Assembly: GCA_030765065.1 (NCBI GenBank)
Contig: CM060988.1
Location: 202,180,565 to 202,244,564 of the forward strand
Direction of reading: 5' to 3'
Source: Deroplatys truncata
Lineage: Eukaryota; Arthropoda; Insecta; Mantodea; Mantidae
DNA length: 64,000 bases
Both the position numbers and the translations under genes were made by a program. Of the stretch, positions 1 through 64,000 are shown piece after piece. Position 1 is the stretch's first letter. Every line of letters begins with the position of its first letter. Under the pieces are notes generated by a model. That model was not told where the DNA came from. It did no database searches and was given only the letters and a program-made list of their open reading frames with translations.

Positions 1-478
1 TGTCTGAACAAGAGGTACATGCTTCCACTGCACAATGGCTAGTCATCAAATTCCTTTCTAGTGAAGGCGTGAAACTGGCAGCACAGTTTGGGGATCAGAC
101 ACTTTCAAGGGCTCATGTGTTTGTTTGGCATAAGGCATTCAAAGAAGGCTGTGAACAGGTCAAAAATGAGAGGTATCACTGTCGTCTAAGGATAGAGGAA
201 AAAATTCAAGCCATTCATAAACCTCTTGAAGAAAACTGACACTTGATCATCACACCATCAATGTGGCCATTTGAACGAGATTTGATCTGCTTATTACAGC
301 AAACGATGTGACCAGCCAATAAGAGAACTTATTCTTCTCCATGATAATGCCAGGGCCAACACTACAGGGCTTGCTGGCCGTAAATTGGAAGAAATGAAAT
401 GACCACCACTCGACCACCCTCCCTAGAGTTCCGACTTATTGCCCTGCGGTTTTCATCTATTTGGGCCACTGAAGGAGG
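1..478 (+). pseudogene. mariner-family transposase relic (5' end outside window)
   Basis: Broken plus-strand frames show a mariner-type helix-turn-helix region (WHKAFKEGCEQVKNERYH, about 125-180) and, after a stop and frameshifts, the DDE region (LHDNARANTTG near 340, then a degraded Pro-Asp-Leu and the CGFHLFGPLKEA block near 440-478). In this family these parts bind the terminal repeats and cut and join DNA. Several stops separate them and part of the middle is missing, so it is dead. A SINE begins directly after it. The order of the two blocks and their spacing support mariner rather than another DDE family. Confidence 0.75.
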
Positions 479-489
479 CAGTAGGAAGC

Positions 490-775
490 ACATCATCCCG
501 TGGTCTATGGGTGTCATGCTAGCCTCTAGTCCCTGAGGTCATGGGTTCAAACCCAATGGAGGGCAATGTATTTTTTTCGGGTGTAAAAATTCTTAGCATG
601 GCTTTCCTCAGAAGGGAAGTAAAGCTGATGGTCCCGTGTCATAGATTTACGATAAGTAAAAGAACCTCAAGCCTGATAAAGGGGCCTCTGAGCAAAATCT
701 CTGGTCTTACACGTCCAATATAGAATGGGATACTAAGAACCATAGTAGTTAAAGCGTGCACACATATAACTCAAT
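490..775 (+). mobile_element. tRNA-derived SINE, near full-length (copy 1)
   Basis: The head looks like a tRNA gene promoter: an A-box-like stretch around 510-525 and a perfect B-box core GGTTCAAACC at 545-554. The body (AAGGGAAGTAAAGC, CCTCAAGCCTGATAAA, CCAATATAGAATGGGA) recurs in six other places in this window on both strands. The copy ends in an A/T-rich tail near 775. The open frame across it is incidental. No target-site duplication could be read with certainty. Confidence 0.85.
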
Positions 776-1315
776 TTAATCTAACTAGGAAGCAAATGAT
801 CTGAGGATGAGTCAGATGTGGAAGGCTTCATGTGCAACCGGCTGATGACATGACCCCGGTGTTTTATGATAAGGGCATCAAGAAACTGTCAACATGCTGG
901 GCTATGTGCATTTCCAAAACAGGAGATTATGTAGAAAAGTGATACGTACTTTATTTCGTTACATCAAATAAACAAATTTAAGAAAAAAGTCTAGTTCATA
1001 TCGGAATTGCCTAAAATAATAATGATATTCATAACTGGAAACTTACACCATCCAAGTAAATGCTAAAGAAATAACTGTTCATGATAGCTTGAAAGGCAAA
1101 GAGACTGCATATTTGCATTGCATATATGTTTTTGGTGTCCGGTGCTATGGAGTGCACTGCTCCAATTCCCAACCACAGAATGCATATCAGAATGCAAAAT
1201 TTTCAGTTCATGTATACACATACTTGCAAACTGCCTGAAATGGAAACCTGTAAAACTTTCCCTTGTTCAGCACAGCTTAATCATTTTGTAATGACAAATT
1301 TAGAATGCAGTAAAT
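776..1315. other. no recognisable feature
   Basis: AT-rich unique-looking sequence between a SINE and a family A element. I see no open frame with family resemblance, no tandem repeat and no RNA gene. Confidence 0.5.
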
Positions 1316-1324
1316 ATACAAAAA

Positions 1325-2166
1325 TCAGATGTGTTACACTCACATGACTTTCTCTACTCTAGTACAAACTATTTTTACAAACGCTTATTCTCCATCTACT
1401 TCATGTTAAACAAGATATCGAGATGTTAATCTTATTACTAATTTTCTTGTAGATGCAAGGGGAATTACTAGGCTTTAAGCAATAGTCAAATATTTTAATG
1501 GTTGCTATGTGGGTATTCCATTCTCTTTGCTTTACCAGGACAAGAAAAAAAAAATGAATAACAAATTCCCATTTCAGAAAAAGTATAAGTCTTGGAAAAT
1601 TTAAGGGAATAACAAGCAATATCTCGAAAATGGTTCACTCAACAAAAAAAAGTATGACATAAATTGTGTATTTTAATGCGATCTACATTTTTTGTGTAGT
1701 AAAATTTTGTCTATCTCTTAAGGTTTACCAGTTATGCAAAAGTTGTTCACAATGAAGAATACTTTTGGAGACGTTACCAGAAAATTTGAGATATACATTT
1801 CATTTCGCATGAAAATATCTTAAACATATGATACTTTAATCAAAATCGTTAGAGCCATTTTTGAGAAAATTAAAATTTTCGAAAAATGTTCCATGTAAAG
1901 GGTAATCTGGGGCGGGGGAATTTTCTAGAAAACCTTCGTGTCGCATCTCTGGAAGATACTGAACCTAAATACCAAGTTTGGTGTTTATCCAACTGTTCGT
2001 TTCTGAGTTATGCTGTTCACAGACACACACACATACACACAGACATGTTAATGCTTTTTTTTGGATTCAGGGGGCCTCAAAAGATATATTTCCAGTGAAA
2101 TATCGGTATCGAATTTTTGGGTGGAATACAATACTTCCCTTACTTACTATACGTAATAGAGAAAGT
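1325..2166 (+). mobile_element. family A element, near full-length
   Basis: Starts with a GATGTGTTACACTCACATG block followed by ACTTTCTCTAC and ends GTAATAGAGAAAGT, so the termini carry a short inverted repeat. AAAAA flanks both ends (1320-1324 and 2167-2171). The interior is shared with about twelve other places: a block with CAAAATCGTTAGAGCCATTT, a GGGGCGGGGG patch, a GAGTTATGCTGTTCACAGAC motif followed by a CA/CACA microsatellite, and ATTTTTGGGTGGAATACAAT before the 3' end. It has no open frame of transposase size. I infer a non-autonomous DNA transposon; the superfamily is unknown. Confidence 0.75.
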
Positions 2167-2474
2167 AAAAATTGCATGCAAAATAAATGGGAGTTACATT
2201 TTATAACAATCCTTGAAGACCTGATAGTACTGCTTCTTGCTGAAATTCTCCCTGGTACCACAATAAACATGCATTAAATCGAAGAACCTCACTTCCTAGG
2301 ACATACACAGATTTCTAGTCCATATTTTATGCTTCATAACATCAACTGAAAACAAAAACTGTCACAACAAATGGGAAACTCATATCCCATTGCCATAGAA
2401 TGCAAATAAGGTAAACAATTTGAAGAAGTTGACTTTACAATTGACATAGTCTTCTACTGAATGTTCATGCTTTG

Positions 2475-3395
2475 GTTACTAGAGGTCACTATATTTTGCT
2501 GCAGCCCAGTGAAGGGGGATCATGATCATGATGAACGATAGACACACAGATAAGCTCTGGTCTATCATAGAACTGTATACCATTTACTAGAGGTCACTAG
2601 TGGTGCTATACATTTTGTTGTAGCCCAGTGAAAGGGGACCATGATCATGTTGAAGGATACCCACAGATAAGCTCTGGTCTATCATAGCACTGTATACCAT
2701 TTACTAGAGGTCACTAGTGGTGCTATACATTTTGTTGCAACCCAGTGAAGAGGGACCATGATCATGATGACGGATAGACACACAGATAAGCTCTGGTCTA
2801 TTATAGCACTGTATACCATTTACTAGAGGTCACTAGTGGTGCTATACATTTTGTTGCAACCCAGTGAAGGGGGACCATGATCATGATGACGGATAGACAC
2901 ACAGATAAGCTCTGGTCTATTATAGCACTGTATACCATTTACTAGAGGTCACTAGTGGTGCTATACATTTTGTTGCAACCCAGTGAAGGGGGATCATGAT
3001 GAAGGATAGACACACAGATAAGTTCTGGTATATCTAAGCACTGTATACCATTTACTAGAGGTCACTAGTGGTGCTATACACTTTGTTGCAACCCAGTGAA
3101 GGGGGATCATGATGGATAGACACACAGATAAGCTCTGGTCTATTATAGCACTGTATACCATTTACTAGAGGTCACTAGTGGTGCTATACATTTTGTTGCA
3201 GCCCAGTGAAGGTGGACCATGATCGTGATGGAGGATAGACACACAGATAAGCTCTGGTCTATACTAGCACTGTATACCATTTACTAGAGATCACTAGTGG
3301 TGCTATACATTTTGTTGCAGCCCAGTGAAGGACCACCATGAACATGATGGACACACACACGGAATAGCTCTTGCCTATCATAGGCCAGTATATCA
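2475..3395. repeat. tandem repeat, about 8 units of 110-119 bp
   Basis: The unit contains CCATTTACTAGAGGTCACTA, GTGGTGCTATACATTTTGTTG, a CCCAGTGAAGG motif, GATCATGATG and ACACAGATAAGCTCTGGT. Unit starts measured at CATTTACTAG fall at 2581, 2698, 2817, 2936, 3049, 3159 and 3278, with diverged edge copies at about 2475 and 3330. Spacing varies (117, 119, 119, 113, 110, 119) because of small deletions around the ATCATGATG segment, itself a short repeat. No coding content. Confidence 0.95.
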
Positions 3396-4160
3396 TTGAG
3401 TTTGTAATCTTACAACTTAATGCCTTATCACATCTGAGATGAAAATCTGTAACACTTTGAATCTGCTCACAAAGCTCCACTACTGTACATTTTAGAGCAA
3501 ACCATAGAAGTTGGGAAGTATGTATAGGAGACCAGTACCCACTCACATGGGCCACAAAAACCAACATTTTGGTGCTGACCACATCACCGCCTTATACTAT
3601 AATGCTTCTGGCCTGAGAATGGGTCTTAACACAATGTAGTGTCACATCGCGCTTTGGAGCTTCCTCTTATGACATCAGCAGCTGCTCACCTGTTTACTTT
3701 CAGGAGCAGCTAAGAAATGCCAATGTTCGCAGTTCTACTTATTGCTATATTTCACTGGGGAACAGTGATTTTGATGCCTTACAATTCTGACCTATTTCTG
3801 ACTACATTTGGGTCACTGATTCCAAAAATGCTCTCAGTTTTGCCTTATCAGCTCTAGTTTTGAGATAGGTACAGCTTATTCACATTATACAGCAATTTAA
3901 CCTTACTAATTCGCATATACAACTATATTACTTGCACACAATTGAATAAAGAATACATTTGGATGGATCAAGCACATTCTTTTTCATGAAGCAACTTTCT
4001 ATCAACTACCATAATTTATTTATACACTAGTCGCATTAGGTTCATTGATTTTCTTCTATCAGGTCGCTGAATTCTCGTTTATGTGATTTGCTCCTTGTTT
4101 CTGTCAACTAAAGGTTCTGTGATGGTTTTTTTTCCCCCAACGATCATGCTTTCTCTAAGA
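3396..4160. other. no recognisable feature
   Basis: Sequence between the tandem array and the pseudogene on the minus strand. A 107-codon minus-strand frame overlaps the array edge and resembles nothing I know. Confidence 0.4.
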
Positions 4161-4162
4161 GG

Positions 4163-5325
4163 TCACTGTCTTGTCAGCCAATGTTGATGTTTAGATCTAG
4201 AGTTCCATAGGCATATAAAGCATGGGTGTTTGGTGCACTGACCTTGTTGTCCTAGAAGAAAGTTCATCATCTTTATGTAGACACAGATAACCCATTGGTG
4301 ATCACGGTATGAGATCTTCTCTAGAACTGTAGCTATTGTAGCTTGATTTTCATACATAATAGAGTGACCAATTGGTATTGACCTGCATTTGTTCCCATTA
4401 TGCAAAAGAACACATTTTAAGCTGCGTTTGGAGCTATCAATAAATAACTGCCACTCTGTTGGTGTGTATTTTCTTACACTCAGTTTCATTAACAGTCCTT
4501 CAACATTGATGCAAAAAACAAATTGGTTTTCTGTTGTGAAGAACGGCAGGAAATGTTGCTCTCCTTTGTGATGGACTGTCACTTTTGTTCCCAGTAACAG
4601 ACATTGTTTCTCTGCCAGCCTAGAAGCCAACAATTCTGACGACTTCTTTGGAAGACTAAGATCTCTAATGAGGTCATTCAATTCTACTTGATTAAAACCA
4701 GACACAACTGATGAAGGTCCTGCGAAATCACTGCATAGCTTTCAGCTGATTGATCCACTTCTTCTGATGACTTTGGAAGACTAAGATCTCTAATGAGGTC
4801 ATTCAATTCTACTTGATTAAAACCAGACACAACTGATGAAGGTCCTGCGAAATCACTGCATAGCTTTCAGCTGATTGATCCACTTCTTCTGATGACTTTG
4901 GAAGACTAAGATCTCTAATGAGGTCATTCAATTCTACTTGATTAAAACCAGACACAACTGATGAAGGTCCTGCGAAATCACTGCATAGCTTTCAGCTGAT
5001 TCATCCACTTCTTCTGATGACTCTGGAAGACTGATAAATACTGGAACAGGTATCTCCTCTGAATGTGGAACGGGACGTCTTGCAGAGGTAGATCAGAATA
5101 TTTCCACGTATTCCAGTTTTTGCTATTGATGCCCTTTACATCAAGTTTTACTTCGAAATAGGCCAAATAAGTTCTTTTTACAAAATCGGTTATGGGTTTT
5201 CTTTGCTGGATGAATGTGTATTCCCCACAGATAAAACAAAACACATCAGGATTATTGGCACATTTTCTTTGTGATGAAGCGCTATCAGTGTCTATGAAAA
5301 GGACACATAAATAGTTAAAGTACAT
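4163..5325 (-). pseudogene. broken copy of an anonymous multi-copy arthropod protein family
   Basis: Read on the minus strand from 5325 down. The upstream part has a Cys-rich start (KCANNPDVFCFICGEYTF, about 5225-5280) followed by ITDFVKRTYLAYFEVKL. The downstream part (4163-4705) is a 180-codon frame with LIRDLSLPKKSSELLASRL, LFIDSSKRSLKCVLLHNGNK, HQWVICVYIKMMNFLLGQQ and a Cys pair in HPCFICLWNSRSK. I recognise this only as an uncharacterised protein seen in many copies in arthropod genomes; its function is unknown to me. The copy is broken: the segment normally between the two Cys-rich parts is shortened, the frame shifts after SDLP, and a tandem triplication of 125 bp lies between the two halves. 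Confidence 0.6.
4650..5024. repeat. 125 bp segment in three tandem copies inside the pseudogene
   Basis: The motif GGAAGACTAAGATCTCTAAT begins at 4650, 4775 and 4900 and a partial fourth match (GGAAGACTGA) begins at 5025, giving an exact 125 bp period. The three units are nearly identical. 125 is not a multiple of three, so each unit shifts the reading frame of the surrounding pseudogene. Confidence 0.95.
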
Positions 5326-5339
5326 CTGCAAACAACATG

Positions 5340-5985
5340 ACTAGACCTCGGATAAAATAAATTAGTATAATGCAAATAATATAATCAATTTACAAATGGT
5401 GCTGTAAAACAAAGTAATCATGAGAGCACTTTATAAAGATATCAATATCTCATAAACTAGAGCTGCTAGGAAGAAATGAAATGCATTTTCGGAATCAGCA
5501 ACATCAAAATACCCAGAATCAGGTGGAAAATTCAAGGCCCAGCACAAAAAGTTTTTTGTTCCCTACTTTATTAAACAAATATGTATCATTATACTTGTCA
5601 TGCTAAGTTAGCTGATTCAAGAATTAAGAAATGGCATGTAATGTCTTTTATTGGTAAAAACCTACATGTCAACCTGAGTCCTGAGGTAATAGCAGGACAC
5701 CCAGTTTGGGGGATATCCTTGAGTTGTCCTCCATACAACTTGGTCACAAAGTATTCACAGATACACTAGCTGCTTCCAATGTTAATTTAATGACTCCTTA
5801 ACAGCAAGGTAATATAACACCCAAGTATAAAGTTGAACACCATCAAAACTAAAGTTTTTGTGTTTTATTATTCTGCTGTGATGTGCTACACACTTAGCCA
5901 TGATTGCAACATCAACAATACTGCATCAGCTAGGCGTGCTTCCCTCCAACAAACAACCTGGGAATATCAATGGCTGGCCATAATA
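5340..5985. other. no recognisable feature
   Basis: AT-rich spacer between the pseudogene and the left end of a DNA transposon. Nothing recognisable on either strand. Confidence 0.4.
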
Positions 5986-6357
5986 GTATGAGGGTTGTTC
6001 AACAAAGACTGGGACTGACATGTATAAATCTGCGGGAACAAGATCTAACTGCCATCTATACCCCCGCCACTGTAATGTTGCACTTGACAGCTAGCGTTTA
6101 AGTTGGCACACTCGCAAAAAAACAGATGAAAAGCTTCAACCGTTTGACTTCCTAAGCCAATCACAAGGTTGCATTCCGGATGGTCGATGACAAAGCGGAA
6201 CCGGAACTAGAATCGGCTCTGTTGCCGGATGTAACTATTCCCAACCACGTGCTTTAGTTTCTGAATCTCTAGCATGAACGTCGAGTTGTTCTTTGCAAGC
6301 TACATAATGTTCATTGTTATTTGTATTTGTGGTTATTGTTTGATAGTTTTGTTATTG

Positions 6358-6360
<3 letters not shown>

Positions 6361-6402
<42 letters not shown>

Positions 6403-6426
6403 TTATCTATTTTATATATATATATT
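6361..6426. repeat. AT dinucleotide microsatellite
   Basis: An uninterrupted (AT)n run at about 6361-6396, followed by a degenerate AT-rich stretch to about 6426, just upstream of the transposase frame. Confidence 0.95.
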
Positions 6427-6466
6427 CCATTCATATTATTTATTTAAACCAAACTTTAGTGTGACA

Positions 6467-6919
6467 ATGTCTGAAAAATGACGCCAATCGCCGAGTGATG
6501 ATCTACAAAGTGAAAATCCTTTGCGCCGAGGTGTGCCACTTAATAGTCAGGCATTGGAACTATTAAGGAGAACTCGGGAATTCTTTGAACAGGAAAAGGA
6601 ATACGTAAAGCTTCATGGCAATCCCTCTATTCCTGCTGATAAAATCGTACAACGAACTGCAACAGCTCTTGGGCTAAGCACGAGAACTGTTATTCACAAG
6701 GGAGTGAAACTCCAAGAGAAAGAGGGCACAATTCCTGAACCATCTGGAACGCAACAGGTATTTCTATCAACTCCAGGGAAGAAAAGAAAGCAGCCTCGTT
6801 CAGTCACAAATCTTGATGCTTTCCAACTAGATGCCATACGTAGACACATTTATGCCTATTATCATAGAAAGGAGTATCTGACCATACCAAAGCTGCTTAT
6901 ATCGCTTATTTTCAATTAA
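6467..6919 (+). pseudogene. N-terminal domain of a Tc1/DDE_3-like transposase, early stop
   Basis: An ATG at 6467 is followed after four codons by an in-frame TGA; the same frame then runs open from 6482 to 6919. The translation has a predicted helical N-terminus (ALELLRRTREFFEQEKEYV), a helix-turn-helix region (IVQRTATALGLSTRTVIHKG) and the linker TPGKKRKQPRSVTNLDAFQL, then RRHIYAYYHRKEYLTIPKLL. This order is typical of the DNA-binding half of arthropod Tc1-like transposases. The catalytic half is absent: the frame ends at 6919 and the right inverted repeat begins about 140 bp later. Confidence 0.7.
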
Positions 6920-7249
6920 CAATAATAATACGAAATAGTTATTATTCGTTGACGTTTGCTACTTACGTACACTTTTGTATGCGGCTTAGACACGATAGAA
7001 AGGAGAACAATCAGCTGTCGTTGTTTACTAGCCATTCTGGCAACGTCGCAACCACAATGTAGCCAACCTTACGCGAAGCCACACGAACTGTCAAGTGCAA
7101 AGATACAGCGGCGGGGGTATATAGTCAAGTACCTATACTAGTAGGTACCCTTAATTTTACCATTAGCTACATTTTTCTGAGCTCACCATTCCCCAACACT
7201 AGCAGTTTAAAGTTGGTAAGGAGTAAAGCTGCAAAATGTTGTAAATGAG

Positions 7250-7990
7250 AGAACAATGCTATGCAATAAAGTTTCGTTAAACAAAGATCTTCACAGAGCC
7301 TATGGTGAGTCGTCAATGTTTACATTGGCATAGAGCATTTGGGAAAGTTGTGAACTGGAAGGAGGAGAGGTAGTTCCCTTACAGAAGTCACAATCAACAG
7401 TGCTGCCATCATCATGCAAAACCAGATACCCGTGTAACTGTTGGGGAACTTGCAAATATGCTTGACATATCAGTGAGAAGTACTCTCACAATTTTAAGGG
7501 ATCATTTAAACATGTCAAAGCTATCTGCTGACTGGTTTTCCCAAAATGCTTACTGAAGCAGATTCGAGTTGATGTGTGCCCGAGAAGAAGGGGATGATTG
7601 ACAGAAAAACATTATCACTGCCGATAGTCATGGGTGTACTGCTATGACCCAGAAACAAAGAGCAGAGTGGGTTGAAAAGTGGCAAATAAGACATTAGTAA
7701 TCATCACATTGTTTTGATTATTGTGGCATGGTGTACACACTCAGGTCAGACTGCAGACTATTATCATGGTGTTCTTCACCAACTGATTAAAGATCACATG
7801 CCAAAACAACGGAGAGATCTGGTTGGAAAGTGGAACCTTCACCATAATGCACGTGCTCACATGGCAACAGCTGTTATATTTCTGGTCAAGAAAGGCATCT
7901 CCACAGTTTCCCACCCATCCTATATTCCAGAACTGACAAGTGTGACTTTTTTGGTTTCCAGCTGCCAAAAAAGATATTGATTTAGTCTGA
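7250..7990 (+). pseudogene. mariner-family transposase relic
   Basis: Degraded plus-strand frames run in mariner order. HWHRAFGKVVNW (about 7325-7365) matches the end of the N-terminal DNA-binding part. TADSHGCTAMTQKQRAEW (about 7617-7675) matches the first catalytic Asp region with its following Pro-Glu-Thr motif eroded. A better kept block at 7714-7960 has WNLHHNARAHMATAV, where the second catalytic Asp (normally in HDNA) is replaced by His, and HPSYIPEL. The third catalytic region is frameshifted just after this. Confidence 0.75.
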
Positions 7991-8553
7991 ATTCTTGATA
8001 AAGCTTTTATAGCATCAGCCTCAGTCTGTTGAACACACTAAGTAAATGGAAGCTAATTATTTAAGTTATGTTTAAATGAAGTAATTATTAAAACACTATA
8101 TTATTCACTGTCTTATTATTTGTAGTACTTAAAGAATGATCTGGATGGACTATAGTATCACCTACCTCTATCATGTGAATGTGTGCACCAGACTGGTAGA
8201 TTAATGGGCTGTTGTGCAAAACAGAAATATTTTCACATTTTGGATAAACACTACTCAATTATCTGCACAGAATACCTGAAATCCTTAGCCTCAAAGTACA
8301 ATCATTATACCTAGTCTAGCCATAATTTGTTACAAGGTTTTCTTATAATGCCAACAATGTATTATACTATGGCACATGGCATGCGTATGTTTCTGTGCTA
8401 AGCGCACATATTATTATTCAAAATGATACCCTTTTGTCCTGATACAGGACTTAAGCCTATCGGGTCATTCATGAATAGCGGCACAAGCTGTCTCCATGGG
8501 AAAATCCGTCACTGATGACTTTAGGGATTGCTTAAGAGACTCATTATTGGAGT
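7991..8553. other. no recognisable feature
   Basis: Spacer between a mariner relic and a SINE; nothing identified. Confidence 0.4.
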
Positions 8554-8554
8554 A

Positions 8555-8850
8555 AAATTAAATTAAGTTTAATTTATGGAAGCTCTTTAACTGCTGTGGT
8601 TCTTAGCGTCCCATTCTATACTGGGCGTGAAAAACTGGAAATTTTGCTCAGAGGCCTCTTTATCAGGCTTAAGTTCTTTTATGTGCCGTAAATCTACAAC
8701 ACAGAACCACTGGCTTTACTTCCCTTCCAAAGGAAGTCATGTTAAGGATTTTTACGCGTGAAAAAAATGCATCGCCCTCTGCTGGGTTTGAACGTGCAAC
8801 CTCGGGAACTAGAGGCTAGCATGTTACCCCTAGACCATAGAGGACGACAA
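8555..8850 (-). mobile_element. tRNA-derived SINE, near full-length (copy 2)
   Basis: Minus-strand copy of the SINE family at 490-775. The tRNA-like head lies at the right end (B-box complement at about 8785-8800, slightly mutated) and the A/T-rich tail at the left end. Body motifs (GGCTTTACTTCCCTTCC, TTTGCTCAGAGGCCTC) match the other copies. Confidence 0.85.
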
Positions 8851-8854
8851 TATT

Positions 8855-9015
8855 GGGGGTCTCTTTTCTTACCAACAATACCATCAAGCACTGACCAGAG
8901 GGGTTGAGGTCAGGGCTGCTAGAACATTTTCCAAGCCAAGATTGAGTGAATGTTTGTTGCCTTATGGGCTGGTGCAGAGTAATAAGGCGAAATGAAAACA
9001 ATTTATAGAGTATTA
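8855..9015 (-). pseudogene. Tc1/mariner transposase catalytic-domain fragment
   Basis: On the minus strand, SAPAHKATNIHSILAWKMF in one frame continues as SSPDLNPSG in another. These correspond to the second-Asp region (normally DNAPAHKA) and the SPDLNP block before the third acidic residue. The fragment is short, frameshifted and lies directly beside the SINE, which probably truncated it. Confidence 0.6.
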
Positions 9016-10330
9016 CTGCAGTACTCAAGCAAACAACTTGGTGTACATTGCTAAGTTAACAAATAAAATAACCTGAAAGTCATACCTTAATAACAATAAT
9101 AAAAATCTTGTGCAGACCAAGTAAAGGAGAAAGAGTACATATTGTGAATTGTATTCCTGCTTTGCTGATGCAACACTTCCCGTTTGTGTTATTATTTGAC
9201 TTTTGCTACTCATACTTTCTTTTTTAAGCGACACTTTGAATAAACACAAATAGAATAACACACCACAATCAGTATAATTGAACCACTGCTAGCATGAGAG
9301 TAAAAATCTCTCTGAAGCTTTAAAATCAGCAACTTAAGAAGCCTTTTCCTTCCTTATCACTTACCCCATGCTGGTTCTGATATCTATTTTCAATCACCTG
9401 CTGACACAATAAACAAAAGAGGTACAAAGGGAGCTGGACAGAAAACTTTAAACCTTCTCAGCAATCCCTCGCTAAATGACGAGTTCATAGCACGCCCATA
9501 TCTCTGCAAACAGTTAACATTTAGACTGCAAGCTTCAAAATAAATTGCTCTTCATGAACAGGTTATTCTCTTTCCTAGAGCACAAGTAAAGTTTGTCGGT
9601 GCAAATGATATTTGTATCACCTGCTTTACTTACAAGTACAACTGTACAACACTGCAAGGCAGGGCAAGACCAGCTCCCACCACCACCTGCCATAGATCAT
9701 ACAGTTGCACTATACTCTCAAACATGTTCATGCTACAAAGTCAGGTTCACTGACTAGCAGTTACATCATATATTTAAATTTAGTGGTGTTATACTCTGTA
9801 TAAATTTGTTTTGCCAAGTATATCAAGTACATACATTCACTAGTAACATACAGACTTGTTTGAAAGAATTTCTACAACTCTTTACATTAAATACATTGCT
9901 TGCTATTTAGTGTATTTCCCTAAACATTATTTTGATTGACACAACAATGAAAATAACAAAAGCATTAATTTTGTATATAATGTACTCCCACTTGCTTTCT
10001 TTAATTTTTCTTAGCAACCTGTGAACATACTTAATTTCATTTCAAGTTAATTAATTAGGTTAACCAGCAACACTGTGCTTACCTTCCATTTTCCCATTCC
10101 CCTGCACCAACAGTACAATTGCTGTCTCATGGCATTATGGGAAAAGGAAATAAGTACACCGGGGCAGGGGTAAGCCATGTGACCAGGTGATGGAAGAGGG
10201 ATCTTGAGGCAGAGGAGGAAGAAAACGTCAGAATCAAAATTTGCAATAATGTGATGGATTTCTCATTGTTTTACACTTCCCTTTTGTTGTGGAATGTTGT
10301 AGGTTAGATATTTATTTTACAGGAATGGTA
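9016..10330. other. no recognisable feature
   Basis: Long AT-rich stretch downstream (on the minus strand) of the TMEM245 exon, so presumably intronic to that gene if the gene continues leftwards. I searched it for further TMEM245 exons and recognised none. Confidence 0.4.
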
Positions 10331-10334
10331 CAAA

Positions 10335-10550
10335 CAGGAAAGTTTGCACATGGAAGGAATACATAGTAACTTATTTATTTTAATGTAATGGGGCAAGGGA
10401 AGTATAGTTTGCACATGAAAGGAATACATATTTATTTTAAAATAATGATAGTTTGCACCTGGAAAAAATATTTTTTTTAAGGAAATTGGGCAAGGAAAGA
10501 ATAGTTTGCATGTGAAAGAAATACTGTTTACTTTATTTTAAAGAAAGGAA
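10335..10550. repeat. degenerate tandem repeat, about 4 units of 55-70 bp
   Basis: ATAGTTTGCACATGGAAGGAATAC-like segments recur at about 10335, 10405, 10447 and 10500, each followed by an A/T-rich run and often by a GGGCAAGG motif. The units are diverged and uneven in length. Confidence 0.7.
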
Positions 10551-10929
10551 ATAGTGGTGGGGGCAATCACATGGCCAGAGGGAACGGTGATGGGGGCACC
10601 TTCTTGTTCGAAAGGGAATTAACCTTAAAAAGAAAAAAATACCAACACATATGCTTTTGTTCACTTAAACAGGGGCATTCTCTCTTTAAAACACAAACCA
10701 AAATGCTGAGGTTTTTAGCGCAACTCTGTAGTGTGAGTAAGGGTACGGTCATATTTTAAATACAGTTTTTTTATATGCATTTCTCTGAAAATGCATATAA
10801 ATGTTTGGTCTTTGATTTTAACTTTCAATTCAATTGAGGATACACTAGGAACTATGCAACTCCAAAAAGTACCGACCTATACTTTTAACATACCAAAGTA
10901 TATAAAAAATACTTAAATGTAATACTTAC

Positions 10930-11460
10930 GACTGAAGTTGTGAAGTGCTGTATTAGCCATAGAAGTGCTATGTTGCCCAATATACCCAGCTTCCAAACTA
11001 TTGTTGTGCAGATTGCTGGTGTATACGTATACAATACATGTAAAACTCCACCTGTGCCAGCCAGCAATAATAACTTCTTCAGATGAGTCTGAAAAGTTCC
11101 TCCTATCTTTTCGGATATGTCATCTATTACATTGATTGGGAGCATTGGAATTCCCACGAATAACATCGTGGATGACGATTCCATAGTTTGTAACCACGAA
11201 TGCAGGACAGTAGCCAGCGAATATTTGAAGGGATGAAGCACGGATCCACATAATAAGGCCCATATCAGGGGTTTTATAAACGGCTCTAAAACTATAAACA
11301 ATGCCCAACCGGCTGCAATGCAAACAAGCAGCAGAAACAATGCTAGTGCATTATACAGAGCGTGTTTGACAGCCTTTTCATGTCCTTGCGGCAAACTTCC
11401 CAAAAAGTTCAGCACATTTTCAAATGGAGAAGTAACAAATTCTTGGGAACGTGAAGCCAT
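10930..11460 (-). CDS. TMEM245: TMEM245-like membrane protein, first coding exon
   Basis: 177 complete codons from an ATG at 11460 to a splice donor (GTAAGT on the minus strand) directly after base 10930. A non-ATG extension upstream is possible but the ATG gives the natural start MASRSQEFVT. Hydrophobic segments are seen at about residues 34-57, 60-75, 129-147 and 151-172; between the first two is the motif IWALLCGSVLHPFK, which I recognise as the conserved N-terminal hairpin of TMEM245, a poorly understood multi-pass protein related to the AI-2E transporter superfamily. Only the N-terminal part is here; the remaining exons should lie to the left and I could not identify any. The gene points away from SMUG1. 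Confidence 0.8.
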
Positions 11461-11588
11461 TTTTTGATAGTGCTGGCACAATCACTGTTCCCTTAACCCA
11501 TAAACCACACCCACTATTTCGTAAATAAAGCGATGACTACATGTCTGCATGGAATGGAAATCTTGACAGCTCCGTCGTCTGTGTTCGG

Positions 11589-11700
11589 AAACTATTTACT
11601 AGCGCTTGCAGAAAGCCAACCGAAGTTGCCCGACGAAGCTCGAGCGAATGCCGAAAATGAACGAAAGGGAACGATCTTCCAGTTCAATGGGGAAGGTAAT
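11589..11700 (-). repeat. left arm of a 110 bp inverted duplication upstream of TMEM245
   Basis: The reverse complement of this stretch matches 14880-14995. Over a core of about 80 bp (including TTCATTTTCGGCATTCGCTC and CGGGCAACTTCGGTTGGC) I see one difference. It begins about 130 bp upstream of the TMEM245 start codon. It could be a shared promoter-region element or an unrecognised dispersed repeat. Confidence 0.85.
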
Positions 11701-11825
11701 CCATTCCGGCACATTTTGCTCCCATTGGCTGTGGTCAAATACGTAACGTGGAACGTTGGCGCGCGCATTTCGACTGGCAATTGAAAGTGAATACATAAAG
11801 CCATGCGTTTCAAAGCAGGAATTTG

Positions 11826-12148
11826 TACATACATATTACAAATCGGTTTAAGTTCAGTATCTTCCAAAGATGTGACACAAAGATTTTCAAGAAAATTCCC
11901 CACCCAAAATAACCCTTTACACGGAAGAATTCTCGATTTTTTCTTCTGAAAAATGACTCAAACGATTTTGATTAAAATGCCATTGTATTCAAGATATTTA
12001 CATGAAAAATAAAATGTTTATTTTTAATTTTCTGGGAACAGCTTGTGAAGTCCTCTTCATTCGGAAGGAATTTTGTATACTCTTGTGTAACTGGTAAATT
12101 TAAGCAACAGAGGAAAATGGGCTACACAAAAAATGTCAATGGGATAGA
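11826..12148 (-). mobile_element. family A element, internal fragment
   Basis: Reverse-complement match to the middle of family A: the block with CAAACGATTTTGATTAAAAT, the CATTCGGAAGGAATTTTGTA segment and the CTACACAAAAAATG motif. Both termini are missing. One of only two clearly minus-oriented copies in the window. Confidence 0.75.
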
Positions 12149-12228
12149 TGGATCTGTTGCATCCCAGTTTTATATGTTATAATGTTTTATGTATATGCAA
12201 ACTCCACCATCTTCTAAATGTTTTCTTA

Positions 12229-12418
12229 TACAGGGTGAAAGATATTGCTTGAACTGTAACAAAATGGCTAATAGACACAGGCACAAGGAACATAAAACAC
12301 TGTGTTTCATTTTTGTAGGTTTAATGACAAAAATTGTATTGGACATATTTGCACTACTCATTATATAGAATCCCTGATTAACGTACGGTTCAAGCAGTAC
12401 CTTCCACCCTGTATACCG
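12229..12418. mobile_element. MITE of about 190 bp with about 25 bp inverted repeats
   Basis: Left end TATACAGGGTGAAAGATATT and GCTTGAACTGTA; the right end, read as reverse complement, is TATACAGGGTGGAAGGTACT and GCTTGAACCGTA. No coding sequence. The CAGGGTG termini with a TA-containing flank suggest a non-autonomous cut-and-paste element, superfamily unresolved. Confidence 0.8.
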
Positions 12419-13185
12419 TCCTCCCAAATAATACCCATGCAGTAATAATGAGAATTTTTCGTTTCAAGTGATGTCTTTCTCAAACAGGTCTTCAAGGTAA
12501 TAGAAATTACATGGGAAATTGAAATTTAAGCATAACAAAGTATAAAGTTATAATTTCGAGCTTATTCAAAGTGAATTAATCATCATAATAGTATCAACCT
12601 CATGTAAGCACTTTATGTAGGGCAGATTGCATGTGATGGTGATTAACACTTATTTGCTATTGTTGTCCTACTGTAATGCGTGTCGAGAAGTTTACTGTTG
12701 AAATGGTGATGGTTTACAAATTTTTCTCTCTTAGAGAAGACATGATGGGGAGGGGAACATCCCCCCCAAAGGCTGTTCTTGGCATTGGGTATATTCCTAC
12801 TTACTCTGCATACTTCATAATTGTATGATGTGTTCAATTTCCCTTGAGCATTGCTCACAGTGGAACCAAATGAACAAACACAAACAAACAAACAAACAAA
12901 CATCACTGTATGGGCTCAATTTGCTTTTTTCCCATATGACCTGTCAATAAATTTAAGGTATGTGCTGTAGGACCTCCACTGTGTTATATCAAATGTTATA
13001 TATAGAACCTTTCCCAGGAAAAGGAATCAAAGTGTATTTTCTATTCAATAACTGTAAGTTTTATTAACTAGAACTGGCTTTGTGTATGCATAAGTGACTT
13101 AAGTGCAATTACCTATAAGATCATTCCAATAGATGTAATAACAGACATTCAAGAGGTTAGAATTTAATGAACATTTTAATTGGGT
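12419..13185. other. spacer with a short AAAC microsatellite
   Basis: An (AAAC)n run lies at about 12878-12901. Nothing else recognised. Confidence 0.5.
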
Positions 13186-13188
13186 AGG

Positions 13189-13442
13189 CCATTCAAATGT
13201 ATATTAATGTAGGCACATGTTCCTTAAAATATCATACAAATGTGTTATACAGTATTATTAAATATGAATGTGAATGCAATGTCTCTAAATAATAACAATA
13301 TCTCTTTGTGTTTAACCATTCAAATGTATATTAATGTAGGCACATGTTCCTTAAAATACCATACAAATGTATTATACAGTATTATTAAATATGAATGTGA
13401 ATGCAAGGACTCTAAACAATAACAATGTCTCTTTGTGTTTAA
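13189..13442. repeat. 127 bp direct tandem duplication
   Basis: CCATTCAAATGTATATTAAT begins at 13189 and again at 13316. The two 127 bp units differ at a handful of positions. No coding content. Confidence 0.95.
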
Positions 13443-14879
13443 CCATATCACACCCACTCTTCATAATTGTCAATCACTTTAACATGTCGTTTAGTGTGCC
13501 AGTATTAATTGTTTTTTCATATGTTGACTGCAGAAAGAATGTAACAGCACATGCTGGTTTATAAATTTGGGGGCTGGATGAGACACTCGTTCATTAGTAT
13601 TGCTCTCTGTCCTCCATAGTATTTTTAATTTTAATGTCCCTTTTAACTTCACAGGTTTACAGAGATTGGAGACTGGTGGGAGGGGGGATGAAGATGGTGC
13701 AATTGATGGAATTATGGTGGGGAAAACCAGAGAACATTCATTCTAATTGCCATTTTATCTACCACAAAATCCCACCTCTGATCCCTAGGATTGAATCCAG
13801 GCTTTTTTGTGAGAGGCCATAGTGCTGCCCAATTAGAAGTGTGAATATGAGACAACATTTAAAACAGAGATAGCATTACTCAATACTATCAAGTAATGAA
13901 ACCAGGAAGTTGTTTTACAAGCCAGCTCCCACTATGACTTCACAAATGAGGTGTATGTAAATAAAGTAGATACTTAAAAAAGAATAACTATTTCAGCAGA
14001 TATTTTGCCATGCAATACATATTACACATTTATATAATTTAAGTTGGGTGTTTTGTCATAAATATGGTAGCTGACATTTCGATATGTAGAAATCATTCAG
14101 CAATAATGTGGTAATACACAAGTTTTATGTAACTATTTGTACTTCCAAGGCTAGCGCTTAACCGAGTTGACAAAAAAATTCCCAAGGATATACAGTACAT
14201 ATGGAGAATTTTCTGTTTATGAAATGCTTTAAGTTATTTTGCAATGAAAAGAGCATTATGTCCTAATTTATTTATTTATTTGGTATAACAGCAGGAAATA
14301 GTGTTTGAGCACAACACTAATACACATCCAAAATCAAACTATGGATCCCAAAATATTATCATTACATCACATTCAAAATTGAAATAGGTATCAGACATAC
14401 CCTTTGAGCATGAGTTCTCTTGTACGATATTAGTGTGCAATCCATAAAAATAAACTTTTCGAAATACAGTCCCTAATTTGAACACATTTCAACACTAAAT
14501 AGCACAAACACACATTTTAACACCTTAACATACTAAGAATAGTTTATATTTAAGGTTAGCTTGTTTTCGCTATATATATAAATATATATATATTTCAATT
14601 CTTCATTAAAACCAACTAAACTTTCGATTCATAAGCTGTCTTCTACCTTACTAGGTTTTCAGGTCATGTTCCAGTTTTAAACATCGAATGCGCGTTATTT
14701 GGTACTCAATATTAAATAAGGTATCACTATAAACTCCTACATTTACACAATTGCTCGTTGATACGAAAATTCTGGTTTATTTTTATATTTTCGGCATTGC
14801 TATTTTATCAGCTGACTTCCATCTTAGTTTAGTTTCAAGCACAGGTTTCAAGCCTCAGCAATCCGCATGGCAGAGATCG
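13443..14879. other. no recognisable gene; region upstream of SMUG1
   Basis: A short alternating AT run lies at about 14572-14592. A GGATTGAATCC motif at about 13790 weakly resembles a tRNA B-box but without a convincing SINE around it. Nothing else identified. Confidence 0.4.
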
Positions 14880-14995
14880 CGACACCTTCCCCCTTGAACA
14901 GGAGGATCGTTCCCTTTCGTTCATTTTCGGCATTCGCTCGAACTTCGTCGGGCAACTTCGGTTGGCTTTCTGCAAGCGCTAGTAAACTATTTGCG
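14880..14995 (+). repeat. right arm of the inverted duplication, upstream of SMUG1
   Basis: Partner of 11589-11700 in inverted orientation. It lies about 380 bp upstream of the SMUG1 start codon and has the same orientation relative to SMUG1 as the left arm has relative to TMEM245. The similarity drops quickly outside about 110 bp on both sides. Confidence 0.85.
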
Positions 14996-15375
14996 ATCAA
15001 GATGACCAACATTCCACATCCTGCAACATTGTTGCCAAAATGTGCATAGAAAACTTCTGAAAATGCCTGTTTAAAGTTTCAGAACGAAATAAACCACATA
15101 TTTTGGGTTTAAAACTTATATAGTGTATCGCCCAATTACAAATCAGCACTGCAAACTGCAATGCAGTATCTTGCCTCTTTTTTGCCGCAGGCTGCAACAA
15201 GTATGGCGGCCACATAATGGAGGACAACAATTAATAAATTACGGCTTTAAATATGCAGTATTCGTTTATGCGATCTTAATATTACTGCGTGCTCTAGAAT
15301 GTCCTGTATCATATTACTATTTACACTTCGATTTTCAGACTAATCTTTAATGTGTTGAGGTTATCGAGTTTAAGC

Positions 15376-15615
15376 ATGTCTTTGACAGTTCAGGGAGAAT
15401 CAGCCCCAATCTCGCACAAACTTTTGGAAATAGAATTATCGCTTTCATTAAATCTCCGGGGATTAAGCTTTTCAAAACCAGTATCATATATCTATAATCC
15501 ACTTGAATATGCTTTTGATATGCATTCTAATTTTGTGAAAAAGTTCTGCAACACAACAAAGCATGTTTTATTTTTGGGAATGAATCCTGGACCTTGGGGA
15601 ATGTCCCAGACGGGG
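15376..15615 (+). CDS. SMUG1: SMUG1 uracil-DNA glycosylase, exon 1 (residues 1-80)
   Basis: SMUG1 removes uracil and some oxidised pyrimidines such as 5-hydroxymethyluracil from DNA, starting base-excision repair in the nucleus. The joined product is 267 aa, close to the human length of 270. The first in-frame ATG is at 15376; the frame upstream has only non-ATG codons before a stop. Exon 1 ends with the catalytic-site motif GMNPGPWGMSQTG (residues 68-80), in which Asn70 corresponds to the water-activating Asn of the family. The donor GTAATA follows at 15616 in phase 0. Also visible is YNPLEYA, typical of the SMUG1 N-terminal region. All four exons keep frame and GT-AG junctions, so the gene appears intact. 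Confidence 0.93.
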
Positions 15616-15759
15616 GTAATATAATATAACAATGAATGCATCTAATGACAAATATCTTTAAAATACAAACACTTTATCTCGACATTTTTTAAATAAATAA
15701 AGAGACATTGAAAATGTATATGTGCTTATTGACCCTTGCTTACGTTAAGACTTTTTCAG

Positions 15760-16023
15760 GTGCCGTTTGGCGAAGTGAAAATGGTTAAAGAGTGGTTGCA
15801 AGTTACTGGTAATGTTAATAAGCCAGAAAAGGAACACCCTTCCAGGCAGATACTTGGGCTTGCATGTAAACGAAGTGAAGTGAGTGGCAAAAAATTTTGG
15901 GGGCTCTTTCAGTACCTGTGCAAAGATCCTGAGTCCTTTTTTCAGCAGGCTTTTGTTTACAATTACTGCCCCCTTGCTTTCATGACAGACAGTGGTAAAA
16001 ACATAACTCCTGCAGAAATGAAG
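15760..16023 (+). CDS. SMUG1: SMUG1 exon 2 (residues 81-168)
   Basis: Starts after the acceptor TTTTTCAG and completes the active-site segment with VPFGEVKMVKEW. Further family motifs are HPSRQILGLACKRSEVSG, FWGLFQYLC and FVYNYCPLAFM, the last forming part of the uracil-binding pocket in known SMUG1 structures. It ends at AEMK with donor GTAAGG at 16024, phase 0. Intron 1 is only 144 bp. Confidence 0.93.
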
Positions 16024-16747
16024 GTAAGGTTTTTATCTTTTGTGAGAAGCTGATTAGCATTAACATGCTAAATGGTTTTCTGTAAAGGACCCATTCATAC
16101 AATTGTAGAACAGAATTCTTTTATGGCACTGACTTCCATCTTTGCATCTACGTTTTTTAAGTAATACTACTCATGCAGGCATATCGTTAATGAAGTATAA
16201 TACCCAGAAAATAAAGAACAATTGTTTCTTAACATTAACACGTTAAAATAGTCACCTTTATGGAGATGGTATGCTCCAACTTGGAACATTCAACCCATGA
16301 TTTCCCATTCCGAGTTAAATGTAGTAAACTTCAAACTTTTATGAGCCAGCTACTACAAATTTTACAAACTTAATGCAGGCAGAAGGCAAACCACTATAGT
16401 ACCACCCAGGCTAACAACTTTTCTGCAATGTGTATTGATCAACATTTTAAACAGTAATTTCCTCTAAAATGTTTATCAAAGATGAATATCAAATGTTTGC
16501 ACAGAAATGGAATTTACATTGTAAATATTAGAAATCACTGAATAACATCTATTTCTGAAATATTATCACATATATCGCATTAGTACGTGTTTTTACAGCA
16601 TTTACATTAAAAAGAATTATGTTAGGTGCTCATGTGAAAATAAAAAACCTATTGCATGTTTATGTAAGTATTATGTAACATAATATCTTCATATGTTTTT
16701 CTAATTATAACAAAATTCATGCATAAAAATCTGATACATTCTTATGA

Positions 16748-17416
16748 CCTCTACCAACTGTATTAAAATATTCTTGAAAAATGTTTATTTCTATCTACTT
16801 CATTCAATTGGGGTAAACCATTACAGAAAGTTTCATCACAAATTTCATTGTAGGCGCAGGAGATTGAAGTAATAGTCACATGTTTAACACTATATGCTGG
16901 TTTGAAATTCCACACTCTTAATCTCAACAATGATGACTTAGTATTTAAAAAAAGTGTATGGGAAGTATTACCAACAGGCACATATTTCTCAGAGAGGTTA
17001 ATGCTACTAAAAACTGTATTTGACGTAAATTGTGATTGTTTTAAGATCTACATTTGTTGTGTAGTACAGTTTTATATATTCTCTTTAGGTTTATATAAAG
17101 TATAGAAAAGCAATTCAAAATGTTATTTTAATCAAAATTATTGAAGAGTGAGTTTTGAGAAAATAAAAGGTAACAATTCTCCATGTAAAGGGTAGTTTGG
17201 GATAGGGAGATTTTCTTGAAAATCTTATGTTACTTACTTTGGTAGTTATCCAACATTTGATTTTTGAGATCAGGTTCACTCCCTCCCACACACACACACA
17301 CACCTTTTTCTAAAACTTCACTGCACCTCAATACTGCAATTCCAGCAAAATGTCAATATCAAATTTTTGGGTGGAATACAATACTTTACCTACCATAGGT
17401 AAGCAGTAGAGAAAGC
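16748..17416 (+). mobile_element. family A element in SMUG1 intron 2, 5' end degraded
   Basis: Carries the family A interior (TGTAGTACAGTTTTATATAT zone, TTTTGAGAAAATAAAAGG, CCATGTAAAGGGTAGTTTGG), a CA microsatellite at about 17285-17303 and the 3' end TTTTTGGGTGGAATACAATA through CAGTAGAGAAAG. A second copy starts a few bases later, so the two are almost head to tail. Confidence 0.75.
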
Positions 17417-17423
17417 ATTGTTG

Positions 17424-17828
17424 CATTCACATGACTTTCCCTATTCTCTTTTCTGCAAACTACTCTATCTACTTCATTTTAATCAAGACAAACTTTAATT
17501 ACACATTTTGTTATAAGTACGCAGTAGACTAAAGTAAGTCAGATTTTTTTAAACATGAATCACTATGTAATAGCTTTGAAATTCCTTTCCCTTTGTAATA
17601 CCATGAGAAAAAATGAATAGTGACTTACTACTTGAATAAAGTGCAAGTATTTGAAACTTCAAACCAATAACAAAGAATATCTAGGAAGTGGTTAATATCA
17701 CCAAAAAAATTTATTTGATAATTTTATTGTATGCTTTAATGAGAGCTACATTTCTTTTTTGTGTAGTAAGATTTTGTCTATCTCACTGCAAGTATGTAGT
17801 TAGTAGAGAAAGTAAAAATACATTGCAA
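17424..17828 (+). mobile_element. family A element in SMUG1 intron 2, internally deleted
   Basis: Begins with TGCATTCACATGACTTTCCC and ends TAGTTAGTAGAGAAAGTAAAAA. Only about 400 bp long: the part holding the GTTAGAGCC block and the CA microsatellite is missing. Confidence 0.75.
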
Positions 17829-17940
17829 GGAGTTATGCAGCAGAGTAACAAGATTTTTGCCACATTCTTGAGCAAAAATACTTCAGGATTGTTTAACAAC
17901 CTGTTGGGAATAACTGTATTATAAGTGTTTGTGTTTGCAG

Positions 17941-18096
17941 GCATCAGAGAGAAGAGCAATGAATGACATGTGTGATGCAGCATTGAGAAACGTTCTTAAA
18001 CTGCTGCAAGTAAAGCTGATAATTGCAATTGGAAGATTTGCCGAATCAAGAGCAAAATTAGCAATTGCAAACACTGACCTCAGTGGTAGTGTAAAT
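17941..18096 (+). CDS. SMUG1: SMUG1 exon 3 (residues 169-220)
   Basis: 52 codons after acceptor GTTTGCAG. Contains MCDAALRNVLKLLQVKLIIA and IGRFAESRAKLA, matching the core strand and helix of human SMUG1. I chose the donor GTACGT at 18097 over GTAAAT at 18091, because the resulting VNVTSIPHPSPRN spacing equals the human one; the alternative would drop two residues. Confidence 0.9.
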
Positions 18097-18329
18097 GTAC
18101 GTTTATATATTTTTTACTTCTCCCTTATATGTAGTACAGAGACTTTGTTTGGACGCATGGCCTTATTACTGGAATTGTTGGTCCTGCACTGCACTGTTTT
18201 TAACAGGTTCTGTTCTCTCTCCGTGGGTCAACTAATCAGTTGATGCAAAGTCTGGTGTACAGAGATTGATGCATTATGAGACCACATGTTTTAATGTTGT
18301 TATAAATTTCAAAGAGACCATATACTTTA

Positions 18330-21300
18330 GCACACAGAACCTTCATGTATGATTCCTATGTGACAACAAATTCTTGTAGATAAGTGAGATAGATTCCCTG
18401 TTGTTATAATGCCAGCACACAGAACCTTCATGTATGATTCCTATGTGACAACAAACTCTTGTAGATAAGTGAGATAGATTCCGTGTTGTTATAATGCCAG
18501 CACACAGAATCTTCATGTATGATTCCTATGTGACCACAAACTCTTGTAGAGAAGTGAGATAGATTCCCTGTTGTTATAATGCCAGCACACAGAACCTTCA
18601 TGTATGATTCCTATGTGACAACAAACTCTTGTAGATAAGTGAGATAGATTCCCTGTTGTTATAATGCCAGCACACAGAAACTTCATGTATGATTCCTATG
18701 TGACAACAAAGTCTTGTAGAGAAGTGGGACAGATTCCCTGCTGTTATAATACCAGCACACAGAATCTTCATGTATGATTCCTATGTGACAACAAAGTCTT
18801 GTAGAGAAGTGGGACAGATTCCCTGCTGTTATAATGCCAGCTCACAGAAACTTCATGTATGATTCCTGTGTGACAACAAAGTCTTGTAGAGAAGTGAGAC
18901 AGATTCCCTGCTGTTATAATACCAGCACACAGAATCTTCATGTATGATTCCTATGTGACAACAAACTCTTGTAGAGAAGTGAGACAGATTCCCTGCTGTT
19001 ATAATGCCAGCACACAGAATCTTCATGTATGATTTCTATGTGACAACAAAGTCTTGTAGAGAAGTGAGACAGATTCCCTGCTGTTATAATACCAGCACAC
19101 AGAATCTTCTTGTATGATTCCTATGTGACAACAAACTCTTGTAGAGAAGTGAGACAGATTCCCTGCTGTTATAATGCCAGCACACAGAATCTTCATGTAT
19201 GATTCCTATGTGACAACAAACTCTTGTAGAGAAGTGAGATAGATTCCCTGTTGTTATAATGCCAGCACACAGAATCTTCATGTATGATTCCTATGTGACA
19301 ACAAAATCTTGTAGAGACGTGAGACAGATTCCCTGCTGTTATAATACCAGCACACAGAACCTTCATGTATGATTCCTATGTGACAACAAACTCTTGTAGA
19401 GAAGTGAGATAGATTCCCTGTTGTTATAATGCCAGCACACAGAATCTTCATGTATGATTCCTATGTGACAACAAAATCTTGTAGAGACGTGAGACAGATT
19501 CCCTGCTGTTATAATACCAGCACACAGAACCTGCACACAGAAACTTCATGTATGATTCCTATGTGACAACAAACTCTTGTAGAGAAGTGAGACAGATTCC
19601 CTGTTATATTGCCAGCACACAGAATCTTCATGTATGATTCCTATGTGACAACAAACTCTTGTAGAGAAGTGAGACAGATTCCCTGTTATATTGCCAGCAC
19701 ACAGAATCTTCATGTATGATTCCTATGTGACAACAAACTCTTGTAGAGAAGTGAGACAGATTCCCTGTTATATTGCCAGCACACAGAATCTTCATGTATG
19801 ATTCCTATGTGACAACAAACTCTTGTAGAGAAGTGAGACAGATTCCCTGTTATATTGCCAGCACACAGAATCTTCATGTATGATTCCTATGTGACAACAA
19901 ACTCTTGTAGAGAAGTGAGACAGATTCCCTGTTGTTATAATACCAGCACACAGAATCTTCATGTATGATTCCTATGTGACAACAAACTCTTGTAGAGAAG
20001 TGAGACAGATTCCCTGTTGTTATAATGGCAGCACACAGAATCTTCATGTATGATTCCTATGTGACAACAAACTCTTGTACAGAAGTTAGACAGATTCCCT
20101 GCTGTTATAATGCCAGCACACAGAATCTTCATGTATGATTCCTATGTGACAACAAACTCTTGTAGAGAAGTGAGACAGCTTCCCTGCTGTTATAATACCA
20201 GCACACAGAATCTTCATGTATGATTCCTATGTGACCACAAACTCTTGTAGAGAAGTGAGATAGATTCCCTGTTGTTATAATGCCAGCACACAGAACCTTC
20301 ATGTATGATTCCTATGTGACAACAAACTCTTGTAGATAAGTGAGATAGATTCCCTGTTGTTATAATGCCAGCACACAGAAACTTCATGTATGATTCCTAT
20401 GTGACAACAAAGTCTTGTAGAGAAGTGGGACAGATTCCCTGCTGTTATAATACCAGCACACAGAATCTTCATGTATGATTCCTATGTGACAACAAAGTCT
20501 TGTAGAGAAGTGGGACAGATTCCCTGCTGTTATAATGCCAGCTCACAGAAACTTCATGTATGATTCCTGTGTGACAACAAAGTCTTGTAGAGAAGTGAGA
20601 CAGATTCCCTGCTGTTATAATACCAGCACACAGAATCTTCATGTATGATTCCTATGTGACAACAAACTCTTGTAGAGAAGTGAGACAGATTCCCTGCTGT
20701 TATAATGCCAGCACACAGAATCTTCATGTATGATTTCTATGTGACAACAAAGTCTTGTAGAGAAGTGAGACAGATTCCCTGCTGTTATAATACCAGCACA
20801 CAGAATCTTCTTGTATGATTCCTATGTGACAACAAACTCTTGTAGAGAAGTGAGACAGATTCCCTGCTGTTATAATGCCAGCACACAGAATCTTCATGTA
20901 TGATTCCTATGTGACAACAAACTCTTGTAGAGAAGTGAGATAGATTCCCTGTTGTTATAATGCCAGCACACAGAATCTTCATGTATGATTCCTATGTGAC
21001 AACAAAATCTTGTAGAGACGTGAGACAGATTCCCTGCTGTTATAATACCAGCACACAGAACCTTCATGTATGATTCCTATGTGACAACAAACTCTTGTAG
21101 AGAAGTGAGATAGATTCCCTGTTGTTATAATGCCAGCACACAGAATCTTCATGTATGATTCCTATGTGACAACAAAATCTTGTAGAGACGTGAGACAGAT
21201 TCCCTGCTGTTATAATACCAGCACACAGAACCTGCACACAGAAACTTCATGTATGATTCCTATGTGACAACAAACTCTTGTAGAGAAGTGAGACAGATTC

Positions 21301-22215
21301 CCTGTTATATTGCCAGCACACAGAATCTTCATGTATGATTCCTATGTGACAACAAACTCTTGTAGAGAAGTGAGACAGATTCCCTGTTATATTGCCAGCA
21401 CACAGAATCTTCATGTATGATTCCTATGTGACAACAAACTCTTGTAGAGAAGTGAGACAGATTCCCTGTTATATTGCCAGCACACAGAATCTTCATGTAT
21501 GATTCCTATGTGACAACAAACTCTTGTAGAGAAGTGAGACAGATTCCCTGTTATATTGCCAGCACACAGAATCTTCATGTATGATTCCTATGTGACAAGA
21601 AACTCTTGTAGAGAAGTGAGACAGATTCCCTGTTGTTATAATACCAGCACACAGAATCTTCATGTATGATTCCTATGTGACAACAAACTCTTGTAGAGAA
21701 GTGAGACAGATTCCCTGTTGTTATAATGGCAGCACACAGAATCTTCATGTATGATTCCTATGTGACAACAAACTCTTGTACAGAAGTTAGACAGATTCCC
21801 TGCTGTTATAATGCCAGCACACAGAATCTTCATGTATGATTCCTATGTGACAACAAACTCTTGTAGAGAAGTGAGACAGCTTCCCTGCTGTTATAATACC
21901 AGCACACAGAATCTTCATGTATGATTCCTTTGTGACAACAAACTCTTGTAGAGAAGTGAGACAGATTCCCTGCTGTTATAATGCCAGCACACAGAATCTT
22001 CATGTATGATTCCTATGTGACAACAAACTCTTGTACAGAAGTTAGACAGATTCCCTGCTGTTATAATGCCAGCACACAGAATCTTCATGTATGATTCCTT
22101 TGTGACAACAAACTCTTGTAGAGAAGTGAGACAGATTCCCTGTTATATTGCCAGCACACAGAATCTTCATGTATGATTCCTATGTGAACTCTTGTAAAGA
22201 AGTGGGACAGATTCC
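18330..22215 (+). repeat. 84 bp tandem array, about 46 units, in SMUG1 intron 3
   Basis: The unit has CAGCACACAGAATCTTCATG, TATGATTCCTATGTGACAAC, CTCTTGTAGAGAAGTGAGAC and AGATTCCCTGCTGTTATAAT. The standard period is 84 bp (for example GCCAGCACAC at 18411 and 18495); a subset is shorter through loss of part of CTGTTGTTATAAT. Variants are ordered, not random: the block from about 18499 to 20199 is repeated at 20200-21900, offset 1701 bp. The short minus-strand frames within it are products of the repeat. It lies wholly within an intron and leaves the splice sites intact. Confidence 0.97.
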
Positions 22216-22548
22216 CTGCTGTTTGTGCACCTCACAGAGAAATGGTTCATAATGTGAATAGGTTTAGGAAACAGAAGGTATTCTGGATAAGAAGTGTTCT
22301 TACAGAGGAAAGAGCTTGATGAGATCAGAGAAAAGTTAATAATCTGAGCTTCAAATGCCACTAAAGTTTTAAAATTAAAACCCTATAATATAACGAAGTG
22401 CAATGATGTGAGTAGAGTTAATTTCTGCAATTTGGTGTTGGATAATGCTAATGATCGCTCTGCTGCCAGGTGTATACAAATTTTCTTAAAAGGTGAGAGA
22501 GATGTGTGGAGTTTTTTTCCAAAACCTTCTTTGACAAAGGTAACTTGA

Positions 22549-23408
22549 CAGTCAAAAGTTTTTGGACACTCAGGGTAATAAGTGGAATACTAGGTAATTT
22601 AAAGAATATAATAGGATAGTAAACATAAGAAGCAAAAATCTTGACATGATTTATTGTATCATGAAACTTTTCTGTGATAATAATCATAATTGTTTTTATT
22701 ATTATTATTATTATTATTTTGTTCCAACAGATCTATTGTAAGAAATAAATAGCAGAATTAAGCATTTCTCTAAGTCTTGAGCCACTTTTGAGATATCCAT
22801 TATTGTGGTCTGGGTTTTTTTAATACATTTTCATTTTCTAAAACTGCTGTTGCTACTTTGTTGTATTTTTGTTCTATAATTTTAACAATTAAATGATAGA
22901 CTTAGCCTTTTTTTGCATTTTTTTCTATAATTTTGGCACCTGGTTTTCTCAGATCAAAAATTTGAATTAAATTATAACATGCTAATACACATGTTTATTT
23001 CCCTCTGAAAGCAAAAGCAGATATTTAATTTGATTGTATCCGGCAACTTTCTCAGACTGATTTTACTTTTTTCCCCAGATATATACTTCTGAAAACCACA
23101 AGTAATTTGGTACGAGTCAAAACACTCTCTCCGTTAAGACAGGCACTATTTCAGAGTTGGAAATATGCTGTTATAAGTATGGCTAGAGCCACTGGGTGTT
23201 CTATTTCGCCAGTGGATTAGGATGGGGTGGGCACAGCTAAAATAATCGGTGATACCTCTTTTGTAAATTTTAGAAACATGTTATTATACTCACTTTTTGT
23301 TTTTAATAATACTGCATTCTGAATAGTGATTTTTGAGTTCCTAACAATTCAAGCTAAATGCTGAATTGCATTACTTTCAGGGTGTCCAAAAACATTTGAC
23401 CAGCAGTG
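22549..23408. mobile_element. Tc1-like non-autonomous element nested in repeat B
   Basis: Left terminus CAGTCAAAAGTTTTTGGACA; the right terminus, reverse-complemented, is CTGGTCAAATGTTTTTGGAC, a typical Tc1-like terminal repeat. TA lies at each outer edge. No transposase frame is recognisable in the 860 bp between, which holds an ATT microsatellite at about 22697-22720. Repeat B sequence resumes on the right, so this insertion came after repeat B. Confidence 0.8.
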
Positions 23409-23561
23409 TATGTGTGTTTATTGTAGCTATAATTTGCATGTACTTGAATTTAAAGGACTATGAATATCCGACTGGAACAGTGTGTGTTCAAACAAAGGCT
23501 CTGTATTACACCTCTTTGGTGTAATAAAGTTCACTTGTTCTAAGTGGTCTCTCTTTCCTAG

Positions 23562-23705
23562 GTCACATCAATTCCTCATCCAAGTCCCCGCAACTTTTCT
23601 TCCAAGAACTGGTCTGAAGACACTGTAAACCATCTCAGTCAGCTTAACTTGCTACGTATCCTTGGTTCTAAAGTGGACCTTTTACCAGCAAGCACAACAG
23701 ATTAA
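23562..23705 (+). CDS. SMUG1: SMUG1 exon 4 (residues 221-267, stop)
   Basis: Acceptor CTTTCCTAG, then VTSIPHPSPRNFSSKNW. The HPSPRN motif (residues 226-231) is the conserved C-terminal catalytic and wedge motif; His226 is the counterpart of the essential His of human SMUG1. The rest (LSQLNLLRILGSKVDLLPA) follows the family C-terminus and ends in TAA at 23703. Intron 3 is about 5.5 kb, nearly all repeat. Confidence 0.92.
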   Translation, partial: VTSIPHPSPRNFSSKNWSEDTVNHLSQLNLLRILGSKVDLLPASTTD

Positions 23706-24285
23706 TAGAACTTCATCTTATTTATGCCAGGTGTTAGGTTAATTTGGGTATGAATCTTGGCAAGTATGGGTGGGGAGATGTTCCAAAGAAACTTGCAGTT
23801 ACTGTGCTATTTGTAACACCAGCATAAGTGTGTTTCCATTATGACTAGAGCATAAAACACCAGATAGAGTTCTGTATTTTATGTTGTGATATAAAGCGGA
23901 AGGTCTATTAGACATTTAAGTTCAGCGAGACTAAAGGAAGCTGCTGTTATAATTTGACCATTCAAATTGTTATCTCTGTACTGTCAACCTTAAGAATTTT
24001 GTGTTTATCAACGTGTGAAATAATACAATATGCAGCAAAACAAATGACACTGAAATTATTGATCATGTAGCAGTTTCCGCAGCAAAAGTATTTACTTATT
24101 GCATATAATAGTTTGAGACGTTGATTTCTGCAACTATGGTTCTTACAATAGAATAGAAGGTGTTTATTGTGGAACACCATTTCCAGTCATATGGAGTAGC
24201 CATCATAATGGACCAAGTTTGCTTCACATCAAAGAACAGTACAGAAGAGAGATTTAAAAAGGAGGCACCAAATAACAAAACAATG
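23706..24285. other. SMUG1 3' flank, nothing else recognised
   Basis: Presumably holds the SMUG1 3' UTR. I see no strong poly(A) signal that would fix its end. Confidence 0.4.
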
Positions 24286-24289
24286 TTAG

Positions 24290-24560
24290 CTTCGTGTGGG
24301 TCCTTGGGTAGTGCAGTGGTTTCCAGATCTCTTCTAAGAGTCTGGGGTTACAATTTTAAGTCAGTTCTATCCGCAGCTTCACCTCTGACTTGTTCATGTG
24401 GAGTATCCCTAAGGCCCAATGTGGTAAAAGCTCTAGGTCCTCTCATTCCACTGCCATCCTCATCATCAGACTCTGTCCTCTGGGTGCTGAGAAACGGGTC
24501 CAGTCATCACTTGGTGGAATGAGGTGGGCAGCCTTGACTGTAATTGCTCTTAACACTGAA
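24290..24560 (+). mobile_element. possible second tRNA-related SINE type
   Basis: A head with GGTCCTTGGGTAGTGCAGTG and GTCTGGGGTTACAA resembles an eroded tRNA-type promoter, followed by a body with TCATCATCAGACTCTGTCCT. It differs in sequence from the main SINE family and has no second copy in this window, so the call rests on head shape alone. Confidence 0.35.
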
Positions 24561-24921
24561 ACCTAAGGGTTTGTTGTATTATCTCCTATCACTATTGTTT
24601 TACTTAAATAGTCCTGTCCTTTAACTTAGGACAGTAGTTTATTAACTAAGCTTTCTTTAGGAAAATCATCATTTGGATTTATCAGATGCAAAAGTTCATA
24701 TCTTTTCCTACCAGTGCTTCACATTTGAAGATTGTATGACAGGGAGTTTCATGCCTGTATACTAAAGATTCCCATTGTATGTACAATGTCCTGTCAAGAG
24801 CCCAGTTACCAGGTTTATTTCACATCTCCAGTGAGTGAGGATATACTGCTCATTCTCTTGCTCTGTTTGAACCCATCACAATTGGTGGTTATGGTTAATC
24901 CACTCAGCAATGGTTCTTCAA

Positions 24922-25234
24922 ACAGAGTTTAAATTAAATTAAGTTTTATTTATGGACGCTCTTTAACTACTAGGTTCTTAGTGTCCCATTCTATATTGGG
25001 TGTGAAAGACCGGTAATTTTGCTCAGAGGCCTCTATCAGGCTTGAGATTCTTTTATGTGCTGTAAATCTATAACACGGGACCACCGGCTTTACTTTCCTT
25101 CCAAAGGAAGCCATGCTAAGGATTTTTACGGCCGAAAAAAATCCATCACCCTCCACAGGGTTTGAACCCGCGACCTCGGGAACTAAAGGCTAGCATGGTA
25201 ACCACTACACCACGGAGGATGACACAGAGTTTAA
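24922..25234 (-). mobile_element. tRNA-derived SINE with intact target-site duplication (copy 3)
   Basis: Minus-strand SINE, head on the right (complement of GGTTCAAACC at about 25158-25168, A-box region near 25195-25210) and A/T tail on the left. The 11 bp ACAGAGTTTAA occurs at both edges (24922-24932 and 25224-25234), the mark of insertion by target-primed reverse transcription. This is the clearest insertion of the family here. Confidence 0.92.
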
Positions 25235-25484
25235 GGGTATGCCATATGGGTAGCATTAGAGACAACAATGACGTCAGCTGTTGTTGCCAAGTTCTGTTGT
25301 ATGGGACCAGTCCTATGTCAACAGAAGCATCTCCACAAACAAGAATCATGGTTTCTTTCCAGAGCATAGTCTGCAATGAACATCATTTAAACTTGGTTTG
25401 GGAGATAAGATGTTTAAATATTGGGTGGGTTTTCTCAGCGGAGAGTGAATCTGATTGCAACATTGTAACCAAGTGTTGTCTGTG

Positions 25485-25930
25485 ACATATGATCCAGATT
25501 CCTTTGCAACATATGGCTTTCAGATGAAAGCTGTGTTCACCTTAACGGCAACATCAACAGACACAGAAACCATAGCACAGTCATAGAACTTGGCAAGGAT
25601 GCTGCACAGAAACAGTAAACCAGGAGGGCTACATTATTACCCCATTCATGCAGAATTATTTTGTCACAACAGTAAGAGAGCGAAACATCCCACACTGGAG
25701 AATGTTTAATTCTTCTTGGAACTCCACTTCCATATGCTGCCTACTTCTCAGATGAATACATATGGGGCATGTTGAAATAATCATTTTAAAGACCCACCTG
25801 CAAATATTCCTGAATTATGCAACAATATAATTTCGAGTTTTTGTCCTTATGTTCAATAACCTTCAAAAACGTTACAAACTATGTGTGGCACATGATGGTA
25901 CACATCCTGTACCAATGCCATTAACCAACA
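25485..25930 (+). pseudogene. DDE_3 / mariner-like transposase relic
   Basis: Plus-strand fragments WLSDESCVHLNGNINRHRNH (about 25512-25572), then an alignment-like block around the second Asp, and LGTPLPYAAYFSDEYIWGML (about 25716-25780) keep the order of a DDE_3 domain. The Ser-Asp-Glu with HLNG resembles the first catalytic region of this family. Many stops and frameshifts; dead. Confidence 0.55.
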
Positions 25931-26189
25931 TTTCAGTGTCGTTTGTTTTGCGTACACTGTATAATTACGAACACTTTATTTCTGCAAACTTCAGAAATAT
26001 TTTGGAAGGTTAAATCACTTGAAAAAGTCATACAACTGCGGTGATTAAAACCATGGTTTCCCCCCCCCCCTCTATTTATTTTATGTTGCCTTAACTACAT
26101 GGTCATATCTATTAAGAGATACCTTAGGCTCGGTGTGTGGCAGACAGTTAGCTCTCTAGGTATCTTCCCTGTACCATACCATTTTGTTT

Positions 26190-26480
26190 CTGTCCACATA
26201 TGCCTTAGTGGTAGGCAACTGTACCTCTGCTTCTATACATAATGGGCAGATGGCAGCTTGTCACATGTCTACAAAGGCCTTAGTGCCAAGTAATTGTACC
26301 TCTGCTTCTATACATGGTGGGCAGATGGCAGCTGACACACGTCCACAGAGGCTTTAATGCTAGGCAACTGTACCTCTGATTCTATACAGGACAGGCAGAT
26401 GTATGTAAGTTTCGACACGTCCCCACAGAAACCTTAGTCCCAGGGAACTGTATCTCTGCTTCTACACACACCGAGCAAAT
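26190..26480. repeat. degenerate tandem repeat, about 4 units of 80-90 bp
   Basis: Units contain GGCAACTGTACCTCTGCTTC, a TATACA motif, GGGCAGATGGCAGCT and CACGTCCACAGAGGC-like sequence. They start near 26215, 26298, 26362 and 26448 and are clearly diverged. Confidence 0.85.
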
Positions 26481-29090
26481 GGCATAGGTTACTGTCAGTC
26501 TATCTGTCGATAGATGGCAGAGCATTTGCTATTACCATCTATTTTCATTTTTACTATTTTTTTAGACTTAAGGTAGAACTTTTGGTTGTGGTATTAATAA
26601 TCCAGTTTAGTATTTATCTTGGCAACTGAGGGAAACCAGGGGGAAAAAAAGTTAGATTGGTCAGCTCACCGGATTTGAACCTGGAACCTTCTTAATGCGG
26701 GCTACAGATCTGCTCTCCTTGCCGAAACTGTTTATCATTTGATGTGCCATGGCAAGACACATGTGTGACTTTACACTTCATCTGATCAAAGTATCTCAGT
26801 ACACCTTCAAAGTAACTTGCAATGTTACGTGTTATTTGTCCTTTTATAACTGTTCTTTTCCACTATCCATGTGTTAGAAATTTGAACCAAGCTGGTTCAC
26901 AGACCACAAAACAAGGAGACCTAAGTCTGGATGCCTATCAATAGCAAATTGAAAAGCAGATCATATGAACCGAGATGTCATTTGTTTGTGACTGACCAGA
27001 CATTTTCTCATTTGCTTGCAATTCATCCAAAATAACACAGGTTGATCAATTTCAAAATCCAATGCAATAAATACAGGTGCAGCAGAAAGAATAAGCAGGT
27101 TTTAAAGTGAAACCTATTTTAATTCCTAATAGTTAAAGTACAGTTCTTGGAGAATACCTTTCATTAGTTGAAAATTTGCATCTCGCTTCGATCCAATAGA
27201 TATAAAGCAATGACGTGCTTCCTTGCTGGCCAGGGTGGATGTACAGATGCCTATACTCACGCAATATTTTGTTCAAGACATATGAAATGAGGTTGCCCAG
27301 GCAACAATTTCTTTGTCACACTATACCTTCTTAATTCCACTGTTGCACCCAAGGATCAATAGCAACATGTTGATTCAGTTTCTATTGAACTGCTCTTTGA
27401 GTTTCAATGATGGAACTGATTCCTATGTAAGGCACCAGTTGGTGAACTCATTTCCAAGACTGACTATAGTCCTGCTACATATTCACAACAAAAAACTTGC
27501 TAATTTCAAAACAGTTATCAATTCAAACCCATTTATTATTTCCGACACATCCTGTATTTCCTAAAAGCCATACCATCACCATTTCCAATTTCTCTTGCAA
27601 AACCATCATCCTAATTGTTTGTAATAAATGGTACATTAAAGACTGTCATTCTATGTTTCCAGGCTTGCAATTAGCAACAGCTCATTTTTACTCTGAATGC
27701 ATCCAATATGCTGTTTCTAGAAACAGGAACTGAAAATTTAAAACTTGACTAAGCCTTCCAATTTGTCTTCCCCATTATTGTGAACCAGCAAGGTTTAATG
27801 CAAGTACGAGAAGTCTGATTCAGCTTTCCAAATTACTGGCTACACACAGCTGGTGAGACAGAAGTTATCACATTCAGAAATATTGTCAGTTCACTATTGT
27901 TTTAGACAGGCAAGGTGTGTATTGTCTAGAATAAAAAAATAGGTTCCTCATTGTCAGAACATCAGTGAATGTACATTAAGACCACAGTCTATTATGATAG
28001 CTAGAGGGCAGATTAGAGCGACCTGCTGCATGATTTCAAGTTACCTATGCAGAGAGCATAATGTTTTGCACATGTCCCTTGGCACAGATGCTGGGTAAAG
28101 AAATATACCGAAGCAGGCTAACTTTTGTTGCTTACCCAATGCCATACCGTCATTAGAAATATCTGAGATATACATCCCAAAATCTATAAACATAGTGGAA
28201 GAAGCATGTGTAAAAATTAAGGAAATCAAAATCGGAGAAGTTACGAAAAAGGTGAGAACAATAATATTCAAAATGTGTTAGAAAAATATAATGGTTTTTC
28301 AATCATGTGTGCTGCTCAAGACTCTTGCTGCAAAAATAAACCGAGCCTCCAGATCAAAAAGTGTAAGAAATATACCAGACAGTGATATAGTCTATTATTC
28401 ATATGCACCTACTATCTCTTACGATGTCGAAAGGAGTTTCTAGCGATATAGCTTTTGTTGAAATGATAGATGGAGAATGTTAACATTTGACAAAGTTTGG
28501 ATTCACTTTACATATATGTAAAACGTAGTGTCCTATAACGGAATAAAAACATCAACAGCTGTCATGTACAGCATAGTATAAGCTTTCTTTTGATACAACC
28601 TGTATGAGCACTGCAGGCCTGCACCCTTGTCTACATCTGGACATGCTCTCTCTCCTTCAACCTAAACAGACTACAGTAAAAGATAAATCAACCTCATAAA
28701 AATGGTCACTCTGATCTGCCCCTTAGTCATGACAGTTACAAAGCGGGAGTTTTTTTGTTTTGGCAGCTGGTGCAATTACACACTCTTAGTGTTTGGTTTT
28801 AACCAACCAAACAGCTGTGTTAATTTGTTTTTTGAGAGAAAAAGATATGTTAAGAATAATATGGGACAAGGAGGAGATATTTGTAGATGCCAGATTTATC
28901 CTTCTTGTAGTAAGATGAGTTCATAACACATTCTATCTACATCAAAATATAGCATTAATGACCCAGTTGTGGTTGACTGAATGAAAACAACTGTTAATAG
29001 TTACAGTAAATGTATTATGCCTATGTGCACCTGTAAACAATAATTATTGCTATTATTTCTCATCTTCGTATTTATGGGAATTTATTACAT
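26481..29090. other. no recognisable gene
   Basis: AT-rich stretch. On the minus strand about 26660-26715 a GGTTCAAATCC motif with a possible A-box suggests a tRNA-like fragment, but a full cloverleaf is not visible. Several frames of 60-88 codons show no family resemblance. Confidence 0.4.
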
Positions 29091-29092
29091 GA

Positions 29093-29842
29093 GGCATGGC
29101 AATAAAGAAACCTAGTTTTTTATACACTTCCCGCCATTTCAAGGATGACGACGGGGTAGGACATTGACCTATGGACTCCCCTCTACTGTTACACAAAGTT
29201 TCACTCAGATGCAGCAGTTAGTCTGGCCATGACCAGTGTTAGAAGTGGATCTTTGTTTCAGCTCTGTCAGAATATTACTGAGTGATAAAATAGAAAATAT
29301 TAATGTCAAATTTCTCAGAAAATCTGCCACAGAAACTTACAAATTGTTGACAAAAGCTTATGGTGATCAATGTCTGTCTTGTACACAGCTTTTTGAGTGG
29401 TTTAAGAAGGGTAGAGAAGACGTCAGAGATGATCCAAAATCAGGCCTCCCTTACACGATGTGGAGAAAGTCGCTAAAATTATTCAAAGAGACCTCCCCGA
29501 TTAAGTTGCTAACATCAATAAGGAAAGTGTCAACAGATTTTGCATGGTGATCTGGATGTGTGCTAAAATGGTACCAAAAATACCCCCACCCCACCTCCAC
29601 AAAGGAACATCAAGTGAATTACTGTGTTGACATTCTTGAAAACATTCAAAATAATCCCAACTTCTTCAAAAACATAATTATGTGTGACAAAACTTGGATT
29701 TTCCAAAGAGACTAAGCAACAATCCATGTACTGGAAGAGCTCCCAGACTCCAGGAACAAGAAAGTGTGCATGAGCAAATCAAAACTCAAAGCAATGATTA
29801 TTGTTTTTTTCAATATTGCAGGGGGGGGGGTGATCTACATTG
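29093..29842 (+). mobile_element. mariner element, 5' half (interrupted by a LINE)
   Basis: Starts at GGCATGGCAATAAAGAAACC, a mariner-type terminal repeat whose reverse complement returns at about 33037-33060. The frame at about 29280-29450 has the mariner helix-turn-helix region (KFLRKSATETYKLLTKAYG, FEWFKKGREDVRDDPKSG). Further on, frameshifted, come the first catalytic region DKTWIF and MSKSKLKAMIIVFFNIAGG. The coding order stops at 29842, exactly where the LINE starts, and resumes at 32630. Confidence 0.8.
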
Positions 29843-30739
29843 AAAATCAAAAGTTATAGTTTTTTAAAAAAGAAATAAACTAAGATGAATGATGGTATAT
29901 GAATAGAGGACAGTTTGACGTAATAAAGGAGTTTGATTACCCAGCAGTAAGATTAAGTAATAATGGAGCACATGTCAGAAGGTGATGGCAAAAGGCAGAG
30001 CTGCTATGACAGCATTAAGAATAAATAATCACAAATTGGAAATATCTGTTAAATGGCTGGAAAGGATGTATGGAGCATTGGTAGAATAAAAAACGTTGTA
30101 TACAGTAGAAATATGGGGTGCTTCAGAATTAGGCAAAAGTAGGTCAAATATACAGACTAATCTGCAAAGAATTTTTGGGATTAGCAACTAGGGAGGTAGC
30201 ATTGGTAGAATTAGGAAGAACGGGGAGGAAAGAATAATTATGGACAGAATCTTAACACATCGGTACAGGTGCCTCCAAAGAGAAGATGAAGATATATTAA
30301 AAATTTGTGAGATTCAACGGAAGATAACTTCAAATAAGAATGGCTGGTGGGCAGCGGTTTAAGACAGCATAAGAGAGATTTGGCAACTAGAGGGGAAAAA
30401 TAGCAGATTTTGGGAAGTAGTGAGAAATAGGATAGAAGATACAGAGAAACAAGAAATCTAGGGAAGCCTTGAAAATAAAAAGTTCTTAAGTTATGTAGCA
30501 CAATTAAGAGACATTGAGGGAGAGAAGGTTATGTTAACATATGTAGCAGACAGGAAAGGTTTAGTATGGGTGAGAACAGGAGCAATGTTCCTAAAGAGGG
30601 AGTGAATTGGGAACATGCATCATATGAGGAGAAAAGAAGAATAAGATACATTACTTGTTAGAGAAGTGGAGACCAGAGGTTTGGGAACCAAAATGGGACT
30701 ACATGAGCAAGGAAATGGAAGCTATAAAAATATAGGAGT

Positions 30740-31495
30740 TAAATTATATTCGAGCCCACTCTCTACTGCGCGAGACAGCCAGCAGAGGCCGACTAAAATC
30801 CTTACCTTATAATAGATGCTGGAAATATTCACCTGCTCTCAAACAGGCAGTATATCTCATGTAAATATTCTCGCTCACTCTCCAAAGCTCAGCAGCAGGA
30901 ATTCTTGTGATTTCTTGCACAATGTTTTCTCTAAGTTCCTGTAGTGTGCGAGGATTGGAACGATACACTTTGTCTTTTAAAGAACCCCATAAATAAAAAT
31001 CACAACTCGTTAGGTCAGGAGAACAAGGGGGCCACAAATCAATACTAATTATTCTGTCATCAAACACCTCTCTTATTGTATGTAATGATTTGACAGCCGT
31101 ATGTGCTGTTGCAGAATCTTGCTGGAACCAACCATACGATTTCTCTTCTTCTGTCAAGCGATTGCAAAATGGCCTCAGAATTAACCTCTGATATCACTCT
31201 GCATTTATTGTTTCATCAAAGAATGTGGACCCTATTATTCTTCTAACACTTATCGCACACCACACTCCAATTTTCTGATCATAATGAGGCGTTTCATCAC
31301 AAGAATTCCTGCTGCTGAGCTTCGGAGAGTGAGCGAGAATATTTACATGAGATATGCTGCCTGTTTGAGAGAAGGTGGTCAACATTTCCAGCATCTATTA
31401 TAAGGTAAGGATTTTATTCTGCCTCTGCCGGCTGTCTCGCACAGCAGAGAGAGGCCATGAGTGGGTTCGAATATAATTTAACTACCCTATATTAA
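30740..31495 (-). mobile_element. fold-back DDE_3 transposon with about 165 bp inverted arms
   Basis: The ends are exact inverses (AGTTAAATTATATTCGA left, TCGAATATAATTTAACT right), and similarity continues inward for about 165 bp. On the minus strand, 31394 to 30807, lies transposase sequence: YDQKIGVWCAISVRRIIGS, GWFQQDSATAHTAVKSL with the second catalytic Asp, and LWPPCSPDLTSCDFYLWGSL with the third. The C-terminal coding end (MRYTACLRAGEYFQHLL) lies inside the left arm and is repeated, inverted, in the right arm. The N-terminal half is missing. Confidence 0.8.
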
Positions 31496-31567
31496 CAGTT
31501 TAAGGGAGGAAAAAGAATGAAGGATATGAGGGAGTTTTCAAGGAAAAATTGTTAAGGAAAGTAAAAA

Positions 31568-32403
31568 AATCTGATGTGTTACACTCACATGACTTTCTTT
31601 ACTCTTGTACAAACTATTTTTACAAACGCTTATTCTCCATATGCTTCATGTTAATCGAGATGTTAATCTTATTGCTAACTTTCTTGTAGGTGCAAGGGGA
31701 ATATGGTAGTATTTAAGCGATAGTCAAATCTTTTAAGAGCTGGTTGCTATGTGGCGCATTCCACTCTTTGCATGTCCAGGACAAAAAAATGAATAACGAA
31801 TTCCCATTTGAGAAAATAAGTATTGAAAAATTTAAGGGAATAACAAGCAATATCTCGAAAATGGTTCACTCAACAAAAAAAATGTATGACATAAATTGTG
31901 TATTTTAACGCGATCTACATTTTTTGTGTAGTAAAAGTTTGTCTACCTCTTACGGTTTACCAGTTATGCAAAATTCGTTCTCAATAAAGAATACTTTTGG
32001 AGACATTCCCAGAAAATTCAAGATATACATTTTATTTGTCATACAAATATCTTAAACATATGATATTTTAATCAAAATCGTTAGAGCCATTTTTGAGAAA
32101 ATTAAAATTTTCGAAAAATATTCTATGTAAAGGGTATCCTGGGGTGGGGGGATTTTCTTGAAAACCTTCGTGTCGCATCCCTGGAAGATACTGAACCTAA
32201 ATACCAAGTTTGGTGTTTATCTGACTGTTCGTTTCTGAGTTATGCTGTTCACAGACACACACACAGACACACGGACATGTTTCCAAAAATGCTTTTTTTG
32301 GATTCAGGGGGTCTCAAAACATGTATTTCCGGTGAAATCTCGGTATCGAATTTTTGGGTGGAATACAATACTTCCCCTACTTACTATACGTAGTAGAGAA
32401 AGT
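31568..32403 (+). mobile_element. family A element, near full-length, inside the LINE
   Basis: Carries both termini: the TGTTACACTCACATGACTTT start and GTAGTAGAGAAAGT end, with AAAAA on both sides (within 31563-31569 and at 32404-32408). LINE-like sequence lies left and right of it. Contains a short CACA/GACA stretch at about 32256-32278. Confidence 0.85.
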
Positions 32404-32629
32404 AAAAAGACCAGGGGTGAAGGAGAATAATGAGATAGTAGGAAACAGGGAAGGAAAAGAATAAGGACTAATTGAAAGCCAAAGGGCAGGATGCCAGGTG
32501 CAAAGTAGCCCTTTAAATGAAGGAAAATCGGATTCAATTTATACTAGAATGTAAGTAGCTTTAAGACTTGACATAAATGTATTTAAAATTTTGTATGAGT
32601 TCGGTACAAATAAATGTTTTATTCTATTT

Positions 32630-33072
32630 ACATTGATTGGGTGCCTGCAGGTCAGAGTGTCAAACAGGTTTATTATAAAAATGTTTGAAGTTGTGCAACG
32701 AAGGAGACCAGACTAGTAAAAGAATGCTTCAGGACAGACCCACACACTATATGTGAAGAGTTACTTGGTAAAAACAAGAAAACGTTCCAGTGATGGAACA
32801 TCCATCATATTCACTGGACCCAGCTCTGTGAAACTGTTTTCTCTTCCTGAAAGTCAAGTCTGTGCTCAAAGCAATCAGGTTTGAGTCCATGGATGCAAAG
32901 AAAACAAAAGCAACGCAACTGTTGAACAGCATAACACAAGGTTACCTGCAGTACTGCTTCCAACAGTAGAAAAGTGCTTGGAGTGGCATAGGGACCAGAA
33001 AGGGGACTACATTGCCATTGATTTTTTTTCTCAATAAAGTGTGAATCCAGTTTCTTTATTGCCACACCTTGT
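32630..33072 (+). mobile_element. mariner element, 3' half
   Basis: Continues the mariner of 29093-29842: WVPAGQSVKQVYYKN directly follows the TACATTGA duplication, then HPSYSLDPAL (third catalytic Asp region) and VLKAIRFESMDA. Its right terminus is the reverse complement of the 29093 terminus (TTTCTTTATTGCCACACC). The segment with the second catalytic Asp appears lost. Confidence 0.75.
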
Positions 33073-33752
33073 ACTTCATTAAATTAAATATGCTCTATAA
33101 AGTTTAAATAATGGGAGGAAGGTGTTTTGCTTTCCAAAAGAACACAATAACAGAAGTGTACTGAGATGATCTTAGTAGCTAGCCACCAGGAGCACTAGTA
33201 TCAAACTAATGCATTTTCTCTACATATGGAGGTTTGTAACTGTGGTAGCATTGCATTTGATGAATTCATTTTTACATGTCGATTCCTGTGCAATATTTGT
33301 ATAACCTGGTGCAGAATTCTGTATATTAAATGTGTTTTAAACTTCATATCTGTAGTTTTCATTCTGTGCCTCATTTCCCTGTATGCTTTTAAACATTCTT
33401 CTCTTATATACTTCCTCTGCCTCTGTGTGGGTGTATGCATGTGTCATAAATAAAAGGAAAAAAACAATTTGGATAAATTCCAGATTTCATATATTTATAT
33501 TATACAATTTTAAGGAAGCATAGAGAGCCGAAAATGTGTGGTTGGAATCCTGGCCATGGAACTGGAGTTTTCAAATATGATTCAACTTCCCGCCTACAGA
33601 TGAGGGAACAATTATTAAAACATAAATAATTATAAAGTCTAAAAATTCAAATTAATAGCAACAGAGAACTCAAACAAACAAAAAAGTATTTGACATAATT
33701 TGTGTTTTAATACTAGAAGCTCCATTGGATTACTACTCCCCCCCCAAAAAAA
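33073..33752. other. no recognisable feature
   Basis: Spacer between the two transposon nests. Overlapping frames of 75-79 codons on both strands near 33200-33450 resemble nothing I know. Confidence 0.4.
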
Positions 33753-34079
33753 AGGTGTTACATTCATCTTTACCCATTCACCTTTTTACAAAAATTCTTA
33801 CAAAAGTTTATTATTCTACTTCTTGTTGATCCTTTCAATTCACATTTACACATTTTGTTGTATAATAGAGTAGGTAAAGTGATAGTCAGATTTTTAAAGA
33901 GCTGGTGGCTATGTGATAGCTTTCATGCTCTTTGCATAATGAGAAAAAAAAAAAAAACAATATATTGACATACAAGGGCTACACTAATTTTTTTTAATAA
34001 CATCAAACAAGGATTAGTTTTAACAAATTTAAATGATTTTCATTGATATTTGAAAAGATGCTAGAAACAGTGATGTGTT

Positions 34080-34545
34080 ATTGAATTTATTTAAAGGTGG
34101 GTCGGAATTGTTATACTAATATCACTTATGTTTACTCATTTAACATGTTTCGGGAAATGGTGGTTCCCATTCTCAAAGCTAATCCGACTGACCGGTGTTG
34201 TTGGTGTTTCCGTTTTGTTGACTGGATACTGTGCTGGCATCTTGTGGTGGTGAAATGTACTTCCAGTGGAGACTTGGTGGCGGCAAATCAAAATTCATTA
34301 GATGTATGTTGTGTTTAGAATGGTGATCTTCTCCCATGCATCCAATTCAGCTGGTTTGACTAATGTAATATTGGGTTTGATGCTGTGATTGGTGATCCAA
34401 AAATGGTGTGAAACTGCAGATTTGTTCATTTGTTTGTATTTCATACATCTCATGTGCTCCTTTAGCCTAGTTTCTAGGTTTCTTTTTGTCTTACCAATAT
34501 ATACTTTATTGCAATCCGAACAATTGATTTTGTTGATTCCAGCTT
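34080..34545 (-). pseudogene. inverted Penelope-like 3' segment with GIY-YIG endonuclease
   Basis: Reverse complement of the element's own 3' end. Read on the minus strand from 34545 it encodes AGINKINCSDCNKVYIGKTK followed by RNLETRLKEHMRCMKYKQMN and HHFWITNHSI, keeping the GIY-YIG start, the catalytic Arg region and the downstream His. It keeps parts that are deleted in the plus-strand copy (for example HHFWITNHSI). Junction with the plus-strand reverse transcriptase is at about 34548. Confidence 0.85.
34142..34178 (-). ncRNA. possible eroded hammerhead-ribozyme motif in the Penelope terminal segment
   Basis: On the minus strand, CTTTGAGAATGGGAACCACC is followed by ATTTCCCGAAACATGTT. TGGGAA and TTCCC can pair around a short loop, with a GAAAC strand after it, the arrangement of hammerhead stem II and core; the CUGANGA box is mutated here but reads CTTCTGAGGATGGGAAC in the plus-strand copy near 36305, where the GAAA part is lost. 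Penelope-like elements are known to carry hammerheads in their terminal repeats. Activity is unlikely. Confidence 0.4.
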
Positions 34546-35132
34546 TTTAAAGTTTGGCACAGATATGTCGACAACATCTTTGCTGTTGTCCCTAATAGCT
34601 TCATACAAGACTCCTTAGCCTTACTAAACCTGCAGAACCAATCAATAAAATTCACCACAGAAATAGAAAAAGAAGGCATGCTACCATTTTTAGACCTAAA
34701 AATCATCAGGGAACAAAAGAACCTAACCTTTGGCATATACAGGAAGCCAACACACTCTACTAATTACATAAAAAATTTCAACCACACACAAACATGCAGT
34801 ACTAAATAGCTTAACACATAGACTTGTATATACTCCCTTGAATAAACAAGAATACCAGCACATAGTAGACACACCAATAAATAATGGGTTCAACAAAGCA
34901 ACAATTGACAAAAAATTAGCAAAATTCAAACAACACAAACACATCAAAGGCACAAAAAATCTCATCCAGGATGATAAAGAGCTAAAGTTCAAGAAATTCA
35001 CATACCACCCAGGAACATTTCACAAATTTAAGAAGATTTTCATGAAACACAACATCAGCCTAACCCCACAGAACAAATTTAGCAGAAATTACTTTGTAAC
35101 AAGTTAAAAGACCCCATACCACAAGACAAAAA

Positions 35133-35963
35133 AATCTGATGTGTTACACTCACATGACTTTCTCTACTCTTGTGCAATCTATTTTTACAAACGCCTATAC
35201 TCCATATGCTTCATATTAATCGAGATGTCAATCTTATTTGTAATTTTCTTGTAGATGCAAGGGGAATATGGTAGCTTTTAAGCGATAGTCAAATATTTTA
35301 TTGCTGGTTGCTATGTGGCGCATTCCATTCTCTTTGCATGTCCAGGACATAAAAAAATGAATAACGAATTTGAGAAAAAGTATAAGTATTGGAAAATTTA
35401 AGGAAATAACAAGCAATATCTCGAAAACGGTTCACTCAACAAAAAGAATGTATATGATATAAGTTGTGTATTTTAATGCGATCTACATTTTTCGTGTAGT
35501 AAAATTGTGTCTATCTCTTATGGTTTACCAGTTATGCAAAAGTCGTTCATAATGAAGAATACTTTTGGAGACAATCCCAGAAATTTCGAGATATACATTT
35601 CATTTCTCATGACATTATCTTAAATATATGATATTTTCATCAAAATCGTTAGAGCCATTTTTGAGAAAATTAAAATTTTCGAAAAACGTTCCATGTAAAG
35701 GGTAGTCTGGGGTGGGGGGATTTTCTTGAAAATCTTCGTGTCGCATCTCTGGAAAATACTGAACGTAAATACCAAGTTTGGTGTTTATCCGACTGTTAGT
35801 TTTTGAGTTATGCTGTTCACAGACACACACATGGACATGTTTCCAAAAATGCTTTTTTTGGATTCAGGAGGTCTCAAAACATGTATTTCCGGTGAAATCT
35901 CGGTATCGAATTTTTGGGTGGAATGCAATACTTCCCCTACTTACTATACGTAGTAGAGAAAGT
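35133..35963 (+). mobile_element. family A element inside the Penelope-like element
   Basis: Near full-length copy with both termini and AAAAA at both edges (within 35128-35134 and 35964-35968). Removing it with one AAAAA leaves ACAAGACAAAAAGCTGGAAT, a continuous frame into the GIY-YIG domain, which fixes its borders. Its CA microsatellite is short. Confidence 0.88.
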
Positions 35964-37914
35964 AAAAAGCTGGAATCTACAAAATCAATTGTTCAGATTG
36001 CAATAAAGTATATATAGGTAAGACAAAAAGAAACCTAGAAACTAGGCTAAAGGAGATGTATCAAATACAAACAAATGGACAAATCTGCAGTTTCACAGCA
36101 TCAAACCCAATATTACATTAGTCAAACCAGCCAAATTAGATGCATGGGAGAAGATCACCATTCTAAAACACAACACACATCTAATGAATTTTGATTTGCT
36201 GCCACCAAGTCCTCTCTGGAAGTACATTTGACAAACACAAGATGCCACCACAGTATCCAGTCAACAAAACTGAAACACCAACACCACCAGAAAGTTGGAC
36301 TAGCTTCTGAGGATGGGAACAAAAGTGAGTAGTAAACATAAGTGATGTTAGTGTAACAATTCCAACTCACCTTTAAATAAATTCAATGATTTTATTGTTT
36401 TTCAAAGTGTTCCCCTTAAACATCAATACACTTTTGCATTTGATGAAACTAGTCCTTAAAGCAGTGATGCCACTCTTCCTGAGGCACTTGAGAAACCAGG
36501 TTTTTGTAATGTTTCACTGCTTCAACTGATTCCATACACTTTATCTTTAACTTTTGAAAACAAAAAGAAATCACAGGGCTTTATGGTGGAGGGTTCATAG
36601 TGCTGTTGTTAGTTTTGCTGTATGCAACTTGTGTTGTCATGGTGTAACATTTTTCCTTTTGAGCGTTTTTCACTAATTTTTTCAAAAATTTGCAGTAAAA
36701 AGCATACCAATTGGCAGCAATGGTACATCTACCTTCTAATGCTTTAGTACAAATATGGCCCATTTTAGAAAAAAAAAATTGCAACCATCTTCTTACCATC
36801 ACTGTGAATTTATCTGACTTTTATAGGCTTAGCTTCGTTCAAAAACCCATTGAGCTGATTGGCTTTTCTCTTCAGGATCGTAACACAATAAATCCAAGAT
36901 TTATCACCTATTATATTCCAAACCAAATTTGAAGTGTCATCTTGGAATTCTTCTGCAACAACCAATGCTTTGTTTTTGATCGGCAGCCAGTTTATGTGGA
37001 AACATCAACAATAAAGTTTTCTCACGTCTAACTGTTAATATAAAATGTTTTGGATTTGACTCATACCAATGCCGAATGTTGCCCAAATAAATTCATAAGA
37101 TGTGCGTCGATCTTCTTCAAGCATTGCTCAAACAGCGACAATATTTTCATCAGCAACAGCAGTTCTTCATGAAATTCATCATTAAGAAGACACTGATCTC
37201 TTTTGAATTCCCTGTACCAATTATATATTCTTGCCTTAGATAGGGCTTCTTCACCAAATGCATTTCTAAGCTGATCTTCACATCGTTTAGATGTTATGAC
37301 AATTTAAAATTGTAAAAATCCATAGCCCAGAAATATTCTCTAGTCAAATTAATTTTTGGATGAACACAAAATTTTTAAATAATGATAATTAACAAACTAT
37401 TAGAGGAAATTGAACAAACTACATGTAATCAACTCGCAAAACATTAGAAAGTAGCATTCAAATATAATGAAATTTAATTTGTTTTTAGATAGATTGTAAA
37501 ACTTTTTAGTATTGCCCTCATATATTGTGTGCTTTAACAAGCTCAACATTTTTTGTATAACAAGACTTTGTCTCTCTCAAGGTTTATCAGCTATACAAAA
37601 GTCATTCTGCATGAAGAGGACTTCAGAGATATTCCCAGAAATTTGGCCTGAAAAATCTTATAACACATGGTAGTTTAATCAAAATCGTTGGCCATTTTTG
37701 AGAAAATCAAAATTATCAAAACATTTTCCATGTTAAAGGTCATTTGGGATGTGAGATTTTCTTGAAAACCATGTCGCTTCCTTGGAAGATGATAAACTTA
37801 AATACAAATTTAAGTTTGGTATTTAACCAACTTCTCGTTTTTGAGTTATGCTGTTCACGACACATATTTTTTTTTTTTTTTCAAAAACAGTTCTTTACTT
37901 TTTAAATGGAAAAT

Positions 37915-38190
37915 TGAAGTAGTTTTTATTTATGGACACTGTTTAACTACTGTGGTCCTTAGCATACCATTCTATATTGGGTGTGAAAGACTGGTAATTT
38001 TTATCATGTTTGAGGTTCTTTTACGTGCCGTAAATCTATGACACGGGACCACTGGCTTTACTTACCTTCCAAAGGAAGCCATGCTAAAAAGTTTTACGCC
38101 CGAAAAAATGCATCGCCCTCCGCCAGATTTTAACTCACGACCTCGGGAACTAGAGGCCAGCATGGTAACCACTACACCACGGAGGATGAC
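37915..38190 (-). mobile_element. tRNA-derived SINE inside the outer family A element (copy 4)
   Basis: Minus-strand copy; head at the right with the A-box region near 38160-38175, body motifs GGCTTTACTTACCTTCC and CCATTCTATATTGGGTGTGA, tail at left. Family A sequence resumes directly on the right (TTTTAGGTGGAATG). Confidence 0.88.
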
Positions 38191-38518
38191 ATTTTAGGTG
38201 GAATGCTGCACATACCATGGATATGTATGTGCTAGGAAAAGTAAAAGTAGTTCTCTCTGTTGCAGAGAAAAACAAGGCTTAAAAAGGGAAAGTTACACAG
38301 AAAGTTCTAAATTTAAAATGGTAAAAGATGACAGTAAAAAGTAATATATCAGGCAGTAGACTTAAGAAAACTAACATGGAAAATGGGGGAACCCTACCAT
38401 ATTCCATCATTCATTACTCCCTTCTCCTGCAAATAAGTAGTTTTAAGAACAACCTCTATACTGACACTACAAGGGCAGTGTGGAAAGATGGTGCTCATGA
38501 TATCAAATAGGAAGTATG

Positions 38519-41147
38519 TGTGATGAGTGTCATGTTAAATGACAAACAAGCTTGCTGACATTACCAGGATCTTATTAGATAGTGTCTGGAACATTTACAC
38601 ATGAGAAAGCTCACGGTGTGATGAGTGTCATGTTAAATGACAAACAAGCTTGCTGACATTACCAGGATCTTATTAGATAGTGTCTGGAACATTTACACAT
38701 GAGAAAGCTCACAGTGTGTCATGTTAAATGACAGACGAGCTTGCTGACATTACCAGGATCTTATTAGATAGTGTCTGGAACATTTACACATGAGAAAGCT
38801 CACAGTGTGATGAGTGTCATGTTAAATGACAAACAAGCTTGCTGACATTACCAAGATCTCATTAGATAGTGTCTGGAACATTTACACATGAGAAAGCTCA
38901 CAGTGTGATGAGTGCCATGTTAAATGACAAACAAGCTTGCTGACATTACCAAGATCTTATTAGATAGTGTCTGGAACATTTACACATGAGAAAGCTCACA
39001 GTGTGATGAGTGCTATGTTAAATGACAGACAAGCTTGCTGACATTACCAGGATCTCATTAGATAGTGTCTGGAACATTTACACATGAGAAAGCTCACAGT
39101 GTGATAAGTGCCATGTTAAATGACAGACAAGCTTGCTGACATTACCAGGATCTCATTAGATAGTGTCTGGAACATTTACACATGAGAAAGCTCACAGTGT
39201 GATAAGTGCCATGTTAAATGACAGACAAGCTTGCTGACATTACCAGGATCTCATTAGATAGTGTCTGGAACATTTACACATGAGAAAGCTCACAGTGTGA
39301 TAAGTGCTATGTTAACTGACAGACAAGCTTGCTGACATTACCAGGATCTCATTAGATAGTGTCTGGAACATTTACACATGAGAAAGCTCACAGTGTGATA
39401 AGTGCTATGTTAACTGACAGACAAGCTTGCTGACATTACCAGGATCTCATTAGATAGTGTCTGGAACATTTATACATGAGAAAGCTCACAGTGTGATAAG
39501 TGCCATGTTAACTGACAGACAAGCTTGCTGACATTACCAAGATCTCATTAGATAGTGTCTGGAACATTTATACATGAGAAAGCTCACAGTGTGATAAGTG
39601 CCATGTTAACTGACAGACAAGCTTGCTGACATTACCAGGATCTCATTAGATAGTGTCTGGAACATTTATACATGAGAAAGCTCACAGTGTGATAAGTGCC
39701 ATGTTAAATGACAGACAAGCTTGCTGACATTACCAAGATCTCATTAGATAGTGTCTGGAACATTTACACATGAGAAAGCTCATGTGCCATTTAAATGACA
39801 GACACACTTGCTGACATTACCAAGATCTCATTAGATCGTGTCTGGAACATTTATACATGAGAAAGCTCACAGTGTGATGAGTGCCATGTTAAATGACAGA
39901 CGAGCCTGTTGACATTACCAAGATCTCATTAGATCGTGTCTGGAACATTTATACATGAGAAAGCTCACAGTGTGATGAGTGCCATGTTAAATGACAGACG
40001 AGCCTGTTGACATTACCAACATCTCATTAGATAGTGTCTGGAACATTTATACATGAGAAAGCTCACAGTGTGATAAGTGCCATGTTAAATGACAGACAAG
40101 CTTGCTGACATTACCAAGATCTCATTAGATAGTGTCTGGAACATTTATACATGAGAAAGCTCACAGTGTGATGAGTGCCATGTTAAATGACAGACAAGCC
40201 TGTTGACATTACCAAGATCTCATTAGATCGTGTCTGGAACATTTATACATGAGAAAGCTCACAGTGTGATGAGTGCCATGTTAAATGACAGACGAGCCTG
40301 TTGACATTACCAAGATCTCATTAGATAGTGTCTGGAACATTTATACATGAGAAAGCTCACAGTGTGATAAGTGCCATGTTAAATGACAGACAAGCTTGCT
40401 GACATTACCAAGATCTCATTAGATAGTGTCTGGAACATTTACACATGAGAAAGCTCACAGTGTGATGAGTGCCATGTTAAATGACAGACAAGCTTGCTGA
40501 CATTACCAAGATCTCATTAGATAGTGTCTGGAACATTTACACATGAGAAAGCTCATGTGCCATTTAAATGACAGACACACTTGCTGACATTACCAAGATC
40601 TCATTAGATCGTGTCTGGAAGATTTATACATGAGAAAGCTCACAGTGTGATAAGTGCTATGTTAAATGACAGACGAGCCTGTTGACATTACCAAGATCTC
40701 ATTAGATCGTGTCTGGAACATTTATACATGAGAAAGCTCACAGTGTGATGAGTGCCATGTTAAATGACAGACGAGCCTGTTGACATTACCAAGATCTCAT
40801 TAGATCGTGTCTGGAACATTTATACATGAGAAAGCTCACAGTGTGATAAGTGCTATGTTAAATGACAGACGAGCCTGTTGACATTACCAAGATCTCATTA
40901 GATCGTGTCTGGAACATTTATACATGAGAAAGCTCACAGTGTGATAAGTGCTATGTTAAATGACAGACGAGCCTGTTGACATTACCAAGATCTCATTAGA
41001 TCGTGTCTGGAACATTTATACATGAGAAAGCTCACAGTGTGATAAGTGCTATGTTAAATGACAGACGAGCCTGTTGACCTTACCAAGATCTCATTAGATA
41101 GTGTCTGGAAGATTTATACATGAGAAAGCTCACAGCGTGATGATGCT
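38519..41147 (+). repeat. 98 bp tandem array, about 27 units
   Basis: The unit has GCCATGTTAAATGACAGACA, AGCTTGCTGACATTACCA, AGATCTCATTAGATAGTGTC and TGAGAAAGCTCACAGTGTGA. For example, TGATGAGTGT occurs at 38521 and 38619. Variants cluster: GACAAACAAG units at the left, GACAGACAAG in the middle and GACGAGCCTGTTGAC units towards the right, with a shared short variant (CTCATGTGCCATTTAAATG) at about 39780 and 40553. No coding content. A mariner relic begins directly after the array. Confidence 0.97.
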
Positions 41148-41162
41148 GTGTTTGTTAACTGC

Positions 41163-41632
41163 TAATCAGGAGCACATCCGAATGAACATTTCACAGGAGT
41201 GCTTGGGCATATTTCAACAGAACTCAACCGTCTTTTTGTGACATTACAACACTGTTGATTAAACTTGGGTTCACTACCAAATACCAGAGATGGTGTAGTA
41301 GTCTAAAGAATGTCTGCAAGAGGGCGAAAGCATGATAGCATCCTTAAGCATGATAGGTGACAGCAACTGTTCTCTGGGATGCGGTATGGCTAGATTACTT
41401 GGGAAATAGCAAAACCTCAACAGAATGTACTACTATAAAGCTTTGCTAGAACAGCTGAAGGATGTTATAAAGGCCAAATGTCCACATTTTTATAAAGAAG
41501 AAAAAATCTTTTCCACCAAGACAATACACCAGCCCACACTTCCTCAATTGTGATCACAAAATTGTATGACGAGCTGCCACATGCACCAGATTTGACTCCT
41601 TGTGACGTTTTCCTCTTCTGAATTTATCATCT
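41163..41632 (+). pseudogene. mariner-family transposase relic
   Basis: Strongly eroded plus-strand frames keep the mariner order: RMNISQECLGIFQQNSTVFL (about 41178-41237), the first catalytic region near 41255, a block recalling VFWDAVWLDYLGNS near 41375, a frameshifted second-Asp block near 41515-41540, and the end near 41600-41625 with CCAGATTTGACTCCTTGTGA. The first terminal repeat is not visible, perhaps because the satellite array overran it. Confidence 0.7.
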
Positions 41633-41636
41633 TAAT

Positions 41637-42076
41637 CTTTTGTGGTGTAGCAACTATATAAAAGTGGTTCAGAATAAAGAGGTCTTCACAGACTATTCCC
41701 AGAAAATTGAAGATAAATACATTTTGTGTGGCATGTAAATAGTTTAAGTATATGGTGCTTTAATCAAAATTGGAAGAGCCATGTTTGAGAAAATAAAAAA
41801 ATAACCAACAATTTTCCATGTAAACGGTAGTTTGGGGTGGGGAGACTTTCTTCAAAATCTTCATGTTGCATCCTTGGAACTTAAATACCAAGTTTCATAC
41901 TTAACTGAGTTTTCAATTTTGAGTTATGCTGTTCACACATGCACACACACACACACACACACACACACAGATCGTTTTCCTAAAAATGCTTTTTTTGGGT
42001 TCAGAGGCCTCCAGTGAAATCCTGAATACAATACTTCCTCTGTTTACTGTAGGTATGTATCAGAGAAAGTAAAAAA
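41637..42076 (+). mobile_element. family A element, 3' half
   Basis: Starts mid-element near GTGGTGTAGCAACTATATAA and includes TGAGAAAATAAAAAAATAAC, GGTAGTTTGGGGTGGGGAGA, a CA run at about 41941-41970 and the 3' end ATCAGAGAAAGTAAAAA. The 5' half is missing at the mariner border. Confidence 0.75.
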
Positions 42077-43075
42077 GTGTTTACAAATCTTGTGTTTTCT
42101 TTCTCCGGCTGGAACTGTCATGTGTATCTTTGAAAAGGCAGCAATTTGATGTAATCTTGCGTACCTGGAAATTATTGATGAAGTAAAACATTATTTATTA
42201 TGTATATCTTTAATTGTATGTGACCAGATAAAAGAATATTAATGGTTTGTGACATAATCGCCAACTATTTGAACACTTCAACAAAACATCCAACATGACA
42301 ATATATCATTTGTGACAGTGACTGAAAATTAAATATATCCACTACACCGAGCTTTACCCACAAGAAGAAATTCATTTGCTAAAAGACAATTTGGAATATT
42401 TTTATTTCATCCAAGCATTTGCACCATTTTGATTTAAAATGGGACATGTACAATATTTTGAATGTGGATAAACCTCGGTGAATGTTACATCATTTCTGTT
42501 TGTACGTTGTCTACAGCATTATTCCAAATTAAAGGTAGGTATACTGGAAATTCAAAAAAATAGTCTCTGTCTCTTTCTGATTTGCACGAAATCCTATAAT
42601 ACAAACTCTTCACACATAGGCAGAGATATTTGAAGGCCACCACTCCCTAAAGATAAATGCTACTGTCATATACAGATATTGATTTTGATGTTTCTCATTT
42701 CTTTTATTAGAAAATATGTACTTTCTGTTTTTCTCTCTCTACCATTAAGAAAAAATATACATCTCGGCCTATGTGGTCTCAGTATTACCAACGTGAAAGA
42801 GAAAGTTTCTCATTTCTATGTAAGATGTTAAAAATAACACGATGAAAGCCTGTTACAGTAGCCGTAATCACACAAAAAACTGAATGTCTTTAACTCGCCG
42901 TCTTCTCACAAATATTTACAACAATAAATCTCTCTGTATAAAACCACTCTATAACATTAAAGCTTTAGCTAGTTATATTCCTGGGAGAAAGCACAATATG
43001 GTTACCAGATGGACTTCTGTACAGTCTCGACATACGCAATTGTCTTTCACCTGCTCACTCAAAGCTTTAGATCAC
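42077..43075. other. no recognisable feature
   Basis: AT-rich stretch; an 84-codon plus-strand frame from 42884 shows no family resemblance. Confidence 0.4.
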
Positions 43076-43290
43076 TTAAGTCACATAAACATATGCAGGT
43101 TTCACATGAAAGTGCAGCATTTCAATTCTCACTCCTAATTTTACCTCACAGAAGATGCTCTGACTAAGAAGCAATGTATGCGGAAACCACTTCAGATTGA
43201 CGTGTTTAAGTTTTGCCACTGTGTGAGGATTCGTTTTATAAGCTCTGTCCTTCAGACAACAGAGGGCCACACACCAGCACATGCATATTT
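43076..43290 (-). pseudogene. DDE_3 transposase C-terminal fragment
   Basis: Minus-strand sequence LCCLKDRAYKTNPHTVAKLK matches the block just after the third acidic residue in DDE_3 transposases (compare LWGSLKDKVYRSNPRTLQEL at 30.9 kb), and the end GVRIEMLHFH recalls the family C-terminus. Only about 70 codons survive. Confidence 0.55.
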
Positions 43291-43434
43291 AGTTGGTTTT
43301 TACTTCTGATATGGTATTAAGTTTTGCAATATGTTTCATGTGCTTATGTGTACAATATGTTTCATGTGCTTATGTGTAAACTTTAGGCACTAGGACAATA
43401 TGTGGGCAATAGTAAAGAAGAAATGGAATCTAAC

Positions 43435-44718
43435 ATGAGGGGCATGCCAAAAGTTTTTAGCTCTGTTGCTATACGCCACGGGAGGAAGTTGCCACTACGT
43501 GCATGTGATAGCCTAATATTTATTTAGGATGGCCCAGAAAAACAATTGCAATATCTGTAAGCGTTGAGTCACGAGGGAGGAGAGTACTACATCATCTGTT
43601 GACCAGTGTTTTATGAAAGATGGAGCCGTCCAGACGTGACTTTCGAGCGATGATCTATTATCATTTCAAAAAGGGGTTAGAGCCACCAAATTTTGTCAGA
43701 AGCTTTTGGGGACCATGCTCCTTCACTGGCCACAGTTAGAAACTGGTTTTATGAATTTCAAAGGGGGAGAGAACCTTAGAAGATGAGCCTCGTGCAAGTA
43801 GGCCACAAACTGCAGTTACACCCAAAAACATCGAATCTGTGAGGAAAATGGTGAAAGAAGATCCGCATATGAGATAGAGAAGACATTAAACATTGGATCA
43901 ACAGCAGCACAAACAATTGTGCATCAACATCTTGGTCTCACCAAGAGATGTGCGCGTTGAGTCCAACATTCCCTCACCGATCATCAAAAAGCAGTCCGGG
44001 TGGATTGGTTTGAATTTAGGCTAAAAATATTTAATTCTGGTCAAAGTCAGGATGTATATAACATTGTTACAGGCGACAAAACGTGGATATACCTTTATGA
44101 TCCAGAAACTAAACAGCAGTCGTGTGTCTGGTGCTTTGAAGATGAACCACCTCCAATAAAAGTGATGAGGGGCCAAAGTGTTGGAAAAAAAACGGTCACC
44201 TCTTTTTTCTCAAGAAAGAGTCCTATAGCAACCATTCCACTTGAAAACCAACACACAGTCACTGCACTATGGTACACTGAGTCCTGCCTTCCAGAGGTCA
44301 TCAAGTGATGGAAGGAACAGCACCCAAGGTCACAGAAGGGACATCTGCTGCACCATTACAATGCCTCCTCTCACACTGCTGTCAGAACGATGGATTTCCT
44401 GAATGAAAAGGGCATCAGATACTACCCCATCCACCTTACTCACCAGACTTGGCCCCCTGTGACACTTTTGTGTTCCCCAAAATGAAGGAACGGCTGCAGG
44501 GGCGCCGATTTATGTCAGGTGGTAAGCCATTAGTGCATATTTCAAGGCTGTGAACAGTGTCAAAGAAAAAGTGTGGCAAGAAATGTTTGCAAAGTGGTTT
44601 GTGCAAATGAATAAGTGTGTAAGTATTGCAGGGGACTACTTTGAGAAAATGTGAGAGGGTTTTGAAATTTAGTTGTGTTTTTTGGGAACAGCTAAAAACT
44701 TTCGGCATGACCCTCGTA
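43435..44718 (+). mobile_element. nearly complete mariner element with inactive transposase
   Basis: Terminal repeats are readable: GAGGGGCATGCCAAAAGTTT on the left and, reverse-complemented, GAGGGTCATGCCGAAAGTTT on the right. The transposase region spans 43620-44655, about 345 codons, the normal mariner size. Landmarks: start MEPSRRDFRAMIYYHF, first catalytic Asp in TGDKTWIYLYDPETKQQS (about 44070-44123), the second block reads HHYNASSHTAVRTMDFLNEK, where the catalytic Asp is a Tyr codon, and the third, after a frameshift, SPDLAPCDTFVFPKMKERL. Stops and frameshifts are few compared with the other relics, so this may be the youngest mariner here. Confidence 0.88.
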
Positions 44719-44724
44719 TCACAT

Positions 44725-45110
44725 ATAGACCTAAAAATACAGGAATGGTTTCTACAAAATAAATTAATTATACACAAAGAAAAATCTCTTGCTGTTTTTT
44801 TTTTGTCAGTCACCCTAAAGATTATAAACCACAAATAAAAACAGACAGTCAGTAGTACAATATAAACCGTCTATAAAACTCCTGGGTATATGGATAAATG
44901 AACATCTTAAGTGGAACACACATATTGAAAAGCTGGCATCCAAATTAACTGAAATTTGTTTTGTATTTAGGAGTATAAATAAAGTAGTAAATTTAAGCAC
45001 TTTAAGAACTTGTACATTGCATATGTTAATAGTTTATTGAAATTTGGATAATATTTTGGGGACATCCTGACAGGAAATATTATCTTTAAGCTACAAAAAC
45101 AAGTAATTAG
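44725..45110 (+). pseudogene. LINE reverse-transcriptase fragment (jockey/CR1-like)
   Basis: Frames EWFLQNKLIIHKEKSLAVFF, then LLGIWINEHLKWNTHIEKLA and FRSINKVVNLSTLRTCTLHM correspond to the thumb end of LINE reverse transcriptases (the block after the YADD motif with the W..NKL..N..KT pattern, then LGv.ld..L.W..HI). The catalytic YADD lies upstream of the preserved part. It starts within a few bases of the mariner end. Confidence 0.7.
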
Positions 45111-45191
45111 TTAATGATGGGATTAAGAAAACTCATTCATGTAAAAATGTATTTCAGTTACTGTCAATAGTGCATTCTCCATATGTATATA

Positions 45192-45660
45192 CGAGGGATC
45201 ATCAAAAAATTTATGCTCTGTGATTCCTGCAGTGGAACAGCAAGTCTGTTGTCTTTGTGTTCAGTCTGAGGGTTGTCAGTGGCACTGAAAGTCAAACAAC
45301 ATTCAGTGATATATTTATTTGTAGGCAGAAGGTGTATCGGGTTCACAGATTCACTAAACAATGTGTGCTCTCTCGCACAGAGCCGTCTACGAATTTGAAA
45401 ATGGCAGAATAGTGTGATTGATTCCAAGTGCTTGGATCGTCCACTTACAGCTAGGGATGCAATTCTGGAAGACCTAAAGAAAGTTTATATGCTATTTCCT
45501 CTATCGTCACCCTTCAGTCTTCCAGAATTGCATCCCTAGCTGTAACCAAACAACCCAAGTGCTCGGAATCAATCACACTTGTTCTGCCATTTTCAGTTCT
45601 ATACCCACTCGTAGACGGCTCTATGTGAGACAGCATTGTTTATCATACGGAGCACACATT
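45192..45660. mobile_element. fold-back mariner fragment, two inverted N-terminal pieces
   Basis: TACGAGGGATCATCAAAAAA at the left is a mariner-like terminus. Sequence at about 45362-45472 (GAGCCGTCTACGA, AGCTAGGGATGCAATTCTGG) returns as its reverse complement at about 45519-45650, leaving a loop of roughly 45 bp. The right arm read on the minus strand resembles the mariner N-terminal domain (HRAVYEW-like start, GRTSVIDSEHLG-like middle). No catalytic domain. Confidence 0.75.
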
Positions 45661-46380
45661 CTTAAGTGAATTGTTCCATTTATTTTTTTACATTAAATGA
45701 ATACTGCACATGATTTGCAAGTTTTGCCAAAAATACATTTTAAAGCAGCTGTTTTGTCACTTTACCTTCCAACACTGTGTGTTCTCCTACATACTGTTCT
45801 TTACTATGGAATCTTCTCCGTTTTACACTGAGACATGAAACACTAGAGAGAGACAGACCCCTTCTCCTCTAGTTCTCTAAACAATGTCTTCAAATTTTCT
45901 CTTGCACCCTTCCAGAAGGCTTTGTTATTAGCACTCCAGTTTTTGTAACCTCTCATTAAATGACATGTTGAATACATGGGAATGAAAACAGATGGAAAAC
46001 AAGCAGGTTTCACATACAAAATGTTTGCAGCCTGGGCCAAATTTTGATGACTTAAAAATGTTTGAAAAAGACCTAGACCTAAAACCGAGATTTATTTTAA
46101 CTTATTAAAATTAATACACACAAAGTTATAATTTAATTTCTAAAGGGTTAATACTACTATACAAGCAGAAAAAATAGGCACACAAATGATGAGATAATTT
46201 AGAAAATTAAATAAGTATATATTTATTCCATGTCCTTTCTTGAAGAATCTATTAAAATTAAGAACAAATTTTGAAGCAGGTCCTGCAAAACTGTAGCATT
46301 AACTTGAAATGAACAAATGAAGACAACTTCGCTGCCTATGACAGAGCAACCTGACTTTTAAGTGCTCAGCAACACAAAAA
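45661..46380. other. no recognisable feature
   Basis: AT-rich spacer; a 65-codon minus-strand frame at 45843-46040 resembles nothing I know. Confidence 0.4.
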
Positions 46381-46381
46381 A

Positions 46382-47233
46382 AATCTGCTGTGATACATTC
46401 ACATGACTTTCTCTACCCTCTATCTATATTAGTGGGTATACAAACTATTCTTACTACAGCTTATTTTTCTATCTACTATGTTTTAATCCAAATAAACCTT
46501 TATAGAAATAGCTACATTACACATTTCATTATAGATACAAAGAGAACAGCAACAGTCAAGTGTTTAACAACTGGACGCTATATGTTGGCTCTAAAATTCC
46601 ATACCCTTTCCAAGACATCGTGAGAAACAACTGAATGTTGACAGGACTCAACAATTCGAACTGTTAATAATAGATATCGGGGAAATGGCTTATGCGGCAA
46701 AAAAAATTATTTTAAATAAATTATGTGTTTTAAAGAGATCTCATTTATTTTTGTAGTATATTTTCATCTATTGCTTCACATTAACCAGTTTTACAAGATT
46801 ATACAAAATTCTTTCCGAATGAAGAGGACTTCACAGGCTATTCCAATAAAATTCAAGATATACATTTTATTTGTCATGTAAATATCTTTAATTAATCAAA
46901 ATCATTAGAGCCATTTTTGAGAAAAATCAAAACTTTTTTAAAAATGTTACATGTAAACAGTAGATGGGGTGGGGGATTTTTTTTTTGAAAATTTTTATGT
47001 TGCATCCTTGGAAGATATTGAATGTAAATACCAAGTTTGATATTTATCCAACTTTTTCCTGTTTGAGTTACACTGTTCACAGACACACACACATACATAG
47101 GGGCATGTTTCCAAAAATGGTTTATTTGGATTCAGGGGTCTGAAAACATGCATTACAGGTGAAATCACAATATTGAATTCTTGGGTAGAATGTAATATAT
47201 TTTCTAGAAAAGCAGATACATGGTAGAGAACGT
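46382..47233 (+). mobile_element. family A element, near full-length, diverged
   Basis: Starts ATCTGCTGTGATACATTCAC followed by ATGACTTTCTCTACC and ends ATGGTAGAGAACGT; an A run precedes it (46376-46383) and AAAAA follows at 47234-47238. Interior blocks are diverged from the 31.6 and 35.1 kb copies, closer to the copy at 61.6 kb, suggesting subfamilies. Confidence 0.8.
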
Positions 47234-47238
47234 AAAAA

Positions 47239-47879
47239 GGGAAAACCGACCTGCCTCATCCCTAGTTTATGGCATGAATTCACAAAAGTAAACAATACTT
47301 GCTCCCCTGACAACAGCCAGCCCTCCACCCACAAGCAAGCCTTTCCTGATTAACTATTAAATAGTAAAGAATATACAAAGTTATTCTTATTTCTCAGTTG
47401 AACAGAAAATTCCTGATGTTTGAAAAATTACCTTTTTATAAACTTTTAATAATGATGTCAAAATCTTAATGTACTCAATGTAAATGCGAGAAAATTAAAT
47501 AAAGACACTAAGGGCAAAACAATTACATAAAAATTACGTAAAATCAAAGAAAGAAATAAAAAATAGAAAACAGTATAAAATGATCTAATAAATATGCATT
47601 TTCATATCATTTATGCAGATGTTAGCAATTACTATGGTGCAACAATTAAAAGATAACATGTCATCAGAGTCCGGACCCTGAAATGATGACGTGTTTGTAT
47701 AATCTCAAAGCATAGGGTTGGGTACAACGTCTCATCTCACTTGATTTGAAATCAAACTTGTGTACACTATTCTTTCTTGCACTTTCAGTTATTCTTTAGT
47801 TATTTTGCTTCAAAGTAACTGTCAACTGTATGTGTTGTTTTTCAATAAGAATGACATTTAACAACCCCCTTGTTCTTCG
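47239..47879. other. no recognisable feature
   Basis: AT-rich spacer, nothing identified. Confidence 0.4.
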
Positions 47880-48420
47880 TCAGGAAAAACTTGGGCAAAG
47901 GAATTAAAGAAGTAATGTGGCTTATATTGAAAGATAAGGGTCTAGAAAGAAACATTATAATATGTTTAAGTATAATTTATAACCCCCCCCTCCCAGTTCT
48001 TTGCAGTTCCATAACCCGCACCTGCTTAAGCATTTGAATAAAGACATTGATAGTACGAGAAAAATATGCAAATATGGAAGTGCTGATAGTAGGGAATTTT
48101 AATATAAGAATAGGGGAAATTAATGTGGTTTGTGAGAATGTCTAACGAAAAGACAAAAGGTCAGGCACAGTTACCATGCTAGCCTCCAGTTCCCGAGGTT
48201 GCGGGTTCAAACCTGGCGGAGGACAATGGATTTTTTCAGGCGTAAAAATGCTTAGCATGGCTTCCTTCAGAAGGGAAGTAAAGCCGGTGGTCATGCGTCA
48301 TAGATTTACCTAGCCTTTTTAAATGGGAAATACGGCAAAGAGTTTATGTACACGAGTAACAGCAGACAAAGTGTAATAGACAGCATACTGTGGCCAAATA
48401 ATACAATGTAAGTAATTTTA
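47880..48420 (+). pseudogene. LINE endonuclease-domain fragment split by a SINE
   Basis: Left of the SINE, frames give ERNIIICLSIIYNPP and then EKYANMEVLIVGNFNIRIGE, which matches the conserved VLIGDFNARIGE motif of LINE AP-like endonucleases (the Asp is Asn here). Right of the SINE the domain continues with FLNGKYGKEFMYTSNSRQSV and IDSIL, the LNG...FTY.S..G.SVIDY block. The match on both sides shows a single fragment interrupted by the insertion. Confidence 0.7.
48165..48310 (+). mobile_element. tRNA-derived SINE, 3'-truncated, in a LINE fragment (copy 5)
   Basis: Head with GTTACCATGCTAGCCTCCAG and GGGTTCAAACC (near 48205), then the body to CATAGATTTACC, where it stops about 150 bp in. LINE coding similarity resumes right after. 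Confidence 0.85.
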
Positions 48421-50225
48421 AAACTAACTACAAGGGCGGAAACAGCCTTCCCTCCCAAACCAAGGACTTGTACTCCTCAAGACGTATGACAATGCCTGAT
48501 GGGGCACAGAGATCAGAGAATGAGAGACCAGGGTGGGTCATCACAGGATGAGAGCGAGGGAGTGGATGCAGATGAGATGGCCTCAACTGAATGCCATATC
48601 ATATTCAAATGAAATACGCTTAGCATAAATTAAAACTAATAACAGATATTTATATAACTTGCCCAATGCCAGCAAAAAGCAGCATTCAAGATTTGGTGAG
48701 AAAATTGCAAATGCAGCAAGTATTGTGCAAATAGACTCCTTGTAAGTAGAAGACTTTTCTACTTCAAACTGTGCGATACTCCAAATAGTACTCATGTGTA
48801 AATTAGCTGTTGGTTATTCATTATGACTGGCCAGGCTTGTTTTAGGATCCCACATGTATATCAAATTGTAATGTTGCTTTGTGGTTTCATGAGGTGACAT
48901 CATTATTAGCATTGCACTGTTACATTCCCTACCTTATTGGCAACCACATGTCTTAATTATTAAACAGTATATAGCTGAACTGAAGGAACGGAAATCAATA
49001 ATGTGAGTTGTCAGGACTGGGTTGCTTTGTTCGTTCTTTAGTGATGCTAAAGTGAAAGTGCTTATTTGAAAATGCAACTTATACTATCTTTGTTAAAATT
49101 TAAAGCATCCCTGCATTTTGTTGTTAAATCTGGAAATCCTAGTCCCAGAAAATGCTAACCTAGTGTGCATGCAACCCCTACTGGGAAACACATTACTGGT
49201 CCAATATTAATCAACTCGCAGACATATGCAGTTGAACCTCACTTCTACCTTTTTTTTTTTGCAGATATATGCAACAGTTTTTTAGGCACTGAACTTTAGC
49301 CATTAATATTTAGCTCAATTATACATTTTCTCATTATGTCAACTTTTCTAGTCCTAATGTAGTATACTTATTTATACTTTAAGTTAAGATGGTTTCTGTA
49401 TCCTTGCTGTCGCAGCCAGTTCACTAGAAATGTTGGGTGAGGCATCAATATTCTCTGAACACTTTATTGCTGTGTACATGTTGACAATATGGTTGGGCAT
49501 ATAGCATTGGGTTTAGGTATAAGGATCCATTTGTTAAACAATTTGTATCAACTCAAATGGTACATATGAATTAATTCCGAGTTGAAATATCTAAATAAAT
49601 CTATTTTATATTCACGGATTAACGTACAGCAATTGGAATTAAAATTAGGATACAATGTTTTGCATATTCTAAGGGGCAAAGGTGTTGAGACATGAAAATT
49701 AGCAACCACTGCAGGCCATTTTATTTCACTACAAAATAGGGTTTCTAGTTATGTTCTAAACTAGGAGATATTGCACTCATTTCCAAACCAATCAAATTTA
49801 ACCTTGGAATGAAAACATGACCCCAATATATTAACATGCCATCTAAAGTAGTTTCTGTTGCAGTCATTTTGGTCATATTGTCTAAGACATGCATTTAAAT
49901 ATAGCGCTACCAGTGATATGATTAGGAAATATCTCATTCCTGCCAATCTTAAAGGATACTAGTCTTTTAACATAGCTGTTTTTGCTATGAATTTTTACAT
50001 ATTTTTTTTAGCAAGGGGGATTCGAAACCCCTTCTTAGCTACACCTCTGATTGGACGGGAATGTATCTGATAACAACAGTGATGAAGAAGTAGGCCTAAA
50101 TAAGTGTTCCCAGAGTGCATGAGGCAATTGAAGCTCTACAAATTACACTACAGTTTTTATCATCATAAAGTCTAAATGATGACAGCATTTCTGTGATTAG
50201 TGCATATGGTCAACTAGTGTATGGT
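48421..50225. other. no recognisable feature
   Basis: AT-rich sequence; short frames only. Part of 48430-48590 could be further LINE sequence but I cannot show it. Confidence 0.4.
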
Positions 50226-50227
50226 AT

Positions 50228-50415
50228 CCTTATCTTGGCTTTCTTCAGAAGGGAAGTAAAGTTGGTGGTCCCGTATCGTACATTTACAGCATGCAAAAGA
50301 ACCTCAAGCCTGATAAAGAGGCTCTGAGCAAAATTACCGGTCTTTCATGCTCAATATAGAATGGAACGCTAAGGACCACAGCAGCTAAAGAGTGTCCATG
50401 AATAAAACTCAATTT
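50228..50415 (+). mobile_element. tRNA-derived SINE body, 5'-truncated (copy 6)
   Basis: Lacks the tRNA-like head; starts at GGCTTTCTTCAGAAGGGAAG and runs through CCTCAAGCCTGATAAAGAGG and CTCAATATAGAATGGAACGC to an A-rich tail (AATAAAACTCAATTT). Complements copy 5, which lacks the 3' half, but the two are 2 kb apart and need not be one element. Confidence 0.85.
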
Positions 50416-50649
50416 CTAGTGTATGACTGAAAAATCAAGAAGCAAAGAAAAATGTATGGCTTTTTTTAAACCAGTGTAAGGCACCAGTAAGTACTATAAA
50501 ACTATACCTGGGTCATGAGTGCATGCCACTCCTCTGCCAACACAGTCATGTGCATCGAAACAAATAGGATGAACGGACAAGGTCATTTAGCACCATTATT
50601 ATTTTGCAAATTACGATATTGTAGATCCCTTACATTGTTTAACTTTTCA

Positions 50650-51080
50650 AAATATAATGTTGGAAACATGATCAAAGACAGGCGTTGCAGCATCTTAACA
50701 GATTATGATTCACATATGGCAGCTCTTCTTGGGAAATGTTGGATATTTCTTCCCATATATTATTTTCCAGTTCTTGTAATGATTGGGGGTTTTGTATTTT
50801 AAAGTGCCCCACAAGTAAAAAATTGCACGGCATGAGGTCTAGGGATCGAGCGGGCCACACCCCTGCACTGATCACTCCGTCAGCAATTGTATTCAAAGAA
50901 GTCCGAGCTGTAGCCCCATCTTGTTAAAATATACCATGCATTTGCTCATCTGTCAATTGAGGGAAAAACTGCTCCAAAATTAAGGCTTGATGATGTGCAG
51001 CATCAATTGTTTTATGAAATAAAATAGGGCCAATTATTCCTGCCGCAGTCACAGCACACCAACACCGACCTTATGATCAT
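50650..51080 (-). pseudogene. DDE_3 transposase relic
   Basis: Minus-strand frames: CWCAVTAAGIIGPILFHKTI (about 51000-51060), a second-Asp block eroded to QDGATARTSLNT (about 50890-50925), VWPARSLDLMPCNFLLVGHF (third region, with Asn in place of the usual Asp after the Cys) and QNPQSLQELENNIWEEISNI. Same family as the fold-back element at 30.7-31.5 kb but diverged and without readable termini. Confidence 0.7.
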
Positions 51081-51329
51081 ATAGTGGACTGTGATGTATG
51101 AGTATGTGGGAAGAGGCACAATGCGGGGACTGGAGTCTTGGGAGGGAAGCAGCGTGGCTAACAGCATTGCCGCTTTACCTGACGCCATACTTAATACTTT
51201 GAAGTATGAATAATATTATTGGTATGCATGCAATAGCTGTGTATTATGTTTATTATTCATGTGTTTCATTTATTGCTTTCTTATGTTAAAGATTTAATAA
51301 GAAAAGACGGTTTTGAGACATAGAAAATG

Positions 51330-51610
51330 TGTTAAAATTGGCGTGAGGAATATTTAGCTATTAGATAAAAATAACAGCAGATTTTAGAAGTAAGACTGAG
51401 GGTGGAGCACACAGAGAAACAGAAGATATGGGCTAGTTTTGAGGATAAAAGTTCTTTGATTTTGTATGAAATAGTTAAAAGAAAAGGAGGGAGGGAGGGA
51501 GAAGACATATGCAATCAATCTGAAATATGCAGGTCTTGAATGGATGCACAGAGGAGTATTATTTTTAAAAGCAATTATTTCCTATTGCTCGTGTAGAGAT
51601 TAAAAATCTA
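51330..51610 (+). mobile_element. LINE 3' fragment related to the copy at 30.3-30.6 kb
   Basis: AAAAATAACAGCAGATTTTA, AGAGAAACAGAAGATATGGG, GATAAAAGTTCTTTGATTTT and a GAGGGAGGGAGAAG stretch align in order with 30390-30600 of the LINE. It shows that the LINE is a family and not a single event. Confidence 0.65.
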
Positions 51611-52139
51611 CTCTTAAAGTACATGTTTTATTCCATTGACAAATTCATGAATACATAATTTTGATGTTTGTTTCATGGGTTCTGTTCGTCTGAGGGATGC
51701 ACTTCAGCTCAAAAGGAAGCTTACGACTGCCTTCAACACTAAGACTGTACTAGAATCAATTGTATTTAGTATTTTGATCACTTGTAAAATATGTTTACAG
51801 AAGTGTAATTAGTTTGTTACAGTATGTATTATTTTCTTTTTGATGAAGCCATTGTACGGTAAATAAGTTCTATGCATAATGTGTGAAAAATTAGGTAACA
51901 TTTTGAAGACTTAAAGAGGAAAGTGTTTGGTTTCAAATCAAGTAAGATGAGATGGGTCAGTTATTTGTGACGTTCTACTCTGCATCCCTCCATAACAGCT
52001 TTTTTGGCCATTTCTTTACCTGCTAGTGCAAACAGCTTATCTTACATCTAATCACAATCATTCACTTTTCCTGTAGTAAAGCGTTATTTTAAATTTAATC
52101 ACAATATATACGTGGCCAGCCTATTGAGGATTTTCTTGG

Positions 52140-52795
52140 CACTGGGAAGTACACTGTTTGAGTCAGATATTCATTGTCCCTTAAATTCAAGCACATATAA
52201 ATTGGAACTACAATTGTTTGAAATAATGTCCACACATCTCTCACACCTTTCAACAAAGTTTGTATTAACCCTCAGTAATTCTTCATGGCCATAGAGCTAT
52301 CATTAACAACTGTAGAAGTTAACTCTACTCACATTATTGTGGAGTTGTTGCAATTCCTGAACTAGTTATCTTATAGGGTTTTAATTTTAAAAGTTTAGTG
52401 CCATTCCAAGTTGAGGTTTGCAAAATTCCTGTGCAAGCTTTTCACAAATTTCTTTGGGCCTCACTAACTTTTCTCCAATGTCAAAGTTTTTCCTGTGTCA
52501 CAACATGGTCCCTTATTAAGAATAGATCCCATTTCCCTAAATCTATTCATAATACTACTATGCAAGGTGCATGAACGGCACGAAATCTGTTGTCACATAG
52601 GAATCATACATAAAGATATCGTGAGCTTAAGTATGGCATTGTAACAGTACTAACATGCTGAAACATGTGATCTCGCACACATCAACCTCTGTACAGCACA
52701 GACTTCACTTCAACTGAGGGGTAACAGAACCAGTGTGTGCAGGGCAAGCAATTCCCCGTAATATGGCCACACGTTCAAATGAAAGCTCTGTGCAT
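52140..52795 (-). repeat. dispersed repeat B, copy 2, with a single 84 bp-type unit
   Basis: Reverse-complement match to the flanks of the 84 bp array in SMUG1 intron 3 on both sides, in the same order. The part corresponding to the array (about 52573-52645, GTTGTCACATAGGAATCATA) is present once only. No Tc1-like insertion here. It therefore represents the unexpanded state of the repeat. Confidence 0.85.
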
Positions 52796-53880
52796 TATTC
52801 AAAGCTTAGATTAAATTCTGGAAAACACTCCCGAATATTTCAGAGGCCACTAACCAACAGGAAGGAAATATTGTGAAATTAACAGTAGTTATATCTTGTT
52901 GGGAGTGTTGCCTGTGGCAAAAATTGTGTACAAATAAAACTTGCACTCCAAGGAGTTGAAACAAAACAGTCATCATGAAACTGCATTATTTTCCATTTTC
53001 ACTGTGCCAAGTCAATGGAAGTGTTATCAGTACATGCAATATAATTTCTGTATGGAACACAAGTATTTTTAGCAGAATTATGCTGAAATAGCATTTAAAT
53101 TTCTGATTTGGGTTTATTTAATGCTGTAATATTAAATAGCTTGCTTGCTTGTTCGAGCTTACTATTTTAACCATCACCATGGCAACCAAATAATAGGGGG
53201 ACAAAGCAGACACATGAGAGCTGGAGCTTATCCTCCCCTACCAATGCCAACACTTTCTCCTAATCATATAAATTACTACTGGCTTACCTGACATTGCATG
53301 GAAGCTTCTTAAACCTCAAATGACAATGTAATTAATTTATTTTGCACCATATTCTTTATAAAATTATTATACAATAATCTTTTATAATGAATCCTCAACT
53401 TTATTCCTTACAAGTGTAATTTCGTAGTCTCCTGACATCCATGATAATGGGTATTGATGTATTTCTGATTTCCTTAACCTCCTTTTAGTCTTTCAACTTC
53501 TGGAAATGTTGTCTTTTAATGGGGAAACAACTACTACAATTAAGTAATTTTAATCGCGGCGAGCCGCAATAAACTGACAGGGTCCTCCGGTTTTAAGGTT
53601 TACACGAGTTTAGGTTAAGGTTAGTGTATATCAATTGATTTAAAAAAATGAGTATAATATTAGAAATTGCGCAGTAGAGGAGGTGAGGAGAGAACTTGGG
53701 TTAATTGCTGTTAGAGGGCCGTCAATAGTGATGGAAGTGATGTCTTATATGTCCTATAGATGTCACTGTATGTCATTCTCTAGCTCTAATGCAATGTTAG
53801 CAACATATGAATAAGTAATGCTGCCAAAGACGGAAATATATCACCATCTCTCTCGGTTTGTGTTCTTAATTGCTTCTTAT
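52796..53880. other. no recognisable feature
   Basis: AT-rich sequence without recognisable frames; TTTAGGTTAAGGTTAG near 53610 announces the TTAGG-rich array downstream. Confidence 0.4.
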
Positions 53881-53889
53881 TTTAGGTTT

Positions 53890-54315
53890 CTTCATTCTAT
53901 ATAACCTTAGGTTTCTGAATTTACGCAAGGTTACCCTTAGGTTAGGTTTTTTTTATATAACCTTAGGATTCTGAATTCACGCATGGTTAGCTTAGGTTAG
54001 ATTTTTTTATATAAGCTTAGGTTTCTGAATTCATGCAAGGTTAGTCTTAGGTTAGGTTTTTTTTATATAACCTTAGGTTTCTGAATTTACACAAGGTTAG
54101 CCTTAGGTTAGGTTTTTTTTATATAACCTTAGGATTCTGAATTCACGCATGGTTAGCTTAGGTTTCTGAATTCACGCAAGGTTAGTCTTAGGTTAGTTTT
54201 TTTTCATAGATATAACCTTAGGTTTCTGAATTCACGCAAGGTTAGCCTTAGGTTAGGTTTTTTTTTTTATTTAACCTTAGGTTTCTGAATTCACGCAAGG
54301 TTTAGTTTTCTTTTT
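53890..54315. repeat. tandem repeat of about 57 bp with TTAGG motifs, about 7 units
   Basis: Units contain TATATAACCTTAGGTTTCTG, AATTCACGCAAGGTTAG, CCTTAGGTTAGGTT and a T run of 7-10. Unit lengths differ through the T run and a partial deletion near 54150. TTAGGTTAGG is two copies of the common insect telomere unit, but most of each unit is non-telomeric. Confidence 0.9.
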
Positions 54316-54829
54316 ATATAAAGTTATCTATCTACCAGTGTTACGGTAAAGGAACTTCTTTATTAAAACAGTAATTCCTGCAGGAACTGCAAGTGTTCAA
54401 CACCTAAGTAGTCTTTTGTAACTGTGTATACGCTATTTTCACAGCCTGTGCACACCATTTTTTTTTCTCTTGTGCACAGCTTGCTCTGAATGCGTGGCGC
54501 TTATTCTAGCGGCTATACAACATGAATAAGAAGAAGTAACAACACATCGCTTATTTAGCGGATTCCCACTTCTTACTTGCGTTGGCACTTCCGAATGAGT
54601 ATCCGTATTACCATGAAGATGCCCACGTTTTTCGTGTTCATATCGGAATTCTCCTATATGAATAAAATACCTAAAAAGGGCAGGCAGGTGGGTACCAGCT
54701 ATTGACCAGAGCACATTTACTTCTACATTCATCACTCCTAAGGTAATTCATTCCATTATTTCTTGCTTCTTTCAGCATTTTCAATGAGGGCCCTCTAAGA
54801 GCAAAATAACCGAGAACTTTATACGGTCA
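54316..54829. other. no recognisable feature
   Basis: A 98-codon minus-strand frame (54439-54735) shows no family resemblance; nothing else identified. Confidence 0.4.
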
Positions 54830-55830
54830 CCTAAATCTTGAGCTTCTTGATGAACTGTTAACAAGTGCATTTAAAAGAACTAAAACTATTGCTATTTCAC
54901 TTTCCTCTGCACATGTGAGATTAACAAAATATAGTTACTTTGTTAATTTGAATTTTGTATACAAGAAAGTATCTTAAAAAGGGTACGTGGGTGGGTTGCA
55001 AGCTTTCTAAATGTTCACATCTCCTCTTAAACTCTGCGAAATATGCATTTTCATTCCTTAAATCCTCTTCCTTCAGCGTTTCATTCACAACGCATTTATA
55101 GAACCATTCCTTTTTTTTTTAGGGAGGGGAGGGGGGTTTCAGTTCTCAAAGCATATTTCTGCTATAATCTTCATATCACATTTTTGGATGCAATACACTA
55201 CTATTACATAGGTGCTTGAGAACATACCAACTGTTCTTAAAAGTGTGTCTTTCATATTAATTAGCTGAAAATGAAATTACTTTAAAATAAAATTGGACTT
55301 TGCAAAATTAAGTTCATGTTTAGGACACTAGCAGAGAGTTTGTCTGTGCTATTCATACAAGAGCCACCAACATTTAAATGAAAAACAAACGAGCCTTATG
55401 TGAATGACTGATTTAGGGCCTTTAGCCACAAAACGTGGGCCATGGTCAAGGGCCCTAAGTAGCAAAGTGTTGTAGCTGAGGGATGTTTCTTATAAGTAGA
55501 GGAATGAAGCAGTTGTGAGTTGATGACAGGGTATAGCCGTAGGATCTGCGAGACTAAACCCCAATGATGAATTATGACACGTTATTTGGTGGGATAGATA
55601 TGGTAGGCAATGAGTGTGTTTAGAAGAACTAAAAATTTTGCAAATTTTACTAGTACTCATGGGTTGGCAAATTCTTCTGTGCATGTGCAGTAGTAACAAA
55701 ATGGAGTACTTGTTGAAATCTAGCAATTTATTTTGTATATAAGGAAGTGTCTTGAAAAGGGCAGGTGAGTGGACCACAGGCTTTCTTGTTCACATCTCCT
55801 TTTAAAGTGTGTAATATATGAACTTTCATT
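54830..55830. repeat. two diverged direct copies of a roughly 220 bp segment
   Basis: 54860-55070 and 55615-55860 share, in order, AAAGAACTAAAA-like sequence, CTCTGCACATGTGAG / CTGTGCATGTGCAG, GTATACAAGAAAGTATCTTA / GTATATAAGGAAGTGTCTTG, AAAAGGGTACGTGGGTGG / AAAAGGGCAGGTGAGTGG and TTCACATCTCCTCTTAAA / TTCACATCTCCTTTTAAA. A further short echo (CCTAAAAAGGGCAGGCAGGT) lies near 54670. The class is unknown. Confidence 0.75.
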
Positions 55831-56709
55831 CTCTAAATCATCTTTTTTCGCATTTCAATTACAAGGTATTTAAGGAACAGTTACCATAAAATTATACTTT
55901 TGCACTTTCTGTAACAAATTATGTGACCTTCAATACCAGTGATTGAATCAAAAGTAATATAAAAAAAAAAAGAATGGAAAAGAGCAGGTGAAAGATTGTA
56001 AAAACACCAAAGAATATAACTGTTGTTTCACTTCACAAGTTTTATGAAAATTCTAAGATGTTTATTCCTTTACTTGCTTGAAAATAAAGCTTCTGCACAA
56101 ACTGCTACAACATTTTGCCCCCCTCTTAAGATTCCACGAGGACTGTTCAGAAGTTCACCTGGATTTATGCACATAAGAACACTGAAAGTTTCAATCATGT
56201 TCTGTATTTGAATAATCTCTTATCTTTTACAAAAAAAAAACACAAAGGCTCAGCCCCATGAACTGCTTATTGTCATTGATTCATTTCACCAACACATTGG
56301 CATTATGGGGGGTTAAAAATGTTTTAAACAGAACACCAACAAAACAAAACCTAAAATGTGAACAATGTTTTACATTTAGGTGCAACAAAACATGGGTAAC
56401 TAACTTCATGCTGGTGTTACAATGTTCTTACAATTGTGCATTCTCTCGTACCTGGACGTCTAAATGCTACGAGAACTGTTAAACCATAAGCATGTACATT
56501 TGTTACCAAAAAAACTCCATGTGTTCATTTTCACTACGTACCCAAATTTAAAACTTTCTCTTGCCTTTTATGCAAATGCACAGCATGTACATAATGTAAA
56601 AAATATACATGAATTTTAAAATAGTGCTCAATACAATTATTATATCTTCAATGGAGTTTTTTCTTGAGAAACTTACGACTAATGCAGCAAAGAAGCCTAC
56701 CCACCAAGC

Positions 56710-57729
56710 TTACTCCTTCGCTTCTTCACAGTTCATGTCTGCAGTTCGTGACTTGAGAGGCTTAGTGTCACTTTCACTGGCAGACCCAGACTCTCCATCC
56801 GAACTTTCACTATCACTCGAGTTACTTGCAGAACTGCAGGTGCTGTCACTTTCTGAATCAACTGAAGATGATGACGATCCTGCAGAGTCTTGTTTACCAC
56901 ATGTACTTCGCAGGCGCTCATTTTCACATTGCAGCTGTTCATTTTCCTTAACAAGCTTGTTAATTTCTTCCTCATAATAATCTACATTTACCACCTTTCT
57001 CTCGTTGTCAGCATCTGAATCGAATGACTGGCCCTGCATATCCTTGTTCTGCTCCTTCTTTAATCTCTGCTCCAGTGCATCGACTTTTAACTCAAGTCGC
57101 ATACATTCCTGAATAAGCTCAGATTTTGACATCTGACTCAACCTCTCTGCATGCAGATCTTCGTAAGTATTCGAAAACTCCTTCGTTAAGAACTCTTCTT
57201 CGTCTTCGGGTGATGAATAAAAGTAATCATCATCAGAATCAACACTAAGGCTTGAATCGCGAGCCCTATGAGGTCTCTGGAAAAGAGGCGCTTTTTCTCC
57301 AAGCCTATCGGCTTTCTTTACTGCGTTTAATTGATCATCTAAATTCTGCAAATCGTTATGATCGTCCATCAGAAACTGATTTGTATTGTATGGTGCCACA
57401 GGTTGCCCATGAGCAAATAAATCCGCTCGAACTCTATTCGCATATTTTGCTCGCTTCTGGCCCTGCTGACATCGTTCTTGCCACGACATTTTCGTGTACG
57501 GCCTGATTTTCTGTCGTTTTGATTTCCCACGACGCGTTTTTCTCCTCTTTCGGAACTTAGTCTCGTTCAAACCCACGGTACTGTTCCCGCTCTTGTTCTC
57601 TTCTTTAATCTTCATTTCACCAACAGATGGCTCTTGCGTTAAACGTGCTTGGGCAACACAATTTACGTCATCTTGTTTCCCACTTTCAACAGATTTGCTA
57701 ACTTCAGTAACGCTTTCCGAGTTCGACAT
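56710..57729 (-). CDS. HEXIM: HEXIM-type inhibitor of P-TEFb
   Basis: Intact intronless frame of 339 aa with an ATG at 57729 and TAA at 56710; a non-ATG codon two codons upstream is less likely. HEXIM proteins, bound to 7SK RNA, hold P-TEFb (CDK9/cyclin T) inactive in the nucleus and so control transcription elongation. Visible in order: a basic RNA-binding and nuclear-import stretch at about 59-80 (RKRRKTRRGKSKRQK), the P-TEFb-inhibiting motif PYNTNQFLMDDH (113-124), acidic patches at 164-180 (SDDDYFYSSPEDEEEF), the cyclin T-binding dimerisation helix from about 188 (YEDLHAERLSQMSKSELIQE), a second coiled-coil stretch at about 250-275, and an extra Ser/Asp-rich tail at 281-321. Vertebrate HEXIM genes are also intronless. 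It is divergent from the ALDH gene. Confidence 0.95.
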   Translation of the reverse strand: MSNSESVTEVSKSVESGKQDDVNCVAQARLTQEPSVGEMKIKEENKSGNSTVGLNETKFRKRRKTRRGKSKRQKIRPYTKMSWQERCQQGQKRAKYANRVRADLFAHGQPVAPYNTNQFLMDDHNDLQNLDDQLNAVKKADRLGEKAPLFQRPHRARDSSLSVDSDDDYFYSSPEDEEEFLTKEFSNTYEDLHAERLSQMSKSELIQECMRLELKVDALEQRLKKEQNKDMQGQSFDSDADNERKVVNVDYYEEEINKLVKENEQLQCENERLRSTCGKQDSAGSSSSSVDSESDSTCSSASNSSDSESSDGESGSASESDTKPLKSRTADMNCEEAKE

Positions 57730-60013
57730 TCTCACAATTTGTCCTTTAACAAAATTTCACTCGCGATGAAACTCAAAACGCTTTTAGTGTCGTTTGACTA
57801 AACCAAATATACAACTGCGTAGAAGAAACCACTTTCGTCACTGTATCACCAAACGCCATTACTCCTCTCTTGGCGACAAACACCCCATTTGACGACCACG
57901 GCCGGATCAAAGCTATTGCATCTTTCCACATTAAGCAGTTTCACAACTCCGTCACTAGAGCGCACAATGTTCCAGCGCTTGCTTCAAATTTCGTTTGATT
58001 TTCGAAAAAAATTGTTTTCGTCGAAACGAGAAAGCTTCTTCACTTGAACTATTATCTTGCTACTCATATACATATAATTTAGATAACTCTTGGAGGTGAA
58101 AACTTACAAACAATTGTGAATTTTGATCATGTATTTAATTTGGGGCATAGACCTATGTTGTAATGTGTGCAATCTTCCAGCTAGATTCACGTTGTGTTCG
58201 GTAAGCAATGTGCTAGCTAGAAATCATAAAAGAGGTTAAAGGGGTGCATCAGACGTCGGCAATAGCAACCAGCCTACAGCCTTGGCACATAAGTTATCTC
58301 TCATGTTATTATCTTGCTATTCACGCCATCGCCATATACGAGACGAATAATGGCAACATGTAAATTATTAGTAGGTCCAAAAATGCGATGAAATTTCGGA
58401 ATTTATCAATCCATTTGGCAAAACTAAGAATTACTGCTAATTAGGAACGAAAACCACAGAAATAATCAAAGAAACCGTTTGCATCCTTTTTCGTTATTTC
58501 AATTTAAAATCATACAGACAGTAACATGTTTTAAAAAGGAGGAATTGTACTGCCAAATCGTATAAAGCTTTTATTTCGGGGGGGGCTATGTATTGGCACG
58601 AGAAGATAATTATTATAGTCTATTTCATACTCCGATGCATTCAGACTACATTTTTGTATGGCGTGGTTGCAAAATAATTTCATAAACTTCATAGAATGAA
58701 AATAAAAATATGAACATCCTTATCATTTTTTGTGTAAAATGTTTATATGCTCTTTCTCCAGCGAGGAACCTGAACGTTTTAAGGAACTTGTAGCATTTAA
58801 AACAATTCAGCACCAAAAGTAAACTTACACCAACTTCATTGGCTGAACTTATTAATTCCTTTGAATGGTAAAAGAGGGGCATACTGTGGCGTTTGTTAAT
58901 TTGGAAAAATTCCTATAGAAACCAAAGCTAACAATAGAGAATAACCCCATGCAACGATCTGCTTTCTCTCTCTCAACCAAAACACCGAAAACATCTTACG
59001 TAATCGCTAAGTTGTGGACGAATAGTTCTTAAGACAATTCAGTAAGAGAATTACTTATCTTAGCCTGCCATTTTGTTTTATTTCTCTTAATCTGGATTTT
59101 CTTTTTTCCCTTTAACTGGTTTAGCTGATTTTTACCTACAGACGTTCATCTGAATTATTAAGGCAAAGGAGTCTCTGTTGTAGTTTTGGATGTTTAAAAT
59201 AGTTGAAGTTGGCAATACCGAGAAAGCTTACATGAGCTTAAAAAGGGATTAACGTTACTGATACGTAATGCCTTTTCACTCGTAAATTGAAGTGTTAAAG
59301 AGGCTCTACGTTCTATAGGTTGCATGAACATAATAACTTACCATTTTAAAAATAATTTCGCATGGTAAAGAATGCAGATAAACGCGAAATACATGCAGAA
59401 GCTGCTTTTGCAGGTTAGGTAACCCACTTAATGCCAGATATCCTTTTAATATGTTTGACAGAGCTATAAATAACAACTGCCACACACGTCTGCGTAAAAA
59501 TCAGACGCAAATAAGACCTCGACATTAACACTTAATTTTAATAAGATGCGCGTGCCACACCATTTTATTTTAGCAGAAATACTTCATTTCTATCAGCTAA
59601 ATCATGCAATAAACTGATTATGATCAAAACAGATGCAGAAAGAGAAGTTTGTTTCTTAAACGAGAAGGAATTGAATTAAAAATAGTTTCACGCATTTAGC
59701 AGCTCTGTTGTATTTCTCAGAATACATTTTTAATTATAAACTCTGAGATTGAGAATTACAGTCTCCTATAAAAGCTAACTTGTTCTCTACATAGAAAATT
59801 AAGATTAACGTCTGTCTTCAATAATCTATGTTACATTTATTTTAATTACCTAGGGTTTCCAAAGCTCCACAATATACCTTGAATACTGAAGGAAAATAAA
59901 AATAATTAATGCTAAGGTCATTAATTTTAGTTAGTGATTCTGCAGTTTCATAGGGCTACTAGGCATGTTACTGTTAATCAACCTACAAATAATTTTACCT
60001 ATTGCCATTTTAG
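57730..60013. other. intergenic region between HEXIM and ALDH
   Basis: Must hold the HEXIM promoter and probably the first exon and promoter of the ALDH gene. I could not identify a convincing first exon with ATG and donor, and see no repeats of the main families here, which is unusual for this window. Confidence 0.5.
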
Positions 60014-60238
60014 GTTTCATATTCACGAAGTTTAGCAACATCATGCCACCGCAGTTTGCTGCAAGGTCCTTATAATCATGTAAATGGAGAGAGAACAGTT
60101 CCAGTTGATGACATGGGCACAACAACTGTCATGGAACCTGCTCTGGGGGAGCCCCTCTGTATTGTTCCAATATCTGGGGAGCAGGAAGTATCTCGTGCTG
60201 TGAAAGCAGCAAAGGAAGTATTCAGCAGATGGAGCCGG
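60014..60238 (+). CDS. ALDH9A1: aldehyde dehydrogenase (probably ALDH9A1-like), exon near the N-terminus
   Basis: 75 codons between an acceptor (CCATTTTAG) and a donor (GTAAAA at 60239), phase 0 at both ends. It starts VSYSRSLATSCHRSLLQGPY, an Arg/Ser-rich stretch that could be part of a mitochondrial presequence, then HVNGERTVPVDDMGTTTVME, PALGEPLCIVPISGEQEV and RAVKAAKEVFSRWSR. The VNGE, EPALGE and AVKAAKEVFSRW pieces are the classical start of the ALDH fold. ALDH9 enzymes oxidise 4-trimethylaminobutyraldehyde (carnitine synthesis) and aminoaldehydes using NAD. The start codon must be in an upstream exon. Another ALDH subfamily is possible, since the catalytic Cys and NAD-binding motifs lie outside the window. 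Confidence 0.75.
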
Positions 60239-60454
60239 GTAAAATTTTGTTTTTCAAACTTAGCTTTCAACACAATGATGTGATTTTAAAATTAATTGTT
60301 AAAGCTTTTAATTTTGGTATTTGTGTGCTTTGTTTCAATTATTTAAGACTGTAATGACACGGCTTTCAGATCAGTTCACTTATGTTTAACAGTTTGAAAA
60401 TTAACTCTACCAGAAACAAAACTGCAAATATTTTTAACAAAATGTTTTTGATGT

Positions 60455-61338
60455 TTCATTCACATGACTTTCTCTACACATTGTTAAACTATTGTTAGAA
60501 AAGCTTATTCTTGTACGTACTTCAAGTTAATTGAGATAAACATTTATAGAAGTGGTTTTATTACTAATTTTCTTGTGGGTACAGTGGGCTTAAGTGATAG
60601 CCAAATCTTTTAAGAGTGGGTCACTATGTGATGGCTTTGAAAACCTGTCCTCTTTGCATGGCCAAGAAAGAAGAAAAGAAAGAAAAAAGAAGTCAACAAA
60701 TGATGGCTTCCCATTTGAAGAAAGTATATAAGTATTATAAAATGCAAACCAATGACAAGGAAAATTTCAGTAATGGTCAACTCCACAAGAAAAATTTATT
60801 TGACATAAATTATGTGTTTTAATAAGATCTACATTTTTTTGTGGAATAAGATTTTGTCTACCCCTTATGGTTTACCAATTATACAAAAGCCATTTAGAAT
60901 GAAAAGGACTTCATAGGCAATTTTCAGAAAATTCAAAATATAAATTTATTCAAGAAAATATCTTAAACATATGGCATTTTAACCAAAATCATTAGAGCCA
61001 TTTTTGAGAAAATCAAAATTTTTGAAAAATTTTCCAATTGAAGGGTAATATAGGGTTGGGGATTTTCAAGAAAATCTTCATGTCATAACCTTGAAAGATG
61101 CTGAACTTAAATTACTAAGTGTGGTTTTTAACCAACTTTTCATTTTTGGGTTATGCTGTTCTCTCTCTCTCTCTCTCTCCCTCCCCCCCTCACATATACA
61201 CACCTTTTTCTAAAAATACTTTCTTTTGGGGGGTTCGGTGGACCTGAAAATATATATTGCTGGTGAAATCTTCTTGACATCACATTTTTGAGTGGAATAC
61301 AATCTCCTGCTTAGTCTATGTAATAGAGAAAATAAAAA
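60455..61338 (+). mobile_element. family A element in the ALDH intron, diverged
   Basis: Begins TTTCATTCACATGACTTTCT and ends TGTAATAGAGAAAATAAAAA. Interior blocks are present; the usual CA microsatellite position holds a CT run (about 61160-61186) and CACATATACACACC instead. Confidence 0.75.
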
Positions 61339-61624
61339 GGAGACAGTCTTTGTTGTTTATAATATTGATGGAAGTGAGATGATGAAGACTTATAAAGTGA
61401 GGATGTGGAAGCCAAGACCAGAAAGGAGGTTACAGCAGGCAATAAAAGAGTGGGCGAAACACTAAAAGAAAGAATCACAAGAAGAGTAAGTTTATAGTGA
61501 TGTCCAGATAGTGAAGGTGTTGGACGAGTGTAATGCAACTATTTCTGCAAATGTTTTTCTGGGTTAGCATGAAGTATATAGAGATACAGCTTTTGTACAA
61601 TAGTTTGTAGAAGCTCTTTAAAAG

Positions 61625-62183
61625 AATCTGATGTGATACATTCACATAACTTTCTTTACCCTCTATCTCATATGTTACTGTATGCTGACCTTAAAATTCC
61701 ATATTGTTTCCATGACATTGCGAGAAACAATTAAATGTTGACAGAACTTTAAGAGAGTGACCAAGAAATGACCTATAATAATGGATATCTCAGAAATGGC
61801 TTATGCCATAAAAGCATTTATATTAAATAAATTGTATGTTTTAAAGTGATCTATATTTTTTATGTGGTACTTTTTCGTCTATCATTTAACGTTTACAGGT
61901 TATTGAAAATCCTTTACGAATGAAGAGGACTTCAAAGGCTATTCCCAGAAAATTTAAGATATACATTTTATTTGCCATGCAAATATCTTTCATATGTGAT
62001 TTTTTAATCAAAATCGTTAGAGCTATCTTTTAGAAAAATAAAAATTTTTGAAAAATGTTCCTGTAAAGGGCAGTTGGGGATGGGGGGATTTTCTTGAAAA
62101 ACTTTGTGTCGCATCCTTGGAAGATACTAAACTCAAATACAAAGTTTGGTGTTTATTTGACTTTTTGTTTTTGAGTTATGCTG

Positions 62184-62258
<75 letters not shown>

Positions 62259-62391
62259 CTTTTTCTAAAAATGCTTCTTTTTTTTGGATCTGGTACCCTC
62301 AAAACATGTATTTCCAATGAAATCTCAGTATTGATTTTTGGGTAGAATGTAATGCTTCCTCCTACTTACTATACGTACTAGAGAAAGTAAT
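61625..62391 (+). mobile_element. family A element in the ALDH intron, with long CA microsatellite
   Basis: Starts GATGTGATACATTCACATAA and ends CGTACTAGAGAAAGT. It holds the longest CA run of the window at 62187-62255. About 10 bp beyond the 3' end stands GGTAGAGAAAGTCATGTGAA TGTAACAT (62400-62427), the exact inverse of a family A 5' terminus, so this copy may keep a longer right terminal inverted repeat that others lost. Confidence 0.8.
62187..62255. repeat. CA dinucleotide microsatellite, about 34 units
   Basis: Uninterrupted CA repeat at the fixed microsatellite site of a family A copy, after GAGTTATGCTGTTCACA. Confidence 0.97.
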
Positions 62392-62429
62392 AAATGACAA
62401 GGGTAGAGAAAGTCATGTGAATGTAACAT

Positions 62430-63172
62430 ATATCCGTGCACTACTAAACTGAAACTGTTTCTGTACAAGCAATTATGATGACTAATATGAAATGGAAGGA
62501 AAAGAAAAGAATTGGGTAATGTTGCTCCAGAGGTCGACATGACATGAATGTGCAATATCAGGTACCAACTGTTAAACAGAAAAAATGTTGCTGCATTAGT
62601 AAAAACAGAAAAAGTTTGGTATTGTTGCAAACTGTTATACACTGTTATAATAGAAAATCACGAAATAGTGAATAAATGAAATAAAACTGAATAATAACCG
62701 CGAAGCAGTATAAAATATTGCTATTGTCTAATGCTTGGCTTTTAGTAATGAAGCCATTAGCGCTCATGCACTAGTAAACACAATAATTACCGTGCAACAG
62801 TAAACAAATGTAATAGAACTAAATGATTACCGCATAGCAGTAACCACCACATTGCTAGTTCTTCTGCAAGTTGTCCTATGTCCCAATTTTAATTTCCTTG
62901 GTCATTATTTAAGATCTCATTCTTTGCAACGATGCGTAAGTTGTCCATGTTGATTGACTGAGACAAAATCATGCCAGAATACATAACCAATTCAATAAAT
63001 CGCACGAGAATACATAATCAGAAGTGCTTTGTAACTTTGGGGCATTTAAATGCTACACATTCGCAGAATTTTAGTGACATTTTTTTTCTACAGAGTAGCC
63101 TGCGTGCCATGACACGTCGACCTCTGGAGCAACATTACCAAGTTGGTGGTGTACAGTTTTGTTTTCCAACAG
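62430..63172. other. ALDH intron sequence, nothing else recognised
   Basis: CAGTAAACA/CAGTAACC-like short echoes near 62760-62850 but no clear repeat unit. Ends at the acceptor of the next ALDH exon. Confidence 0.4.
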
Positions 63173-63356
63173 ACTCCTGCCAAAACAAGAGGTAGACTGC
63201 TGCGTGGTGTAGGACAGAAAATCCGAGACAATCTGGAGGATATAGCAAGGCTGGAAGTTAGAGACACTGGCAAACCCATCTGGGAAGCAAGAGTCGATAT
63301 TGAGTCGTGTGCTGACTCGTTTGATTACTTTGGTGGTGTCATTTCTTCATACTCAG
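63173..63356 (+). CDS. ALDH9A1: aldehyde dehydrogenase (probably ALDH9A1-like), next exon
   Basis: Acceptor TTTTCCAACAG, then TPAKTRGRLLRGVGQKIRDN, LEDIARLEVRDTGKPIWEAR and VDIESCADSFDYFGGVISSY. The R..LL......I......A..E..DTGKP..EAR.D......FDYF.G pattern is the N-terminal ALDH signature following the previous exon without gap. It ends at donor GTGACT (63357) after the first base of a codon, so the next intron is in phase 1. The gene continues beyond the window; the Cys nucleophile exon is not reached. Confidence 0.8.
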
Positions 63357-63477
63357 GTGACTGAGGAAACTTATCTGTATAAGTAGAACACCAGTAAATT
63401 CTGTAACCTTCTAATGTTTGTCTTTGAAATGTTACAAAAGAACCTTATCTAAGAAAATGGCAGACACAATTATTGTA

Positions 63478-63600
63478 TTACTTTCTCTACTACATAAGTA
63501 GTTATTGCATTCCACCCAAAAATTCAATACCAAGATTTCACTGCATATACACGTTTTTCAGGCTCCCTGAATCCAAAAAAAAAAAAGATTGTGTTTAGAA
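63478..63600 (-). mobile_element. family A element, 3' end fragment
   Basis: Reverse complement of the family A 3' end: TTACTTTCTCTACTACATAA, CATTCCACCCAAAAATTCAA and GGCTCCCTGAATCCAAAAAA. It breaks off at about 63600. Lies in the ALDH intron downstream of the second exon. Confidence 0.8.
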
Positions 63601-63867
63601 AAAGACAAGTTATAAGAATTTTTATCTTGAATGCATTGTGCAACAGAAGATGTGATGGGCAACTGTTTCTCTGCTCACTACAACTTCACCAATCCCTAAT
63701 GTATGTAGTATGGCCATAAATTCTGTTACAAACTTTTGGTAGGTATTGTACCAGGTGTTGGGGCATCTACTGCTGCTAAACTCTACCTTTTACTTTGTTG
63801 ACTTCAACTGCAACTAAGTGAACATGCTAGTTAAAGGTTTAGTCATGGATTGGGGAGATTGTCGTGC

Positions 63868-64000
63868 TCCTTGGTATAGCGGTTACCATGCTAGCCTCTT
63901 GTTCCCTAGGTTGTGGGTTCAAACCTAGCAGAGGGCGATGGATTTTTTTTCAGGCATAAAAATCCTTAGCATGGCTTCCTTCAGAAGGGAAGTAAAGCCG
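63868..64000 (+). mobile_element. tRNA-derived SINE, cut by the window end (copy 7)
   Basis: The best preserved head of the family: GTGCTCCTTGGTATAGCGGT at 63868 (A-box like), TGTGGGTTCAAACC (B-box) near 63912, then the body to AAGGGAAGTAAAGCCG at the last base of the window. Confidence 0.88.

Follow-up and report, generated by a model that had tools for sequence, protein, structure and literature searches.

A 4.5-kb stretch within the 64,000-nucleotide sequence from Deroplatys truncata that we analysed (the window) holds a nest of transposons that very probably formed by successive independent insertions of elements with different mechanisms, as indicated by junctions, empty sites, the order of divergence and ends shared with an autonomous Helentron. 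A sequence-only reading had proposed four layers (family A, a mariner, a Penelope-like element (PLE) and family A again) plus a SINE. All of these are present, with scored genomic copies of the four layers putting the observation far beyond chance, and the four layers lie in that order. After in silico excision, the joined flanks aligned to intact copies for the mariner, PLE and inner family A layers, and divergence was concordant with junctions and empty sites. K2P distance from consensus fell inward, from 0.329 (outer family A) through 0.110 (mariner) and 0.045–0.050 (PLE) to 0.013 (inner family A), as measured against consensus sequences that were built from the best-matching copies and so are biased toward younger copies. 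Terminal branches in the tree followed the same order (0.193, 0.130, 0.037–0.055 and 0.0135, respectively). Junctions, divergence (0.33 against 0.013) and terminal branches agree that the oldest and the youngest layers both belong to family A. The further proposal that family A had been active over a long span stands for the lineage but not for a single subfamily, because the outer copy groups with other old copies; the parent Helentron lineage would have remained active while its subfamilies turned over. Within one short stretch, several transposon classes can thus be dated relative to one another. The nest is ordinary in itself, and the scale on which family A nests within itself is the more interesting part.

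Family A is a non-autonomous Helentron (HINE): it shares its ends with an autonomous element whose frame is Rep-helicase-endonuclease-like, and autonomous relatives with open frames occur in this genome. In the autonomous element at C9, the right ~640 nt of family A recur in reverse complement at the 5' side (90%), and the left 40 nt recur, also in reverse complement, at the 3' end (95%). The 2,324-aa frame of this element matched Helitron_like_N (4.5e-28) and PIF1 (6.6e-29), and its C-terminal part matched Exo_endo_phos_2 at 4e-5, which is below the Pfam cut-off. The inner family A copy has inverted repeats of ~12 bp (ACTTTCTCTACT/AGTAGAGAAAGT) that are placed asymmetrically, the 5' repeat being terminal and the 3' repeat subterminal. 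Scattered single changes aside, termini were alike in all 20 fetched family A copies; all 20 lay in A-rich tracts, with a right flank beginning AAAAA in 18 and AATAAA in the other two (L020 and L035). A 3' stem (ATGTG..CACAT) was weakly predicted (z -1.08; equalled by 31 of 200 shuffles), as was a 5' palindrome with z -1.93 (10 of 200 shuffles). As far as the available parts of PMC4067079 describe HINE/DINE-1-like elements, family A shares with them the arrangement of ~12-bp repeats, a palindrome-like sequence (weak here) near the 3' end, an internal CA microsatellite, T-run (A-run) targets, ends in common with a Rep-helicase-endonuclease-like partner and the lack of a long frame, none having been seen in family A copies. 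By contrast, its 3' repeat lies ~22–24 nt from the end rather than 38–60 as given there for mite families, its copy number is very high (177,542 exact terminus matches) and many copies sit in the family's own internal A-run. A very abundant repeat of the 4.3-Gb genome is thereby recognised as derived from a Helentron, and its autonomous partner retains long open frames.

Genome-wide, family A very often sits inside its own copies, at an internal A-run. Exact self-junctions at this run numbered 15,886 on the left and 14,392 on the right, against 57,555 uninterrupted sites. One possible explanation, which we put forward tentatively, is that family A preferentially targets one oligo-A tract in its own copies. 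Recursive nests of the form [1-226]k [1-831] [220-831]k would then number on the order of ten thousand, and some, including the autonomous element, would have moved again as composites in which the 5' end is doubled. Copies of the element would serve as landing pads for later ones, and the nests could be read as a clock of when it was active. The available text on FoHeli of Fusarium (PMC5148889) likewise describes a Helitron-like element within its own kind, and attributes copies that combine multiple 5' ends with a single 3' end, the structure seen in our autonomous unit, to remobilised self-insertions. That text gives a single nested case, together with some copies that have more than one 5' terminus, whereas here there are ~14,000–16,000 exact junctions at one internal site, with left and right ends about equally frequent. 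We found no published description of large-scale single-site self-nesting of Helentrons in the literature searched, which included papers available in part.

The self-nests could instead be nested composites amplified by transposition or in tandem arrays, and not many independent self-insertions, an explanation that we regard as a serious possibility though not a probable one. The autonomous unit is itself such a composite. In its copies at C9 and C13, the shared sequence starts at one 5' end (c9 ~3820), runs past another located 626 bp inward (c9 4451) and stops at a single 3' end; at the first 5' end, 140 of 141 bases are identical inside and the sequences are unrelated outside. The extra 5' piece common to both copies implies a mobile unit of ~10.4 kb with two 5' ends, and rules out a 9.8-kb autonomous Helentron that had merely inserted in another family A copy. 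Composites therefore do move, and the self-junctions may not all be independent insertions. Tandem arrays are also present (a 3.4-kb array at the start of C1 and a 2,481-bp ladder at C1:19824429), L024 and L027 are just 0.032 apart in their left outer parts, and 29 of 45 left clusters had no exact right junction nearby. However, in four same-site nests that we read, the right outer parts were 0.064–0.087 apart, with inner copies 0.006–0.019 from consensus. The close left and right junction counts are also hard to reconcile with chimeras carrying one surplus end, which would skew them. If self-nesting does reflect true targeting, it would supply thousands of self-insertions for which target, orientation and empty site are all known. 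Target modification by Helentrons (duplication or none) would then be directly testable, and the nests would show how a transposon can keep its damage small by inserting into its own copies.

The outer family A copy (~33754–38242, minus strand, which is Helentron 5' to 3') lies between A-runs at 33746–33753 and 38243–38246 and is interrupted by the mariner and the SINE. It would have entered an oligo-A tract long ago. Excision of the mariner leaves GACA-TA-TATTGTG, against GACA-TA-AATTGTG in the consensus. Relative to the consensus, the restored copy still has gaps of ~84 bp next to the mariner site and ~67 bp where the SINE sits, for which additional deletions have to be invoked. A multi-copy alignment placed the mariner at the second GACATA, with the ~84 bp missing beside the joint; the first GACATA, by the A7 run, was rejected as the site as it would leave a ~105-bp hole. 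The outer copy might belong to a separate, related Helentron-derived family, in which case the same family would not be both oldest and youngest. It is 0.33 K2P from the consensus, and among 40 scored of 7,753 candidates the 39 matches besides itself reached only 73–78%; in the tree it clusters with old copies in the window and not with young ones. We nevertheless consider a separate family unlikely. The copy is alignable over nearly the full length of the young element and has A-run flanks, intermediates at 0.125–0.20 (L088, L089, L094 and L098) bridge the gap, and in a related old copy (A46377) the subterminal repeat is conserved at 11 of 12 positions. A separate search for the old subfamily scored 40 of 11,014 candidates.

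The SINE was confirmed within the outer HINE, at 37910–38191 on the minus strand. Its flanking duplications, TTTTAAATGG (37900–37909) and TTTTAGGTGG (38192–38201), are degenerate, with 8 of 10 positions identical; another copy of the SINE (24931) has, by eye, an exact duplication, TTAAACTCTG. The tRNA-like head was recognised by eye from a resemblance to A and B boxes, and ARAGORN gave no tRNA match in the window. The SINE would have entered the outer HINE by retroposition, either before or after the mariner, which lies in the same outer copy.

The mariner (33973–37520, minus strand) lies exactly where it had been placed, at TA in a GACATA of family A, with the TA target duplicated on the left (33971–33972) and right (37521–37522). 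Its ends, CAAGGGCTACACTAA and TGAGGGCAATACTAA, are inverted repeats identical at 17 of 27 positions, its transposase, on the minus strand, is decayed, and the element is interrupted by the PLE. We scored 40 of 6,811 candidates. A relative, L055, matched the Mos1 transposase (2.2e-5) and Pfam HTH_48 (5.7e-4, below cut-off); no mariner family was found in frames of L037, L045 and L049. The TA target, the short inverted ends and this relative's frame agree with Mos1-like mariners, whereas the mariner in the window is old and decayed (0.11 K2P) and none of 20 fetched copies has an intact frame (longest stop-to-stop, 221 aa). Pfam searches with three open pieces from the PLE and mariner copies in the window itself returned no transposon family. 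Insertion into the outer HINE would have been by cut-and-paste; we infer this chemistry, like target-primed reverse transcription, trans-mobilisation and rolling-circle transposition for the other elements, from what is known of the families.

The PLE does lie in the end of the mariner, as the sequence-only reading had it, but spans 34046–36385 (plus strand) and not 34077–36382, because the left arm includes a tail of ~30 nt (34046–34076). The element is 5'-truncated and is preceded by an inverted arm of its own 3' end, comprising the pLTR and part of the endonuclease (EN) (34046–34549, minus strand). The C-terminal part of the reverse transcriptase (RT) follows, from a YVDN motif recognised by eye (34550–35127, plus strand), and then part of the GIY-YIG EN with a tail-less pLTR (35964–36385, plus strand). 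Target duplications ATGATTTTCATTG (34033–34045) and ATGATTTTATTG (36386–36397) flank the element in the mariner 3' region. With the PLE excised, the mariner 3' end matched genomic mariners, 17 of 20 crossing the site uninterrupted and 3 ending before it. For the EN part, 40 of 1,988 candidates were scored. One relative (L064) carries RVT_1 (6.9e-12) and GIY-YIG (1.1e-4) in one frame, and another (L061) carries GIY-YIG (8e-7). The ~30-nt tail was on exactly one arm in all 11 PLE loci with opposed ends. The two arms in the window have different subfamily deletions and are 0.091 K2P apart, so they were probably non-identical at insertion and give no clean clock; we dropped the arm-to-arm distance as a measure of insertion age for this reason. 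A hammerhead core (CTGANGA..CGAAAC) was present in 16 of 20 PLE loci and absent from 33901–36500 of the window. Rfam detected no hammerhead ribozyme in 33000–39000 of the window or in the 12 of 20 PLE loci searched. Compared with PLEs with inverted pLTRs, as described in available portions of PMC3846280 and PMC11167929, the RT with GIY-YIG EN, the inverted pLTR, the optional tail (here ~30 nt on one arm) and the duplication (here 12–13 bp) agree, and the degraded hammerhead core in both arms and their differing variant deletions set this copy apart. The PLE would have entered the mariner 3' end by target-primed reverse transcription, with a 12–13-bp duplication, as a copy that is truncated at its 5' end and has an inverted pLTR arm.

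The inner family A copy lies between the RT and EN parts, as had been noted (at 35133–35963); its core is 35135–35963, minus strand, between A7 (35128–35134) and A5 (35964–35968). Its 3' subterminal repeat (AGTAGAGAAAGT on the minus strand, 35157–35168) is followed by hairpin-like sequence to 35135, and its 5' repeat (ACTTTCTCTACT on the minus strand) is at 35952–35963. The other 39 of its scored copies (40 of 3,243 candidates) matched at 90–97%. The RT–EN site was uninterrupted in all 22 sites read, with GAC-A5/6-GCTGG intact in 14, L069 among them. An A-run of 5–6 in the PLE has become A7 and A5, the additional As being either duplicated or carried by the element. This young HINE would have entered the A-run, which encodes lysines, with the Rep-helicase-endonuclease of autonomous Helentrons acting in trans. 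The inverted PLE arm ends at the A-run that hosts family A (34549/34550 and 35963/35964), which could mean that insertion and inversion breakpoint were one event, the insertion perhaps driving the rearrangement. This seems very improbable, as L069 shares the arm/RT junction around the joint yet has an uninterrupted RT–EN site, and an A-run would lend itself naturally to both events, as microhomology in one and as target in the other. Misjoins are possible in high-copy elements, but it is extremely unlikely that misassembly, or ectopic recombination among dispersed repeats, created the nest, as every junction shows the target or duplication expected of its own element (TA, 12–13 bp, A-run or degenerate 10 bp) and divergence is monotonic through the layers.

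The window occupies C14:202180565-202244564. Because genomic copies could be reached in the whole genome (4.29 Gb, 818 contigs), every layer of the nest except the SINE was testable beyond the window alone. The core of the inner family A copy (35135-35963) lies between A7 and A5 runs, and a genome search with 40 of 3,243 candidates scored gave 39 relatives besides this copy (90-97% identity). In all 20 copies fetched for their termini, family A starts with TCTGATGTG after an A-rich tract (one reads TCTGAAGTG) and ends with GAGAAAGT ahead of an A-rich tract; AAAAA opens the right flank in 18. The sequence-only reading had placed the inner copy between the reverse transcriptase (RT) and endonuclease (EN) parts of a Penelope-like element (PLE), and this was borne out, as none of the 22 RT-EN sites read in other PLEs was interrupted there. 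GAC-A5/6-GCTGG was exact in 14 of these sites, and eight carried a substitution within or next to the A-run. A 23rd row, being the inverted arm of PLE locus L069 and no RT-EN site, was left out of the count.

Searching for PLEs with the EN part gave 1,988 candidates, of which 40 were scored and 20 loci fetched. The PLE 3′ end can run on into a TCAATAACACATCACTG... tail (17 of the 32 ends listed), and the tail was on exactly one end in all 11 loci with two opposed ends (L058 and L059 look mutually duplicate). These two loci, at C14:212.16 and 212.12 Mb, are separated by ~36 kb, share the same hit coordinates and are probably a local duplication. In the window PLE, the tail is on the left, inverted arm and the right end lacks it, which moves the limits from 34077-36382, as first read, to 34046-36385, with flanks ATGATTTTCATTG and ATGATTTTATTG. 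Its placement inside the mariner stood: excision in silico gave ATTTAAATGATTTTATTGTTTTTC, the same as in L039, L041 and L042, and 17 of 20 mariners crossed the site uninterrupted (L040, L044 and L052 stop short of it). PMC3846280 and PMC11167929 record an optional 30-40-bp tail, short (8-10 bp) duplications and pLTRs in inverted orientation for the PLE group. The junction of inverted arm and RT, CCAGCTTTTTAAAGTTTGG, is common to the window (34535-34565) and L069 (3330-3370) despite unlike variant deletions in their arms, and may reflect a shared source or a recurrent strand switch at the A-run. A pattern search found the hammerhead core in 16 of 20 PLE loci; in the window PLE, it is mutated in the left arm (34150-34200) and deleted in the right (36300-36340).

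The mariner search gave 6,811 candidates (40 scored, 20 fetched). The mariner (33973-37520) does sit at TA inside GACATA of the outer family A, as had been proposed: after excision the join reads GACA-TA-TATTGTGTGCTTTAAC, against GACA-TA-AATTGTGTATTTTAAC in the family A consensus. For this consensus and alignment we used 13 full-length relatives of 20 fetched, having dropped seven as partial, composite or rearranged (L081, L083, L086, L093, L095, L096 and L097). Once peeled, the outer family A aligns along the element, though some sequence is missing: ~84 bp to the left of the mariner site and ~67 bp at the SINE position. The SINE, compared with six further copies within the window only, is flanked by a degenerate duplication (8/10 identical).

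K2P distances were taken to consensus sequences skewed toward young, because copies were picked by similarity to the window. They agree that family A is both the oldest and the youngest layer: the outer copy stands at 0.329 (0.386 on the left, 0.283 on the right and 0.456 over the 57 columns past the SINE), which includes subfamily divergence because the consensus was built from 13 mixed copies, and the inner copy at 0.013 (20 copies 0.004-0.032). The mariner gave 0.110 (20 copies 0.077-0.121), PLE RT 0.045 (12 of 20 loci long enough), and PLE EN and inverted arm 0.050 each. FastTree terminal branches, which lessen the effect of subfamily divergence, kept this order at 0.193, 0.130, 0.037-0.055 and 0.0135 for outer family A, mariner, PLE and inner family A; the outer copy groups among other old window copies (terminal branches 0.139-0.185). 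The four-layer nest is correct. As a nest it is ordinary for a repeat-rich genome, and its lasting value lies in what family A proved to be and in its tendency to nest in its own copies.

A genome search with Helitron_like_N, in which 150 of 291 candidates were scored, yielded 152 matches, with at least 18 in open frames of at least 2,000 aa among those listed. A 10.3-kb block is common, at 99.4% identity, to a locus on C9 and another on C13. The C9 block contains TTTTACTTTCTCTACTACGTATAGTAAGTAGGGG, the reverse of the family A right end (~640 nt, 90%), and terminates in GTAGAGAAAGTTATGTGAATGTAACACATCAGATTTTTTT, the reverse of the left end (40 nt, 95%). Between these ends lies a 2,324-aa frame that matched Helitron_like_N and PIF1 helicase and, at its C terminus, an endonuclease-like domain (4e-5, below the Pfam cut-off). 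Its N-terminal half (L099:6327-9800, at the C9 locus) matched DUF6570 (5.1e-17) and Herpes_teg_N (2.8e-9), the latter perhaps part of an OTU/USP-like protease. Outside the block start, both loci carry an extra family A piece, reaching another ACTTTCTCTACT end (3825 at C9), and differ beyond; the 5′ ends at L099:3825 and 4451, 626 bp apart, are common to C9 and C13 (L101/L102). This puts the mobile unit at ~10.4 kb, carrying two 5′ ends and a single 3′ end. This autonomous Helentron unit is a self-insertion composite that moved as one unit, and its doubled 5′ end shows that such composites can be remobilised. In this it resembles the remobilised self-insertion composites proposed for Fusarium Helitrons in PMC5148889. 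Family A also fits the description of HINEs in PMC4067079 (subterminal repeats of 12-15 bp, a palindrome at the 3′ end, a microsatellite and a T-rich target), except that its 3′ hairpin is energetically unremarkable and that duplicated and carried As are indistinguishable at its insertions.

In ten of 20 fetched family A copies, further family A sequence lies directly alongside: at the family's own A7 run in four (L021, L024, L027 and L029) and elsewhere in six (L018, L020, L025, L026, L033 and L034). Exact genome-wide counts gave 15,886 left and 14,392 right self-junctions, in which a terminus abuts the internal A7 run, along with 57,555 uninterrupted internal sites, 177,542 termini and 6,873 head-to-tail terminal junctions; reversed-pattern controls for the five counts gave 0, 0, 1, 0 and 0. 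By these counts, family A copies fill ~20% of the exact internal sites (14,392/71,947), and ~9% of termini are located at this site. The left pattern (CATAAAAA ahead of the terminus) also takes unrelated targets reading CATAAAAA, perhaps a few thousand by a rough estimate from base composition; the right pattern holds 12 family-specific bases and is therefore the safer count. With A/T runs of at least 6 extrapolated from window to genome (8.85 million), the internal site makes up 0.8% of targets, so that the excess there is about tenfold, a crude figure that ignores site age and array or composite amplification.

We paired junctions over C1:24.0-31.2 Mb, using the 59 left and 44 right ones among the first places listed. 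Among these, 16 of 45 left clusters were matched by a right junction that lay on the proper side and no more than 2.5 kb away; in 11 of the 16 the distance was 851-910 bp, which is one full family A copy. The other 29 had none within 2.5 kb, and in one cluster a right junction lay on the wrong side. Recursive A7-run nests with paired junctions occur genome-wide, with ladders of ~221-232 bp on the left and ~610-670 bp on the right. At C1:24522493-24524271, left junctions at 24524245 and 24524013 and right junctions at 24523140 and 24522493 form a two-level doll. The literature searched held no single-site Helentron self-nesting at comparable scale. Across four self-nests, right outer parts differ by 0.064-0.087 (left outer parts, in three of the nests, by 0.032-0.098), and the inner copies lie 0.006-0.019 from consensus. 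This sequence comparison favours separate self-insertions, whereas the doubled 5′ end of the autonomous unit points to remobilised composites.

A tandem array near the start of C1 (20528-122802) has a ~3,408-bp unit with a family A terminus. Within the window, satellite arrays occupy 18329-22223 (85-bp unit, ~46 copies) and 38518-41141 (98-bp unit, ~27 copies), the latter beginning ~275 bp past the nest. Tandem repeats at 53898-54302 are rich in CCTTAGG/TTAGGTTAGG, which we take to resemble insect telomere repeats. Contig C16, at 707,006,351 bp, is ~2x the next largest encountered (C1-C15 span 134-339 Mb) and looks like a giant X.
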